DNA from: Flavobacterium sp.
GTDB taxonomy: Bacteria; Bacteroidota; Bacteroidia; Flavobacteriales; Flavobacteriaceae
Reading direction: 5' to 3'
DNA: 64,000 nt
Assembly: GCA_018883065.1 (NCBI GenBank)
Contig: VEQT01000003.1
Span: forward strand, 1-64,000
Within the stretch, counting starts at the first letter, position 1, and every line of letters begins with the position of its first letter. The position numbers and the translations under genes were made by a program. Shown piece after piece: positions 1-64,000 of the stretch. The notes below the pieces were generated by a model. That model saw nothing but the letters and a program-made list of their open reading frames with translations, was not told the DNA's origin and did not search any database.

Positions 1-2100
1 GCAGACGGCGCAACGATTGGAAAATTTTACAATGAAAACCGAACACCAATCAAGTACGCTGATTTGCCCAAGCATTTGGTAAACGCATTAGTTGCAACCG
101 AAGACGAGCGTTTTTACGAGCATTCAGGCATTGACGGCCGCGGAACACTTCGTGCGGTATTAAGTTTGGGAACCAGCGGAGGAGCCAGTACACTTACGCA
201 ACAATTGGCCAAGTTGTTGTTTCACGGTGAGGGCTCCCGATTTTTGCCTTTGCGTATTATTCAAAAAGCCAAAGAGTGGATCATTGCTATACGTTTGGAG
301 CGCCAATACACCAAAAACGAAATCATTGCCATGTATTTCAACAAGGCCGATTTTGTAAATACCGCCGTGGGAATTCGATCTGCAGCCAAGGTTTATTTTG
401 GGAAAGAACCGCGTGACCTAACCATTACCGAAAGTGCCATGTTGGTAGGCATGCTTAAAAATCCGTCGTTGTTTAATCCGGTTCGCCGCATCGAAAAAGT
501 AACGGCACGCCGCAATGTAGTGTTGGGCCAAATGGTGAAAAACAATTTTTTACCCGAAAACCAAAAAGAAGCACTCGAAAAAGAACCCATCGTATTGCAC
601 TTTCAGCCCGAAAGCCACACCGACGGAATTGGGACTTATTTCCGTGAGTATTTGCGTGATTTCATGAAAAACTGGGTAAAAGAAAACAAAAAATCAGACG
701 GCACCGAATACGACATGTATAAGGATGGTCTCAAGATTTACACCACCATCGATTCGCGTATGCAAACCTATGCAGAGGAAGCCGTGCAACAACATTTGCC
801 TAACCTTCAGGCAGAGTTGGCTATCCAACAAAAAGAAAATAAAAATGCGCCTTTTGTGAATATCTCTGATGCTGAAACTAAGAAATTGCTCGATAAAGCG
901 ATGCGTGGCTCAGAGCGTTGGCGAGAAATGAGTGCTTTGGATAAATCGGAAGAAGACATCATTAAATCGTTTTCCATAAAAACTAAAATGAAAGTCTTTA
1001 CTTGGAAAGGCGAGCGCGATACGGTAATGACTCCATTGGATTCCATTCGCTACTACAAAAGTTTCTTGCAAACCGGCATGATGGCTATGGAGCCCAATAC
1101 GGGCCATATTAAAGTCTGGGTGGGCGGAATCAATTACAAGTATTTTCAGTACGATCACGTGGGACAAGGGGCACGTCAAGTGGGTTCAACATTTAAACCT
1201 TTTGTCTATGCCACGGCAATTGAGCAACTCAATATGTCGCCTTGTGATTCAATTATAGACAGCCCGTTTATGATTCATAAAGGCCGACACAACGTAACCG
1301 AAGATTGGGAACCCCGCAATTCTGACAACGAATACCGCGGCATGGTGACCTTGAAAAAGGCCTTGGCCATGTCGATCAATACCGTATCGGCCAAATTAAT
1401 AGACAAAGTTGGGCCAGAGGCCGTAGTAGAATTAACGCATAAATTGGGTGTTAATTCGGATATTCCAGCGCAACCAGCCATTGCCTTGGGAGCGGTTGAA
1501 ATTACGGTTCAGGATATGGTGGCTGCCTACAGCACCTTTGCCAACGAAGGAGTATATATCAAACCCCAATTCATCACCCGTATCGAAGACAAAAACGGGG
1601 TAGTGATTTACGAACCAAGCACCGAATCGCACGATGTGCTCAACAAAGACATTGCTTTTGCCGTAATTAAATTACTAGAAGGCGTGACCGAAGGTGGATC
1701 AGGTGCCCGACTTCGCACCCAAGGCGGAGGACACGGATACAATCGTGTAACCGGCTATCCGTATGTATTCACCAATCCAATTGCTGGAAAAACAGGAACC
1801 ACACAAAACCAATCTGATGGCTGGTTTATGGGTATGGTGCCTAATTTAGCTACTGGAGTTTGGGTAGGGTGTGAAGATCGTTCGGCCCGATTTAAAGGGA
1901 TAACGTATGGCCAAGGAGCTACAGCGGCCTTACCTATTTGGGCGATTTTCATGAAAAAATGTTACGCCGATGAAAACTTAACCGTATCCAAAACTGATTT
2001 TGAACGTCCGGCTGGCTTATCAATAAAAGTAGATTGTTGGGCTCCACCGGTTCAAGATACGGTACCTGCAGAGCAAGACACCCAAGAAATAGGATTATAA
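1..2100 (+). CDS. Penicillin-binding protein 1A (GT51 transglycosylase + transpeptidase), 5' end truncated by window edge
   Basis: Frame 1 is open from base 1 (ADGATIGKFYNENRTPIKYADLPKHLVNALVATEDERFYEHSGID...). GT51 motifs EDERFYEHSGID and GGASTLTQQLAK; transpeptidase motifs STFKPF, SIN, KTGTT. Confidence 0.95.
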   Translation, partial: ADGATIGKFYNENRTPIKYADLPKHLVNALVATEDERFYEHSGIDGRGTLRAVLSLGTSGGASTLTQQLAKLLFHGEGSRFLPLRIIQKAKEWIIAIRLERQYTKNEIIAMYFNKADFVNTAVGIRSAAKVYFGKEPRDLTITESAMLVGMLKNPSLFNPVRRIEKVTARRNVVLGQMVKNNFLPENQKEALEKEPIVLHFQPESHTDGIGTYFREYLRDFMKNWVKENKKSDGTEYDMYKDGLKIYTTIDSRMQTYAEEAVQQHLPNLQAELAIQQKENKNAPFVNISDAETKKLLDKAMRGSERWREMSALDKSEEDIIKSFSIKTKMKVFTWKGERDTVMTPLDSIRYYKSFLQTGMMAMEPNTGHIKVWVGGINYKYFQYDHVGQGARQVGSTFKPFVYATAIEQLNMSPCDSIIDSPFMIHKGRHNVTEDWEPRNSDNEYRGMVTLKKALAMSINTVSAKLIDKVGPEAVVELTHKLGVNSDIPAQPAIALGAVEITVQDMVAAYSTFANEGVYIKPQFITRIEDKNGVVIYEPSTESHDVLNKDIAFAVIKLLEGVTEGGSGARLRTQGGGHGYNRVTGYPYVFTNPIAGKTGTTQNQSDGWFMGMVPNLATGVWVGCEDRSARFKGITYGQGATAALPIWAIFMKKCYADENLTVSKTDFERPAGLSIKVDCWAPPVQDTVPAEQDTQEIGL

Positions 2101-2112
2101 TTCGCTTATCAT

Positions 2113-2814
2113 ATGATCAATAAAAAAGTCGATACTGTACAAGAGGCACTACACGGAATTGAAAACAACATGACCTTACTCATTGGCGGATTTGGTCTTT
2201 GTGGTATACCCGAAAACAGCATTGCCGAGTTGGTTGCTAAAAAAGTAAACGGGCTCACCTGTGTATCCAACAATGCTGGCGTAGATGATTTTGGTTTGGG
2301 CTTGCTGTTGCAACACAAACAAATTAAAAAAATGATTTCGTCTTATGTGGGCGAAAACGCAGAATTTGAACGACAAATGCTCTCGGGAGAACTCGAAGTA
2401 GAATTGATTCCTCAAGGTACGTTGGCCGAAAGATGCCGCGCAGCTCAGGCTGGAATTCCTGCTTTTTTTACCCCAGCAGGTTACGGAACAGAAGTAGCCG
2501 AAGGCAAAGAAACCCGCGAATTTAACGGAAAAATGCACGTGATGGAACACGCCTTCAAAGCCGATTTTGCTATTGTAAAAGCTTGGAAAGGCGATACAGC
2601 AGGCAATTTAATTTTTAAAGGCACGGCCCGAAATTTTAATCCGAGTATGTGTGGCGCTGCAAAAATTACGGTGGCTGAAGTTGAAGAACTCGTCGAGGCA
2701 GGACAATTAGATCCAAACCAAATTCATATTCCAGGAATTTTAGTGCAGCGTATTTTTCAAGGTAAGAAATTTGAAAAACGAATTGAGCAACGAACAGTTA
2801 GAGCCCGAAAATAA
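2113..2814 (+). CDS. scoA: 3-oxoacid (succinyl-CoA:acetoacetate) CoA-transferase subunit A
   Basis: [36 protein letters not shown] and family I CoA-transferase alpha-subunit pattern; followed by a B subunit. Confidence 0.93.
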
Positions 2815-2842
2815 GGAAACCAATCTTACAATTTAAATAGAT

Positions 2843-3496
2843 ATGCTTGGTAAAGAAGAAATAGCAAAGCGCATAGCCCAAGAAGTAAAAGACGGCTTTT
2901 ATGTTAATTTAGGTATTGGCATTCCTACTTTGGTGGCCAATTATGTGCGCACCGATATTGAGGTAGAGTTTCAAAGCGAAAACGGCGTATTGGGCATGGG
3001 CCCATTTCCGTTTGAGGGAGAAGAAGATGCCGATGTAATCAATGCTGGAAAACAAACCATTACTACCTTGCCGGGGGCTTCTTTTTTTGATTCAGCTACC
3101 AGTTTTGGTATGATTCGTGGCCAACACGTTGATTTAACCATTTTGGGCGCCATGGAAGTAGCTGAAAACGGCGACATCGCCAACTGGAAAATTCCAGGAA
3201 AAATGGTAAAAGGCATGGGTGGTGCTATGGATTTGGTGGCTTCAGCTGAAAATATAATTGTGGCCATGATGCACGTGAACAAAGCGGGCGAATCAAAAAT
3301 CTTGAAAAAATGTACACTACCACTCACAGGTGTGGGTTGTGTGAAAAAAGTAGTAACCGAATTGGCCGTATTAGAAGTAACTCCAAACGGATTTAAGTTG
3401 TTGGAGCGTGCGCCAGGCGTAACAGTAGATGAAATTATTGCCGCTACTGAAGCCGATTTAATTGTTGAAGGAATCATTCCCGAAATGAACGTGTAA
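2843..3496 (+). CDS. scoB: 3-oxoacid CoA-transferase subunit B
   Basis: VNLGIGIPTLVANYV, SENGVLGMGPFP (catalytic Glu in SENG), typical B subunit length. Confidence 0.94.
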   Translation: MLGKEEIAKRIAQEVKDGFYVNLGIGIPTLVANYVRTDIEVEFQSENGVLGMGPFPFEGEEDADVINAGKQTITTLPGASFFDSATSFGMIRGQHVDLTILGAMEVAENGDIANWKIPGKMVKGMGGAMDLVASAENIIVAMMHVNKAGESKILKKCTLPLTGVGCVKKVVTELAVLEVTPNGFKLLERAPGVTVDEIIAATEADLIVEGIIPEMNV

Positions 3497-3501
3497 ACGA
3501 C

Positions 3502-5319
3502 CTACATTTCTCCTTTCTCTGCCAATTTGCGCTCCAATTCGGCTTGAAATTCTTCCATAACGGGTTTTACGGTACTTTCGGGCAAGTCGGCAATGCGAAT
3601 GTACATTAAACCATCGATCGCGTTGTTAAACAATGGATCTACATTAAAGGCCACCACTTTTGCATTTTGTTTGATGTATTTTTTGATGAGCACGGGCAAA
3701 CGCAACGTCCCTGGTTCAATCTCGTCAATTATTTTATCAAATTTATTTACATCAGCCTCCGTTTCATCAAAAATAAAATCTTTGTCGGCATCTTTCAGCT
3801 TGACCTTGAATTCCTTTTTGGCATGAATATATTGCGCAACATAGGGATCGTAGTAATGTGATTTCATGAACTCAATCATGAGTGATTTTGAAAAATCAGT
3901 AAATTGATTGCTAATGCTCACTCCGCCAATTAAAAATTTGTGTTCCGGAAAGCGTAAAGTAGTATGTACAATTCCTTTCCACAGTAAAAAAAGCGGCATG
4001 GGCTTTTGTTGGTATTCTTTGATGATAAATGCCCGACCCATTTCAATTGACTTGCTCATCATGTCAAATAACTCGGGCTCAAAGCGAAATAATTCCTGTA
4101 AATAAAATCCCTTTATACCCTGTTTTGTGAAAATTTGTGCGCCCAATCCCATTCGGTAAGCACCTGCAATTTTTTTGGCATCGTCATCCCACAAAAACAT
4201 GTGGTGGTAATAGTGATCAAATTTATCTAAATCGATCGATTCGTTAGTGCCTTCGCCAATTTCTCGAAATGTAATTTCACGCAATCGTCCAATTTCATGT
4301 AAGATATTGGGAATATTAGCGGCGGTAGTAAAAAACACTTCAAAATTCTTGCTGTGTGTAAGTCGGCTGTTGCCTTCCTTGCGTAACGCCTCAACTTCTG
4401 AGATCATTTTTTCGTTGTTGGCTGGCGTGGCAATGGTTTTGGGGCTTTTTGGCGGCATCAATTGATTTAAGTTGGAGGCAGATAAGAAGCTGTTGTCTTT
4501 TTCGAATGAATTGGCCAACATATAGGTTTTTTTACGCAAGAATTCAGAGTATTCTTCAATGGTTTGGTGTTCGTTTTGTTCGTTAACAGAAATGGGTTTC
4601 CCAATTCGAACTTTGATAATCCGATCTTTTTGCGTGAGTAATTCTGAGGGTAATTTTGCTGTGCGTAAGGTGCTACTCATTTTGGATAATAAATAAAACA
4701 TCCAGCTGTTTTTGGCATGAAAATAAATGGGTATAACAGGCACTTGTGCTTTTCGAATTACTTTGATTGCACCTTCTTCCCAATGTTTATCCACCACTAA
4801 TTTTCCGTCTTTATAGGTAGAAACTTCGCCAGCTGGAAACATACCCAAAGGTTTTCCATCACTCAAATGGCGTAAGGTTTCTTTGATGCCAATTACACTT
4901 GATTTCGCTCCTTTGTGATTTTCAAAAGGATTCACAGGCATGATGTATTTTTTGAGTGGGTCTATGCGATGGAGTAAAAAATTAGCAATAATTTTAAAAT
5001 TGGGTTCGTGTTCCAACATTAATTTGAGCAACAAAATCCCGTCAATTCCACCCAAAGGATGATTGGATATGGTGATGTAGGCCCCGTCTTTTGGCAAACG
5101 CTTTAAGTCGGCTGCAGGAATTTCAAATTTAATTTGGAACTCATCCAAGACCGAATTCAAGAAGTCTAAATCTTTGAGGTGTTTGTTGCGGTCGTAGATT
5201 TTGTTGAGGGTAGAAATCTTCAACACTTTCATGAGCAGCCATCCAGAAAACGTTCCCAATACACCATATTTTTCGGTGCTAATTGCTTTGGCAACTTCTT
5301 TCGCGCTCACTAAACCCAT
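3502..5319 (-). CDS. Fused lysophospholipid acyltransferase (PlsC-like) + GNAT/OlsB-like N-acyltransferase, OlsF-like
   Basis: N-terminal PlsC-like motifs NHPLGGIDG, FPAGEVS, VPVIPIYF; C-terminal OlsB/hemolysin-type GNAT region (EIGRLREITFREIGEGTNESIDLDKFD...). ORF track starts at 5391; the start at 5319 (MGLVSAKEVAKAI) is more plausible. Confidence 0.85.
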   Translation of the reverse strand: MGLVSAKEVAKAISTEKYGVLGTFSGWLLMKVLKISTLNKIYDRNKHLKDLDFLNSVLDEFQIKFEIPAADLKRLPKDGAYITISNHPLGGIDGILLLKLMLEHEPNFKIIANFLLHRIDPLKKYIMPVNPFENHKGAKSSVIGIKETLRHLSDGKPLGMFPAGEVSTYKDGKLVVDKHWEEGAIKVIRKAQVPVIPIYFHAKNSWMFYLLSKMSSTLRTAKLPSELLTQKDRIIKVRIGKPISVNEQNEHQTIEEYSEFLRKKTYMLANSFEKDNSFLSASNLNQLMPPKSPKTIATPANNEKMISEVEALRKEGNSRLTHSKNFEVFFTTAANIPNILHEIGRLREITFREIGEGTNESIDLDKFDHYYHHMFLWDDDAKKIAGAYRMGLGAQIFTKQGIKGFYLQELFRFEPELFDMMSKSIEMGRAFIIKEYQQKPMPLFLLWKGIVHTTLRFPEHKFLIGGVSISNQFTDFSKSLMIEFMKSHYYDPYVAQYIHAKKEFKVKLKDADKDFIFDETEADVNKFDKIIDEIEPGTLRLPVLIKKYIKQNAKVVAFNVDPLFNNAIDGLMYIRIADLPESTVKPVMEEFQAELERKLAEKGEM

Positions 5320-5438
5320 ACGTAATTGTTTATTTTGAAGTGAAACAAAGATAACAAAAAACTCCACTTTTATTTTTTTTTCTAAGTTCACCCGTCACTT
5401 TTTTACTACTTTTGAAAGGCTTAAACTTATTTTACGGC

Positions 5439-6200
5439 ATGAAGATTATTTCCTACAATGTTAACGGTATTCGTGCGGCTATTTCGAAAGGATTTTTGGA
5501 TTGGTTGCAAAAAGCCACTCCCGATGTAATTTGTTTACAAGAAATCAAAGCCACTCCCGATCAAATACCTACACTAGACATTGAATTGGCGGGCTATCCT
5601 TATCATTACTGGTTTCCAGCCGAAAAAAAGGGCTACAGCGGCGTGGCCATTTTGTCTAAAATAAAGCCCAACAACGTAGTTTTTGGCACTGGAATTGCCC
5701 ATATGGATTTTGAAGGACGAAACGTGCGGGTAGATTTTGACGACTTTTCAGTGATGAGTTTGTATTTGCCTTCGGGTACCAACAGCGACCGTCTGGGACA
5801 CAAGTTTATGTACATGGATGATTTTCAGCAGTACATAGACCAACTCAAACAAGAAATCCCCAACTTAATTATTTGTGGTGATTACAACATTTGCCACGAA
5901 GCAATCGATATACATGATCCCATTCGAAACAAAACTGTTTCAGGTTTTTTACCAGAAGAACGTGCTTGGTTGGACAACTTTATTAATAATGGATTTATAG
6001 ATAGTTTTAGAGCACTTAACAAGGAACCCCATAATTACACTTGGTGGAGTTATCGTGCAGGAGCTCGAGCAAACAATAAAGGATGGCGTATTGATTATTG
6101 CTTGGTTAGCACGCCATTAAAAGACCGAATTAAAAGAGCCGTTATCTTGGCTGAAGCCAAACATTCAGACCATTGTCCTACGGTAGTAGAAATTCAATAA
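5439..6200 (+). CDS. xth: Exodeoxyribonuclease III
   Basis: MKIISYNVNGIRAAISKGFLDWL, CLQEIKA, ICGDYNI, WRIDYCLVS, HSDHCPTVVEI. ORF track start at 5412 is probably too early; 5439 fits the family. Confidence 0.93.
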   Translation: MKIISYNVNGIRAAISKGFLDWLQKATPDVICLQEIKATPDQIPTLDIELAGYPYHYWFPAEKKGYSGVAILSKIKPNNVVFGTGIAHMDFEGRNVRVDFDDFSVMSLYLPSGTNSDRLGHKFMYMDDFQQYIDQLKQEIPNLIICGDYNICHEAIDIHDPIRNKTVSGFLPEERAWLDNFINNGFIDSFRALNKEPHNYTWWSYRAGARANNKGWRIDYCLVSTPLKDRIKRAVILAEAKHSDHCPTVVEIQ

Positions 6201-6218
6201 CCCCAAAATTAGTATCCT

Positions 6219-7178
6219 ATGAAACGTAAAATTTCTTTAGCATTTTTAGTATTAGCGGTAAGCACTTCTTGTGTATCCAAAAAAATCTACACCGATCTGG
6301 AAAACAAATTTGCCGACTTGAAAAAAGAAAATCGTCAATTACAAGACGACAATGAAGCTTGTACAAAGGCCAAAAATCAACTGGATTTGGATTTGGCTGC
6401 CTTGAAGTCGGAGCACGACAAAGTGAAAAATGAGCGTGACAAATACCTGGCTGATTATACAGCGGTCGATAAAAGTCTAAAAACCCTTCAAGCTTCGTAT
6501 GCCGCTTTAGAGAAAAATAGCGATGAAGCGCTGCAAAGCAACATGAGTAAAAACCGAGAATTATTGGCCCAGTTAGAAGCCAAAGGAAAAGCATTGGCAG
6601 CCGAGCAAGAACGGTTGGATAAATTAAAAAATGATTTACAAGAAAGTTCCAAGCGATTGGCCGAGCTTGAAAGTATGATGGCTTCAAAAGACGCGGCCAT
6701 GAAAAAATTAAAAGAGACGTTGTCTAAAGCATTGCGTGGGTTTGAAGGAAAAGGACTTACGGTTCAAGAAAAGAACGGAAAAGTGTATGTGTCTATGGAA
6801 AACAAATTGCTCTTTGGCTCAGGAAGTTGGGCTGTGGGCGCTGAGGGAAAAAAAGCTGTGGTTGAGGTAGGCAAAGTGTTGGCTGCAAACCCAGATATTT
6901 CGGTGTTGATTGAAGGACATACCGATAACGATGCCTATGCAGGATCGGGAGCCATTACCGACAACTGGGATTTGTCAACCAAAAGAGCTACAGCTATTGT
7001 TACAATATTGTCTGAAAATAAAAGCGTGAATTGCTTAAATCTTACCGCTGCAGGAAGAAGCGAATTTGCTCCTTTAGTTCCGAATGACAGCCCTGAAAAC
7101 AAAGCAAAAAACCGTCGAATTGAGATTATTTTAACGCCTAAATTGGACGAGATCTCAAAGATGTTAAACGAGTTGTAA
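6219..7178 (+). CDS. OmpA family lipoprotein with coiled-coil N-terminal region
   Basis: Lipobox VSTSC; long Lys/Glu-rich coiled coil; C-terminal OmpA-like domain (ISVLIEGHTDNDAY...LSTKRATAIVTIL...GRSEFAPLVPNDSPENKAKNRRIEIILTP). Confidence 0.9.
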   Translation: MKRKISLAFLVLAVSTSCVSKKIYTDLENKFADLKKENRQLQDDNEACTKAKNQLDLDLAALKSEHDKVKNERDKYLADYTAVDKSLKTLQASYAALEKNSDEALQSNMSKNRELLAQLEAKGKALAAEQERLDKLKNDLQESSKRLAELESMMASKDAAMKKLKETLSKALRGFEGKGLTVQEKNGKVYVSMENKLLFGSGSWAVGAEGKKAVVEVGKVLAANPDISVLIEGHTDNDAYAGSGAITDNWDLSTKRATAIVTILSENKSVNCLNLTAAGRSEFAPLVPNDSPENKAKNRRIEIILTPKLDEISKMLNEL

Positions 7179-7194
7179 AGCATAAATAAAAAGT

Positions 7195-7229
7195 AAAAAA
7201 GGGTAAGACGTTAATCTTACCCTTTTTTT
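7195..7229 (+). terminator. Intrinsic terminator after the OmpA-family gene
   Basis: GGGTAAGA-cgttaa-TCTTACCC stem flanked by A-run and T7. Confidence 0.85.
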
Positions 7230-7244
7230 ATGGATTCATTTCTA

Positions 7245-10163
7245 TTAGAAGTTATAGCTAGCCGATAAAGAGAATGTTCTTCCGTATTTGGTTGACCAAA
7301 CTAAATCATCTTTTGCTGGATTGTACCAGTTATTTGCATTAAACAACAGTTTTTCAAAATCGGAATCCAAAATTGTGCTGTAATTTTCATTTGTACGAAC
7401 ACGTGTATCGTTGTTGCGATAGAAAATTTGATCTTGTGCCAATAGATTTTGCACATTCAATTTTACTTCAAATTTATTATCCATGAATGTTTTAGAGATT
7501 TGTAAATCGAGTAAGGTTCTTGATTTTTCCCATAGCGTTGGTTCTCCAACCCCTGAAGCTGCCGATGGCGCACCTACAATGGCAATTCTATTCCCAACAC
7601 GATTCAGCGAAGTAGAGGCACTCCAGCCGTTATTCATGTATTGTAACCCTGCATTTAGCACGTAAGGCGATTGTCCTTGCATGGGTCTAAATTTGTCCGT
7701 TTCAGGTAATCCTGGCTCAGTTCCTACGGTTACTTCAGAGTAGATAAAGGCTAAGTTAGAAAACAGGGTAAAATTGTCTGAGGCAGAACCTGCTTCTGTA
7801 CCCAACAAACTGCTCAACAAAGTTCTAAATTCAATTTCGAAACCTGAATTTTTTGCCGATGGCGCGTTCCAATAATAAATTTCTTTTGGATTGGGTGCCG
7901 CTTTAATTTCGATAGGATTGGTAAAAGTTTTGGTAAACACACTAAACGAAAACAACTGACCTTTTCCTGGATATACTTCATAACGCACATCAAAGTTATT
8001 AATGGTTGCTATCTGCAGGGTTTCATTTCCTTGGGTGTTGAAATTGGTTTGGAAATCAAAAAATTTGAAGGGCGCTAATTCTCTAAACTCCGGACGGTTT
8101 ACTGTTTTTGAGTAGCTAAAACGAAGGTTTTTCTTAGGGTTAATGGCATAAATTACATTTAATGATGGCAATATATCTTGTTGCTTTTGGTTGATACGAA
8201 CTGGACCGGCGTCATTTTCACTATCTAATGTTTGTTGAAAGTCCTCAACACGAACTCCCCAAACAAAACGCCAGTTATTGAATACATTGTCAACCATGGC
8301 ATAAGCAGAATTCAACTTGGAGGATGCAATATATTGATCGCTTGGTTTGGTTACGTTAAGCATACTAAACCCATTAAATCCATTACCCAAAGCACCCATG
8401 TTTTGGGGGTTGAAAATTTCGCTCTCGGGCAAGGTTAGCAAGGTATTAGTAGGATCAAAGTTATTCATGGTTACATAACCCAATAATTTGGCTGCAAATG
8501 TTCGGTCGCGGTTTTGCATCGATCCACCTATTTTTATTTCAGCACTTACTTTATCAGCAAATGAAAACTTTTTTGAAAAGTCAGTTTTGGCAAATGAAAT
8601 GGTTTCATCGTTTTCAGAATAAAAAATATTCCCTCCCGATTGAAAATTTACTGCTTGAGAAATTTGTGCCACGTAATCGGGCGTGCCGTAGGACAAATAG
8701 GAGTTTCTTCTTAAATTAGGTATTGATCGATCTACTTTACTAATGGACCCGTTCCAATTTATTTTCACTTTGCTTTTAGAGAAATAATGATCCCCGTTCA
8801 ATTGACTCGACAGGATTTTATTACTTGTAAACCATCGGGCATTATTTTTAAAATCAAAGAAAGGTGGCTCTTGGTCAATTCCAGAAAGGCCTGTTCGTAA
8901 GATTACTTTGTCTTCTGAATTTATGCTATAAATATTTTTAAAGCTAATGGAGTTGTTGTTGTTTATTTTGAATGAAAAATTAGCCAAGGCTCCTGCCAAT
9001 ACTTGTTCATTGTAACTCATATCGTTGAAGTTTTCTGACAGGATGTTTGGCTCACCCTCTACTCCAGAATCATTGTAGTTTCTTCTGTTGGTTTCAAATA
9101 AAGTGTTTGTTTTGTTGTAGGTCAACGAAACCAATGCACCCAATGATTTTTCGCCAATAGAAAATTGTCTCCCAAGCGAATATTGAATATTCATGTTTGG
9201 CGTAAACGTTTTGTCAAACAAATTCCAATCTCCTTGTGTGGCTGTTGCATAGGCCGAAGCAAATGCCACGTTGTTTGGGTCATTTGGGTTATTGGCCGTT
9301 AAGTTGTTCGGAATTGGAAACAAGTCTCTTGTGCCATCATCTAGGCCTATATCGTCCAATTTTCCACCTACATAAGACACCTGATTTTTACCCGTTGTAA
9401 CGGTATTATAACCCATTCCAAAGCTAAAGGATTGGAAGTTTTTGTCTGGGACACTTTTGGTATTAATTTGCACCACACCACCGGCAAATTCACCTGGTAA
9501 ATCTGGGGTTGCTGTTTTGCTGATGATTAAATTGTCAATCATGTTTGAAGGAAAAATATCAAATGAGAACGCTTTTCTGTCTGGTTCTGAACTTGGAAGA
9601 GGAGAACCGTTTATATATGCCGTGTTGTAGCGGTCATTTAATCCGCGAATAATTACGAATTTATTGTCTTGAATACTGGCTCCCGAAATACGTTTAATAA
9701 CATCGGAGGTGCTTCTGTCTGGCGTACGTTTGATGGTTTCGGCCGAAATCCCATCAGATACACTCACGCTGTTTTTTTGTTGAACCAGTAAGGATTTAAC
9801 CGATTCTGTTTTGGCTTTTGTTCGGGTTATTACAACCTCATTCAACATGTTTTTTTGCTCACCCAATGTGGGGCTGAGTTCTGTAATTTCTTTTTCTTTA
9901 ATAATTACTTCTGAAATAAGTTTGGAGGTATACCCCATTGACGAAAATTCAACTTCATAGGTGCCGGCCGGAATGGAGCGAAAAATGTAATTACCATCCA
10001 TATCGGTTGACAAAGCAAATTTGGTATTTTTTACCACTACATTAATTCCGGGAATCGGTTTCCCATTTGATTCATCAATTACGGTTCCTTTTAATCCGCC
10101 ATTTGTTTGGCCAAGTAAAATAGGACTTGCCAGTAAAATAATCCATTGTAAAAGTGTTTTCAT
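7245..10163 (-). CDS. TonB-dependent outer membrane receptor with carboxypeptidase-regulatory-like N-terminal domain
   Basis: Signal peptide, GTVIDESNGKPIPGINVVVKNTKFALSTDMDGNYIF (CarboxypepD_reg-like), plug (VIKRISGASIQDNKFVIIRGLNDRYNTAYINGSPLPSSEPDRKAFSFDIFPSNMID), terminal barrel ending in aromatic Phe. Confidence 0.92.
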   Translation of the reverse strand: MKTLLQWIILLASPILLGQTNGGLKGTVIDESNGKPIPGINVVVKNTKFALSTDMDGNYIFRSIPAGTYEVEFSSMGYTSKLISEVIIKEKEITELSPTLGEQKNMLNEVVITRTKAKTESVKSLLVQQKNSVSVSDGISAETIKRTPDRSTSDVIKRISGASIQDNKFVIIRGLNDRYNTAYINGSPLPSSEPDRKAFSFDIFPSNMIDNLIISKTATPDLPGEFAGGVVQINTKSVPDKNFQSFSFGMGYNTVTTGKNQVSYVGGKLDDIGLDDGTRDLFPIPNNLTANNPNDPNNVAFASAYATATQGDWNLFDKTFTPNMNIQYSLGRQFSIGEKSLGALVSLTYNKTNTLFETNRRNYNDSGVEGEPNILSENFNDMSYNEQVLAGALANFSFKINNNNSISFKNIYSINSEDKVILRTGLSGIDQEPPFFDFKNNARWFTSNKILSSQLNGDHYFSKSKVKINWNGSISKVDRSIPNLRRNSYLSYGTPDYVAQISQAVNFQSGGNIFYSENDETISFAKTDFSKKFSFADKVSAEIKIGGSMQNRDRTFAAKLLGYVTMNNFDPTNTLLTLPESEIFNPQNMGALGNGFNGFSMLNVTKPSDQYIASSKLNSAYAMVDNVFNNWRFVWGVRVEDFQQTLDSENDAGPVRINQKQQDILPSLNVIYAINPKKNLRFSYSKTVNRPEFRELAPFKFFDFQTNFNTQGNETLQIATINNFDVRYEVYPGKGQLFSFSVFTKTFTNPIEIKAAPNPKEIYYWNAPSAKNSGFEIEFRTLLSSLLGTEAGSASDNFTLFSNLAFIYSEVTVGTEPGLPETDKFRPMQGQSPYVLNAGLQYMNNGWSASTSLNRVGNRIAIVGAPSAASGVGEPTLWEKSRTLLDLQISKTFMDNKFEVKLNVQNLLAQDQIFYRNNDTRVRTNENYSTILDSDFEKLLFNANNWYNPAKDDLVWSTKYGRTFSLSASYNF

Positions 10164-10260
10164 TTTATGTTCCTTAAGGTTTAAAAATCTTTACAAAATT
10201 AATGGCTTGCGTAGCGTCTTATTTTATGTATTTGTAAAGAATCAGTTACCAAACACCTAT

Positions 10261-10288
10261 AAAAAAAGGCGCCCTAGGGCGCCTTTTA
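10261..10288 (-). terminator. Perfect palindromic terminator between T9SS gene and TonB receptor gene
   Basis: AAAAGGCGCCCTAGGGCGCCTTTT (10264-10287), T-run on the minus strand. Confidence 0.8.
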
Positions 10289-10303
10289 GCATTTAATGTT
10301 AAG

Positions 10304-13300
10304 TTATTGTTTAATCATTTTTTTCACGACTACTTCGTTGGTCGCTTCGTTGGTGATTTTCACAATGTAAAGTCCTTTTTTCAATCCGGCCACTGATTCA
10401 GAAACTGTATTTGTTCCTTCGGCCAAGTTGATTTGCTTGTTGATCAATAGTGCACCTTCAAAGTTAAACACCTGCATTTGAGCAGTTGTTGCTTTAGAAG
10501 ATTGCATGTCAAGGGTAAAGGCATCAACAACAGGGTTAGGATACACTTCAGATTCAGAAGAGATTTCGGCTATGTTGTTGTTTTTGCCAGTAACACAAGG
10601 AACATTAGTAAGTGCGATGTATTTGTCATTACCAGCTACACCACATTCAGAGATAGCTTTAACACGTAATAATGTACTTGGTACAGTTACAGCAGCAAAA
10701 GAAACTTCCACGGTGTTGGTTCCTTGACCGCTTACAATTACAGCACCATTGGCCATAGTCCAAGTGTAAGATGCAGCACCTACCATGTTAGCAACCGAGA
10801 AGGTTACGTTAGCACAAGTAGTAAAGGTAGTTCCACCATTTACCGCTGGGATAGTTGGCGAGGCAGGGTTTAATGTTACTGTTCTAGCTGAAGCGCTCAA
10901 ACCTACTCCGTTTTTGCTGTAGATTACAATTGTTTTTACAGCAAGTGTAGAGAAGTTAGCTGGCAAAGCAACTGAGAAAGTCAAATCGCTTGTCTCTAAT
11001 ACATTTGATGTATTTGATGGATTACTAGCCGAAGTTACAATACTTCCAACAGGAGCAGTAATTTGGTAAGCAGATGTATTTGCAGCAGCAGTCATGGTAT
11101 AGTTGTAGGTATTTCCACCACAAATTGCACCAATTTGACCCGCAACAGTTACAACCGCCGAAGGCAATACACGTGTAAGAGCAAGAGTTTTCAAAGGTGA
11201 ATTACCTACGCCATTTGCTGCAGTAACACCAATAGTCAATGCTACACCTGCATTTCCGGCAGGCACATCAGCAAAGTTAACTTGGATGATACGATCATTA
11301 GCACCACCACCCACTTGGTTTACACCAGCTGGCAATGTCCAGTTGTAGGATGAAGCAGTAGTTACAGCAGAAGCGGTAAGGGTTAATGTAGTTGACGTTC
11401 CAATTAACATACTAGCAGCGGTAATAGCTGTTGTTGGCGTAGCAGAAGCAGGGTTTGTCATGGCTAAAGTAACAGGAGCTGTTGGTACAGCACGAGTTAA
11501 GGCTAACGTTTTCAATGCTGAAGTACCAATACCGTTTACAGCAGCTATACTAATATTTAAAGCCACTCCTGAATTTCCAGCAGGTACATCAGCAAAGTTT
11601 ACTTGGATGATTCTATCGTTGGCACCACCACCCACTTGGTTTACACCGGCAGGCAAGGTCCATACATAATTTGCAGCAGTTGCTACAGCTGTAGCAGTTA
11701 ACGTTAATGGAGTAGAGGTTCCAATAAATGAACTCACCGCTGTAATGGCAGTAGTTGGAGTAGCCGAAGCTGGATTTGTCATAGAAAGTACTAGTGGCGC
11801 AGTTGGCAATGCTCTCAATAATGAAAGTGTTTTAGCCGTTGTAGAAGTACCTACACCATTTACAGAACTTACACCAAGTACAAGTGTAGTTACATCACCT
11901 GCAGGCAATCCAGCAAAGTTAACTTGTATAATTCTTGAGTTTCCACCGCTAACTTGGTTAACACCAGCAGGCAAGTTCCATGCATATCCAGTAGCTGTGG
12001 TTACATTTCCAGCAGTTAAAGTTAACGCAGTTGTTGTTCCTACATATTTACTGATATTAGTAATTGCAGTTGTAGTAACACCATCTGTTAATGTTAAAAG
12101 TACCGGTGCAGTTGGCAACGCTTTGGTTAAAGCTGATGAACGCGCAGCGCTTGAGCAACCTGCAGCATTTACTGAACGTACAGTTAAGTTACCAATTGTA
12201 CCTGCTCCAGCAGCTACATTCAAGAAGTTTACAACAACAGTGTTTGTTCCCTGACCCGAAACAATGTTTACACCAGCTGGAACGGCCCATGTGTAAGATA
12301 CAGCACCAGCTACATCAGCTATAGAGTAAGTAGCCGTAGTTGAAGTTCCAACCAAAACACCCTGAGCAGTAGCTCCAGTAATAATTCCAGGAGTTGTTGG
12401 CAAAGCATTTACATTTACTACAAGAGCAGCGCGCAAGCTTTCTACACCATTACGTACTTGAGATACATAATACGTACGAGTTCCAGCTACAGTTGTAGGA
12501 GGAGTTGGAGCAGTAGCCAAAGCAGTTCCGCCTGTTGCTACAGTATACCATTTCAAAGAAGTAGCTCCGCCCAATAAAGTTGCTGTTAAAGGAGTAGCAA
12601 CTTGAGTGTAACATAAGTTAACCGGAGAAACTACTTCTGGAGCAACTAAGGCAGTAGCAGCGCTAAGTGCTGTTTCGTTAAAGTTAGCTGAGTTCAATAA
12701 GATAGAACCAGCAGCTGGACGGTAATCTAAACCAGTATAAATTGTAGCTGAAGAACTGTTGTAAGGATTAGTTAATAATCCAGCGTTTGTAGTTGCAGTA
12801 GTGTTGTTGCTAGCTGCATACCAAGTAGCAATGTTAAACGAAGCATTATTTCCTGATGTATTTACTTGAAATACTTTAGAAGTAGTTATTGTACCAGCAA
12901 TTACATTGTCTCTAAATTGTAAAGTACCGTTTAAAGCATTTGTTTCAGTGGTTAATCCGTCTACGTGAACACCTTCATTGAAGTCCATGAACACCGAGTT
13001 GTAGATTTTCAACTGAGAATTTCTACGAATACGAGCACCTCTTTTGTATCCGGATGCCAATGTACCACCATTAGGTAAACCCAAACGGAAGTTTGGTCCA
13101 ACCATAGTCATGTTAGAGAAAATAGCAGCAGTATAAGGAGACACACTTGCGCTAGTTGGGTTGTTGTCTGATTCAAAACCTTCAGAAGTTGATACGGCTG
13201 GCGCATCAGATACTTGAGGGTCTCTTACCGCTAGACCAAATTGTACGTTTCCGCTGTATCCGTTATCGGTATCAAAATCATCATCTAAGTTTCTAAATGA

Positions 13301-14041
13301 AACTAGGTGTTTACAATTTACAGAACCACCAAACCACTCAAAAGCGTCGTCGTTACAGTGAGAAACTTGTACGTAATCAATTGTTGTTCCTGAACCAACA
13401 GCACCCATGGTTAATCCGTTGATTTCAGTATTTAAAGCATATACATATCCAGGGTACTCAATGCGCACGTATTTCAACGAACCGGAGTTGTCATTATTAT
13501 TAGGAGTTAATCCACCACCGTATTGAGTGTCAGCTGATACAGCAAGACCTTCTACATTGTTTACCCCGTTGTTGGTGTTGAAAGCTGCATTACCCAAAAG
13601 GATAATACCACCCCAGTCACCTTTGTTTCTAGCACCGGGCGCATTACTTGATGTAAATACAATTGGTTGGCTAGCTGTTCCGTTGGCAATCAATTTTGCA
13701 CCTCGGGTAATAACTAAACAAGCACCAATAGCTGTGTGATCACCTAATATAACAGTACCTGGTTCTATGGTAAGGGTAGCCCCGTTTTTCACATAGATTT
13801 GACCTGTTAATTTGTAGGTGTTGTTTGCTGTCCAAGTAGTATTGACAGTAATGTTGGCCGAAATATCTACAGTAGCTGCAGGATATACGGTGTTTTGTGG
13901 GTCAAAGTTGGCCCACTGATCGGTCCACATGGCTGTGGGAGCCGGAGCAAACGCACCACGATAAGTAGTAGGCGTCAGGAATTGAGCAATGGCTAATTTG
14001 CTAATAAGCAACAATAGCACTACAAAATAATTTCGTTTCAT
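10304..14041 (-). CDS. Large secreted protein: right-handed beta-helix-like N-terminal region, Ig/PKD-like repeats, type A T9SS C-terminal sorting domain
   Basis: Signal peptide; ITVNTTWTANNTYKLTGQIYVKNGATLTIEPGTVILGD; about 107-aa repeats (LPAGVNQVGGGANDRIIQVNFADVPAGN); C-term VYPNPVVDAFTLDMQ...GLYIVKITNEATNEVVVKKMIKQ. Confidence 0.88.
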   Translation of the reverse strand: MKRNYFVVLLLLISKLAIAQFLTPTTYRGAFAPAPTAMWTDQWANFDPQNTVYPAATVDISANITVNTTWTANNTYKLTGQIYVKNGATLTIEPGTVILGDHTAIGACLVITRGAKLIANGTASQPIVFTSSNAPGARNKGDWGGIILLGNAAFNTNNGVNNVEGLAVSADTQYGGGLTPNNNDNSGSLKYVRIEYPGYVYALNTEINGLTMGAVGSGTTIDYVQVSHCNDDAFEWFGGSVNCKHLVSFRNLDDDFDTDNGYSGNVQFGLAVRDPQVSDAPAVSTSEGFESDNNPTSASVSPYTAAIFSNMTMVGPNFRLGLPNGGTLASGYKRGARIRRNSQLKIYNSVFMDFNEGVHVDGLTTETNALNGTLQFRDNVIAGTITTSKVFQVNTSGNNASFNIATWYAASNNTTATTNAGLLTNPYNSSSATIYTGLDYRPAAGSILLNSANFNETALSAATALVAPEVVSPVNLCYTQVATPLTATLLGGATSLKWYTVATGGTALATAPTPPTTVAGTRTYYVSQVRNGVESLRAALVVNVNALPTTPGIITGATAQGVLVGTSTTATYSIADVAGAVSYTWAVPAGVNIVSGQGTNTVVVNFLNVAAGAGTIGNLTVRSVNAAGCSSAARSSALTKALPTAPVLLTLTDGVTTTAITNISKYVGTTTALTLTAGNVTTATGYAWNLPAGVNQVSGGNSRIIQVNFAGLPAGDVTTLVLGVSSVNGVGTSTTAKTLSLLRALPTAPLVLSMTNPASATPTTAITAVSSFIGTSTPLTLTATAVATAANYVWTLPAGVNQVGGGANDRIIQVNFADVPAGNSGVALNISIAAVNGIGTSALKTLALTRAVPTAPVTLAMTNPASATPTTAITAASMLIGTSTTLTLTASAVTTASSYNWTLPAGVNQVGGGANDRIIQVNFADVPAGNAGVALTIGVTAANGVGNSPLKTLALTRVLPSAVVTVAGQIGAICGGNTYNYTMTAAANTSAYQITAPVGSIVTSASNPSNTSNVLETSDLTFSVALPANFSTLAVKTIVIYSKNGVGLSASARTVTLNPASPTIPAVNGGTTFTTCANVTFSVANMVGAASYTWTMANGAVIVSGQGTNTVEVSFAAVTVPSTLLRVKAISECGVAGNDKYIALTNVPCVTGKNNNIAEISSESEVYPNPVVDAFTLDMQSSKATTAQMQVFNFEGALLINKQINLAEGTNTVSESVAGLKKGLYIVKITNEATNEVVVKKMIKQ
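11170..12120 (-). repeat. Three in-frame imperfect tandem repeats of about 320 bp inside the T9SS protein gene
   Basis: Equivalent sequence recurs near 11250-11340, 11572-11662 and 11900-11990; encodes VNQVGGGANDRIIQVNFADVPAG-type units. Confidence 0.85.
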
Positions 14042-14249
14042 TTTTTAATTTTTTTTAGGTTTAAATGATGCAACAAAATTAGGTTCAAGCACCGGCTTGG
14101 GTGTTAGGCATACTTTACCAAATAATTATTTAACCTGCAGTAATAACAACTGTTTATTTAAAAACAGGCACTAAAAATTAACCAAACGTGAAGCGACTGT
14201 TAATTAAAAGTAAGGCGTAAAAAAAACAAAAACAGAAGAAATGTTCTAG

Positions 14250-16202
14250 CTAAAAATCAAAATTTTCAACTGCGGTCGTATCAATTATAGGCGCACTAAT
14301 GCTGTCTATTTTGATTGAAAATTGGGCAGGCCCCGTAATTTTCATTGGCGGATTAAATAGAGTGTCTTCTGGGGTAATGAGTTGTCGGCGCAGCATCAAT
14401 CGGGTGAGTTGCTGGTCACGTCGTTGGGCAAACGATTTAAGATTGCCTTCCCGATCAAATTGATACATAAATTTTTTGGGACTCGGAATCACATTGGCCA
14501 AAAACAAACATTCGTTGAGCGTAAGTTCTCTCGGGTGTTTCTGAAAATAATACTGCGCGGCCTCCCCAATTCCATATACGTCTGGTCCCCATTCGATGAT
14601 GTTAAAATACACCTCGAGCATGCGTGATTTACTTACAATGCGGTTGTTTTCGAGTAAGTAAACCAAGAGTATTTCTTCTAATTTTCTGGAAAGCGTTTTT
14701 TCACGACTTAGGAAAGCATTTTTAATTAATTGCATGCTAATGGTGCTTCCTCCTCGTGCGAATTTTTTGGTACGTATGTTTTTGGCGATGGATTGTTTAA
14801 AGGCTTCGGTAATGAATCCGCGGTGTGAGAAAAAAGAGGGGTCTTCGGTGGTTAATACTGCTTTTTGCAAATAAGGAGACAAGTCGGTAAGTGGTACATA
14901 GTTGGGATTGGAAGCGCCCACAAAAACAGCCCGTTGCCGTTGATTATTAATAAGCGCACGGTATTCAAATTCGCCATTGAGTTTACTGAGATTGGCTTGG
15001 CCGTATTGCGTAATTTTAAGTTGGTCTTTATTGAGTTGACTATTAAAAACGAGTGGACGTAAATTTTTTGAATGGTATTCAAAATCCAGCCTATAATCAA
15101 AACTACCCGTAGCCTTCATGCCGTCAAAATGAGTAAATAAACCACACGGTAAAGATTCGATAAAATCTTGCGCCTTGGTTTTGGGAATGCTAATTTTTGC
15201 GGCATAGATTTTTTCTTCGTCGTTGGTGTAACACAAATAGGGCTGCAGTTTTATTTTATTGAGTTTTACCGTTGAGTTGCTGTCAACCGAGACAAAGCGT
15301 TTGCCAAACAAAAGTTTAAAATCAAATTCGGCTTGTTGAATGATCACCTCTTTCGAAGCAATTTTTGGGTGATTTACCGTAAGGTTCGAGATCGCACTCA
15401 AACCGTCAATGTGCAATTCGCCCAATGACATTTCAATATTGTCTATTCGTAAACGAATGGAATCAAAGCTAGCTTGTAAATTATAGCGTTCATCCAAATA
15501 AGGCACTTTAATTTTTCCGGTATCTTGATTAAAAAACCGCAAATCGGTTTTGCGATCTCTCGGGTTTGATGTTCCTGCAATGCGCCAACGCTGATCTAAG
15601 GTAGCGGTGTGAACTTGAATCTTCGCCCTTAATTCTTGGTTTTTTAGATCTAAATTTTCAAGCTTTAGCTGTGTTTTTTTACCCATATCATCTACCCGAA
15701 GTTCCAAATTTTGTAGCGCCATATCGGTAGGCACTAAATTTAAAAATCGGTTCAACAACCGGTTTACAAATTTGGCATAATTGGTTTTGGAATCAGTTGT
15801 ACTACTGTCTTTTTTGGATAAAAAGGCATCAAAATTGCGTCCATTTTTATTTTTCACCAACTGTACAAATCCATTTTTTGATTGCAATTCATTTAACTGA
15901 ATTTGAGCAACCAGTAGTTTCCATATACTTATTCTGGCCTCAACATATTCTATAGAAAGTAAGGTGTCGGCAGCCTTGGGCACCAAGTTAAGCTCGGTAA
16001 TTGACACACTGGTTAAGCCAGAAAATTCAATTTTTTTGATAGACAATTCACTGTGGTACTCCGTCTTACACTTGTTTTGCAAATGCACCACTGCTTTTTG
16101 CAATAAACGATCCCTAAACACAAATACGAGGATAAAAACCAACAAAATCAGGCCTGCTGTAGCTAGGGCAAATTTTCGAAGTCTTGCAGGATTTATTTTC
16201 AT
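14250..16202 (-). CDS. Biosynthetic transglycosylase (GT51) with AsmA-like N-terminal region
   Basis: GT51 motifs EDPSFFSHRGFITEAF, RGGSTISMQLIKNAFLSREKTLSRKLEEILL, EVYFNIIEWGPDVYGIGEAAQYYF; N-terminal TM + AsmA-like region. Start at 16202 (MKINPARL) preferred; track start is 16220. Confidence 0.85.
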   Translation of the reverse strand: MKINPARLRKFALATAGLILLVFILVFVFRDRLLQKAVVHLQNKCKTEYHSELSIKKIEFSGLTSVSITELNLVPKAADTLLSIEYVEARISIWKLLVAQIQLNELQSKNGFVQLVKNKNGRNFDAFLSKKDSSTTDSKTNYAKFVNRLLNRFLNLVPTDMALQNLELRVDDMGKKTQLKLENLDLKNQELRAKIQVHTATLDQRWRIAGTSNPRDRKTDLRFFNQDTGKIKVPYLDERYNLQASFDSIRLRIDNIEMSLGELHIDGLSAISNLTVNHPKIASKEVIIQQAEFDFKLLFGKRFVSVDSNSTVKLNKIKLQPYLCYTNDEEKIYAAKISIPKTKAQDFIESLPCGLFTHFDGMKATGSFDYRLDFEYHSKNLRPLVFNSQLNKDQLKITQYGQANLSKLNGEFEYRALINNQRQRAVFVGASNPNYVPLTDLSPYLQKAVLTTEDPSFFSHRGFITEAFKQSIAKNIRTKKFARGGSTISMQLIKNAFLSREKTLSRKLEEILLVYLLENNRIVSKSRMLEVYFNIIEWGPDVYGIGEAAQYYFQKHPRELTLNECLFLANVIPSPKKFMYQFDREGNLKSFAQRRDQQLTRLMLRRQLITPEDTLFNPPMKITGPAQFSIKIDSISAPIIDTTAVENFDF

Positions 16203-16212
16203 GGGATTTGGA

Positions 16213-17574
16213 TTAGCCAAAAAGAGCGCTGGCTACTTCTTCAATTTTCGATACAAGTTGGATGCGAATGCCGGTATTTTTAAGTGATATTTTGTTGTAT
16301 TTTGACACAAAAATAGTGGTAAAACCTAATTTCTCGGCTTCGAGGATGCGTTGTTCTACCCGATTCACCGGACGAATTTCGCCCGAAAGTCCAATCTCAC
16401 CTGCAAAACAAACGCCTTCTTCTATAGCAATATCTTCGTTTGACGACAAAATAGCGGCTACAACAGCCAAGTCTATGGCGGGATCATCAATGGTAATGCC
16501 CCCAGTTATGTTTAGAAATACATCTTTGGTACCCAGTCGAAATCCGGCTCTTTTTTCTAAAACCGCTAAAATCATATTTAATCGCTTGGCGTTGTAGCCG
16601 GTGGTGCTGCGCTGCGGAGTTCCATATACGGCGGTACTTACAAGCGCTTGAATTTCAATCATCAACGGACGCATGCCCTCTAGGGTTGCTGAAATAGCAG
16701 TACCCGAAAGCGAAACATCTTGGTGAGAAATTAAAATCTCGGATGGATTACTCACCTCGCGCAAACCACTGCCCTGCATTTCATAGATACCCAATTCAGC
16801 AGTAGAACCAAATCGATTTTTCAAAGAACGCAGCAAACGGTATACATGGTTGCGATCGCCTTCAAATTGAAGCACCGTGTCGACCATGTGCTCCAAAATT
16901 TTTGGACCAGCAATGGCGCCATCTTTAGTGATGTGTCCAATTAATAGTACAGGCACATTCGATTCTTTGGCAAATTTGATGAGTTCTGCCGTGGTTTCCC
17001 GAATTTGCGAAATACTGCCGGGAGAGGCTTCAATATAATCGGTATGTAAGGTTTGAATCGAGTCGATAATTACAATCTCGGGATCAATTTCTTGAATGTG
17101 TTTAAAAATGTGTTGGGTTTTCGTTTCAGTAAGAATGTAACAGGAATTGGGCTTGTTGCTAATGCGTTCGGCCCGCATTTTAATTTGTTTCATGCTCTCT
17201 TCTCCCGAAACATAAAGTGTTTTATAGGGTAATTGCAGCGACAATTGCAACAACAAGGTGCTTTTCCCTATACCAGGCTCTCCGCCCAATAAAATTAACG
17301 AGCCCGGGACAATTCCGCCACCCAATACGCGGTTGAGTTCGCCGTCAAGGGTGTCCATGCGCACCTCTTGTGTGCTGTCTATTTCGTTTAATTTTAGCGG
17401 TTTATTTGTTTTTTTAACTGTAGTAGATAGGGTGTTCCAACTGGCTTTTTCCTCTTTTTGAATGATTTCTTCGGCTATGGTATTCCATTCTTTACACGAA
17501 TTGCATTGGCCTTGCCATTTTGCATATTGCGCGCCGCAGTTTTGACAAAAAAAGGTGGTTTTAATTTTAGACAT
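16213..17574 (-). CDS. radA: DNA repair protein RadA
   Basis: N-terminal zinc finger CQNCGAQYAKWQGQCNSC; Walker A GGEPGIGKSTLLLQ; KNRFGSTAELGIYEM (KNRFG motif); Lon-like C-terminal domain. Confidence 0.97.
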   Translation of the reverse strand: MSKIKTTFFCQNCGAQYAKWQGQCNSCKEWNTIAEEIIQKEEKASWNTLSTTVKKTNKPLKLNEIDSTQEVRMDTLDGELNRVLGGGIVPGSLILLGGEPGIGKSTLLLQLSLQLPYKTLYVSGEESMKQIKMRAERISNKPNSCYILTETKTQHIFKHIQEIDPEIVIIDSIQTLHTDYIEASPGSISQIRETTAELIKFAKESNVPVLLIGHITKDGAIAGPKILEHMVDTVLQFEGDRNHVYRLLRSLKNRFGSTAELGIYEMQGSGLREVSNPSEILISHQDVSLSGTAISATLEGMRPLMIEIQALVSTAVYGTPQRSTTGYNAKRLNMILAVLEKRAGFRLGTKDVFLNITGGITIDDPAIDLAVVAAILSSNEDIAIEEGVCFAGEIGLSGEIRPVNRVEQRILEAEKLGFTTIFVSKYNKISLKNTGIRIQLVSKIEEVASALFG

Positions 17575-17577
17575 GGT

Positions 17578-18720
17578 TTATTTTTTCATCAATTCACTCG
17601 ATTTGTCGAGCATCATGTCTTTGGTTAAACTTCCAATCTCTTGTTTTTGATAGGCCTTTTGATAGGCTTTGGCCGCTTTTTTGAAGTCTCCCAAATTTTC
17701 AAACATCAGCCCCAAATAATAATCGCTAAGCATCGACTTGGGGTAATAGTTGTCGGCAATTGCCGCTAATTTGTCAAACTCTTCAAATTGATTGTTTCTT
17801 AAAATAGCCGCTTCAATAGCCTTAAAATCATTGATTCTTACTGGAGCTTTTATGCCCAATGTTTTTTCCAGTTGCTCGTATTTTTGTGTCAAATAATCTA
17901 CATATCCAGCTGGCAAGACCATTATTTTTTCATTAAATTCTGTGGTTGTAATGGGTTGATACAAGGAAAAAAACTGATACAATGCACTTGGTATGGCATG
18001 AGGAACAAGCGAATAATGAGAAAGCCCTTTGAACGCATCGTATTTGTAATTCAGTGAGTTGCTTTGCAGTGCCAACATATTTTCGTCCAACAATTTGGTG
18101 TCTTTTTGTATGCTCTTTAAATCGCCATCAGCGGTGGCTTGATAATAAAACAGTTGCTTCTTAATTTCCAACATCCGTTGGGGCAATAGTTCGATCATGC
18201 CCGGAGCCAGTTGAGGACTTAACGAAATATACCCGTCAAATAGGGGTTGATTTTTGTATAGATAAAAGTTAATAAATCCAGCAGAAATGTCGTGACCGGC
18301 AATAATTTTTAGTGGAGCAATGCGGAATTGTTTTTCCAATGCAGGAAGTAATTCGATCCCAATAAACTCAAAGAATTTTTTGCCTTCGGTATCGGGCAAA
18401 CCAGTTTGTTCATCGGTGCCGCAATCGTAACTGCGGTCGTCATTTTTATTTTGATTAATTCCCACTACTATCATTTCGGGCAAATCATCCCAGTAGGCGC
18501 CATAGCTCATTACGCCATGAAAAGCATCAAATAGATACTCGCCATCTAAAACGACTACAAGCGGATATTTTTTTGTTGGATTTTGGTCATAATTAGCGGG
18601 TAAACCGATCGTGATTTCTCGGTCTTGTTTAAGTTTTTCAGAATGGATGGTGTCGGTAATTTTTTGAGCAATAACGCTACCAAAACAAAGACAAAAACAC
18701 ACAATGGCTATGTTTTTCAT
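17578..18720 (-). CDS. Secreted alpha/beta-hydrolase (esterase D-like) with C-terminal TPR-like tail
   Basis: Signal peptide; YPLVVVLDGEYLFDAFHGVMSYGAYWDDLPEMIVVGINQN; C-term FDKLAAIADNYYPKSMLSDYYLGLMFENLGDFKKAAKAYQKAY. Confidence 0.78.
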   Translation of the reverse strand: MKNIAIVCFCLCFGSVIAQKITDTIHSEKLKQDREITIGLPANYDQNPTKKYPLVVVLDGEYLFDAFHGVMSYGAYWDDLPEMIVVGINQNKNDDRSYDCGTDEQTGLPDTEGKKFFEFIGIELLPALEKQFRIAPLKIIAGHDISAGFINFYLYKNQPLFDGYISLSPQLAPGMIELLPQRMLEIKKQLFYYQATADGDLKSIQKDTKLLDENMLALQSNSLNYKYDAFKGLSHYSLVPHAIPSALYQFFSLYQPITTTEFNEKIMVLPAGYVDYLTQKYEQLEKTLGIKAPVRINDFKAIEAAILRNNQFEEFDKLAAIADNYYPKSMLSDYYLGLMFENLGDFKKAAKAYQKAYQKQEIGSLTKDMMLDKSSELMKK

Positions 18721-18771
18721 ATTTAATAAATAAATTTTTTTGGGTGATAAATGCGAAGCAAGATACTAAAA

Positions 18772-19734
18772 TTATCTGCTGCGATTTACTAGCGGTAAAA
18801 ATAAAAAAGACAACAATCCAAGCAGTACAACCAAGAACATTTGCGAACTCCAAACAATCCACCCAAATGCAATTCCTGCCGTTTCACTGATGCCATACAT
18901 GGCTAATATTTTGGCAATCATAAACGGATAGGAACCAAAGCCACTGTTGGTAAAAGCAATGGCAATACTGCCTACCACAAAGGCGGTTACAACTGCGCCA
19001 AATGAAATAAAGCTGGTTTGAGGCAAGGCAAATAAAGTGACGTAAAACATCAACACATAGGAACTCCAAATAAACAAGGTGTGAAACACATACCACCCTT
19101 TGTTTTTCATATATAATAGCGTACTAATGCCTTCGCGAAGTCCAGCTAATTTGTGCTTTATTTTTTTAATCCATTTTGATTTTGAAAACCGAAAAAGCAA
19201 GGCAATTGCCAGTGTTCCAAGCGTAAAAAGCAGGCCGGCAATCCATACTTTCTCAACGGGTATTTTGTCTAGAATAAACGATTTAACAACCGAAAACTGT
19301 AAAATAAATGCTGTAAAGATAAACACCAGCAAAACCAAAAGGTCTACAATTCGTTCGGCTACAATAGTTCCAAATCCTTTGTCAAACGGGATGTTGTTGT
19401 ATTTTTTTAGAATGACTGCTCGTGATAGTTCTCCCGATTTTGGCACCGTTAAGTTAAGCAAGTAACAAATGTTAATGGCCATGTAATTGGTAGCAAAAGT
19501 AGTGGGGTATCCCAAGTGATCTAAGGAGTATTTCCAACGAAAAGCCCGCGACATATTGCCAATTATAGCGATTAAAAGCGCCAATACAATGTATTTGTAA
19601 TCGGCATGTTTAAAGTAGCTTTTTATTTCAAGCAGTTGTTGCGGAGAAAATTTGGTATAGGTGTATAGAGTTAAATAAACTCCCAAGGCAATTGGAAGAA
19701 GAATGGATAGCCATTTGCTGAGCTGCTTTTTCAC
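18772..19734 (-). CDS. Lysylphosphatidylglycerol synthase TM-region / UPF0104-like flippase family membrane protein
   Basis: Multiple TM segments, SRAFRWKYSLDHLGYP, NLTVPKSGELSRAVILKKY, GTIVAERIVDLL. Confidence 0.82.
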   Translation of the reverse strand: MKKQLSKWLSILLPIALGVYLTLYTYTKFSPQQLLEIKSYFKHADYKYIVLALLIAIIGNMSRAFRWKYSLDHLGYPTTFATNYMAINICYLLNLTVPKSGELSRAVILKKYNNIPFDKGFGTIVAERIVDLLVLLVFIFTAFILQFSVVKSFILDKIPVEKVWIAGLLFTLGTLAIALLFRFSKSKWIKKIKHKLAGLREGISTLLYMKNKGWYVFHTLFIWSSYVLMFYVTLFALPQTSFISFGAVVTAFVVGSIAIAFTNSGFGSYPFMIAKILAMYGISETAGIAFGWIVWSSQMFLVVLLGLLSFLFLPLVNRSR

Positions 19735-19738
19735 CCGA

Positions 19739-20089
19739 TTATGTTAGCGAATTGTCTCGTTCGTTGGGGAATACCAACGACGGTTTAAACGTTTTTGCTT
19801 CTTCAAAATCGAGTATGCCGTAAGCAATAATAATAATGATGTCGCCTTTTTGCACCTTTCGTGCAGCTGGTCCGTTTAGGGTGATGTCACCACTGTTTCG
19901 GTTGCCTTTGATGACATAGGTTTCCAAGCGTTCGCCGTTGTTGATGTTTACTATGGACACTTTTTCGCCTTCTATTAAATTGGCTGCCTCCATGAGCGCT
20001 TCGTCAATGGTAATACTGCCGATGTAATTTAGATCGGCTCCGGTTACAGAAACCCGGTGAATTTTTGATTTTACTACTTGAATTTGCAT
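19739..20089 (-). CDS. panD: Aspartate 1-decarboxylase
   Basis: [36 protein letters not shown] with Gly-Ser self-cleavage site; adjacent panC. Confidence 0.96.
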
Positions 20090-20104
20090 GGGCGCAAATG
20101 TAAA

Positions 20105-20953
20105 TTAATTTAATGAAATGGTATCAATCAATCGAATTTTGTTGGCAAAAACGGCAATAAATGCCCGGTATTTTTTGCCAGATTCTTTTGCGTTACAAGG
20201 CAATAACTGTTGCTCATCTGCAATGGTAAAATACTCCAACTCAAAAAGTGAATGGGCTTTGAATTGACTTCTTACAAAATCAATTACCACGTGCGGTTCG
20301 TGTTGCTTAAATTGCTCTTTGGCCAAAAGCAAGGTCTTGTAAATTAGGGCTGCTTGGTTTCGCTCTTCGGCCGAAAGACGTTCGTTGCGTGAACTCATTG
20401 CCAGTCCGTTGGCTTCTCGAAAAATCGGGCAAGGAACAATTGTTACAGGAAGTTGCTCCTTTTCGACTAATTTTTTGACAATTTGCAACTGTTGAAAATC
20501 TTTTTCGCCAAAATAGGCGTTTTGGGGTCGAACAATTTCGAATAAGCGTTTGACAACTGTGCCAACGCCATTAAAATGTCCGGGTCTAAATTCGCCTTCC
20601 ATTACATTTTCTAAGCCATCAAACTCGTATGATTCGGCCTTGGTATTGCCGTTGTAAATGTCCTCAACGGTGGGCGCATAAATTAGGATTTCGGGTGAGA
20701 CACCCGCTATAAGTTCTACATCGTGATCGAGCGTACGGGGGTATTTTAATAGGTCTTCGGGATTATTGAATTGCGTTGGATTAACAAAAATACTGATAAC
20801 TGTATGGCTGTTTTGAAGTAAAGAAGCACGTAATAATGATAAATGGCCTTCGTGAAGTGCACCCATGGTAGGGACAAATCCCAAAGTGGCCTGAGGATTT
20901 AAATGGGCTTGAAGATGAGCAACTAAATCCTCGTGTTTGTTAAAAATCAACAT
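20105..20953 (-). CDS. panC: Pantoate--beta-alanine ligase
   Basis: GFVPTMGALHEGHLSLL, SIFVNPTQFNNPEDLLKYPRTLDHD, GEFRPGHFNGVGTVV, FGEKDFQQL, MSSRN. Confidence 0.97.
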   Translation of the reverse strand: MLIFNKHEDLVAHLQAHLNPQATLGFVPTMGALHEGHLSLLRASLLQNSHTVISIFVNPTQFNNPEDLLKYPRTLDHDVELIAGVSPEILIYAPTVEDIYNGNTKAESYEFDGLENVMEGEFRPGHFNGVGTVVKRLFEIVRPQNAYFGEKDFQQLQIVKKLVEKEQLPVTIVPCPIFREANGLAMSSRNERLSAEERNQAALIYKTLLLAKEQFKQHEPHVVIDFVRSQFKAHSLFELEYFTIADEQQLLPCNAKESGKKYRAFIAVFANKIRLIDTISLN

Positions 20954-21060
20954 TGCAATTTGCTTTTTACTGAATGCAAACTTAGGACTTTAGTTCATTA
21001 CTGCATAAATTTTTGTAATTTTGCCTGATTTTTATTGACAATAAACAAAGTAACAATCTT

Positions 21061-21867
21061 ATGGAGGAAAAGAGGATATTATATGTGTCATCTGAAGTGG
21101 TGCCTTATCTAGCAGAAAATGAGGTGTCGTTGATGTCTTATGATGTTCCAAAAATGGTCAATGATCAAGGTGGACAAATTCGCATCTTCATGCCACGCTA
21201 TGGGAACATTAACGAACGCCGTCACCAGTTACACGAGGTGATACGTTTGTCAGGCATGAATTTGGTTGTCAATGACTTAGACATGCCTTTGATAATTAAA
21301 GTGGCTTCTATTCCCAAGGAAAGAATTCAGGTTTATTTTATCGATAACGACGAATATTTTAAACGAAAAGCAACCTTTGCCGATGAAGACGGTGTGCTGT
21401 TTCCGGATAATGACGAGCGTGCCATTTTCTTTGCAAAAGGCGTAGTAGAGACGGTTAAAAAATTAAATTGGGTTCCAGACATCATTCACGTTCACGGTTG
21501 GATGGCTGCCTTATTACCCGTTTACATGAAACATTATTACAAAGACGAGGCCTTGTTTGCCGACACCAAAATAGTTACGTCAGTTTACGGCCAATCATTT
21601 GACGGCAACTTAAATTTGGAACTTAGCAATAAAATTCAATTTGATGGTGTGCCGGCTAGTGCGCTTTCAGAATTGGCAATACCAAGCTACGAGAACATAA
21701 TTAAGACCGCAGTGAATCATTCAGATGCAGTCATTATTGCATCAGAAAACCTTTCTTCAAGTTTAACAAAATATATAGAATCCACAGGGAAGCCTTTTAT
21801 ACCTTTCGTTCCCAAAGATCAATTCGCGCAAGCCTATACTAGCTTTTACAAAGACTCGGTACTATAA
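21061..21867 (+). CDS. Glycogen/starch synthase-like protein consisting only of a GT5 N-terminal-type domain
   Basis: ILYVSSEVVPYLAENEVSLMSYDVPKMVNDQGGQIRIFMPRYGNINERRHQLHEVIR ... DIIHVHGWMAALLPVYMKHYY; 268 aa only. Confidence 0.75.
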   Translation: MEEKRILYVSSEVVPYLAENEVSLMSYDVPKMVNDQGGQIRIFMPRYGNINERRHQLHEVIRLSGMNLVVNDLDMPLIIKVASIPKERIQVYFIDNDEYFKRKATFADEDGVLFPDNDERAIFFAKGVVETVKKLNWVPDIIHVHGWMAALLPVYMKHYYKDEALFADTKIVTSVYGQSFDGNLNLELSNKIQFDGVPASALSELAIPSYENIIKTAVNHSDAVIIASENLSSSLTKYIESTGKPFIPFVPKDQFAQAYTSFYKDSVL

Positions 21868-21883
21868 ACCCAAGTAATTACTA

Positions 21884-23572
21884 ATGAATACACGTATTTT
21901 TACAGTTTTCTTTCTTGCTCTATGCATTGCTTTTTTCACCACTTCATGTGACAGTACGTTCAACGAGTTAGGATCTGATATAGTTGGCGAGACAAGTTAC
22001 GAGTTTGGCACCCCTGTTTCATACAAAGTTCGGGCCTACACAAAAGGCTTGGGCGCTATGGATGCTAAGAATTTACCTATAAATCCGTTGGGAATATATG
22101 ATAATCCTGTTTTTGGAAAAACTAAGGCTCATTTTGCTACTCAAGTGCAGTTGGCGGTACTCAACCCCACATTTAATGCTGCTTTAGAACCAGTTATTGA
22201 CAGTGTTTACCTAACAATTCCGTATTTCAGCACCAAAATTAGCACTGATGCAACGGGTTTAGGCACGTATGAACTCGATTCCATATATGGCCCCGAAAAT
22301 GCAACGTTTGATCTAAAAATTTATGAATCGGGTTATTACATTCGAGATTTAGATCCTGTAAATACTACACAATCTACACAGCCCTATTATACCGATCAAA
22401 ACGCAGAATTTGATGCAGTAAAAGGCATTCTTTTGAACGATGACGAAGCAGATAATCAAAACACAGCGTTCTTTTTTAGCAATTCAGAGTACAACGAGCT
22501 CAAAACATCAGAAGAGGGAGTTAAATCAATTACACGTAAGGCGCCTGCCCTTCATGTAAAACTCAACAAAACATTTTTTAAAAATAAAATTTTTGAAGCG
22601 CCAACAGGCAAGTTATCAAACAACAATATTTTTAAAGAATATTTTCGTGGATTGTACTTTAAAGTAGACAATAACGGTACTTCGGAGGGCAATATGTCCA
22701 TGATGAATTTTAAATCGGGTACAATTGTAATTAGTTATAGTCAATACGAAACAGTACCCGATAATGACCCGGAAACGCCACTTCCTAAAAAAGTCAATAA
22801 GTCAATCATTATCAACCTAGCTGGGAACACTGTAGGACTTATAGAACAACTCAATTCACCCAATTATGCTGCCGCCATTTCCGGGAATGAAACCGATGGA
22901 GATGATAAACTCTACATAAAAGGTGGAGCTGATGGTACTGTGGCAGTACTTGATTTATTTGATCCCACCGATAATATAGGATACACCAACGGCGTATTGG
23001 TAAATACACCAAACAATGTGCCAGACGAGTTAGACGAATTGCGTGAGAAATATACCCGCAAAGAATTGGTTGTAAATGACGCCTCTTTAACCTTTTCAAT
23101 TGATAACCTAGCCATGAATACTGGCAATCCAGTTGCTTATGAGCCCAATCGCATTTATTTATACGATTTAAAAAACAAACGCCCACTTTTAGATTATTAT
23201 ACAGACCAATACGCCAACTCACTCAAGCCCAAGTATGCTAAAAATGTCCATGGTGGGATCATCACTAAAAACACTGAGGGTAGAGGGACGCAATACAAAA
23301 TAAGAATTACGAATCATTTGCGTAACCTTATAAAATATAAAGATTCAACCAATGTCAAGCTGGGATTGGTAGTGACTGAAAATATTGGAGTAGTCACCAA
23401 TAAACGATTAAAAACATCCTTCGTTACCTCAAATCAAACGGTTTCTGAGGCGCCAACTATGAGTGTTGTCAATATGCTAGGAACTGTTTTGTACGGTTCA
23501 AACCTACCGGTTGGTGATCCAAACGAAGACAAAAAATTAAAATTAACCATCTATTATACAGAACCCAAATAA
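21884..23572 (+). CDS. DUF4270-like lipoprotein
   Basis: Lipobox FFTTSCDSTFNELGSDIVG; architecture and location between the GT5-like gene and glmS are typical of Flavobacteriia. Confidence 0.72.
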   Translation: MNTRIFTVFFLALCIAFFTTSCDSTFNELGSDIVGETSYEFGTPVSYKVRAYTKGLGAMDAKNLPINPLGIYDNPVFGKTKAHFATQVQLAVLNPTFNAALEPVIDSVYLTIPYFSTKISTDATGLGTYELDSIYGPENATFDLKIYESGYYIRDLDPVNTTQSTQPYYTDQNAEFDAVKGILLNDDEADNQNTAFFFSNSEYNELKTSEEGVKSITRKAPALHVKLNKTFFKNKIFEAPTGKLSNNNIFKEYFRGLYFKVDNNGTSEGNMSMMNFKSGTIVISYSQYETVPDNDPETPLPKKVNKSIIINLAGNTVGLIEQLNSPNYAAAISGNETDGDDKLYIKGGADGTVAVLDLFDPTDNIGYTNGVLVNTPNNVPDELDELREKYTRKELVVNDASLTFSIDNLAMNTGNPVAYEPNRIYLYDLKNKRPLLDYYTDQYANSLKPKYAKNVHGGIITKNTEGRGTQYKIRITNHLRNLIKYKDSTNVKLGLVVTENIGVVTNKRLKTSFVTSNQTVSEAPTMSVVNMLGTVLYGSNLPVGDPNEDKKLKLTIYYTEPK

Positions 23573-23581
23573 TATATAGAT

Positions 23582-25429
23582 ATGTGTGGAATTGTTGGAT
23601 ACATTGGGACTAGAGAAGCCTATCCCATAGTTATAAAAGGATTAAAACGATTAGAATACCGCGGCTATGATAGCGCTGGAATCATGCTATACGACGGCCA
23701 AGACATGAAATTGTCTAAAACCAAAGGAAAAGTATCCGATTTAGAAGCCAAATCGGCTGATGAAATTACAACCAATGGAACTATTGGAATGGGGCATACG
23801 CGCTGGGCTACCCACGGTGTCCCTAACGATGTGAATTCACATCCACATCTTTCCAACTCGGGTCAATTGGCCATTATTCACAATGGAATTATTGAAAATT
23901 ATGCGCCTTTAAAGAAGGAGTTGATTAAACGGGGTTATGTATTTAAATCAGACACCGATACCGAAGTCTTGGTTAATCTAATTGAGGACATTCAAAAACA
24001 AGACAATTTAAAACTTGGAAAAGCAGTTCAAGTAGCTTTAAACCAAGTGGTTGGGGCTTATGCTATTTGTGTGTTTGACGTAAAAAAACCAAACGAAATG
24101 GTTGTTGCCCGCTTGGGAAGTCCATTGGCCATAGGCGTGGGTGTAGATGAGTTTTTTATTGCATCAGATGCCTCACCGTTTATTGAATACACATCAAATG
24201 CCATTTATTTAGAAGACGAAGAAATGGCTATTGTGCGTATGCACAAACCCTTAAAAATCAGAAAAATTAAAGACGATTCATTGGTAGATCCGTACATACA
24301 GGAATTGAAAATGAATTTGGAACAAATAGAAAAAGGCGGCTATGATCACTTCATGATGAAGGAAATCTACGAGCAGCCTAGCGTGATTAAAGATACTTAC
24401 CGAGGACGTTTATTGGCCAATCAAGGCATCATCCAAATGGCGGGTGTTGAGGACAATTTAGAAAAATTCCTACATGCAGAACGCATAATCATAGTGGCTT
24501 GTGGAACCTCTTGGCACGCTGGTTTGGTGGCCGAGTACATAATTGAAGAATTTGCGCGCATACCCGTTGAGGTAGAATACGCGTCTGAATTCCGTTATAG
24601 AAACCCCATTATTAACAAATCAGATGTGGTGATTGCTATATCCCAATCGGGAGAAACCGCTGATTCCTTGGCTGCTATTAAGTTGGCCAAAGAAAATGGA
24701 GCATTTGTGTTTGGCGTTTGTAATGTGGTAGGTTCTTCAATTTCAAGAGAAACCCATGCCGGAGCGTATACCCATGCCGGACCTGAAATTGGCGTGGCTT
24801 CTACCAAAGCATTTACTACTCAAATTACGGTTCTCACCATGTTGGCCTTGCGTTTGGCTAAAGCAAAAGGCAGCATGAATAATTCTGACTATCACCGCTA
24901 TTTGCAAGAATTAGAATTGATCCCAGAGAAAGTAGAAGAAGCGCTACAAACCAACGAAGTAGCCAAAATAATTGCTGAACGTTTCAAGGATTCTACCAAT
25001 TGTTTGTATTTGGGTCGCGGATATAATTTTCCAGTTGCCCTAGAAGGCGCCTTAAAACTAAAAGAAATTTCCTATATCCATGCTGAGGGATATCCTGCAG
25101 CAGAAATGAAACACGGACCAATTGCATTGATTGATGAGCACATGCCGGTTATCGTAATTGCTCCCAAACAAGGCCATTATGACAAAGTGGTGAGCAATAT
25201 ACAGGAGATTAAATCCAGAAGCGGAAAAATCATAGCGGTAGTTACCAAAGGCGACGTACAAGTGCGCGATTTGGCCGACTATGTGATTGAAATTCCAGAA
25301 ACCTCAGATGCATTATCGCCTTTATTGACAACCATTCCATTGCAGTTATTATCCTATCACATTGCAGTATTAAGAGGTTGTAATGTAGATCAGCCAAGAA
25401 ATTTGGCCAAATCTGTTACAGTAGAATAA
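23582..25429 (+). CDS. glmS: Glutamine--fructose-6-phosphate aminotransferase (isomerizing)
   Basis: MCGIVGYIGTREAYPIVIKGLKRLEYRGYDSAGI, two SIS domains, C-term NVDQPRNLAKSVTVE. Confidence 0.98.
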   Translation: MCGIVGYIGTREAYPIVIKGLKRLEYRGYDSAGIMLYDGQDMKLSKTKGKVSDLEAKSADEITTNGTIGMGHTRWATHGVPNDVNSHPHLSNSGQLAIIHNGIIENYAPLKKELIKRGYVFKSDTDTEVLVNLIEDIQKQDNLKLGKAVQVALNQVVGAYAICVFDVKKPNEMVVARLGSPLAIGVGVDEFFIASDASPFIEYTSNAIYLEDEEMAIVRMHKPLKIRKIKDDSLVDPYIQELKMNLEQIEKGGYDHFMMKEIYEQPSVIKDTYRGRLLANQGIIQMAGVEDNLEKFLHAERIIIVACGTSWHAGLVAEYIIEEFARIPVEVEYASEFRYRNPIINKSDVVIAISQSGETADSLAAIKLAKENGAFVFGVCNVVGSSISRETHAGAYTHAGPEIGVASTKAFTTQITVLTMLALRLAKAKGSMNNSDYHRYLQELELIPEKVEEALQTNEVAKIIAERFKDSTNCLYLGRGYNFPVALEGALKLKEISYIHAEGYPAAEMKHGPIALIDEHMPVIVIAPKQGHYDKVVSNIQEIKSRSGKIIAVVTKGDVQVRDLADYVIEIPETSDALSPLLTTIPLQLLSYHIAVLRGCNVDQPRNLAKSVTVE

Positions 25430-25447
25430 TTGCATTCGTATTCATTC

Positions 25448-25480
25448 AAAAAGCGAGTTGGAAACAACTCGCTTTTTTTG
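25448..25480 (+). terminator. Intrinsic terminator after glmS
   Basis: AAAAAGCGAGTTG-GAAA-CAACTCGCTTTTTTT. Confidence 0.9.
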
Positions 25481-25624
25481 TGATACATACCCTGCTCATA
25501 TAGAAATTACTAGATTAGGTATGGGTTCACATTTTGAGTGTATAACAAAAATTGTAGCTCTTATTTTTTGATATACTAAAAATAGTTGTAATTTGGCTTG
25601 CTAAACCAACAAAAATTAAAACCA

Positions 25625-28483
25625 ATGAAGAGCTATTTAATTATTTTGTCGTTGTTTTTTTGCAGCCTCACGTTTGCGCAATCAACAATAACAGGAGTTG
25701 TTTCTGACTCCAAAAAAGAGCCTATCCCGGGAGTAAATGTTACAATTGAGGGAGCTTCAAATGCTACTACTACTGACGCAGCGGGTAAATTTACCTTGAG
25801 CGGAGTAAAATTTCCATGTAACCTAGAAATTTCTGGTGTAGGGTATGAAAATCAAAAACTAAGTCTTACGTCTGCCTCCCAAGTAATTGCGGTGAGTTTA
25901 AAAGACGAATCAACCCAATTGAATGAAATTGTGGTTTCTGCATCTAGAACTCCCGAACGGGTGTTAGAATCGCCGGTAACCATTGAGCGTATGGGCTTGG
26001 CGCAAATCAAAAACACGACGGCTTCCACCTACTACGACGGCCTAGAAAACATGAAAGAGGTGCACTTTAACACCAGTAGTTTCTCATTTAAATCAATCAA
26101 TACGCGTGGATTTGCTACTGTTGCAAATACCCGATTTATGCAATTGGTAGACGGAATGGACAACTCTTCTCCGGCCTTGAATTTTGTATTGGGGAACTTA
26201 ATTGGAATTTCAGAATTAGATGTGGCCAGTGTAGAATTATTGCCCGGCGCATCTTCAGCTTTATATGGCGCCAACGCGTTCAACGGAATTTTGTTTATGA
26301 ACAGCAAAAGCCCGTTTACTAGTCCAGGATTGAGCACTTATTTTAAGTATGGACAAACGTCACAAGAAGCGGCTGGTGTAAATGATTATTTTGATGTAGG
26401 TATTCGAGCTGCACATGTGTTCAGTAAGTATTTTGCTGCTAAAACCAACTTTACATTCATGAAAGCAACCGAGTGGATTGCCAGTGATCGACGAAATGTT
26501 GTAGGAGGTGCACTTTATACAGATCCAAATAATATTGGTCATGATGTAAATCAAAATTATGATGGGTTGAATTCATATGGAGATGAGGTTACTACCTTTA
26601 TTCCAAATGTTGGCCAAGTTAGCCGCACAGGTTATATGGAAAAAGATTTGAATGACAACAACATCAAAAACGTAAAAGCCGATTTTTCTTTGCATTTCAA
26701 GCCATTTGACAATGATTTTGAAATTATTTTACAAAGCAAATTCGGAACAGGAAACACCATTTATCAGGGAGCCAACCGCTATGCGTTGAAGAACTTTTAC
26801 ATGAACCAAAACCGCATCGAAGTAAAAGGAAAAAATTTCTTTGCCAGAGCCTATATGACGGCTGAAGATGCAGGCGATTCCTATGATATGCGATTTGCAG
26901 CTTGGAATGTAAACAGAGCTGCAAAGGCCGATACCAACTGGTTTACGGATTATGCAAGAGCGTATCAATTGTCAAGTGCTGTGTTAGGACTTACTGGATA
27001 TGAAGCATCTAACTATGCTAGAACATTTGCCGACACAAATATTTCACCCATTTTAAATTTAACTCCATTTGTAGATCCAAACAATCCTTCGGCGCCTACA
27101 TCGCCAAGATTTTTGGCTGGATCACCAGAATTTAAAGATGCCTTGAGCACTATTGCCCAAGATCCTGATTTTACAAAAGGAGCTAAGTTTACTGACCGTT
27201 CTAAATTATACCATAGCGATATAAACTATAACCTTAGAGATGTTGTTAAAGTGGCTGATGTTCAGGTAGGAGCTTCTATGCGTCAGTATGAAATGAATTC
27301 AGAGGGGTCTATTTTTACCGACTACGATGCTCCAATTAGATATAATGAATATGGAGTGTATACCCAAGTACAAAAGAAATTAATGGATGATCGTTTGAAA
27401 TTTACAGGATCAGTTCGTTATGATAAATCCCAAAATTTTGATGGAAATTTTTCACCACGTGTAGCTTTTGTTTATTCGGCAGGTGCCAATAAAAATCACA
27501 ACTTTCGTTTGTCTTACCAAACAGGTTTTAGAAATCCAACCACACAAGATCAATACATTGGATTGGATTTAGGGCCATTTGCTCTAATTGGTTCTGCTCC
27601 TGATAACTTGGATCGATATGTAGAAACAAGATCGTTGAGTGCTGCAGGACAAGTAATTACTGGTGCAAGCAACGTAACATTAAGTGGGCAAGATGCGTAC
27701 TACAATTCATATACCAGTACCTCTGTGGCGGCCTTTGCTGCTGCTCCAAAAACTACTCCAGCCGAATTGCAAGCAGCAGCTGATTTGTTGCAAGTGGCTA
27801 CTCCAGGATTGGTAAAACCTGAGCAAGTTCAGGCCTTTGAATTAGGGTATCGTTCATTTATTGAAGATGTGTCTATCGATATCAATGGATACTATAACAT
27901 GTATACTGACATGATTAGTAATGCCAACGTAATTACTCCATTGTATGGGGATGTAAATGTGCCAATTAACTTGGGTGATGCAACAACTTTAGCTCCATTG
28001 AGCGCTTTAAGCAATGGTGACCGTCGTGTGTACCAAGTATACACCAACTCAAAAGCTTCGTTGGAGTCATATGGAGTGGGCTTAGGCTTAGGGAAAAAAG
28101 TATTTGGCGACTATGAATTAAGTGCCAATTACAACTATGCTGGCTTTATCTATGACGACGCAAACGATCCAGGATTTGAGACTTCATTCAATACACCAAA
28201 ACACCGCGTTAAAGGATCCATTGGTAACCCAAAATTGTTTAAAAACTTTGGTTTCAATACAAATGTGCGTTGGAATACGGCCTATAAGTGGCAATCGTCA
28301 TTTGTTGACGGAGATGTGCCAGAAAACACAGTTGTAGACGCTCAAATTACCTACGGAATTCCTTCTATGAAATCGGTATTTAAATTAGGCGCCAACAACT
28401 TATTAGGCAAAGATTACATACAAGTAGTAGGAGCAGGAGCCATTGGTCAACTTTGGTATGCTTCATGGACAATTAATCCTTAA
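25625..28483 (+). CDS. TonB-dependent receptor with carboxypeptidase-regulatory-like domain
   Basis: Signal peptide MKSYLIILSLFFCSLTFAQ; ITGVVSDSKKEPIPGVNVTIEGASNATTTDAAGKFTL; LNEIVVSASRTPERVLESPVTIERM plug. Track start 25598 is early; ATG 25625 preferred. Confidence 0.92.
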   Translation: MKSYLIILSLFFCSLTFAQSTITGVVSDSKKEPIPGVNVTIEGASNATTTDAAGKFTLSGVKFPCNLEISGVGYENQKLSLTSASQVIAVSLKDESTQLNEIVVSASRTPERVLESPVTIERMGLAQIKNTTASTYYDGLENMKEVHFNTSSFSFKSINTRGFATVANTRFMQLVDGMDNSSPALNFVLGNLIGISELDVASVELLPGASSALYGANAFNGILFMNSKSPFTSPGLSTYFKYGQTSQEAAGVNDYFDVGIRAAHVFSKYFAAKTNFTFMKATEWIASDRRNVVGGALYTDPNNIGHDVNQNYDGLNSYGDEVTTFIPNVGQVSRTGYMEKDLNDNNIKNVKADFSLHFKPFDNDFEIILQSKFGTGNTIYQGANRYALKNFYMNQNRIEVKGKNFFARAYMTAEDAGDSYDMRFAAWNVNRAAKADTNWFTDYARAYQLSSAVLGLTGYEASNYARTFADTNISPILNLTPFVDPNNPSAPTSPRFLAGSPEFKDALSTIAQDPDFTKGAKFTDRSKLYHSDINYNLRDVVKVADVQVGASMRQYEMNSEGSIFTDYDAPIRYNEYGVYTQVQKKLMDDRLKFTGSVRYDKSQNFDGNFSPRVAFVYSAGANKNHNFRLSYQTGFRNPTTQDQYIGLDLGPFALIGSAPDNLDRYVETRSLSAAGQVITGASNVTLSGQDAYYNSYTSTSVAAFAAAPKTTPAELQAAADLLQVATPGLVKPEQVQAFELGYRSFIEDVSIDINGYYNMYTDMISNANVITPLYGDVNVPINLGDATTLAPLSALSNGDRRVYQVYTNSKASLESYGVGLGLGKKVFGDYELSANYNYAGFIYDDANDPGFETSFNTPKHRVKGSIGNPKLFKNFGFNTNVRWNTAYKWQSSFVDGDVPENTVVDAQITYGIPSMKSVFKLGANNLLGKDYIQVVGAGAIGQLWYASWTINP

Positions 28484-28514
28484 TTTAACGTACATCAAAT
28501 AAAAATATAGAATC

Positions 28515-29981
28515 ATGATAAATAATTTCAAATGGTTGCTTTTGGTTTCGTTAACCTTTGCAGCATGTACAAATGACGATGCAGTTCCTGGAGATGTTCC
28601 AGTATCAGCCGGAACCGCTGATTTTTCGAAATACGTTTCATTGGGAAATTCGCTCACAGCGGGTTACAGCGATGGGGCTCTTTTCAAAAGAGGTCAAGAA
28701 GGATCGTATACCAACCTATTGGCTCAGCAATTTGCACAAGTAGGGGGAGGAGAATTTAAAATTCCTTTTTGTGGCGATGATAATCTTGGTGGATTATTAC
28801 TGGGTGGCACGCCTATTCAAGGCACACGTTTGTTTTTTAACGGCTCCGCTCCAGTAAATGTTCCTGGAACTCCGCTTACTGAAATAACCAATCAATTGAC
28901 AGGTCCGTTTAACAATATGGGTGTGCCTGGAGCAAAGAGTTATCATTTGGCTGCGCCAGGTTACGGTAATCTTGCTGGTGTAGCTTTAGGTCAAGCCAAC
29001 CCGTATTTTGTGCGTTTTGCTTCTTCTCCCACAACAAGTATTATCGCTGATGCGGCAGCTCAAAATGCTACCTTCTTTTCCCTATGGATCGGAAATAACG
29101 ATGTTTTAGGTTATGCTACATCTGGAGGCGCTGGAGTTAACCAGTTAGGCAATATAAATCCTGCAAGCTATGGCGCCAATGACATTACAGATCCAGGTGT
29201 TTTTGCAAATGTATACAGCGGATTAGTTGATGCCATGACCGCCAATGGTGCAAAAGGTGTGGTTGCCAATATTCCTTATGTTACTACAATTCCATTCTTT
29301 ACTACTGTGCCTTTCAACCCAGTACCACTAGACGCTGCAACTGCTTCGCAACTAAATGCTGGCTATGCCGCTTATAATGGTGGTTTAACAGCCGCATTAA
29401 ACGCCGGTCTAATTTCTGCTGAAGAAAAAGCCAAAAGAACCATTACGTTCCAAGCTGGAAACAACGCAGTAGTAATGGTAGATAGCTATTTAACCTCACT
29501 AGCAGCATTAGGATTACCATCCTATCGTCAAGCTACAAAGGCTGATTTAATGGTATTGCCTTCTCGTTCTTTTATTGGAACAGCTGTAGGTGGAAATCCA
29601 CAACAAATTAACGGCGTTTCTGTTCCTTTGGCTGATAACTGGGTGCTTTCTAAGGATGAAATTGCCGAAATTAAAGTAGCGGTAGACGCTTACAACGCAT
29701 CAATTAAATCAATAGCTGAAACCAAAGGTCTGGCTTTTGTAGATGCCAATGCAGTAATGAGTCAAGTGTTTAACGGTGGTATTCGATACGGAAATTACCA
29801 TTTAACTGCTGCCTATGTTACAGGAGGTGCATTCTCTTTAGATGGAGTACATCCTTCAGCTAGAGGATATGCGTTAATTGCCAACAAATTTGCTGAAGCG
29901 ATCAATGCGAAATATGGTTCTACCTTTAAGCCATTAGATTTAGCTGAATATCCAATTCAATTTCCTGCGGTTATTAACTAA
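28515..29981 (+). CDS. SGNH/GDSL hydrolase family lipoprotein
   Basis: Lipobox LTFAACTNDD; block I YVSLGNSLTAGY; FFSLWIGNNDVLGYA; catalytic DGVHPSARGYALIAN. Confidence 0.88.
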   Translation: MINNFKWLLLVSLTFAACTNDDAVPGDVPVSAGTADFSKYVSLGNSLTAGYSDGALFKRGQEGSYTNLLAQQFAQVGGGEFKIPFCGDDNLGGLLLGGTPIQGTRLFFNGSAPVNVPGTPLTEITNQLTGPFNNMGVPGAKSYHLAAPGYGNLAGVALGQANPYFVRFASSPTTSIIADAAAQNATFFSLWIGNNDVLGYATSGGAGVNQLGNINPASYGANDITDPGVFANVYSGLVDAMTANGAKGVVANIPYVTTIPFFTTVPFNPVPLDAATASQLNAGYAAYNGGLTAALNAGLISAEEKAKRTITFQAGNNAVVMVDSYLTSLAALGLPSYRQATKADLMVLPSRSFIGTAVGGNPQQINGVSVPLADNWVLSKDEIAEIKVAVDAYNASIKSIAETKGLAFVDANAVMSQVFNGGIRYGNYHLTAAYVTGGAFSLDGVHPSARGYALIANKFAEAINAKYGSTFKPLDLAEYPIQFPAVIN

Positions 29982-30000
29982 TATACCCATTAATGAACTT

Positions 30001-30030
30001 AAAACCATCCCCAAAAGGGATGGTTTTTTT
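30001..30030 (+). terminator. Intrinsic terminator after the SGNH lipoprotein gene
   Basis: AAAACCATCCC-CAAAA-GGGATGGTTTTTTT. Confidence 0.9.
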
Positions 30031-30111
30031 GTATTGTAGCATTGCTTATTTTAATCTAGCAGACAAAACAATCGAGTCGCTTGGAGCTATAATTTTTTTA
30101 TAATATTTGTC

Positions 30112-30141
30112 TTGATTTTCAAGTTTTAAAATTTATCTTTG
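30112..30141 (+). promoter_or_regulatory. Candidate Bacteroidota sigma-A promoter for atpD (TTG-N19-TATCTTTG)
   Basis: TTG at 30112-30114 and TATCTTTG at 30134-30141, matching the established TTG/TAnnTTTG pattern. Confidence 0.55.
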
Positions 30142-30210
30142 CACACGAAAAAAAGACCTGTATCTTAATTTTCAAAACCAAACCTAATTAGCTATTTAAT
30201 AAATACATAA

Positions 30211-31725
<1,515 letters not shown>

Positions 31726-31758
31726 ATCAAGCAAAGCTTGATAAACTTCAAAAAAGTA

Positions 31759-31807
31759 AAATCTCAAATCCCAAAATGGAACTTGGAATTTTAAAATTTG
31801 GAATTTA
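31759..31807. repeat. Degenerate 7-bp repeat element with opposing orientations, in the atpD-atpC spacer
   Basis: AAATCTC AAATCCC AAAA followed by TGGAACT TGGAATT TTAAAATT TGGAATTT. Confidence 0.75.
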
Positions 31808-31819
31808 TAAAGAGACATT

Positions 31820-32101
31820 ATGATTTTAGAAATAGTATCACCAGAAGCCAAATTGTTTCAAGGCGAAGTTAGTTCGGTTTCATTGCCAGGCGTTGATGGA
31901 AGTTTCCAGCTGTTAAACCAACACGCGCCCATCGTTTCAACCCTAAAGGAAGGAAGTGTAAAAATCACGGCAGCTCAATTTCATTTTGACAAAGAAAGCG
32001 AAGGTAAGTTTGCCAAGATCAACGATCAAAATTACAGCTTAGCCATTAGTTCGGGAACGATTGAAATGAAAGACAATAAAGTAATTGTCTTGGTTGACTA
32101 A
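31820..32101 (+). CDS. atpC: F0F1 ATP synthase subunit epsilon
   Basis: MILEIVSPEAKLFQGEVSSVSLPGVDGSFQLLNQHAPIVSTL. Confidence 0.95.
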   Translation: MILEIVSPEAKLFQGEVSSVSLPGVDGSFQLLNQHAPIVSTLKEGSVKITAAQFHFDKESEGKFAKINDQNYSLAISSGTIEMKDNKVIVLVD

Positions 32102-32121
32102 TTTGTTCTACAACCTATATC

Positions 32122-32153
32122 AAACGTCCAGCAATAGTTGGGCGTTTTTTTTT
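32122..32153 (+). terminator. Intrinsic terminator after atpC (imperfect stem)
   Basis: AAACGTCCAGCAATAGTTGGGCGTTTTTTTTT. Confidence 0.7.
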
Positions 32154-32154
32154 G

Positions 32155-32232
32155 CAGGAGCTTTTCCGGCTTTCTGTTCCTATCTTTTTCCTGGAACGCC
32201 CTGGAAAAAGGATATTCACGGCAATCCGGGCT
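32155..32232. repeat. REP-like intergenic hairpin element
   Basis: CAGGAGCTTTTCCGGCTTTCTG...CTTTTTCC (32184-32191)-11 nt-GGAAAAAG (32203-32210)...GGCAATCCGGGCT. Confidence 0.55.
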
Positions 32233-32281
32233 ACAAATAATAATTCAATCAGCTTTGATTTGAATTCGGTAAATTTGCCCC

Positions 32282-33442
32282 ATGAAGCTTCCAGAATCGC
32301 TATCTTATAAACTGCAACAGCGGGCACAACAACATGCCTTACGCGCGCTGTCGTCGCCCAAAAACGGGGTCGATTTTGCTTCCAACGATTATTTAGGTTT
32401 TGCTACCAACACCCAATTGTTTTCAAACACACACCAATTTTTAGTAGATCAAGGTAAAATGCAAAATGGCGCCACCGGCTCTCGTCTACTCACGGGAAAC
32501 CACGAATTATATGCTGTTTCTGAGCAAGCCATTGCCCATTTTCATCAAGCTGAATCGGCTTTATTGTTCAATTCGGGTTACGATGCCAACGTAGGGTTTT
32601 TTAGCTCCGTACCCCAAAAAGGTGATATTATTTTATATGACGAATTGTGTCATGCCTCCATCCGCGACGGCATTCGTTTGTCGCACGCCAAAGCGTATAA
32701 ATTTCAACACAATGACATCGAAGATTTAGATCGATTACTTTCTCACTACTCGGCTTCAACCTACAACCTACAACCTACAACCTTTTACCTCGTAACAGAG
32801 TCTGTCTTTTCAATGGATGGCGATTCGCCCAATCTAGAAGAACTAGTTAAATTAGCAAAACAACACCAAGCCTATTTGGTAGTAGACGAAGCCCACGCGC
32901 TTGGCTTATTAGGGAATAAGGGACAAGGATTAGTGCAGCAATTGCAACTCCAGGATAAAATTTTTGCTCGACTGGTTACTTTCGGCAAAGGCATGGGTTG
33001 TCACGGTGCAGCCATTTTAGGTAGTACCGATTTACAACAGTATTTGGTCAATTATGCCCGAAGTTTCATTTACACCACCGGACTTCCCCCACATGCGGTG
33101 GCTTCCATTTATCAAGCATATCAATTACTGTCGCATTCCCCTGCCGAAGTAGAAAAATTGCGCGAGAACATTCAATTTTTTAACCAAGAAAAGCTGCAAT
33201 TGGGACTCAAACCGTTGTTTGTGTACAGCAAATCGGCTATTCAATCGGCTATTATCCCCGGGAATCAAAAAGTGAAAAGCATTGCCCAACAACTACAAAA
33301 TAATGGGTTTGACGTGCGGGCCATCTTATCACCAACAGTGCCCGAGGGCCAAGAGCGCTTGCGGTTTTGCTTACACGCCTACAACACCCACAACGAAATC
33401 AAAGCTGTATTGCAGCTGCTGAGTCAATTGGTTTTTGAATAA
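32282..33442 (+). CDS. bioF: 8-amino-7-oxononanoate synthase
   Basis: DFASNDYLGFA, GATGSRLLTGNHELY, VTESVFSMDGDSPNLEEL, VVDEAHALGLLG, FGKGMGCHGAAILGS. Confidence 0.95.
   Translation: MKLPESLSYKLQQRAQQHALRALSSPKNGVDFASNDYLGFATNTQLFSNTHQFLVDQGKMQNGATGSRLLTGNHELYAVSEQAIAHFHQAESALLFNSGYDANVGFFSSVPQKGDIILYDELCHASIRDGIRLSHAKAYKFQHNDIEDLDRLLSHYSASTYNLQPTTFYLVTESVFSMDGDSPNLEELVKLAKQHQAYLVVDEAHALGLLGNKGQGLVQQLQLQDKIFARLVTFGKGMGCHGAAILGSTDLQQYLVNYARSFIYTTGLPPHAVASIYQAYQLLSHSPAEVEKLRENIQFFNQEKLQLGLKPLFVYSKSAIQSAIIPGNQKVKSIAQQLQNNGFDVRAILSPTVPEGQERLRFCLHAYNTHNEIKAVLQLLSQLVFE
32758..32785 (+). repeat. 7-bp tandem repeat (AACCTAC)3 + AACCTTT inside bioF
   Basis: AACCTAC AACCTAC AACCTAC AACCTTT in exact register; encodes STYNLQPTTF. 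Confidence 0.9.
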
Positions 33443-33494
33443 GGTGCAATTTTACCTTTTGATGTGTACTTTTGTACCCGTTTAACAATTATTC

Positions 33495-34127
33495 ATGGCA
33501 ACAAAACAACGTAAACTATTTGTAACGGGTATAGGCACCGACGTGGGCAAAACCATTGCTTCGTCCATCCTCGTCGAGGCCTTACAAGCCGATTATTGGA
33601 AACCCATACAAGCCGGTGATTTGGATCATTCGGATAGCAACAAAGTAAAATCCCAAATCTCAAATTCTAAATCCCAAATTTTCGAAAATAGCTACAAATT
33701 GAATACACCCGCAAGTCCCCATTATGCGGCCCAATTGGATGGTATTACAATTGATATTAACCAAATTAAAGAACCCAAAACCACCAATCATTTGGTGATT
33801 GAAGGGGCTGGGGGCTTATTGGTTCCGCTCAACGATACCGCTTGTATTATCGATTTAATTCAAAAAGACTACGAAGTCATTTTGGTTTCCCGACATTATT
33901 TGGGAAGTATCAATCATAGCTTATTGAGTTTGGAAGCCCTTAAAAGCAGGAATATTTCTTGTGCCGGAATCATTTTTTCGGGCGATGAAAACCCCGCTAC
34001 TGAATCGATTATTTTGTCAAAATCGGGAGTAAAATGCATCGGCCGAATTGAAAACGAGCCCTATTTTGACGCCAATGTAATTGCGTACTATGCAGATAAA
34101 TTTAGAGAAGCGCTCACAAATATGTAA
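33495..34127 (+). CDS. bioD: Dethiobiotin synthase
   Basis: KLFVTGIGTDVGKTIASSILVEAL, YWKPIQAGD, VIEGAGGLLVPL. Confidence 0.95.
   Translation: MATKQRKLFVTGIGTDVGKTIASSILVEALQADYWKPIQAGDLDHSDSNKVKSQISNSKSQIFENSYKLNTPASPHYAAQLDGITIDINQIKEPKTTNHLVIEGAGGLLVPLNDTACIIDLIQKDYEVILVSRHYLGSINHSLLSLEALKSRNISCAGIIFSGDENPATESIILSKSGVKCIGRIENEPYFDANVIAYYADKFREALTNM
33648..33682 (+). repeat. 7-bp degenerate tandem repeat (5 units) inside bioD
   Basis: AAATCCC AAATCTC AAATTCT AAATCCC AAATTTT in exact register; encodes KSQISNS KSQIF. Confidence 0.88.
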
Positions 34128-34133
34128 TACCAT

Positions 34134-34216
34134 ATTCCAAATCTCAAATTCCAAATTCCAAAATCAACAATCAACAATCAACAATCAAAAATCGCAAATC
34201 AACAATCGCCAATCTC
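34134..34216 (+). repeat. 7-bp tandem array (about 12 units) abutting the bioA start codon
   Basis: ATTCCAA ATCTCAA ATTCCAA ATTCCAA AATCAAC AATCAAC AATCAAC AATCAAA AATCGCA AATCAAC AATCGCC AATCTC|ATG; no register slip. Confidence 0.95.
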
Positions 34217-35494
34217 ATGACTCTTTCCCAACGCGACCAGCAACACAATTGGCATCCGTACACGCAACACAAAACGAGTTTGCCTGCGGTAGCAATTGTG
34301 AAAGGCGAGGGGGCTTTATTGTGGGACGAAGACGGCAAAGAGTACATTGACGCCATTGCGTCTTGGTGGGTAAACCCCTATGGACACAGCAACCGCTATT
34401 TGGCCGATGCCATTTACAAGCAACTCACCACTTTAGAACATGTGTTGTTTGGCGGTTTTACCCACGAACCAGCCGTGGTCTTGTCGGAGAAATTGATGCG
34501 TATTTTACCCTCAAATCAAGCCAAATTGTTTTACTCCGATAACGGATCAACGGCGGTAGAAGTAGCCATAAAAGTCGCCTTGCAATATCATTACAACCTA
34601 GGCAACGCGAAAACCAAAATTTTAGCCTTTGAAAATGCCTTTCACGGCGATACCTTTGCCGCGATGGCCGCTAGTGGCATTTCGTTTTTTACCGAAGCCT
34701 TTCAAGGATCACTGCTCGAAGTGGTACGCGTGCCTTTGCCCACAGCAGGAAATGAGGCACAGGCTTTGGCTATTTTTGAACAACAGGTACAAACGAGAGA
34801 CTTTGCTGCTTTTATTTTTGAACCCTTGGTACAAGGCGCTGCAGGAATGATTATGTATGAAGCCCATGTATTGGATCGTTATTTGAGTTTATGTAAAGAA
34901 CATCAATTGCTGACTATTGCCGATGAAGTCATGACGGGCTTTGGCAAAACCGGCCGAAATTTTGCCTGCGATTACCTCACCCAACAACCCGATATGCTGT
35001 GTTTGTCTAAAGCCTTAACCGGCGGAACCATACCCATGTCGATTACTACTTTTACCCAAGAACTTTTTGATGCGTTTTACAGTGACGACATCAGTAAAGC
35101 CTTGTTTCATGGACATACTTTTACAGCCAATCCAACTGGTTGTGCAGCTGCAATTGCTAGTTTGGAATTGTTAGAATCAGCCGAGATACAACAGCAAATA
35201 CAACAAATTAATCAACACCATTTGGCATTTCAGCAACGAATTGGAACTCATCCGCGTGTAAAAACTACCCGAGTTTTGGGCGTAATTTTTGCTTTAGAAA
35301 TCCAAACTAAAAATGATCAGGCCTATTATGGCCAATTACGCAACAACTTATATGCTTATTTTTTAGAAAATGGCGTTGTTTTGAGACCCGTTGGATCTAT
35401 CATTTATATCTTGCCGCCTTATATTATTACACCAGATCAGTTGCAAAAAATTTACCAAGTCATTGAAAATGCATTGGTTGAGGTGCAGGAGTAA
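34217..35494 (+). CDS. bioA: Adenosylmethionine--8-amino-7-oxononanoate transaminase
   Basis: HNWHPYTQHKTSLPAVAIVKGEGALLWDEDGKEYIDAIASWWVNPYGHSN; DEVMTGFGKTGRNFACDY; LSKALTGGTIPMSIT. Confidence 0.97.
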   Translation: MTLSQRDQQHNWHPYTQHKTSLPAVAIVKGEGALLWDEDGKEYIDAIASWWVNPYGHSNRYLADAIYKQLTTLEHVLFGGFTHEPAVVLSEKLMRILPSNQAKLFYSDNGSTAVEVAIKVALQYHYNLGNAKTKILAFENAFHGDTFAAMAASGISFFTEAFQGSLLEVVRVPLPTAGNEAQALAIFEQQVQTRDFAAFIFEPLVQGAAGMIMYEAHVLDRYLSLCKEHQLLTIADEVMTGFGKTGRNFACDYLTQQPDMLCLSKALTGGTIPMSITTFTQELFDAFYSDDISKALFHGHTFTANPTGCAAAIASLELLESAEIQQQIQQINQHHLAFQQRIGTHPRVKTTRVLGVIFALEIQTKNDQAYYGQLRNNLYAYFLENGVVLRPVGSIIYILPPYIITPDQLQKIYQVIENALVEVQE

Positions 35495-35558
35495 GGTATT
35501 CTGATTTTTTTCTTCGGCGACGTCTAAAACTTTGCGACCTTTGCGCCAAATAATTCTC

Positions 35559-36716
35559 GTGCAAACACCTGTTTCCATTACCGCGCTCGCTTCAGTTTCT
35601 CCTTTGGGACATTGTCCGGAAGAGATTTGGCAAGCCTATCTTTTGCCCAGTCATCACCTTGACGTTGTGGTTTTGGGAAAACGAAAGGTGCATGCAGGAA
35701 TTATGGCTGTTGATACCCAAAACTGGGTCAATCGTTTGCGCGAAGAACAGGCACATTACCAATCATTAGATCCAACGGTAATCAATGCTATTGCGGTTGC
35801 ACGCGAAGCTGTTGTTCAAGCACAATGGAATAAAGATTCTTCGTTTGGTGTGAATTTTGGTTCATCCCGCGGCGCAACGACTTTATTCGAGCAGTATCAT
35901 GCCGATTTTTTACAAAATCAATCGGCTCATATACTGAGTTCACCCACTACTACCTTAGGAAATATTTCTTCTTGGATAGCCCAAGATTTACAAACCCAAG
36001 GTCCAGAACTTTCGCATTCCATTACCTGTTCAACTGGCTTTCATGCTCTATTAAATGGAATTGCTTGGTTGCGTGCTGGAATGGCCAATCAATTTTTAAT
36101 TGGAGCCAGTGAAGCCCCTCTCACCGAATTTACGGTGGCACAAATGCAGGCCATGAAAATATACGCCCGCGAAAATCAGGATTTCCCGTGCCGTGCGATG
36201 GATTTAGTCAAAACAACCAACTCAATGGTTTTGGGCGAAGGTGCAGTGGCTTGTTGTTTGGAGTTAGGAATAAAATCAAATGCCTTGGCAAGGATTGAAG
36301 GAATTGGATATGCAACTGAAAAATTGGAACACAATGTTTCCATCACTGCAGAAGCCGATTGTTTTCAAAAATCCATGCAAATGGCCATGCAAGGGCATGA
36401 TCCCGATTCGATTGATGTTATTGTTCTACATGCACCTGGAACCCTAAAAGGCGACAGTGCCGAATACAAAGCCATACAAAAAGTATTTGGTAAAACTTTG
36501 CCTTTGCTTACCTCAAATAAGTGGAAAATTGGCCACAGCTTGGGCGCATCGGGCTTACTCAGTTTGGAGTTGGCTGTAATGATGATACAACAACAAGTGT
36601 TTATTTCAGTGCCTTATTTGCCGGCAAACCCTGTGCAGAAACCGTTGCAAAAAATCTTAATTAATTCGGTGGGTTTTGGAGGCAATGCCGTGAGTGTTTT
36701 GGTGAGTAAACCTTAG
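35559..36716 (+). CDS. Divergent beta-ketoacyl synthase (KAS I/II-like) in the biotin locus
   Basis: PVSITALASVSPLG N-term; Cys in HSITCSTGFHALL; His in VLHAPGTLKGD; His in NKWKIGHSLGASGLLSLE. Track start 35532 is TTG; GTG 35559 (VQTPVSI) seems likelier. Confidence 0.82.
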   Translation: MQTPVSITALASVSPLGHCPEEIWQAYLLPSHHLDVVVLGKRKVHAGIMAVDTQNWVNRLREEQAHYQSLDPTVINAIAVAREAVVQAQWNKDSSFGVNFGSSRGATTLFEQYHADFLQNQSAHILSSPTTTLGNISSWIAQDLQTQGPELSHSITCSTGFHALLNGIAWLRAGMANQFLIGASEAPLTEFTVAQMQAMKIYARENQDFPCRAMDLVKTTNSMVLGEGAVACCLELGIKSNALARIEGIGYATEKLEHNVSITAEADCFQKSMQMAMQGHDPDSIDVIVLHAPGTLKGDSAEYKAIQKVFGKTLPLLTSNKWKIGHSLGASGLLSLELAVMMIQQQVFISVPYLPANPVQKPLQKILINSVGFGGNAVSVLVSKP

Positions 36717-37192
36717 TTTTTCTTTTCTAATTCGATTGCTTTTTCGTAAATCCAATCGCTTTCCCAACCTTTTCGCAAGAAATAATCACAAAATTTTTTT
36801 CGTTTTTTTAAACTGTTTTTTTCAGCCAAAGCATCCCAGAAATGCTGGGTAATTTGCTCAAAGGTAAATGTGTATTCGTGCTCGGGAATTTCTTTAAGGC
36901 CTTTATTTATTAGGTAAATTGATATTTTTCGTAGTTTCAACTCTTGGCTAATTCGGTTTTTTCCCCATTTTTTTTGATGAAACTTACTAATAGCAAACAA
37001 ACAGGCAAACCGTTCTTCGTTCAAGTAATTTTGGGCAATTAAGTGCGCAATGGCTTCGGCAATTTCATGAGCGCTCAGTTTGTAGCTATATAGTTTGGCT
37101 TCAACCTCTTGGTGGCACCGTTCTTGGTAGGCACAAAAATGCTCAATTTTTCGGAGCGCATCTTTGTATGAAATAGGAGCATTTGAATCCAA
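36713..37192 (-). CDS. recX: Regulatory protein RecX
   Basis: AHLIAQNYLNEERFACLFAISKFHQKKWGKNRISQELKLRKIS, RecX three-helix repeats, short length. Confidence 0.88.
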   Translation of the reverse strand: MDSNAPISYKDALRKIEHFCAYQERCHQEVEAKLYSYKLSAHEIAEAIAHLIAQNYLNEERFACLFAISKFHQKKWGKNRISQELKLRKISIYLINKGLKEIPEHEYTFTFEQITQHFWDALAEKNSLKKRKKFCDYFLRKGWESDWIYEKAIELEKKN

Positions 37193-37308
37193 ATTGGCTT
37201 GGGGATTTATTTATAATTAACTCGGTTAAAATTATTGAATTTCTGCAAAATAGCGTTATTTTTGTTGGCCCCAATTCGATTAACACAAAGACACCCAAAT
37301 TCGTGTAC

Positions 37309-40300
37309 ATGAAACGCAAAATTGCACTCGTTTTTTTGTTGATGGGCTTTTCTCCCATGCTTACGGCCCAATTGTTACAGTGGAATACTTATGGGAATAC
37401 CGGAACGGAACTCACCGAGCCAAGTGTTTTTAACAATCCCAACATTTCAACTTCCGATCTTACCTTTGGAGCTGGAATCACACCTCTTGGAAATGGACTT
37501 CGTTTTGGCGGCACCAGTTGGTTTGATACCGGAAATACAGCAGCAGGAAATACATTAGCTGAGGCAGTAGCCGGAAACAACTTTATTCAATTTGTTGTTA
37601 CACCCAATTTTAATTTTGCTTTTACTCCCACCTCGTTTGTATTTAGTTGGGGTCGATCCGGAACCGGGCCTGTTAATGTGGCGTTGCGTTCATCGGTTGA
37701 TGGTTTTGCCAGCAATTTAGGGGTAGTAACGGGACTTACTTCCTTGAGTAACGGAAACACAATCGTCATTACAGGTATAACCAATATCAGTACAGCAACT
37801 ACTTTTCGACTCTATGGTTACGGTGGTACAGGTACAGGAGGTACAGGAGGATTTGATATGGCCAACACAACTCCAGCACCGGGAATTGTGAATGTGCAAT
37901 TAAACGGTACTACCCAAAGTTTAGGCCCGGTTTCAATTGCCTCTGGCGATTGGAATGTGGCGAGTACTTGGTCAACCAATGCAGTGCCAACCGCAACTGA
38001 CAATGTGATTATTTCGTTGGGACACACGGTATACACCAACTCAGCCTTAACACGAACTGGAACAACTCGTGTTTATGGCGCCTTTGAATTGCGCAATGGA
38101 GGATTTGCCTCAGGTACCGATTTTACGTACATGAATACTACGGCGGCTTTGAATTTTAATACATCAACCGTCTATGGTGTGGCCAACACACACGTCTATT
38201 GGCCAGCAACCAATGGGCCTAATAATGTAGCGGTACTTGCAGGTGGGATAAATATGACTTCGACTAATCGAACCGTTGGAGGAAACTTTTCTACAGCGGC
38301 AGGTGTTACGCTCACAACTTCTACGCTTTTACTTAATGGTGTTTGCCGAATAGATAGCGGTGGATTTTTCAATTCTGCTCCAGTATATGGAGCGGCTTCA
38401 ACACTTGTCTACAACTCATCGGGCACCTATGGCCGTGGATTTGAGTGGAGCGCATTAGGAGTTGGAACCATCGGCACCACACCCGGATACCCCAATGCGG
38501 TACAAATTAGCAACAATACAACTTTAAATTACATCAATGGCGCGGCAACGGGTGCAGTGGGTATAAAAGCCATAGCAACCAACTTAATTGTTGATGCCGG
38601 ATCAGCCTTGCACATGAATTTTGGGGCCGTTTCGGCTGGAGGCGCACTAATACTTGGTGGAAACTTGAGCAATGCGGGAACGCTTACTTTGGGAGAGGCC
38701 AATGGAGATGACTTGAAAATAGCAGGGAATTTTAGTAATACAGGCACCTTTAATGGCAATAACCGGGCGGTATTTTTTACTAAAAATGGCACCCAGACCG
38801 TTTCGTCGAGTAGTGCTCTAACTATACCTTACGTAGTTTTTCAGCCCAGTGTTGGAAATACCATTGTGCAATTGCTAAACAGTGTAACCGTATCGGCGCC
38901 TTTAGGTGGTAACGCCATTAGCTTTAGTGCTACAGCTGATAGTTTTGACATCAACGGGAATTCACTCACCATTGGCACAACTGGAATAGCCAATGTAATT
39001 GCTGGTACAGGAACGTTTCGTGGTAGTACAACTTCCAATCTTACACTCCTGGGTACGGGAAGCATCGGTACGTTAAAATTTTTCACCACAACACCATTTC
39101 CAAATTTAGCATCCCTCACCATAAACAGAACTGCTGGAATGATTTCTGCCGTAATGGGTTCAACCCTAACGATTAATTCCGCTTTAGTTTTGACAAATGG
39201 AATTTTGGATGTGGGAAATAATATTTTGGCGATTGGACAAAACGCAACCATAATTGGTGGATCTTCCACCAATTTTATCATCGCCGATAGTTCAGCGCCT
39301 ACCCCATTGGCTTCGGTTCGAAAATTTGTAAATGCGCCCGGAACTTATACTTTCCCAATTGGTGACAACGCAGCCTCAGCCGATGGAATGCAATATACCC
39401 CGGTTTCCGTAACCCTAAATGGCGGAACCTATTCAGGAACTGGTTTTGTTTCTTTTTCAGTTAACGACATCAAAGACCCTGCACTTGATGCCTCTACTGA
39501 TTTCATCACACGCTACTGGGAAATGAAACGCTCACTTACTAATTTAAATCCAACTAGCTACCAAATTAACAGCACGTATTACCCAACAGATGTGGTTGGA
39601 AACGAATTGCTGTGTTTGTCCAATCAATGGAGTGGTAGCTTATGGTACAACAACGGAGTGACTTCTGCAGCCAATACACTAACTATAGATTGCACCCAAT
39701 TGGTAGCAACAACTCGAGTAACCAAAGGCTACCGCGATCCCGAAATAAATGTTACCCAAGGCGCCACCAATTATTTAAACGCTTCAACCTATACCTTTGC
39801 CAACACGAGTTTAGGGAATTTTACCGATGTGGTGTTTACTGTACAAAATTTAGGGCAACAAAATTTGAACCTAACGGCGGCAACACTCATAGGCGCTGCA
39901 GAATATTCAATTCTTTCGGTTTATAGCAGCCCCGTTTTGGGCCCAACAGGTACCACTACTTTTACCATTCGATTTTATCCGCTCACAGCGGGAACTTTTA
40001 CAGCTTCTATAAGCATACCAAACAATGATGCCTCAGGAGCAGAAAATCCCTATGTGATTAATTTTTCTGGAATTGGTTTTTGCGCAGCTGAAACGCTGAC
40101 TGCTTCGCCTTCATCTGGACCGGTTGGAACCGAGGTTACCTTAACCAATTCGGCTGCATTTTTGCCAAGTATTAGTGCTGCAGTTAATACATTGTCGGCA
40201 ACAATTTTACCCGTTTCTGCGGCTCAAATTAAAATAACGATACCACCTTTAGCGGTTTCTGGAGCCGTTGTGATTACTAATTCACTAGGCTGTTCGGTCT

Positions 40301-42939
40301 CTACACCCTTTACGGTGATTGATTTTAACGCAAGTAGTTGCCAAGGCAATCTCGTCGCTCCCGAATTATTCATAAGCGAAGTAACCGACGCTACTTCGGG
40401 TGGCCTCTCATATATTGAACTTTATAACGGAACAGGCGCCACAGTAAACTTGGCCAACTACAGCATTAAGACTGCCAGTAATGGAGCAGCGTATTCAAGT
40501 ACACTTGCCTTGTCCAATATTAATTTGGCCAACGGAAGTACGTTTGTAGTTTCGATCGGAAGCGACGGGTCTTGCACAACACCTGGTGGTGATGGCTCAC
40601 TTGCCAATCAGACGGGATCAATTTCTGGTGGGATCAATTTTGATGTAAACGGAAACGACCATATTGGCTTGTTTAAGAATGCAAATTTAATCGATTCCTT
40701 TGGGGTTTATGGTTCAAACAATTGGGCCGACGGCTTAGGATTAGGTGATCGTGGAGCCACTTTTCGCAGAAAACCTACAGGCACATTACCCTCCGTTTTG
40801 TATATTGGAACAGATTGGAATGTAATTAATTGGGTAGGAACAGGCGCGGCTTCCTGCAGCACCAACGATTATACTAACATTGGCTTGTACTCGTTTTCTT
40901 CGACCAATTTACCGCCTGTAATTACGTCACAGCCTACCTATACACCCACTTGTAAATCGGCTAGCATTAGTGTGGTTGCAACTGAAGGATATAACGAGCC
41001 CGGAGATTTGCAAGAACTGGCTTATCAATGGTATGCAGTGGCACCCAATGCAACTACTTGGACGGCCTTAACCAATGTGGGAATTTATAACGGAGCAAAC
41101 GCTGCAACCCTCACATTAAGTGACGTGAGTGGAGTTGACGGATACCAATATTATTGTCAAGTACGCGAAAATTCAGCCACTTGTTATATCGCTTCCAATG
41201 CGGTAAAAGTCACAGCAACCTCGGCCGTAACTTGGGACGGGGTATCCTGGTCACCAACCGTGCCCACAATTACAAGAGCAGCAATTTTGGCAGGAAATTA
41301 TAACACAACAACCCATGGCAATATCGATGCGTGCAGTCTTACAATCAATTCAGGAGTAACGGCAGTAATTTCAACCAATACTTATTTCAATATTCAAAAT
41401 GACCTCACTGTGCAAACAAACGCCCTCTTGCAGCTTGCAGACAGTGGCTCATTGGTGATGATAGAAAACGCGGGACTGGTAACCAACAACGGAACAATTC
41501 AAGTATCTCGTAACACATCTGCTTTTGATAAATTTGATTACACCTATTGGTCATCACCAATAACTACAGCCAATATGGGAAGCACTTTCCCCAATTGGCG
41601 AACTGATTATTCGTTTGGTTTTACAACGGCCAATTTCTCGGATACCCAAACCATAAATAATTTGGGCGTAGTTACGGCCAATGTGCCCGACGGATTTGAT
41701 GACGCTGCTCCTTTTGCATGGACCTTTGCAGGAACTGCAGCCACACTTATGCCCGGAAAAGGGTATGCCGTAATGATGCCTACTACTCAAGCATCCTATC
41801 CAGCCGCTCCTATTTCAGTTACTTTTACTGGAACGGTGAATACCGGAACGATTTTAACGCCACTAAGCTTGAGCGCTAATACAGCAGATGCGACAGACGA
41901 CTATAATTTAATAGGGAATCCCTATCCTTCATCAATTGACGCTAATGCATTTATTGATGCCAATCCAAACATTAGCGGCTCCTTGTATTTTTGGACACAT
42001 GTAGGCGCCATTTCGGTTTCAAATCCGGGTCCAGATGCCCAAAATTTTATTTCGGATGATTATGCCGTATACAACAAAACAGGCGGTACCCGCACCAGTT
42101 ACACCGGCAGCGCTTTGCCAAATGGAAAAATTGGCACGGGACAAGCGTTCATGGTTGAAGCTGTAACTGCAACTAACGTTCAGTTTACCAACAGCATGCG
42201 CAATAAAACCTACTCCAATAGTCAGTTTTTTAGATTTTCTGCAGCTACCGAAACACCCGAGCAATTAAATAGAGATCGTTTTTGGCTCAACCTAAAAAAC
42301 ACCGACGGCATGTTTAGTCAATTGCTTGTTGGTTATATCGAGGGCGCTACTGCCGCTGAAGACCGAGCTTTTGATGCCTTGGTTGCCAAAACCAAAAATT
42401 ACCTCAGTTTTTATTCTCTAATTGACGATAAAAATTACCGCATTCAAGCGCGGCCTTTGTTTTCTGCAAACGACCAAGTGCCTTTGGGTTATTTTGCAGC
42501 TGTTTCAGGTCTTTTTACTATCGAAATAGACGCTGCAGAAGGACTGTTTAACCAACAAAACCAACCCATTTATTTAGAAGATCGACTACTGAATACAACT
42601 CATAATCTGACCCAATCAGCTTATACATTTACCACTAATTCAGGCACTTTTAACGACCGATTTGTACTGCGTTATTCAACTGATTTGACATCCAATCCAT
42701 TTGAATCAACTGCACAATTTGTTCACGTATATGGACATGAAAATCAGATTCAAATTCACGCAATTCAAGACCAAATCGAGCATGTTGTTGTGTATGATTT
42801 GTTAGGCAGGATTTTATATAACTACTCAGGAATCACTGCTGCAGAACATTCGTTTCACGTTCCATTTAGCCAGGCAGTTGTATTGGTACAAGTAAAACTT
42901 AAATCGGGGAACGTATTCACCCAAAAAGTTGCTTTATAA
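37309..42939 (+). CDS. Giant secreted T9SS protein with choice-of-anchor-D-like and lamin-tail domains
   Basis: Signal peptide MKRKIALVFLLMGFSPMLTAQ; ASPM/HYDIN-type block (PEINVTQGATNYLN...NNDASGAENPYVINFSGIGF); LTD block (APELFISEVTDATSGGLSYIELYNGTGATVNLANYSI); long C-terminal sorting-type region. Track start 37183 is too early. Confidence 0.85.
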   Translation: MKRKIALVFLLMGFSPMLTAQLLQWNTYGNTGTELTEPSVFNNPNISTSDLTFGAGITPLGNGLRFGGTSWFDTGNTAAGNTLAEAVAGNNFIQFVVTPNFNFAFTPTSFVFSWGRSGTGPVNVALRSSVDGFASNLGVVTGLTSLSNGNTIVITGITNISTATTFRLYGYGGTGTGGTGGFDMANTTPAPGIVNVQLNGTTQSLGPVSIASGDWNVASTWSTNAVPTATDNVIISLGHTVYTNSALTRTGTTRVYGAFELRNGGFASGTDFTYMNTTAALNFNTSTVYGVANTHVYWPATNGPNNVAVLAGGINMTSTNRTVGGNFSTAAGVTLTTSTLLLNGVCRIDSGGFFNSAPVYGAASTLVYNSSGTYGRGFEWSALGVGTIGTTPGYPNAVQISNNTTLNYINGAATGAVGIKAIATNLIVDAGSALHMNFGAVSAGGALILGGNLSNAGTLTLGEANGDDLKIAGNFSNTGTFNGNNRAVFFTKNGTQTVSSSSALTIPYVVFQPSVGNTIVQLLNSVTVSAPLGGNAISFSATADSFDINGNSLTIGTTGIANVIAGTGTFRGSTTSNLTLLGTGSIGTLKFFTTTPFPNLASLTINRTAGMISAVMGSTLTINSALVLTNGILDVGNNILAIGQNATIIGGSSTNFIIADSSAPTPLASVRKFVNAPGTYTFPIGDNAASADGMQYTPVSVTLNGGTYSGTGFVSFSVNDIKDPALDASTDFITRYWEMKRSLTNLNPTSYQINSTYYPTDVVGNELLCLSNQWSGSLWYNNGVTSAANTLTIDCTQLVATTRVTKGYRDPEINVTQGATNYLNASTYTFANTSLGNFTDVVFTVQNLGQQNLNLTAATLIGAAEYSILSVYSSPVLGPTGTTTFTIRFYPLTAGTFTASISIPNNDASGAENPYVINFSGIGFCAAETLTASPSSGPVGTEVTLTNSAAFLPSISAAVNTLSATILPVSAAQIKITIPPLAVSGAVVITNSLGCSVSTPFTVIDFNASSCQGNLVAPELFISEVTDATSGGLSYIELYNGTGATVNLANYSIKTASNGAAYSSTLALSNINLANGSTFVVSIGSDGSCTTPGGDGSLANQTGSISGGINFDVNGNDHIGLFKNANLIDSFGVYGSNNWADGLGLGDRGATFRRKPTGTLPSVLYIGTDWNVINWVGTGAASCSTNDYTNIGLYSFSSTNLPPVITSQPTYTPTCKSASISVVATEGYNEPGDLQELAYQWYAVAPNATTWTALTNVGIYNGANAATLTLSDVSGVDGYQYYCQVRENSATCYIASNAVKVTATSAVTWDGVSWSPTVPTITRAAILAGNYNTTTHGNIDACSLTINSGVTAVISTNTYFNIQNDLTVQTNALLQLADSGSLVMIENAGLVTNNGTIQVSRNTSAFDKFDYTYWSSPITTANMGSTFPNWRTDYSFGFTTANFSDTQTINNLGVVTANVPDGFDDAAPFAWTFAGTAATLMPGKGYAVMMPTTQASYPAAPISVTFTGTVNTGTILTPLSLSANTADATDDYNLIGNPYPSSIDANAFIDANPNISGSLYFWTHVGAISVSNPGPDAQNFISDDYAVYNKTGGTRTSYTGSALPNGKIGTGQAFMVEAVTATNVQFTNSMRNKTYSNSQFFRFSAATETPEQLNRDRFWLNLKNTDGMFSQLLVGYIEGATAAEDRAFDALVAKTKNYLSFYSLIDDKNYRIQARPLFSANDQVPLGYFAAVSGLFTIEIDAAEGLFNQQNQPIYLEDRLLNTTHNLTQSAYTFTTNSGTFNDRFVLRYSTDLTSNPFESTAQFVHVYGHENQIQIHAIQDQIEHVVVYDLLGRILYNYSGITAAEHSFHVPFSQAVVLVQVKLKSGNVFTQKVAL

Positions 42940-42977
42940 AAATCGATAAGTAGAGCTTGTAGTTCATCGATTTTTTT
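42938..42977 (+). terminator. Probable terminator after the first giant T9SS gene
   Basis: AAAATCGAT...ATCGATTTTTTTG. Confidence 0.6.
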
Positions 42978-43085
42978 GTTTTCTCATCGATTTGAAATTG
43001 AAGCTAATTGGCTGTATTTGTTTTCTTTGTATGTTTGTGAAACTGTAGCCTATGCAGATTTAAATTTAACAACATACGAATATCC

Positions 43086-46000
43086 ATGAAATTTCGGCAG
43101 GTACTTGTTTTAACGGCCTTTATTATTTACATAACCGAGTCTTATGCTCAGGTTAATGTAAGCAATACGGCTCCTACAGCAATTATCGATTTTTCTAATT
43201 CCATGCAAACTACCGTTGGAACAACTCCTAGCACGGCGTTTACCGGCGCAGGATTTCAGCCAAATCCAACTGTTGCAGGACGACTCAACTCAAATGCATG
43301 GGAAGTTAAAGGGTGGAGTTTTGGTAATTTACTTTTTGGCGGAACCCAAACCTTAGATGATTTTGGGAGGGGTCAAACATCTACCGCTGTAATTACTCCT
43401 GGTATTTATGCATATACCGACACCCCTAGCTCAGATGTTAATCCTGCTTTATTAATTCAACCTGGACTTTCTGATTTTGATCCAGGAACCATCACCCTTA
43501 AAATAAGAAATAACGGCACCACCAACATTACTCAACTTACTATCTCGTATGATTTATTTGTGCGAAATGACGAAGGAAACGCATCCTCAATTAATTTTTC
43601 GCATTCCCCCAACAATACAGTATTTGCAACAGAACCTGCTTTAGAGTACATTTCGCCAGATGTGCCAGATGATTTTCAATGGGTACATGTTGAAACGTTA
43701 TATCCATCCCGTGTTATTGTGATTGGAAGCTTGAATTTAGCGCCTGGAAGTTTGTATTACATTCGCTGGACACCCGAAATTATTTCTGGAACTGGTGCAA
43801 GTGATGAATTTGGGTTAGATGACATCAACATCACAGCTTCCTATGGAACTCCTGCGCCAGAAATTAATGTTACGGCTTATGGCAACTCAGTTTTTTCTGG
43901 CGACATTACACCCACTGTTGGCGAAGGCACAGATTATGCGCCCATTACATTCCCTATGTCCACGATAAATACCGTGCAATCCATTACCTATTTTATCCAG
44001 AATTTAGGAGCGCAGCCTTTAAACATAACCGATGTTACTGTTACGGGTGTAAATGCGGCCAACTTTACAATTCTTGGTTTACTGCCTACTGGAGCCATAG
44101 CTCCGGCTACTTCGACTATTAGTTCAAAATCCTTTACCATTACATTTGATCCTAGTTTTCAGGGGCTTCATACTGCTCGCATTAATATTTTTAGCAACGA
44201 CAGCGACGAAAACCCCTATTGGTTTGACATACAGGGATATGGAATTATACCTATACCGGATATCCGCATTAATGGAGGGCCAATAGGAGGCGGGTTAAGT
44301 ATTGTTACCAATGGTAGTTTAATTCCAAGTGTTGTAAACAATACACTTTTTGGATCGGTTGCAGTTGGAACTTCTTTGCCCAAAAACTTTATTGTTAGAA
44401 ATGATTGCCCGCAAAATGCGCCCGTGCTTTTTACAGGAGTGGCGCCCTATGTGTTTTTAAGCGGAGCTAATCCGGGAGATTTTTCAATTACTACCCCAAT
44501 TGTTGGCGCCACGCTTTTGCCTGGATTTACTAGAAATTTTACAATTCAATTTACGCCAACTGCTGGTGGAATTCGTTCAGCATTAGTGACCATTCCTAAC
44601 AATGATCCCGACGAGGGGCCATTTACTTTTTTGGTTCAAGGAACCGGTTTAATGCCGGAAATAGATATTACAGGAAATACGCAACCAATTTTGAGTGGAG
44701 CCACAACCACATCCGCTTTTAATCACACATTTTTTGATTATTTAAATGTGACAACTGGAACCTTAGAGCGAACCTATACCATAACAAACACGGGTACTTT
44801 GGCATTGAATTTGGGACCAATTACTATTTCAGGTCTGCAAGCTTCAGACTTTTCAGTAATCACACCTCCCGCATCTTCAGTTGCTGTTGGTGCTACTACT
44901 ACTTTTGTTATTCGTTTTGATCCATCGGCGACTGGTCAACGCAATGCAGTAGTGTCTATTGCCAACAACGACGCAGATGAAAACCCATATACATTTGCTA
45001 TAAATGGCTATGGCGTTGATTACATGCCATGCAGTTTAGGTGCTACCGAAATTGTAGGCATGCAAAATTTTGAAACACTTATTACGCCGGGCCCAGCATG
45101 GACATACGGTACAACAGGAACTCCAACAGTAGGGGCCGGAACAGCATATGGAGCCGCCGCTGATAATGGGGTGATTATGTCAAATCGATTTTTGGATGCA
45201 AGAAGTATACAAGTAAGCAACAGCACAGTGGTGCTTACAATGGCAACAATCAATGCGTCTGCTTATGCCGACTTGCAATTGAATTTTAGATTAGCTGCTT
45301 TATCGTCAACCGCTGCCGAAGGTCTGGACGCGCTTGATCGGGTTATTGTAGCGGTGAGCACCAATGGAGGCACAACCTATTCTAACGAATTATTAATCCA
45401 AGGAAATACCAATGCCAAATGGTCATTTGCAAGTGGAACTGGAACGGTAAACCAAAATTATGACGGAGACAACATCTCTACTAATTTTAATCCTGGTGGC
45501 GGCGGTTACATTACTACAAATGGATTTTCTACCATTACGTTAGGAAAACTTCCCAAATCAACAGCTTTACGAATTAAAATCACCATTAACTGCAACCTCA
45601 ATGAGATATGGGCAATTGATAACATCGTTTTAAATGGACGAAAAGAATTGTCAACTACATGGAATGGAACAGCATGGAGTTCAAACGCGCCTACAAGCAA
45701 CATAAAGGCTATTTTTAATGGGGATTATAATTCGGCAACTTATGGAAATGTATCTGCCTGCAAATGCGAAGTCAATGCTGGAAAAACGGTAACAGTGAGT
45801 CCAAATACAAGCTTCAGTATTGAGAGCGATATTGACAATAAAGGCATATTTCAAGTTGAAAATAATGCAGTATTAATTCAAAAAAATGATTTTGCAATCA
45901 ATACAGGTGCAGCAAAAATAAAGCGATTCAGTACCCCGATGCGTCGCTTTGATTTCACCTATTGGTCTTCGCCGGTTATGGGTCAAACGTTGTTCTCATT

Positions 46001-47267
46001 TTCCCCATTGACCTTGTCAGACAAGTATTTTCAGTTTGATCCAAGTATAGGCAACTGGGTAAATGTGCCAAATAGCACAATTATGGCTATCGGAAAAGGA
46101 TACATTATACGTGCACCTCAAACTTTTGATATAGTAACGCCTGCCGTATTTGATACCGGTGAATTTAATGGGGTTCCCAACAACGGATTTATACAAACAC
46201 CCATAGTACTTGGCGCCAGTACTTTAAATTTGATTGGCAATCCCTATCCATCAGCCTTGAATGCCAATGCGTTTCTTTCGTTTCCAGAAAACGCAAGTAC
46301 GGTAGAAGGCACCATTTATTTATGGACACACAACACGGCCCTCACCAACAATGCCTATTCCTCAAACGACTATGCGGTATATAATTATTCTGGAACCGTG
46401 AGTACATCGGCATCAACTAGTACGGGGTTAAACACCCAAATTCCAACTGGGAAAATAGCTTCAGGCCAAAGTTTTTTCATCAAAGGATTGGCCAATGGAA
46501 ATGTGAGTTTTTACAACAACATGCGTTTGGCAACCAACAACAATGAGTTTTTCCGTCAAGAAACAGCAAATCCCAATTCACATATTGCTCCTGCTGCCGA
46601 TAGATTGTGGCTTAATTTAACCAATACCCAAGGAGCATTTAAACAACTCATGGTGGGCTATCACAACCAAGCTACCAATGGATATGATCGTGGGTTTGAC
46701 GGAGAAGTGCTTAACGGAAACAGCTATCTTAATTTTTATACACAAAACAACAGCAAACAACTGGCCATCCAAACCAATGGGTTTCCTTGGGCCGTTCAAG
46801 ATTATTTTATGCTTGGATACAAGGCAACTATCTCTGGCAATTTGACTATTGCAGTTGATCGTGCTGAAGGTTTGTTTGCCCAACATAATGTATACCTTGA
46901 AGACACTGTGTTGCACACTACACAGCTTTTGAATCAAGGTGCTTATACATTTTATAGTGCAGCTGGTGAGTTTAAAACCCGATTTATTCTACGGTTTTTG
47001 CCCATAGTGGGAGTGTATTCGAAAGAAAACATACAAGAGGAACTGGTTAATGTGATTGCTCAAAAAACAAACAACGGCATACTAGTAACTAGCAGCTTGA
47101 GCTCAATAAATGAAGTTGTTGTTTTTGATTTACTTGGTCGAGTGTTGCGCACACAAAAATCCACTTCGTCTTCGTGTCAAGTACCTTTAGAAATTCCATC
47201 TCAGGTTATATTAGTTAAAACCTATTTAGCAGACGGTACAATTTCTACCTCTAAAGTATTGTATTAA
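43086..47267 (+). CDS. Giant secreted T9SS protein with three choice-of-anchor-D-like domains; C-terminus paralogous to the preceding gene
   Basis: Blocks PEINVTAYGNSVF...SNDSDENPYWFDIQGYGI, PDIRINGGPIGGG...NNDPDEGPFTFLVQGTGL, PEIDITGNTQPIL...NNDADENPYTFAINGYGV; C-term RLWLNLTNTQGAFKQLMVGYHNQATNGYDRGFDG. Confidence 0.85.
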   Translation: MKFRQVLVLTAFIIYITESYAQVNVSNTAPTAIIDFSNSMQTTVGTTPSTAFTGAGFQPNPTVAGRLNSNAWEVKGWSFGNLLFGGTQTLDDFGRGQTSTAVITPGIYAYTDTPSSDVNPALLIQPGLSDFDPGTITLKIRNNGTTNITQLTISYDLFVRNDEGNASSINFSHSPNNTVFATEPALEYISPDVPDDFQWVHVETLYPSRVIVIGSLNLAPGSLYYIRWTPEIISGTGASDEFGLDDINITASYGTPAPEINVTAYGNSVFSGDITPTVGEGTDYAPITFPMSTINTVQSITYFIQNLGAQPLNITDVTVTGVNAANFTILGLLPTGAIAPATSTISSKSFTITFDPSFQGLHTARINIFSNDSDENPYWFDIQGYGIIPIPDIRINGGPIGGGLSIVTNGSLIPSVVNNTLFGSVAVGTSLPKNFIVRNDCPQNAPVLFTGVAPYVFLSGANPGDFSITTPIVGATLLPGFTRNFTIQFTPTAGGIRSALVTIPNNDPDEGPFTFLVQGTGLMPEIDITGNTQPILSGATTTSAFNHTFFDYLNVTTGTLERTYTITNTGTLALNLGPITISGLQASDFSVITPPASSVAVGATTTFVIRFDPSATGQRNAVVSIANNDADENPYTFAINGYGVDYMPCSLGATEIVGMQNFETLITPGPAWTYGTTGTPTVGAGTAYGAAADNGVIMSNRFLDARSIQVSNSTVVLTMATINASAYADLQLNFRLAALSSTAAEGLDALDRVIVAVSTNGGTTYSNELLIQGNTNAKWSFASGTGTVNQNYDGDNISTNFNPGGGGYITTNGFSTITLGKLPKSTALRIKITINCNLNEIWAIDNIVLNGRKELSTTWNGTAWSSNAPTSNIKAIFNGDYNSATYGNVSACKCEVNAGKTVTVSPNTSFSIESDIDNKGIFQVENNAVLIQKNDFAINTGAAKIKRFSTPMRRFDFTYWSSPVMGQTLFSFSPLTLSDKYFQFDPSIGNWVNVPNSTIMAIGKGYIIRAPQTFDIVTPAVFDTGEFNGVPNNGFIQTPIVLGASTLNLIGNPYPSALNANAFLSFPENASTVEGTIYLWTHNTALTNNAYSSNDYAVYNYSGTVSTSASTSTGLNTQIPTGKIASGQSFFIKGLANGNVSFYNNMRLATNNNEFFRQETANPNSHIAPAADRLWLNLTNTQGAFKQLMVGYHNQATNGYDRGFDGEVLNGNSYLNFYTQNNSKQLAIQTNGFPWAVQDYFMLGYKATISGNLTIAVDRAEGLFAQHNVYLEDTVLHTTQLLNQGAYTFYSAAGEFKTRFILRFLPIVGVYSKENIQEELVNVIAQKTNNGILVTSSLSSINEVVVFDLLGRVLRTQKSTSSSCQVPLEIPSQVILVKTYLADGTISTSKVLY

Positions 47268-48352
47268 GTTGTTTTTTTACCTGACGCCTCTAAGTTTCGT
47301 TCGATGGTGTGACCTGGTCTAGACCATTTTGGTTTTTCACCCAAAGGTTGATATTGCGAATCTTCTGCTTCAACGGTTTGTGGTTGCATCACTTTTATAA
47401 AAGGTTTCTGCGGAACCAAGCCCAAGAGTTCAAACATTTTCATGTCTTCATTTACATCGGGATTCGGTGTAGTAAGTAATTTGTCTCCTGCAAAAATAGA
47501 ATTAGCTCCAGCAAAGAAACACAAGGCTTGTCCTTCGCGAGACATGTTGGTTCTTCCGGCAGATAAACGTACTTGCGTTTCGGGCATTACAATTCGGGTA
47601 GTGGCTACCATGCGGATCATTTCCCAAATCTCAACTGGTTTTTCGTCTTCCATTGGGGTACCTTCTACGGCAACTAATGCATTAATAGGGACCGATTCGG
47701 GTTGTGGATTTAATGTAGATAAAGCAACCAACATGCCCGCGCGATCTTCAATGGATTCGCCCATGCCAATAATACCGCCGCTACACACCGTTACATTGGT
47801 TTTGCGCACATTGTCTATGGTTTGCAAACGGTCTTCAAATCCACGTGTTGAAATCACTTCTTTGTAGTATTCTTCTGAGGTATCTAAGTTATGGTTGTAG
47901 GCATAAAGCCCTGCTTCCGCTAATCGTTTGGCTTGGTTTTCAGTGAGCATACCCAAGGTACAGCATACCTCCATGTCTAATTTATTAATGGTACGAACCA
48001 TTTCTAACACTTGGTCAAATTCAGGGCCGTCTTTCACATTTCGCCAAGCGGCACCCATGCAAACGCGAGAAGATCCGCTTGATTTTGCGCGCAACGCTTG
48101 TGCTTTTACTTGTTGCACCGACATCAAATCATTGCCTTCAATGTTGGTGTGGTAGCGAGCAGCTTGAGGACAATAGCCACAATCTTCTGGGCAACCACCT
48201 GTTTTAATCGAGAGCAAGGTTGAAACTTGAACTACATTTGGATCGTGATTTTGGCGGTGTATGGTGGCTGCTTCATACAGCAAATCCATCATAGGTTTGT
48301 TGTAAATGGCAATAATTTCGTCTTTGGTCCACGTGTGTTTTGTGCTCGACAT
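47264..48352 (-). CDS. bioB: Biotin synthase
   Basis: Radical SAM CPEDCGYCPQAARYHT; SSGSSRVCMGAAWRNVKDGPEFD; AGRTNMSREGQALCFFAGANSIFAGDKLLTTPNP. Confidence 0.98.
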   Translation of the reverse strand: MSSTKHTWTKDEIIAIYNKPMMDLLYEAATIHRQNHDPNVVQVSTLLSIKTGGCPEDCGYCPQAARYHTNIEGNDLMSVQQVKAQALRAKSSGSSRVCMGAAWRNVKDGPEFDQVLEMVRTINKLDMEVCCTLGMLTENQAKRLAEAGLYAYNHNLDTSEEYYKEVISTRGFEDRLQTIDNVRKTNVTVCSGGIIGMGESIEDRAGMLVALSTLNPQPESVPINALVAVEGTPMEDEKPVEIWEMIRMVATTRIVMPETQVRLSAGRTNMSREGQALCFFAGANSIFAGDKLLTTPNPDVNEDMKMFELLGLVPQKPFIKVMQPQTVEAEDSQYQPLGEKPKWSRPGHTIERNLEASGKKTT

Positions 48353-48406
48353 ACCGTATTTTATTTTAGTGTTTCAAAAGTAGCAAATAAGTCAGAAAAA
48401 AAGTGG

Positions 48407-49351
48407 TTATTGGGCTAATTGTTCATCAGATGCAATGGCTTTAGTTGCCCAAATCAGGTCTTTTTCAATTTGTGCCTTCAAATCAGTCAGGGAATCAAAT
48501 TTTATTTCATCTCGTAAAAAGTCTACTAATTCAACGGTGATTTCTTGGCCATACAAATCGGCATTGAAATCCAAGAAATGTACTTCTATGGTTTGTTTAT
48601 TTCCATTGATTGTAGGGCGTAAACCAATATTCATTAAGCCATACACATGCTTTGAATCCATCTTACTTAGCACCAAATAAACCCCGTTTTTGGGAATCAG
48701 TTTATAGGTTGTTCCCAACTGTAAATTTGCAGTTGGAAATCCAAGCGTACGACCCAATTGATTTCCTAGTTCAACAGTCCCACTGAGCTGGTAACGATGT
48801 CCTAGATAGGCATTTGCCAATTTTACTTCTGCCGTATGTAATGCGTTTCGAATTTTGGTAGAACTTACATTTACTGCTTGGTAGGTTTCGGCCTCTATTT
48901 GATCAACCGCAAAGCCATGTTGTTTTCCATATTGCACTAAATCATCAAAATTAGCTGTTCGATTATGACCAAATCGATGGTCGTGACCCACAATAATTTT
49001 TTTTACATGTAATTTTTCAACCAAAATGGTTTTAATAAATTGTTCAGCACTTAGGGCTGAAAATGCCTGATCAAATGGGTGAATGATAAGGCAATCGACG
49101 CCAGTTTTAGCAAGTAACACCGTGCGTTCTTGTATAGTATTGAGCAGTTGTATAGCATGTTCACCTTGTAAAACCAGGCGGGGATGCGGAAAAAAAGTTA
49201 GAATTACACTTTTGCAATTTTCTTGTTTAGCGTCGGCAATTAGTTGTTCAATTATTTTAAGATGTCCCAGGTGAACGCCATCAAAAGTACCAATGGTTAC
49301 AACTGTTTTTTCGTTGGTTTCAAATAAATCAATTCCTTGATAGGTTGTCAA
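48407..49351 (-). CDS. ribF: Bifunctional riboflavin kinase/FAD synthetase
   Basis: VVTIGTFDGVHLGHLKII; VGHDHRFGHNR; GRTLGFPTANLQL; KNGVYLV; EVHFLDFNADLYGQEITVELVDFLRDE. Confidence 0.95.
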   Translation of the reverse strand: MTTYQGIDLFETNEKTVVTIGTFDGVHLGHLKIIEQLIADAKQENCKSVILTFFPHPRLVLQGEHAIQLLNTIQERTVLLAKTGVDCLIIHPFDQAFSALSAEQFIKTILVEKLHVKKIIVGHDHRFGHNRTANFDDLVQYGKQHGFAVDQIEAETYQAVNVSSTKIRNALHTAEVKLANAYLGHRYQLSGTVELGNQLGRTLGFPTANLQLGTTYKLIPKNGVYLVLSKMDSKHVYGLMNIGLRPTINGNKQTIEVHFLDFNADLYGQEITVELVDFLRDEIKFDSLTDLKAQIEKDLIWATKAIASDEQLAQ

Positions 49352-49520
49352 AATGCCGGTTTTAAAATTGCGCCAAATTTAACCATCCCAATTGATAAAT
49401 TGACCAATATTTCGTGTTATATCAAAATTTAACACCACAATTTTGCTAAAAACGCAAAGCCAATTCACAAAAACTCAAAATAAATACTATTTTTACGACC
49501 TATTATTATTCAACCAAAAA

Positions 49521-52229
49521 ATGAAAAAATCACTACTATTTCTTGCTGCCTTGTGTTCATTTTCGCAAGTATTTGCTCAAAATTATGGCTCTTGGAAAAA
49601 GCTAACCGCTACCCAATTGCCACAAGAATCATTAATTAGAACTACTTCGTATTCTGAAAATCAAACACTATTTACATTGGATCTCAATGAATTTAGATTG
49701 GCTTTAACCAACGTTCCTGCTGTTTTTTCTGGTAATGCAGGTGCTACCGTTTATTTTCCTAACAGTAACGGAGAATTAGAAAAATTTTATGTTTGGGAAA
49801 ACTCAAACTTCGAACCAGCATTACAAGCACAGTATCCAGGAATTAGATCATTTTCGGGAAATAGTGCTACCGATTTAACGGCTACCATTCGATTTAGTTT
49901 AGATCCACGTGGGATACAAACCATGGTAATGCGTCCTGACAATGGCACAGAATTTATTGAGCCATACACCAAAGACAATTCAGTTTATGTGTTGTTCGAC
50001 ACCAAAACAAGAAACACACCTAAATTACCTTTTACTTGTGGTACCATAGAAGAAGTTTTGACTCATGATTTATTAGATGATTCCGCGCTTACCAATCGAG
50101 CAAGTAATTTGTCATACAAAACCATGCGTTTGGCTTTGTCTTGCGTGGCCGAGTACACTACTTTCTTTGGAGGAACTGTTGCTGGAGCTTTAGGCGGTAT
50201 GAATGCTACAATGACACGTGTCAATGGAATTCTTGAAAGAGATCTTGCCTTGCACTTAAATATCATTGCTAATAATGCATCTGTAATTTACACCAATGCC
50301 AATACAGATCCATACTCAAATGGAGCGACCGGTTCAGGAGGTGCATGGAATGCTGAATTACAAAACACATTAACTAGCGTAATAGGGGAAGCCAACTACG
50401 ATATTGGTCATTTATTTGGCGCTTCTGGCGGCGGAGGGAACGCAGGATGTATTGGTTGCGTATGTGTAGATGGCAATAAAGGAAGTGCGTTTACTTCCCC
50501 ATCAAATAACATTCCACAAGGCGATACATTTGATGTTGATTATGTGGTGCATGAAATGGGACATCAGTTGGGTGGAAATCATAGTTTTTCATATCAAACA
50601 GAAGGCAGTGGCGTAAATGTGGAGCCGGGTAGTGGATCTACAATTATGGGCTATGCGGGTATTACCAGTTATGATGTGCAAAACAATTCGGATGCGTATT
50701 TCACTTTTGCGAATATCAAACAAATACAAACCAACTTAAATACTAAAACCTGTCCGGTTAGTACGCCAATTACAGATAATGCAGTCCCTGTAATTACTTT
50801 CCCTTTACCTAGCGCCAATACGTCAAGTCCGGCTACTGTATTTACAATTCCTAAAAGCACACCTTATATCCTAAAAGGAGTAGTAACAGATCCTGACGGA
50901 GATGCAATGACTTACACTTGGGAATCTATTGACAGTGCTGGAACAACTGCTTCTGGTGCAAACAGTGTGGCTTCGCCTACAAAAGCTTCTGGTCCTAATT
51001 TTAGATCTTTACCACCAAGCACCTCTCCTAATCGGTACATGCCTGCCTATGCAAGCGTATTAAATGGCGTATTATCAACTCAGTGGGAATCGGTTAATTC
51101 AACAGGTAGAAATTCAAAATTTGCCTTTACAGCCAGAGACAATCACGCGGGAGGAAATCAACAAACCAACACAACTTCAATAACAGTTACAACAAGTGCA
51201 ACTGTTGGGCCATTTGCGGTAACTTCCCAAAGTACTTTAGGTGAAGCATGGGCCCAAGGATCAACCAAAACGATAACCTGGGATGTGAACAACTCGAATA
51301 CATTGGCAGGTTCGGCTAACGTGAATATCAAATTGTCAATTGATGGAGGACAAACTTTCCCTTATACCTTAGCTTCGAATACCCCAAATGATGGGAATGA
51401 AGATATAGTTGTGCCTTCAACTCCGGCTTCATTAAACTGTCGATTAATGATTGAACCAACCGCTAATATTTATTATGCGATTAATTCAAAAGCGTTTTAC
51501 ATAGGATACGAAGTAATCAACAACTGTGTGACCTATAATTTTTCGGGTGCAGCCTTTAATTTAACAAACGGGACAAATTCATGGACCACCAAAACAATTA
51601 ATGTGCCTACAGCGGGTACAATTAGTGATGTAAACATTACAGTAAATGCTACTCACACGAATTTACAAAACCTACAAATGGCGGTTATTCGTCCTGGAGG
51701 TACAATTCTAACTTTTTACAACCAACATTGTACAGGATCTGCAAATATGAATGTCACTTTTGATAGTCAAGGCCCTGCTTTGGCTTGTGCTAGTCCATTG
51801 GTAGGGACTTTTGCGCCATCAAACGCAAACTTAAATACGTTAAGCGGTTTTAGCCAACAAGGAAATTGGCAGTTTGGATTTAAAGATGTAGTAGCAGGCC
51901 CAGATTCTGGAACAATTAACTCCTTTTCAATTGAAGTTTGTTCACAGACTACTCAATTGTTAGCGGCAGATACATTTGGATTCGAGAACTTTAGCTTGTA
52001 TCCAAATCCAAATAACGGTACGTTTACTGTTGCATTTACAGCGCAATCAAGCGACAAAATTGATATAGAAGTTCACGATTTAAGCGGACGAAAAATTCTA
52101 TCTAATTCGTATGCTAACCAAGGCGTATTTGCTGAAACGCTTCAGTTAGAGAATGCACAATCGGGAATTTACTTGGTGTCAATTACCAATGGAACCAATA
52201 AAATTGTGAAACGAATTGTAAAACAATAG
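49521..52229 (+). CDS. Secreted reprolysin-like zinc metalloprotease with P-domain and type A T9SS sorting domain
   Basis: Signal peptide MKKSLLFLAALCSFSQVFAQ; HEMGHQLGGNH; Met-turn STIMGYAG; proprotein convertase P-like CVTYNFSGAAFNLTNGTNSWTTKTINVP; C-term FSLYPNPNNGTFTVAF...SGIYLVSITNGTNKIVKRIVKQ. Track start 49443 is early. Confidence 0.92.
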   Translation: MKKSLLFLAALCSFSQVFAQNYGSWKKLTATQLPQESLIRTTSYSENQTLFTLDLNEFRLALTNVPAVFSGNAGATVYFPNSNGELEKFYVWENSNFEPALQAQYPGIRSFSGNSATDLTATIRFSLDPRGIQTMVMRPDNGTEFIEPYTKDNSVYVLFDTKTRNTPKLPFTCGTIEEVLTHDLLDDSALTNRASNLSYKTMRLALSCVAEYTTFFGGTVAGALGGMNATMTRVNGILERDLALHLNIIANNASVIYTNANTDPYSNGATGSGGAWNAELQNTLTSVIGEANYDIGHLFGASGGGGNAGCIGCVCVDGNKGSAFTSPSNNIPQGDTFDVDYVVHEMGHQLGGNHSFSYQTEGSGVNVEPGSGSTIMGYAGITSYDVQNNSDAYFTFANIKQIQTNLNTKTCPVSTPITDNAVPVITFPLPSANTSSPATVFTIPKSTPYILKGVVTDPDGDAMTYTWESIDSAGTTASGANSVASPTKASGPNFRSLPPSTSPNRYMPAYASVLNGVLSTQWESVNSTGRNSKFAFTARDNHAGGNQQTNTTSITVTTSATVGPFAVTSQSTLGEAWAQGSTKTITWDVNNSNTLAGSANVNIKLSIDGGQTFPYTLASNTPNDGNEDIVVPSTPASLNCRLMIEPTANIYYAINSKAFYIGYEVINNCVTYNFSGAAFNLTNGTNSWTTKTINVPTAGTISDVNITVNATHTNLQNLQMAVIRPGGTILTFYNQHCTGSANMNVTFDSQGPALACASPLVGTFAPSNANLNTLSGFSQQGNWQFGFKDVVAGPDSGTINSFSIEVCSQTTQLLAADTFGFENFSLYPNPNNGTFTVAFTAQSSDKIDIEVHDLSGRKILSNSYANQGVFAETLQLENAQSGIYLVSITNGTNKIVKRIVKQ

Positions 52230-52245
52230 TAGAATACAAATACAG

Positions 52246-52274
52246 AAAAGCGCTCAATTGAGCGCTTTTTTTTT
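52246..52274 (+). terminator. Perfect palindromic terminator after the metalloprotease gene
   Basis: AAAAGCGCTCAATTGAGCGCTTTTTTTTT. Confidence 0.88.
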
Positions 52275-52401
52275 GGACATGAATTTGTTACAAACAGTAG
52301 TATTGGCGCTTCAAATTTTGTTTACTTATTTTAGGTAAAATTGTGTTCATGACCAGTAAAATTCAGAATTAGTCCTAAATTTGCACACTAAATTATTTAG
52401 C

Positions 52402-54153
52402 ATGTATAGAAGTCATACCTGTGGCGAACTGAATGCCGCACACATCAATTCCGAAGTAACCTTAGCCGGTTGGGTGCAAAAATCGAGAGACAAAGGATTC
52501 ATGAATTGGGTTGATTTGCGTGATCGCTATGGCATTACCCAATTGATTTTTGACGAAAGCAGAACGGACAAAGCCGTTTTTGACTTATCCAAAACCCTGG
52601 GTAGAGAATATGTGATTCAAGTAACAGGAACGGTAATAGAACGCGAATCCAAAAATGCAGGCATGACTACCGGAGATATTGAGATTTTGGTTTCTAAACT
52701 CTCAGTACTCAATGGCTCATTTACACCTCCTTTTACCATAGAAGATGACACCGACGGTGGCGAAGACATCCGCATGAAATACCGCTACATTGACATCCGT
52801 AGAAATCCGGTTAAAAACAGTTTGTTATTTCGCCACAAAGTAGCCATGGAAGTACGCAAATACTTGTCGGCACAAGATTTTTGCGAAGTAGAGACGCCTT
52901 ATTTAATCAAATCAACTCCAGAAGGCGCGCGCGATTTTGTGGTACCTAGCCGCATGAACGAAGGCCAATTTTATGCCTTGCCACAATCGCCACAAACCTT
53001 CAAGCAATTGTTGATGGTGGGCGGTATGGACAAGTATTTTCAGATTGTAAAATGTTTCCGAGATGAAGATTTACGAGCTGATCGTCAACCTGAGTTCACC
53101 CAAATTGATTGTGAGATGGCCTTTGTTGAGCAAGAAGATATTTTGAATACGTTTGAAGGGCTTACTCGTCATTTGCTCAAAGAAATTAAAGGAATAGAAG
53201 TAGAGAAATTTCCTAGAATGACCTATGATCATGCCATGAAAACTTATGGAAACGACAAGCCAGATATTCGTTTTGGTATGGAGTTTGGCGAACTTAACGC
53301 GGTAGCCCAGCACAAAGATTTTCAGGTGTTTAATGCAGCCGAGTTGGTTGTTGGAATTGCCGTACCGGGAGCTGGCGAATTGACCCGAAAAGAAATAGAT
53401 GGCTTAATTGATTGGATCAAGCGTCCACAAATTGGGGCAAGCGGCATGGTTTATGTGAAATGCAATACGGACGGCACGTACAAATCATCAGTAGATAAAT
53501 TTTATGATCAAGCTGATTTAGCCCAATGGGCCAAGATTACAGGAGCCAATTCGGGCGATATGATCTTGGTATTGTCGGGGAATGCTGATAAAACTAGAAC
53601 GCAATTGAGCGCTTTGCGAATGGAAATGGCCACACGTTTGGGCTTGCGCAACCCAGCTGAATTTGCTCCCTTATGGGTGGTGGATTTCCCGCTATTGGAA
53701 TTTGACGAAGAGAGTGGACGTTACCACGCGATGCACCATCCGTTTACTTCGCCCAAACCAGAGGATATGCATTTACTCGAAACAGATCCTGGTAAAGTTC
53801 GCGCCAATGCCTATGATATGGTCTTAAACGGCAATGAAATTGGCGGTGGATCCATTCGTATTCACGATAAAGCTACCCAACAATTGATGTTTAATTATTT
53901 AGGTTTCACTCCGGAAGAAGCTAAGAACCAATTCGGATTTTTGATGGATGCGTTCCAGTTTGGTGCTCCACCGCACGGAGGATTGGCCTTTGGTTTGGAT
54001 CGTTTGGTTGCCATTTTGGGCGGACAAGAAACCATTCGTGATTTTATTGCCTTCCCTAAAAACAATTCAGGCCGAGATGTAATGATTGATGCGCCCTCGG
54101 TTATTGATGATAAACAATTAAAAGAATTGCACATAAAATTAAATTTGTTGTAG
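52402..54153 (+). CDS. aspS: Aspartyl-tRNA synthetase
   Basis: [51 protein letters not shown]; class II motifs; [22 protein letters not shown]. Start 52402 rather than TTG 52381. Confidence 0.97.
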
Positions 54154-54280
54154 ATTTTTGTTAAAAAAATTCAGAAAACGTTGATAATCAATTAATTTTT
54201 TGAAATTTTTTCTCATGAAATTTTTTCGTATTGTTTTTACACCTACATTTGTCGCATTATAAATTATTATTACAATTACA

Positions 54281-54481
54281 ATGCGTACAGGTACAGTAAA
54301 ATTTTTCAATGAATCTAAAGGTTATGGATTCATTACAGATGAAGAAACAGGAAAAGACATCTTCGTTCATGCATCAGGAATCAAAGCGGAAGAACTTCGC
54401 GAAGGTGATAGAGTAAGTTATGAAGAGGAAGAAGGTCGTAAAGGTAAAGTGGCTGCTCAAGTAGTAGTTATTGAAGACTAA
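54281..54481 (+). CDS. Cold shock domain protein
   Basis: MRTGTVKFFNESKGYGFITDEETGKDIFVHASGI. Confidence 0.95.
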   Translation: MRTGTVKFFNESKGYGFITDEETGKDIFVHASGIKAEELREGDRVSYEEEEGRKGKVAAQVVVIED

Positions 54482-54512
54482 TATATACATATTTGTTTCC
54501 TAGAATGTTTAA

Positions 54513-54541
54513 CGTCCCGAGATTCGGGACGATTTTTTTTT
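54513..54541 (+). terminator. Intrinsic terminator after the cold shock gene
   Basis: CGTCCCGA-gat-TCGGGACG followed by a T-run. Confidence 0.85.
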
Positions 54542-54700
54542 GCTATATTTTAGTAGTAAATTCAATAATTAGCTCGATAGTTTGACGTGTTTAATTAAGC
54601 TGTAAATTAAACAAATCTTAATTTAAAATGGAATTATTTAAAATCATTAAAAATTAGAAATTGGGGTCAAATTTTCGATAAGGAAAAGCCTTTTTTTTCG

Positions 54701-54730
54701 TTGCTTTTTAATTATTCAAACGTATCTTTG
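54701..54730 (+). promoter_or_regulatory. Candidate promoter for the nuo operon (TTG-N19-TATCTTTG)
   Basis: TTG 54701-54703 and TATCTTTG 54723-54730; same spacing as the atpD candidate. Confidence 0.55.
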
Positions 54731-54756
54731 TGCCAAATTTTTTTAAATAAAAATCT

Positions 54757-55122
54757 ATGCAATCCAATCAATTAGATTACCTACCAATTTTTATGCAACT
54801 CTTATTGGCAGTAGGGTTTGTAGTCGGAACAATAATTGTTTCAGGAAAATTAGGTCCGCAACGAAATTCAGCCACCAAAGACAAAAATTTTGAGTGCGGA
54901 ATTGAATCCTACGGAAACGCCCGTATTCCTTTTTCGGTTAAGTATTTTGTGGTTGCTATTCTATTTGTTTTGTTTGATGTTGAAGTTATTTTTTTATATC
55001 CGTGGGCGATTAATTTTAAAGCAATGGGCATAGAAGGGCTGCTAAAAATGCTTGTTTTTATGGCTTTATTACTCATCGGATTTTTCTACATCATCAAAAA
55101 GAAAGCCCTTGAATGGGAATAA
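54757..55122 (+). CDS. nuoA: NADH-quinone oxidoreductase subunit A
   Basis: NFECGIESYGNARIPFSVKYFVVAILFVLFDVEVIFLYPWA. Confidence 0.96.
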   Translation: MQSNQLDYLPIFMQLLLAVGFVVGTIIVSGKLGPQRNSATKDKNFECGIESYGNARIPFSVKYFVVAILFVLFDVEVIFLYPWAINFKAMGIEGLLKMLVFMALLLIGFFYIIKKKALEWE

Positions 55123-55188
55123 TATAATGAATCAAGTTTCTTTTCAATTTTAATTACATCCACCACTATACAATTCAAACTTATAAAC

Positions 55189-55737
55189 ATGAGTGATTCA
55201 AAAGTAACCATGGTAGCCCCACCAGAAGGCGTTGTAGGAGAAGGATTCTTCGCTACAAAACTCAATGATGTAGTAGGATTAGCTCGTGCCAATTCGCTTT
55301 GGCCTTTGCCCTTTGCAACCTCTTGTTGTGGAATTGAATTTATGGCCACAATGGCTTCGCATTATGACTTAGCCCGTTTTGGTTCAGAGCGCGTGAGTTT
55401 TTCGCCTCGTCAAGCTGATATGCTCTTAGTAATGGGAACCATCTCCAAAAAAATGGGGCCTATTTTGCGTCAAGTATACGAACAAATGTCTGAGCCCCGC
55501 TGGGTAATTGCTGTAGGTGCTTGCGCCTCCTCAGGAGGAGTTTTTGATACGTATTCAGTTCTTCAAGGTATTGACAAAGTAATTCCGGTAGATGTATATG
55601 TGCCAGGTTGTCCGCCTCGCCCAGAACAAATCGTGGAAGGCGTGATGAAATTGCAAGAATTGGTTAAATCGGAATCGGTACGCCGCAGAAGTTCCCCCGA
55701 GTACCAAGAATTATTAGCTTCTTATAATATCAAATAA
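55189..55737 (+). CDS. nuoB: NADH-quinone oxidoreductase subunit B
   Basis: ARANSLWPLPFATSCCGIEFMATMASHYDLARFGSE; VPGCPPRPEQIVEGVMKLQ. Confidence 0.97.
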   Translation: MSDSKVTMVAPPEGVVGEGFFATKLNDVVGLARANSLWPLPFATSCCGIEFMATMASHYDLARFGSERVSFSPRQADMLLVMGTISKKMGPILRQVYEQMSEPRWVIAVGACASSGGVFDTYSVLQGIDKVIPVDVYVPGCPPRPEQIVEGVMKLQELVKSESVRRRSSPEYQELLASYNIK

Positions 55738-55739
55738 AG

Positions 55740-56258
55740 ATGGCCCTAGAACTCGCTGACTTACAAGAAAAAGTAGAAGCCCAATTTGGGACTGCTGTGC
55801 GCAATTTTCAGATGGATTTTGATGTCCTTACCTTCGAGGTAGATCCCGAAAAAAACACAGCTTTATTACTGTTCTTGAAAAACGAAGAAACCTTACAATT
55901 TCATTTTTTGACTGATTTGTGCGGGATTCACTATCCAGACAACGACGACAATCATCAGTTTGCAGTGGTGTACCATATGCATAATTGGATAACCAATACC
56001 CGTGTTAAAATCAAAGCGTATTTGAACGCAACCCCAGAAATTAAAACAGTATCCAACATCTTTTTGTGCGCCAATTGGATGGAACGTGAAACCTTTGATT
56101 TCTACGGTATCCACTTCAGTGGTCATCCGCAACTGAAACGCATTTTGAACATGGATGAAATGGTATCTCATCCGATGCGAAAAGAATTTCCGATGGAAGA
56201 CAGCGGCCGTACCGACAAAGACGATCGATTCTTTGGAAGAACAACCACCAACGCCTAA
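55740..56258 (+). CDS. nuoC: NADH-quinone oxidoreductase subunit C
   Basis: NWMERETFDFYGIHFSGHPQLKRILNMDEMVSHPMRKEFPMED. Confidence 0.94.
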   Translation: MALELADLQEKVEAQFGTAVRNFQMDFDVLTFEVDPEKNTALLLFLKNEETLQFHFLTDLCGIHYPDNDDNHQFAVVYHMHNWITNTRVKIKAYLNATPEIKTVSNIFLCANWMERETFDFYGIHFSGHPQLKRILNMDEMVSHPMRKEFPMEDSGRTDKDDRFFGRTTTNA

Positions 56259-56269
56259 TTTACGACACC

Positions 56270-57505
56270 ATGTCAGAGCTATTATTACCGCCCGAACACC
56301 GTTATGCCAAAATCATTAAAGAAACCTTAAATGAAGAAGGGAATGAGCTTTCTATCCTAAATTTAGGGCCTACACATCCGGCAACCCACGGTATTTTTCA
56401 AAATATTTTATTGATGGATGGCGAACGCATCGTAGAAGCCGAACCAACCATTGGTTACATTCATCGCGCTTTCGAAAAGATTGCCGAAAACCGTCCGTTT
56501 TACCAAATTACTCCGCTTACCGATCGTATGAATTATTGTTCATCACCAATCAATAATATGGGTTGGTGGATGACATTAGAAAAATTATTAGGAATTGAAG
56601 TGCCTAAACGAGCACAGTATTTACGTGTAATTGTAATGGAATTGGCTCGTATTACTGATCACTTAATTTGTAATTCTATTCTTGGAGTAGATACAGGCGC
56701 CTATACCGGCTTTTTGTATGTGTTTCAATTCCGAGAAAAAGTATATGAGATCTACGAAGAAATTTGTGGCGCTCGATTAACAACCAACATGGGCCGTATT
56801 GGTGGATTTGAACGCGATTGGTCACCAGAAGCTTTCCGTAAATTGAATGTGTTTTTGGAAGAATTTCCCGTAGCTTGGAAAGAATTTGAAAATCTTTTTG
56901 AACGCAATAGAATCTTTATTGATCGTACTGTAAATGTTGGTGCAATTACTGCCGAACAAGCTATGGCGTATGGATTCACCGGTCCTAATTTACGTGCGGC
57001 TGGAGTTGATTATGACGTGCGTGTTGCGCAGCCTTATTCGTCATATGAAGATTTTGAATTTATAGTTCCGGTAGGAAAATCGGGAGATACCTACGATCGT
57101 TTTTGTGTACGAAACGCCGAGGTGTGGGAAAGTATCAGCATCATTAAACAAGCCTTGGCTAAATTGCCCGAAGGACCTTACCATGCTGATGTTCCCGATT
57201 ACTATTTACCTCCAAAAGAAGATGTGTATACCACGATGGAATCTTTAATCTATCACTTTAAAATTGTAATGGGTGAAGTACCCGTTCCAGTGGCTGAGGT
57301 GTATCATGCCGTAGAAGGTGGAAACGGGGAATTAGGGTTCTATTTGGTAACCGATGGCAGTAGAACGCCTTATCGTTTGCATTTCCGAAGACCTTGTTTT
57401 ATTTATTATCAAGCTTATCCAGAGATGATCAAAGGCGCTTTGTTATCCGATGCAATTGTTATTCTGTCTAGTTTAAATGTAATTGCAGGAGAATTAGATG
57501 CCTAA
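56270..57505 (+). CDS. nuoD: NADH-quinone oxidoreductase subunit D
   Basis: LNLGPTHPATHGIFQNILLMDGERIVEAEPTIGYIHRAFEKIAE. Confidence 0.97.
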   Translation: MSELLLPPEHRYAKIIKETLNEEGNELSILNLGPTHPATHGIFQNILLMDGERIVEAEPTIGYIHRAFEKIAENRPFYQITPLTDRMNYCSSPINNMGWWMTLEKLLGIEVPKRAQYLRVIVMELARITDHLICNSILGVDTGAYTGFLYVFQFREKVYEIYEEICGARLTTNMGRIGGFERDWSPEAFRKLNVFLEEFPVAWKEFENLFERNRIFIDRTVNVGAITAEQAMAYGFTGPNLRAAGVDYDVRVAQPYSSYEDFEFIVPVGKSGDTYDRFCVRNAEVWESISIIKQALAKLPEGPYHADVPDYYLPPKEDVYTTMESLIYHFKIVMGEVPVPVAEVYHAVEGGNGELGFYLVTDGSRTPYRLHFRRPCFIYYQAYPEMIKGALLSDAIVILSSLNVIAGELDA

Positions 57506-57560
57506 CAAAAAACAGAAAAAAGTAGATACGCGCTTTGTAAGCGCATAAGAAAATATAAAA

Positions 57561-58091
57561 ATGGAGAAAACGCACTACAAACAACAGATCAATATGACCG
57601 ATTCATTGATGACGCGCATCAATGAGTTAATCAGTCACTATCCTGCTGATAAAAGAAAATCTGCCTTGCTACCCGTTTTACATGAAGTACAAGATGCACA
57701 CGAAAATTGGTTGAGTATTGAATTACAAGATAAGGTAGCAGAAATTCTGCAAATCAAACCGATAGAAGTGTATGAAGTAGTGAGTTTTTATACCATGTTT
57801 AACCGCCGCCCGATTGGCAAATATATGTTTGAGTTTTGTCAAACTTCCCCCTGTTGTTTAAATGGCGTTGAAAATTTGATGGATTACACTTGTGAAAAAT
57901 TGGGTGTTGGAGTAGGAGAACCTACTGCTGATGGCCTTTTTGAAGTGCGCGGAGTAGAATGTTTGGGTGCGTGCGGCTATGCACCGATGATGCAATTGGG
58001 TGATTTTTATCAAGAACACCTTACTCCAGAAAAAATAGATCAGTTGATCGACGATTGTAAAGCAAACAAAATCACGTTACACGATAAATAA
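57561..58091 (+). CDS. nuoE: NADH-quinone oxidoreductase subunit E
   Basis: VVSFYTMFNRRPIGKYMFEFCQTSPCCLNGVENL; VECLGACGYAPMMQL. Confidence 0.96.
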   Translation: MEKTHYKQQINMTDSLMTRINELISHYPADKRKSALLPVLHEVQDAHENWLSIELQDKVAEILQIKPIEVYEVVSFYTMFNRRPIGKYMFEFCQTSPCCLNGVENLMDYTCEKLGVGVGEPTADGLFEVRGVECLGACGYAPMMQLGDFYQEHLTPEKIDQLIDDCKANKITLHDK

Positions 58092-58092
58092 T

Positions 58093-59460
58093 ATGTCACA
58101 AAAAATATTATTAGATAAAATTAACGTTCCCGGCATTAAAACTTACGAGGTATATCGTCAAAACGGCGGGTATGCTTCGGTTGAAAAAGCCTTGAAAACA
58201 TTAACGCCCGATGAGGTAGTTGAAGAAGTAAAAACTTCGGGACTACGCGGCCGTGGAGGCGCAGGTTTTCCTACCGGAATGAAGTGGAGTTTCATCGACA
58301 AAAAATCAGGCAAACCCAGACATTTGGTGTGTAATGCTGACGAGTCAGAGCCCGGAACCTTCAAGGATCGTTTTTTGATGGAGTACATTCCGCATTTGTT
58401 GATTGAAGGAATGATCACCTCGAGCTATGCCTTGGGCTGTAATTTGTCTTACATCTACATTCGTGGCGAATACATGTGGGTGTACAAAATTTTAGAAAGA
58501 GCCCTAGCCGAGGCCCGTGCTGCCGGTTGGTTGGGTAAAAATATATTAGGAACTGGCTACGATTTGGAATTGTATGTTCAAATAGGTGGTGGAGCCTATA
58601 TCTGCGGTGAAGAAACAGCCTTGATTGAATCACTCGAAGGCAAACGCGGAAACCCAAGAATTAAGCCGCCTTTCCCGGCGATTTCTGGTTTATGGGCCAA
58701 TCCAACGGTGGTAAACAATGTAGAAACCATTGCTGCTGTGCCGTGGATTGTAAATAATTCCGGAGCCGATTATGCTAAAATTGGAATTGGACGTTCTACC
58801 GGAACCAAATTGATTTCGGCCTCGGGACACATCAAAAACCCAGGAGTATACGAAATTGAATTGGGCTTGAGCGTATATGAATTCATGAACTCAGATGACT
58901 ATTTGGGTGGAATGAGCTCTGATAGGCCCCTAAAAGCATTTGTGCCCGGCGGAAGCTCGGTGCCTGTTTTACCGGCTAATTTAATCTACAAAACAGCCGC
59001 AGGTGAAGACCGTTTAATGACCTACGAATCGCTGAGCGATGGTGGTTTTGCTACCGGATCTATGTTGGGGTCTGGCGGATTTATCGTATACAACGACACG
59101 GCTTGTATCGTGCGTAATACTTGGAATTTTTCTCGTTTTTATCACCACGAAAGCTGCGGACAATGTTCGCCCTGTAGAGAAGGAACCGGTTGGTTGGAAA
59201 AAGTATTGCACCGTATAGAGAACGGACACGGACGCGAAGAAGACATCGATTTATTGTTGAGCATTCAAAGCAAAATAGAAGGAAATACCATCTGCCCATT
59301 GGGTGATGCCGCTTCTTGGCCTGTAGCTGCGGCTATACGTCACTTTAGAGATGAGTTTGAATACCACATTCGTTTCCCCGAAAAAATTAAAAATAGAGAT
59401 CACTTTGTAGCCGAGCCTTTTGAACAGGTAAAGCATTTGGTGGCTAAGCAAACCATATAA
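58093..59460 (+). CDS. nuoF: NADH-quinone oxidoreductase subunit F
   Basis: GLRGRGGAGFPTGMKW; CNADESEPGTFKDR; GAYICGEETALIESLEGKRGNPRIKPPFPA; ESCGQCSPCREGTGW. Confidence 0.98.
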   Translation: MSQKILLDKINVPGIKTYEVYRQNGGYASVEKALKTLTPDEVVEEVKTSGLRGRGGAGFPTGMKWSFIDKKSGKPRHLVCNADESEPGTFKDRFLMEYIPHLLIEGMITSSYALGCNLSYIYIRGEYMWVYKILERALAEARAAGWLGKNILGTGYDLELYVQIGGGAYICGEETALIESLEGKRGNPRIKPPFPAISGLWANPTVVNNVETIAAVPWIVNNSGADYAKIGIGRSTGTKLISASGHIKNPGVYEIELGLSVYEFMNSDDYLGGMSSDRPLKAFVPGGSSVPVLPANLIYKTAAGEDRLMTYESLSDGGFATGSMLGSGGFIVYNDTACIVRNTWNFSRFYHHESCGQCSPCREGTGWLEKVLHRIENGHGREEDIDLLLSIQSKIEGNTICPLGDAASWPVAAAIRHFRDEFEYHIRFPEKIKNRDHFVAEPFEQVKHLVAKQTI

Positions 59461-59464
59461 TTTT

Positions 59465-59529
59465 GTTTCAGGTTTACGGTTTCAAGTTGACAAGACTTAA
59501 CCTGAAACCTGGAACCTGAAACTTGAAAC
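59465..59529. repeat. Inverted pair of 7-bp arrays in the nuoF-nuoG spacer
   Basis: GTTTCAG GTTTACG GTTTCAA GTT (59465-59488) and AACCTGA AACCTGG AACCTGA AACTTGA AAC (59499-59529). Confidence 0.9.
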
Positions 59530-59538
59530 AAAAATAGA

Positions 59539-60585
59539 ATGAAAGTAACCATAGACGGTCAAGAAATTGAAGTAGAAGCAGGAACAACGATCTTGCAAGC
59601 TGCTCGTATGATTGGTGGAGAAAGTGTACCACCAGCCATGTGTTATTATTCTAAATTAAAAGGTAGTGGCGGAAAATGCCGTTGCTGTTTGGTGGATGTA
59701 ACCAAAGGCAGTGAAGCCGATCCACGTCCAATGCCCAAATTGGTACCTTCGTGTGTAACCGGTTGCCAAGACGGAATGGAAATTGCAAGTACTGCCTCAG
59801 CCAGAGTACAAGAAGCGCGCAAATCGGTAACTGAATTTTTGTTGATTAATCACCCGTTGGATTGCCCAGTTTGTGATCAGGCGGGAGAATGTGATTTACA
59901 AAATTTAAGTTTCCAACACGGCAAATCAGAAACCCGTTACATCGAAGAAAAAAGAACGTTTGAGCCCGAAGATATTGGTCCCAACATTCAATTGCACATG
60001 AACCGTTGCATATTATGTTACCGTTGTGTAATGGTGGCCGATCAGTTGACAGACAATCGCGTGCATGGTGTAATGGATCGTGGCGATCACGCCAACATTT
60101 CAACCTGTATTTCCAAAGCAATTGATAATGAGTTTTCTGGAAACATGATCGATGTTTGTCCCGTAGGTGCTTTAACCGACAAAACCTTCCGATTCAAATC
60201 TAGAGTGTGGTTTAATAAACCCTATGATGCACACCGCAACTGCACCAAATGTTGTGGAAAAACCACCGTTTGGATGTTTGGCAACGAAATTCAACGGGTT
60301 ACAGGCCGAAAAGACCAATACCACGAGGTAGAGGAATTCATTTGCAACGAATGCCGTTTTGACCACAAAGACCCACAAGATTGGGTAATTGAAGGCCCGC
60401 GTAAATTCGAAAAAACATCGGTAATCAACCAAAACAATTACACCCGTAAATTAGAGAAAGTACAAATCGCGACTGAGAAAAATATTCTAATGGGTCGTGA
60501 TGTCGATCGCAAAAAAATAAGCATGAAAGCTATTCCATTGGCTGAAACCAAGGCTTCAACTCCTAAATCTACGCCAAATGAATAG
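59539..60585 (+). CDS. nuoG: Short NuoG-like subunit (Fe-S domains, no full molybdopterin domain)
   Basis: 2Fe-2S N-term; HPLDCPVCDQAGECDLQNLSFQHG; RCILCYRCVMVAD; CPVGALTDKTFRFKSRVW; ends at 348 aa. Confidence 0.92.
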   Translation: MKVTIDGQEIEVEAGTTILQAARMIGGESVPPAMCYYSKLKGSGGKCRCCLVDVTKGSEADPRPMPKLVPSCVTGCQDGMEIASTASARVQEARKSVTEFLLINHPLDCPVCDQAGECDLQNLSFQHGKSETRYIEEKRTFEPEDIGPNIQLHMNRCILCYRCVMVADQLTDNRVHGVMDRGDHANISTCISKAIDNEFSGNMIDVCPVGALTDKTFRFKSRVWFNKPYDAHRNCTKCCGKTTVWMFGNEIQRVTGRKDQYHEVEEFICNECRFDHKDPQDWVIEGPRKFEKTSVINQNNYTRKLEKVQIATEKNILMGRDVDRKKISMKAIPLAETKASTPKSTPNE

Positions 60586-61630
60586 TGCCTTCATCATAGA
60601 AAAAAGCGTACTGATAGTAGTCGTTTTTGCCATCACCATGTTGATGGCCATGTATTCTACCTTGGCCGAACGTAAAATAGCCGCTTGGTTGCAAGACCGA
60701 ATCGGGCCCAATAGAGCCGGAAAAGGCGGAATTCTTCAGCCTTTGGCCGATGGATTAAAATTGTTTTCGAAAGAAGAATTTTTCCCCAATACGCCCAACC
60801 GAATTCTATTTATTGTAGGTCCAGCCATTGCCATGAGCACGGCTTTAATGACCAGTGCCGTAATTCCGTGGGGCGATAAATTACACTTATTTGGCAAAGA
60901 CATCATCTTGCAAGCCACCGATGTTGACGTTTCTTTGTTGTACATTTTTGGCGTAGTTTCTGTTGGCGTGTATGGCATTATGATTGGTGGTTGGGCATCC
61001 AACAACAAATTCTCTTTAATGGGAGCCGTACGTGCTGCTTCTCAAATGGTTTCGTATGAAGTTGCGATGGGCTTGTCTATGATTGCGTTATTAATGATGA
61101 CGGGCACCTTGAGCTTGAAAGAAATATCCATGCAGCAATCGGGTTTGCACTGGAACGTATTTTACCAACCGCTTTCCTTTTTGATTTTCCTGATTTGTGC
61201 TTTTGCCGAAACCAACCGAACTCCTTTTGATTTGGCCGAGTGTGAATCAGAGTTAATTGGCGGATACCACACCGAATATTCGTCCATGAAAATGGGCTTT
61301 TATTTGTTTGCCGAATATGCGAACATGTTTATATCAGCCACCATATTAGCCGTGCTATTTTTTGGTGGATACAACTACCCAGGAATGGAATGGGCGGTAA
61401 CCCATTGGGGTGTAAACTTGGCTAACATTCTAGGAATTGTTGTTCTTTTTGCCAAAATATGTGGATTCATCTTTTTCTACATGTGGGTGCGTTGGACCAT
61501 TCCCAGATTCCGTTATGACCAATTGATGCACTTGGGCTGGCGCATTTTAATTCCGTTGTCAATCGCCAACATAGTAATTACAGGCATTGTGTTGTTGCGC
61601 CATGAAATTGCCACGTATTTAGGGTTTTAA
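60578..61630 (+). CDS. nuoH: NADH-quinone oxidoreductase subunit H
   Basis: ERKIAAWLQDRIGPNRAGKGGILQPLADGLKLFSKEE; AETNRTPFDLAECESELIGGYHTEYSSMKMG. Confidence 0.97.
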   Translation: MNSAFIIEKSVLIVVVFAITMLMAMYSTLAERKIAAWLQDRIGPNRAGKGGILQPLADGLKLFSKEEFFPNTPNRILFIVGPAIAMSTALMTSAVIPWGDKLHLFGKDIILQATDVDVSLLYIFGVVSVGVYGIMIGGWASNNKFSLMGAVRAASQMVSYEVAMGLSMIALLMMTGTLSLKEISMQQSGLHWNVFYQPLSFLIFLICAFAETNRTPFDLAECESELIGGYHTEYSSMKMGFYLFAEYANMFISATILAVLFFGGYNYPGMEWAVTHWGVNLANILGIVVLFAKICGFIFFYMWVRWTIPRFRYDQLMHLGWRILIPLSIANIVITGIVLLRHEIATYLGF

Positions 61631-61668
61631 TTAATATCAATCACTAACGTTTAATAGAAAACGAACCG

Positions 61669-62217
61669 ATGACCGCACTAGAAACAATCTCCTTATCCGG
61701 GCGTAAAAAACAAGTTTCCAACAAGGAAATGACTTTTTTGGAACGCCTGTATTTGATTGCCATAATTAAAGGTTTATGGATTACCATCAAGCATTTATTT
61801 ACCCGAAAAGTAACCATACAATATCCTGAGCAAGTACGTGAAATGAGTCCAGTATATCGCGGGCAGCACATGCTTAAGCGCGACGAACTAGGTCGTGAAA
61901 ACTGTACGGCTTGTGGATTGTGTGCGCTGTCTTGTCCGGCCGAAGCGATTACTATGAAGGCTGCCGAACGTAAAAAAGGCGAAGAACTGTTGTACCGCGA
62001 AGAGAAATACGCCGAAATCTATGAGATTAATATGTTGCGTTGTATTTTTTGTGGGTTGTGCGAAGAAGCGTGTCCAAAAGATGCCATTTATTTAACTACT
62101 TCAAAAGTGTTGGTTCCGGCTAGCTATGACCGCGAAGATTTTATTTTCGGAAAAGACAAATTAGTCATGCCGTTGGATATCGCCATGAAAAACGCTCAAC
62201 TTAAAAACGCCAACTAA
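61669..62217 (+). CDS. nuoI: NADH-quinone oxidoreductase subunit I
   Basis: Two 4Fe-4S motifs CTACGLCALSCPAEAI and CIFCGLCEEACPKDAI. Confidence 0.96.
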   Translation: MTALETISLSGRKKQVSNKEMTFLERLYLIAIIKGLWITIKHLFTRKVTIQYPEQVREMSPVYRGQHMLKRDELGRENCTACGLCALSCPAEAITMKAAERKKGEELLYREEKYAEIYEINMLRCIFCGLCEEACPKDAIYLTTSKVLVPASYDREDFIFGKDKLVMPLDIAMKNAQLKNAN

Positions 62218-62729
62218 TGACTACATTTTTACTCTTATTTAGCGTGTTATCGGCCATTACTTTAGCGACGGCATTTTTAACCATCTTTACTAAAAACCCA
62301 ATTCACAGCGCCATTTATTTGGTAATCTGTTTTTCCTCCATTACCGGACATTATTTATTGCTCAACGCTCAATTTTTGGGTATTGTAAACTTTATTGTCT
62401 ACACCGGTGCCATCATGGTTTTGTTTTTATTTACCTTGATGTTGATGAACCTGAACAAAGAAGACGAAGTACATAAACCACGCGTGACCCGTTTGGCAGC
62501 TGTGGTATTATTTTGTGTGATGTGTTTGGTGTTGTTGGCCATTTTCATCAATTCCAAACCCATTGTAGGCGATTATGATTCAACAGGTGAAGATTACCAA
62601 TCGACCAAAGTATTGGGCAATGTTCTCCTAAACGAATACATGCTTCCATTTGAATACGTTTCTATTTTGTTGTTAGTAGCCATGATCGGCGTAGTGTTGT
62701 TGTCTAAAAAAGAAAAATCAGGAAAGTAA
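62217..62729 (+). CDS. nuoJ: NADH-quinone oxidoreductase subunit J
   Basis: [53 protein letters not shown]. Confidence 0.95.
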
Positions 62730-62730
62730 T

Positions 62731-63051
62731 ATGAATAATATCTTGAATCAAATCGGAATCGAGAACTACATATTTTTATGTGTGATCTTGTTCTGTATAG
62801 GGGTGTTTGGTGTGCTGTATCGCCGAAATGCCATCATTGTTTTTATGTCGATAGAAATCATGTTAAACGCCGTGAATTTGCTTTTTGTAGCTTTTTCAAC
62901 CTATCACCAAGATGCAGAAGGCCAGGTATTTGTGTTCTTCTCCATGGCAGTAGCAGCTGCCGAAGTTGCTGTAGGATTGGCTATTTTGGTGTCGATATTC
63001 CGAAACTTGGGCTCAATTGACATTGACAATTTAAAAAATTTAAAAGGATAA
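62731..63051 (+). CDS. nuoK: NADH-quinone oxidoreductase subunit K
   Basis: [34 protein letters not shown]...[15 protein letters not shown]. Confidence 0.95.
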
Positions 63052-63057
63052 TTTTCT

Positions 63058-64000
63058 ATGGATACTTCATTAGCCTTAGTACTAGTATTAGCTCCTTTCA
63101 TCGGATTTTTACTCAATGTTTTTTTTGGAAAACAGCTCGGTAAAACCGCTTCGGGTGTGTTAGGAACCCTAGCTGTAGTTGCCTCTTTTGTGGCAGCATT
63201 GTTGTTTTTTATCGAACTTCAATCTACCGGAAAATCAACTTCAATTGATCTTTTTGACTGGATTCAGTTGCAGTCGTTTCCTATCCATTTTGGTTTCTTA
63301 TTTGATCAGTTGTCTATTTTGTGGTTGCTATTTGTAACCGGAATTGGCTCGTTAATCCATTTGTATTCTATTAGCTACATGCACGATGACGAGAACATGC
63401 ACAAATTCTTTGCCTATTTAAATCTCTTTGTGTTTTTTATGATCACCTTGGTGGTGGGCAGTAATTTAGTAGTGATGTTCATCGGTTGGGAAGGCGTGGG
63501 CCTATGCTCGTACTTGCTCATTGGTTTTTGGCATAGCAATCAAGACTACAATGACGCAGCCAAAAAGGCATTTATCATGAACCGTATCGGAGATTTAGGC
63601 TTATTGATTGGGATATTTATCTTGGGCGCTATGTTTTCAACTCTCGATTTTGCTGGCTTACAAACGGCCTTAGCTGGTGGAACTCCTTCTACTTTATTAT
63701 CCCTTGCAGCCTTGGCTTTATTCATTGGTGCCTGCGGAAAATCAGCGCAAGTACCACTGTATACTTGGTTACCTGACGCCATGGCAGGTCCAACACCCGT
63801 TTCGGCATTAATTCACGCGGCTACCATGGTTACCGCAGGGATTTTTATGGTAACCCGTATGCACTTCTTGTTTGATTTAACGCCCGAAGTACAAACGGTT
63901 ATTGCTATAGTAGGTGCAGCAACCGCACTTTTGGCGGCTACGATTGGCTTATTCCAAAACGACATCAAAAAAGTATTGGCTTATTCTACGGTTTCTCAAT
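63058..64000 (+). CDS. nuoL: NADH-quinone oxidoreductase subunit L, 3' end truncated by window edge (absent from ORF track)
   Basis: My translation from ATG 63058: MDTSLALVLVLAPFIGFLLNVFFGKQLG...FIGWEGVGLCSYLLIGFW...KAFIMNRIGDLG...WLPDAMAGPTPVSALIHAATMVTAGIFMV; open to base 64000. Confidence 0.96.
   Translation, partial: MDTSLALVLVLAPFIGFLLNVFFGKQLGKTASGVLGTLAVVASFVAALLFFIELQSTGKSTSIDLFDWIQLQSFPIHFGFLFDQLSILWLLFVTGIGSLIHLYSISYMHDDENMHKFFAYLNLFVFFMITLVVGSNLVVMFIGWEGVGLCSYLLIGFWHSNQDYNDAAKKAFIMNRIGDLGLLIGIFILGAMFSTLDFAGLQTALAGGTPSTLLSLAALALFIGACGKSAQVPLYTWLPDAMAGPTPVSALIHAATMVTAGIFMVTRMHFLFDLTPEVQTVIAIVGAATALLAATIGLFQNDIKKVLAYSTVSQ

Follow-up and report, generated by a model that had tools for sequence, protein, structure and literature searches.

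A heptanucleotide array between bioD and bioA of a Flavobacterium genome, probably grown by slippage and tolerated before a translation start

Heptanucleotide repeats are over-represented in scattered bacteria, and there is no consensus on the cause. In many bacteria no other longer simple sequence repeats are as abundant, and polymerase slippage has been suggested for them (Mrazek 2007, as cited in PMC4679880 and PMC4692102). The GGGAATC heptamers of Xanthomonas and the related heptamers of Nostoc have an intergenic bias and a polarity relative to gene edges, in Xanthomonas they also form convergent pairs, and a regulatory role was not found for them (PMC4692102). TAACTGA heptamers are found upstream of start codons in Beggiatoaceae, cyanobacteria and a few Bacteroidetes (PMC4679880). 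For heptad repeats of Flavobacterium, no account was found in a literature search. A single array at bioA matters little, the class of heptads more, and Flavobacterium is a culturable and genetically tractable genus, the AT-rich, non-quadruplex units of which share the gene-edge polarity of Xanthomonas and Nostoc. As these units show the same polarity, explanations of the polarity by G-quadruplexes become testable.

The array described here is located in the window, by which the whole analysed stretch of 64,000 nucleotides is meant, and belongs to the following surroundings:

33467..33474, + strand: TACTTTTG, candidate -7 element (TAnnTTTG) of a probable bioD-bioA promoter, from a pattern search
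33495..34127, + strand: bioD, dethiobiotin synthase (NCBIfam TIGR00347, 124.3 bits, cut-off 83.3)
33648..33679, + strand: in-frame heptads AAATCCC/AAATCTC in bioD (KSQISNSKSQI), detected by Tandem Repeats Finder (TRF)
34134-34217, + strand: twelve-unit heptamer array of the bioD-bioA spacer, from a parse into 7-nt units and TRF
34134..34161, + strand: array part 1, four units of the ATTCCAA/ATCTCAA type (unit parse, TRF)
34162..34217, + strand: array part 2, eight units of the AATCNNN type, final base shared with the bioA ATG (unit parse, TRF)
34217..35494, + strand: bioA, adenosylmethionine-8-amino-7-oxononanoate transaminase (NCBIfam TIGR00508, 535.3 bits, cut-off 405)

The names bioD and bioA given in the original prediction hold, as both genes exceed the NCBIfam cut-offs, and the gene preceding bioD has bioF as its best family (NCBIfam TIGR00858) with a score under the cut-off. 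The spacer comprises 89 nt (34128-34216), only about 6 of which lie outside the array, so that it is almost wholly repeat, as had been claimed, and the array indeed reaches the bioA start, since it finishes with the A of the ATG at 34217. The twelve units are, in order, ATTCCAA, ATCTCAA, ATTCCAA, ATTCCAA, AATCAAC, AATCAAC, AATCAAC, AATCAAA, AATCGCA, AATCAAC, AATCGCC and AATCTCA, which confirms the predicted change from an ATTCCAA-like to an AATCAAC-like unit in mid-array; for the second part AATCNNN is the best notation, with AAC, AAC, AAC, AAA, GCA, AAC, GCC and TCA as the NNN series. TRF likewise reports two adjoining period-7 arrays, AATTCCA (34126-34162) and AATCAAC (34162-34207). That there is no slippage in register was right for the parse into 7-nt units, but not for the AAT cores, the 7-nt spacing of which is interrupted by one 8-nt step (34154 to 34162) at the unit changeover. 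The lag-7 identity of the spacer is 64/82. In 20,000 first-order Markov resamplings this value averaged 29.2 and never rose above 50, so that the periodicity is not due to chance; the array thus is a tandem repeat of a 7-nt unit beyond chance length. A search of the spacer against Rfam found no element. The idea of a dispersed mobile element that keeps one consensus was also considered and rejected, because the 24-nt pattern AATCGTTAATCTTCAATCGTTAAT is rare and present in only 3 of 40 genomes.

Heptads occur also in the neighbouring coding regions. The 15-mer CCAAATCTCAAATTC occurs both in those of bioD and in the spacer array some 470 bp downstream (34134-34161); the bioD heptads represent a conserved coding stretch and not a new insertion, since several relatives have identical residues and equal length at this place. 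In bioF, CAACCTA is repeated 3.9 times in frame (32757-32783, STYNLQPTT), and there the BioF of one relative (L045) is longer by 4 residues and that of F. microcysteis shorter by 5, and heptads in coding sequence may in this way alter the length of loops. Immediately upstream of bioF, a Flavo-1 RNA (Rfam RF01705, 60.2 bits, above the gathering score) is encoded on the - strand at 32159-32236.

The candidate -7 element lies about 20 nt 5' of the bioD start, and the octamer is found also at the equivalent place in the close relative L046. From the end of bioF to the interior of bioA, it is the only match to TAnnTTTG on the + strand until 34651, which is already inside bioA, and this + strand pattern search found no promoter-like site within the array. 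It is for this reason that bioD and bioA probably form one transcript. Judged from the sequence, and on the basis of a weak motif that has about 100 matches in the window versus 84 expected, the only plausible Bacteroidetes-type promoter is probably the one upstream of bioD, and the array is probably an intercistronic spacer. The view that it forms nearly all of a bioA 5' UTR is therefore doubtful, with no promoter-like site inside and a candidate promoter 5' of bioD.

The array is not a one-off, an alternative that had been raised, as a repeat search detected numerous 7-bp arrays in the source genome, which is a 2.39-Mb Flavobacterium MAG in a 95-contig bin and was sampled by stretches. In 705 kb that were unselected for repeats, 7 is the leading tandem period, three or more copies being reached by 19 arrays of this period and by at most 4 of any other, and Markov shuffles yielded 0 period-7 arrays. 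The unit families are many (AATCNNN, AACCTGA/AACTTGA, AACCTAC, AAAGTCT, ATAACTC, CTAATCA and others), and 82 of the 96 arrays in a partly targeted 1.09 Mb are intergenic, although genes take up about 90% of the sequence. Contig C51 (15.8 kb, locus L082) is unusually dense in heptad arrays, with at least 5 unit families in one gene cluster. Within the genus, 42 of 200 genomes contain AATCAAC arrays and 57 of 101 contain AACCTGA arrays, with reversed-pattern controls usually at about zero. In small samples of 80-100 kb, three of five other Flavobacterium genomes contain 37-50 period-7 arrays per Mb, and no such arrays were found in the samples of the other two and of three genomes from other families of the order. 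The prediction of an array like the heptanucleotide STRRs is thereby borne out, and the class to which it belongs is genome-wide and genus-wide.

The orthologous spacer of L046, with a bioA that is 87% identical, has 103 nt and the same ends, and the additional 14 nt are two whole AATTCCA-type units, whereas that of L045 (bioA 89% identical) has 87 nt, which is 2 nt less, again with the same ends, and part of the array is replaced. Among the three species compared, the anticipated length change in 7-bp steps is thus seen once, as the 14 bp relative to L046. An assembly artefact is very improbable: the sequence does come from a metagenome bin of 95 contigs and repeats are prone to misassembly, but the same spacer and flanks are found in these two other bins, which come from different projects. 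In some 28 other relatives the array is mostly absent, and bioD and bioA are separated by anything from a 4-nt overlap over 9-62 nt of A-rich sequence (11 nt in F. microcysteis) up to more than 500 nt, several of these spacers holding TAnnTTTG-like sites. As spacers vary so widely and are mostly free of the array, the gene pair has no need for it.

It had been supposed that the array has a regulatory role and that its copy number alters leader structure. For the spacer by itself, folding predicts an MFE of 0.0 kcal/mol both in the window genome and in L046, and with flanks z is -0.72, so an altered structure is not supported; copy number should leave structure unaltered if, as predicted, the array is unstructured, and a terminator function of the bioA spacer is ruled out on the same prediction. 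That copy number tunes bioA expression, as in a contingency or tuning-knob leader repeat, would agree with an array that ends on the start codon and differs in length between species, and leader repeats tune Moraxella uspA2 according to a work cited in PMC4679880. It is nevertheless improbable, as the units are impure, no structure change is predicted, the position is probably intercistronic and bioA is a housekeeping biotin gene, and as the array is missing in most relatives and similar arrays adjoin many unrelated genes of many functions. A regulatory role of the array is on these grounds not supported.

Polarity was analysed with genes called by a simple ATG-only ORF finder. In two unit families, the A/C-rich strand of the arrays runs toward a gene edge, be it a start codon or the stop of an oppositely oriented gene. 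Where an array is no more than 20 nt from an edge, it points toward this edge in 49 cases and away in 2 for the AACNTGA family, and in 63 versus 3 for the AATCNNN family. In the source genome, 33 of 34 AACNTGA arrays are closer to the edge to which they point, and so are 14 of 19 AATCNNN arrays (p 0.06) and, in the other genomes, 59 of 68; p-values over several genomes are too small because the counts include orthologous loci, a problem of which the AACNTGA count in the source genome is free. At stops, non-repeat sequence did not show a bias in base composition that matches the array polarity. Stop-codon content was rejected as the cause: it fits GATTNNN after stops but fails for GTTTCAR, which has no stop codon and yet is polar.

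Inverted pairs of arrays are convergent rather than divergent (52 versus 0 for AACNTGA, 42 versus 11 for AATCNNN), and the paired spacers often fold into strong predicted hairpins, with z down to -6. The window contains one such pair:

59461..59538, + strand: nuoF-nuoG spacer with convergent GTTTCAR / YTGAAAC heptad arms (TRF 59499-59529, sequence)

Its hairpin is predicted to be strong (MFE -27.3 kcal/mol, z -3.9), and as it sits inside the nuo operon, the paired-arm hairpin is not a simple terminator; a terminator role for the whole heptad class is doubtful. Cyanobacteria are not known to have Rho, and an insulation of Rho sites could therefore not be a general explanation. Between orthologous intercistronic spacers the heptad family can be swapped while the arm geometry is kept: an AACYTGA pair (L082, 1039-1104) corresponds to an AACCTAC pair in L272, and AATC arms (L082, 5697-5810) correspond to a single AACCTAA arm in L273.

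The bioA array could accordingly belong, with its one arm, to a class of functional intercistronic elements, the arms of which point to gene edges and, when paired, form an RNA hairpin across the spacer for mRNA processing, stability or coupling. The counts of polarity and of convergent pairs, the folding of paired spacers and the geometry that persists when the family changes speak for such a function, but it is rather unlikely, given that the bioA spacer has neither a partner arm nor structure, that the nuoF-nuoG hairpin lies within an operon, that pairing is impossible between arms of unlike families within a spacer (L273), and that the AATCNNN polarity within the source genome is only 14/19. 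A related suggestion, which is tentative, is that heptad arms of several unrelated units are interchangeable, with the A/C-rich strand toward starts and stops, and that the family is replaced and the polarity kept, in which case a selected function or directional copying would act on the geometry and not on the sequence, and the bioA array would be a one-armed case. If this is true, G-quadruplexes are not the cause of the matching geometry in Xanthomonas and Nostoc.

It is likely that the array is a slippage-grown heptanucleotide repeat which is tolerated in the bioD-bioA spacer through the A-rich, G-poor and unstructured mRNA strand that it gives. Slippage and copying in 7-nt steps would have enlarged it, in one Flavobacterium lineage, in the spacer between two presumably co-transcribed genes, and it may be tolerated, perhaps mildly favoured, because such an A-rich, nearly G-free and unstructured strand would suit flavobacterial translation starts, which do without Shine-Dalgarno pairing. 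In F. johnsoniae, translation is favoured by A at -3, -6, -12 and -13 and by low structure (PMC6847099). On the sense strand, arrays adjoining starts have 0.42 A and 0.08 G, compared to a baseline upstream of starts of 0.35 A and 0.12 G. No bioA-specific regulation is needed to explain the array. Three points stand against slippage with tolerance: three related species have retained it with 87-103 nt, which might reflect some constraint; the bioA start, conserved in position among relatives, has a non-ideal context with C and not the favourable A at -3, so that the array is not an optimised start; and plain slippage does not account for so strict a polarity in the wider class.

With the heptanucleotide LSSRs and the STRRs of cyanobacteria, the array and its class share the 7-nt unit, the over-representation of this period genome-wide, the mostly intergenic location, the 7-nt length steps among relatives and the proposed slippage; here, however, the host is a Flavobacterium and the units are several, AT-rich and impure. 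Like the GGGAATC and GGGGA(C/T)T heptamers of Xanthomonas and Nostoc, they are impure heptads with a conserved core and are intergenic (89-93% there; PMC4692102), are flanked by the same genes in relatives, vary in length, and have a fixed polarity near ORF edges with many convergent pairs, although the bioA array itself is unpaired. Those heptamers are G-rich and form G-quadruplexes in vitro, whereas the AATCNNN array cannot, with 2 G among the 84 nt of its + strand and G-tracts of at most GG on the other. Like TAACTGA heptamers, the array lies directly 5' of a start codon and differs by 7-nt indels between relatives, and the Bacteroidetes examples of that type, which are mixed with other heptamers (PMC4679880), can be counted as a further likeness. 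The TAACTGA unit is absent from the bioA array, and the sets of Guaymas Beggiatoa mostly precede starts, whereas here arrays on the stop side are at least as common. The bioA array is thus a member of the known heptanucleotide LSSR/STRR kind, with a unit that is unable to form a G-quadruplex.
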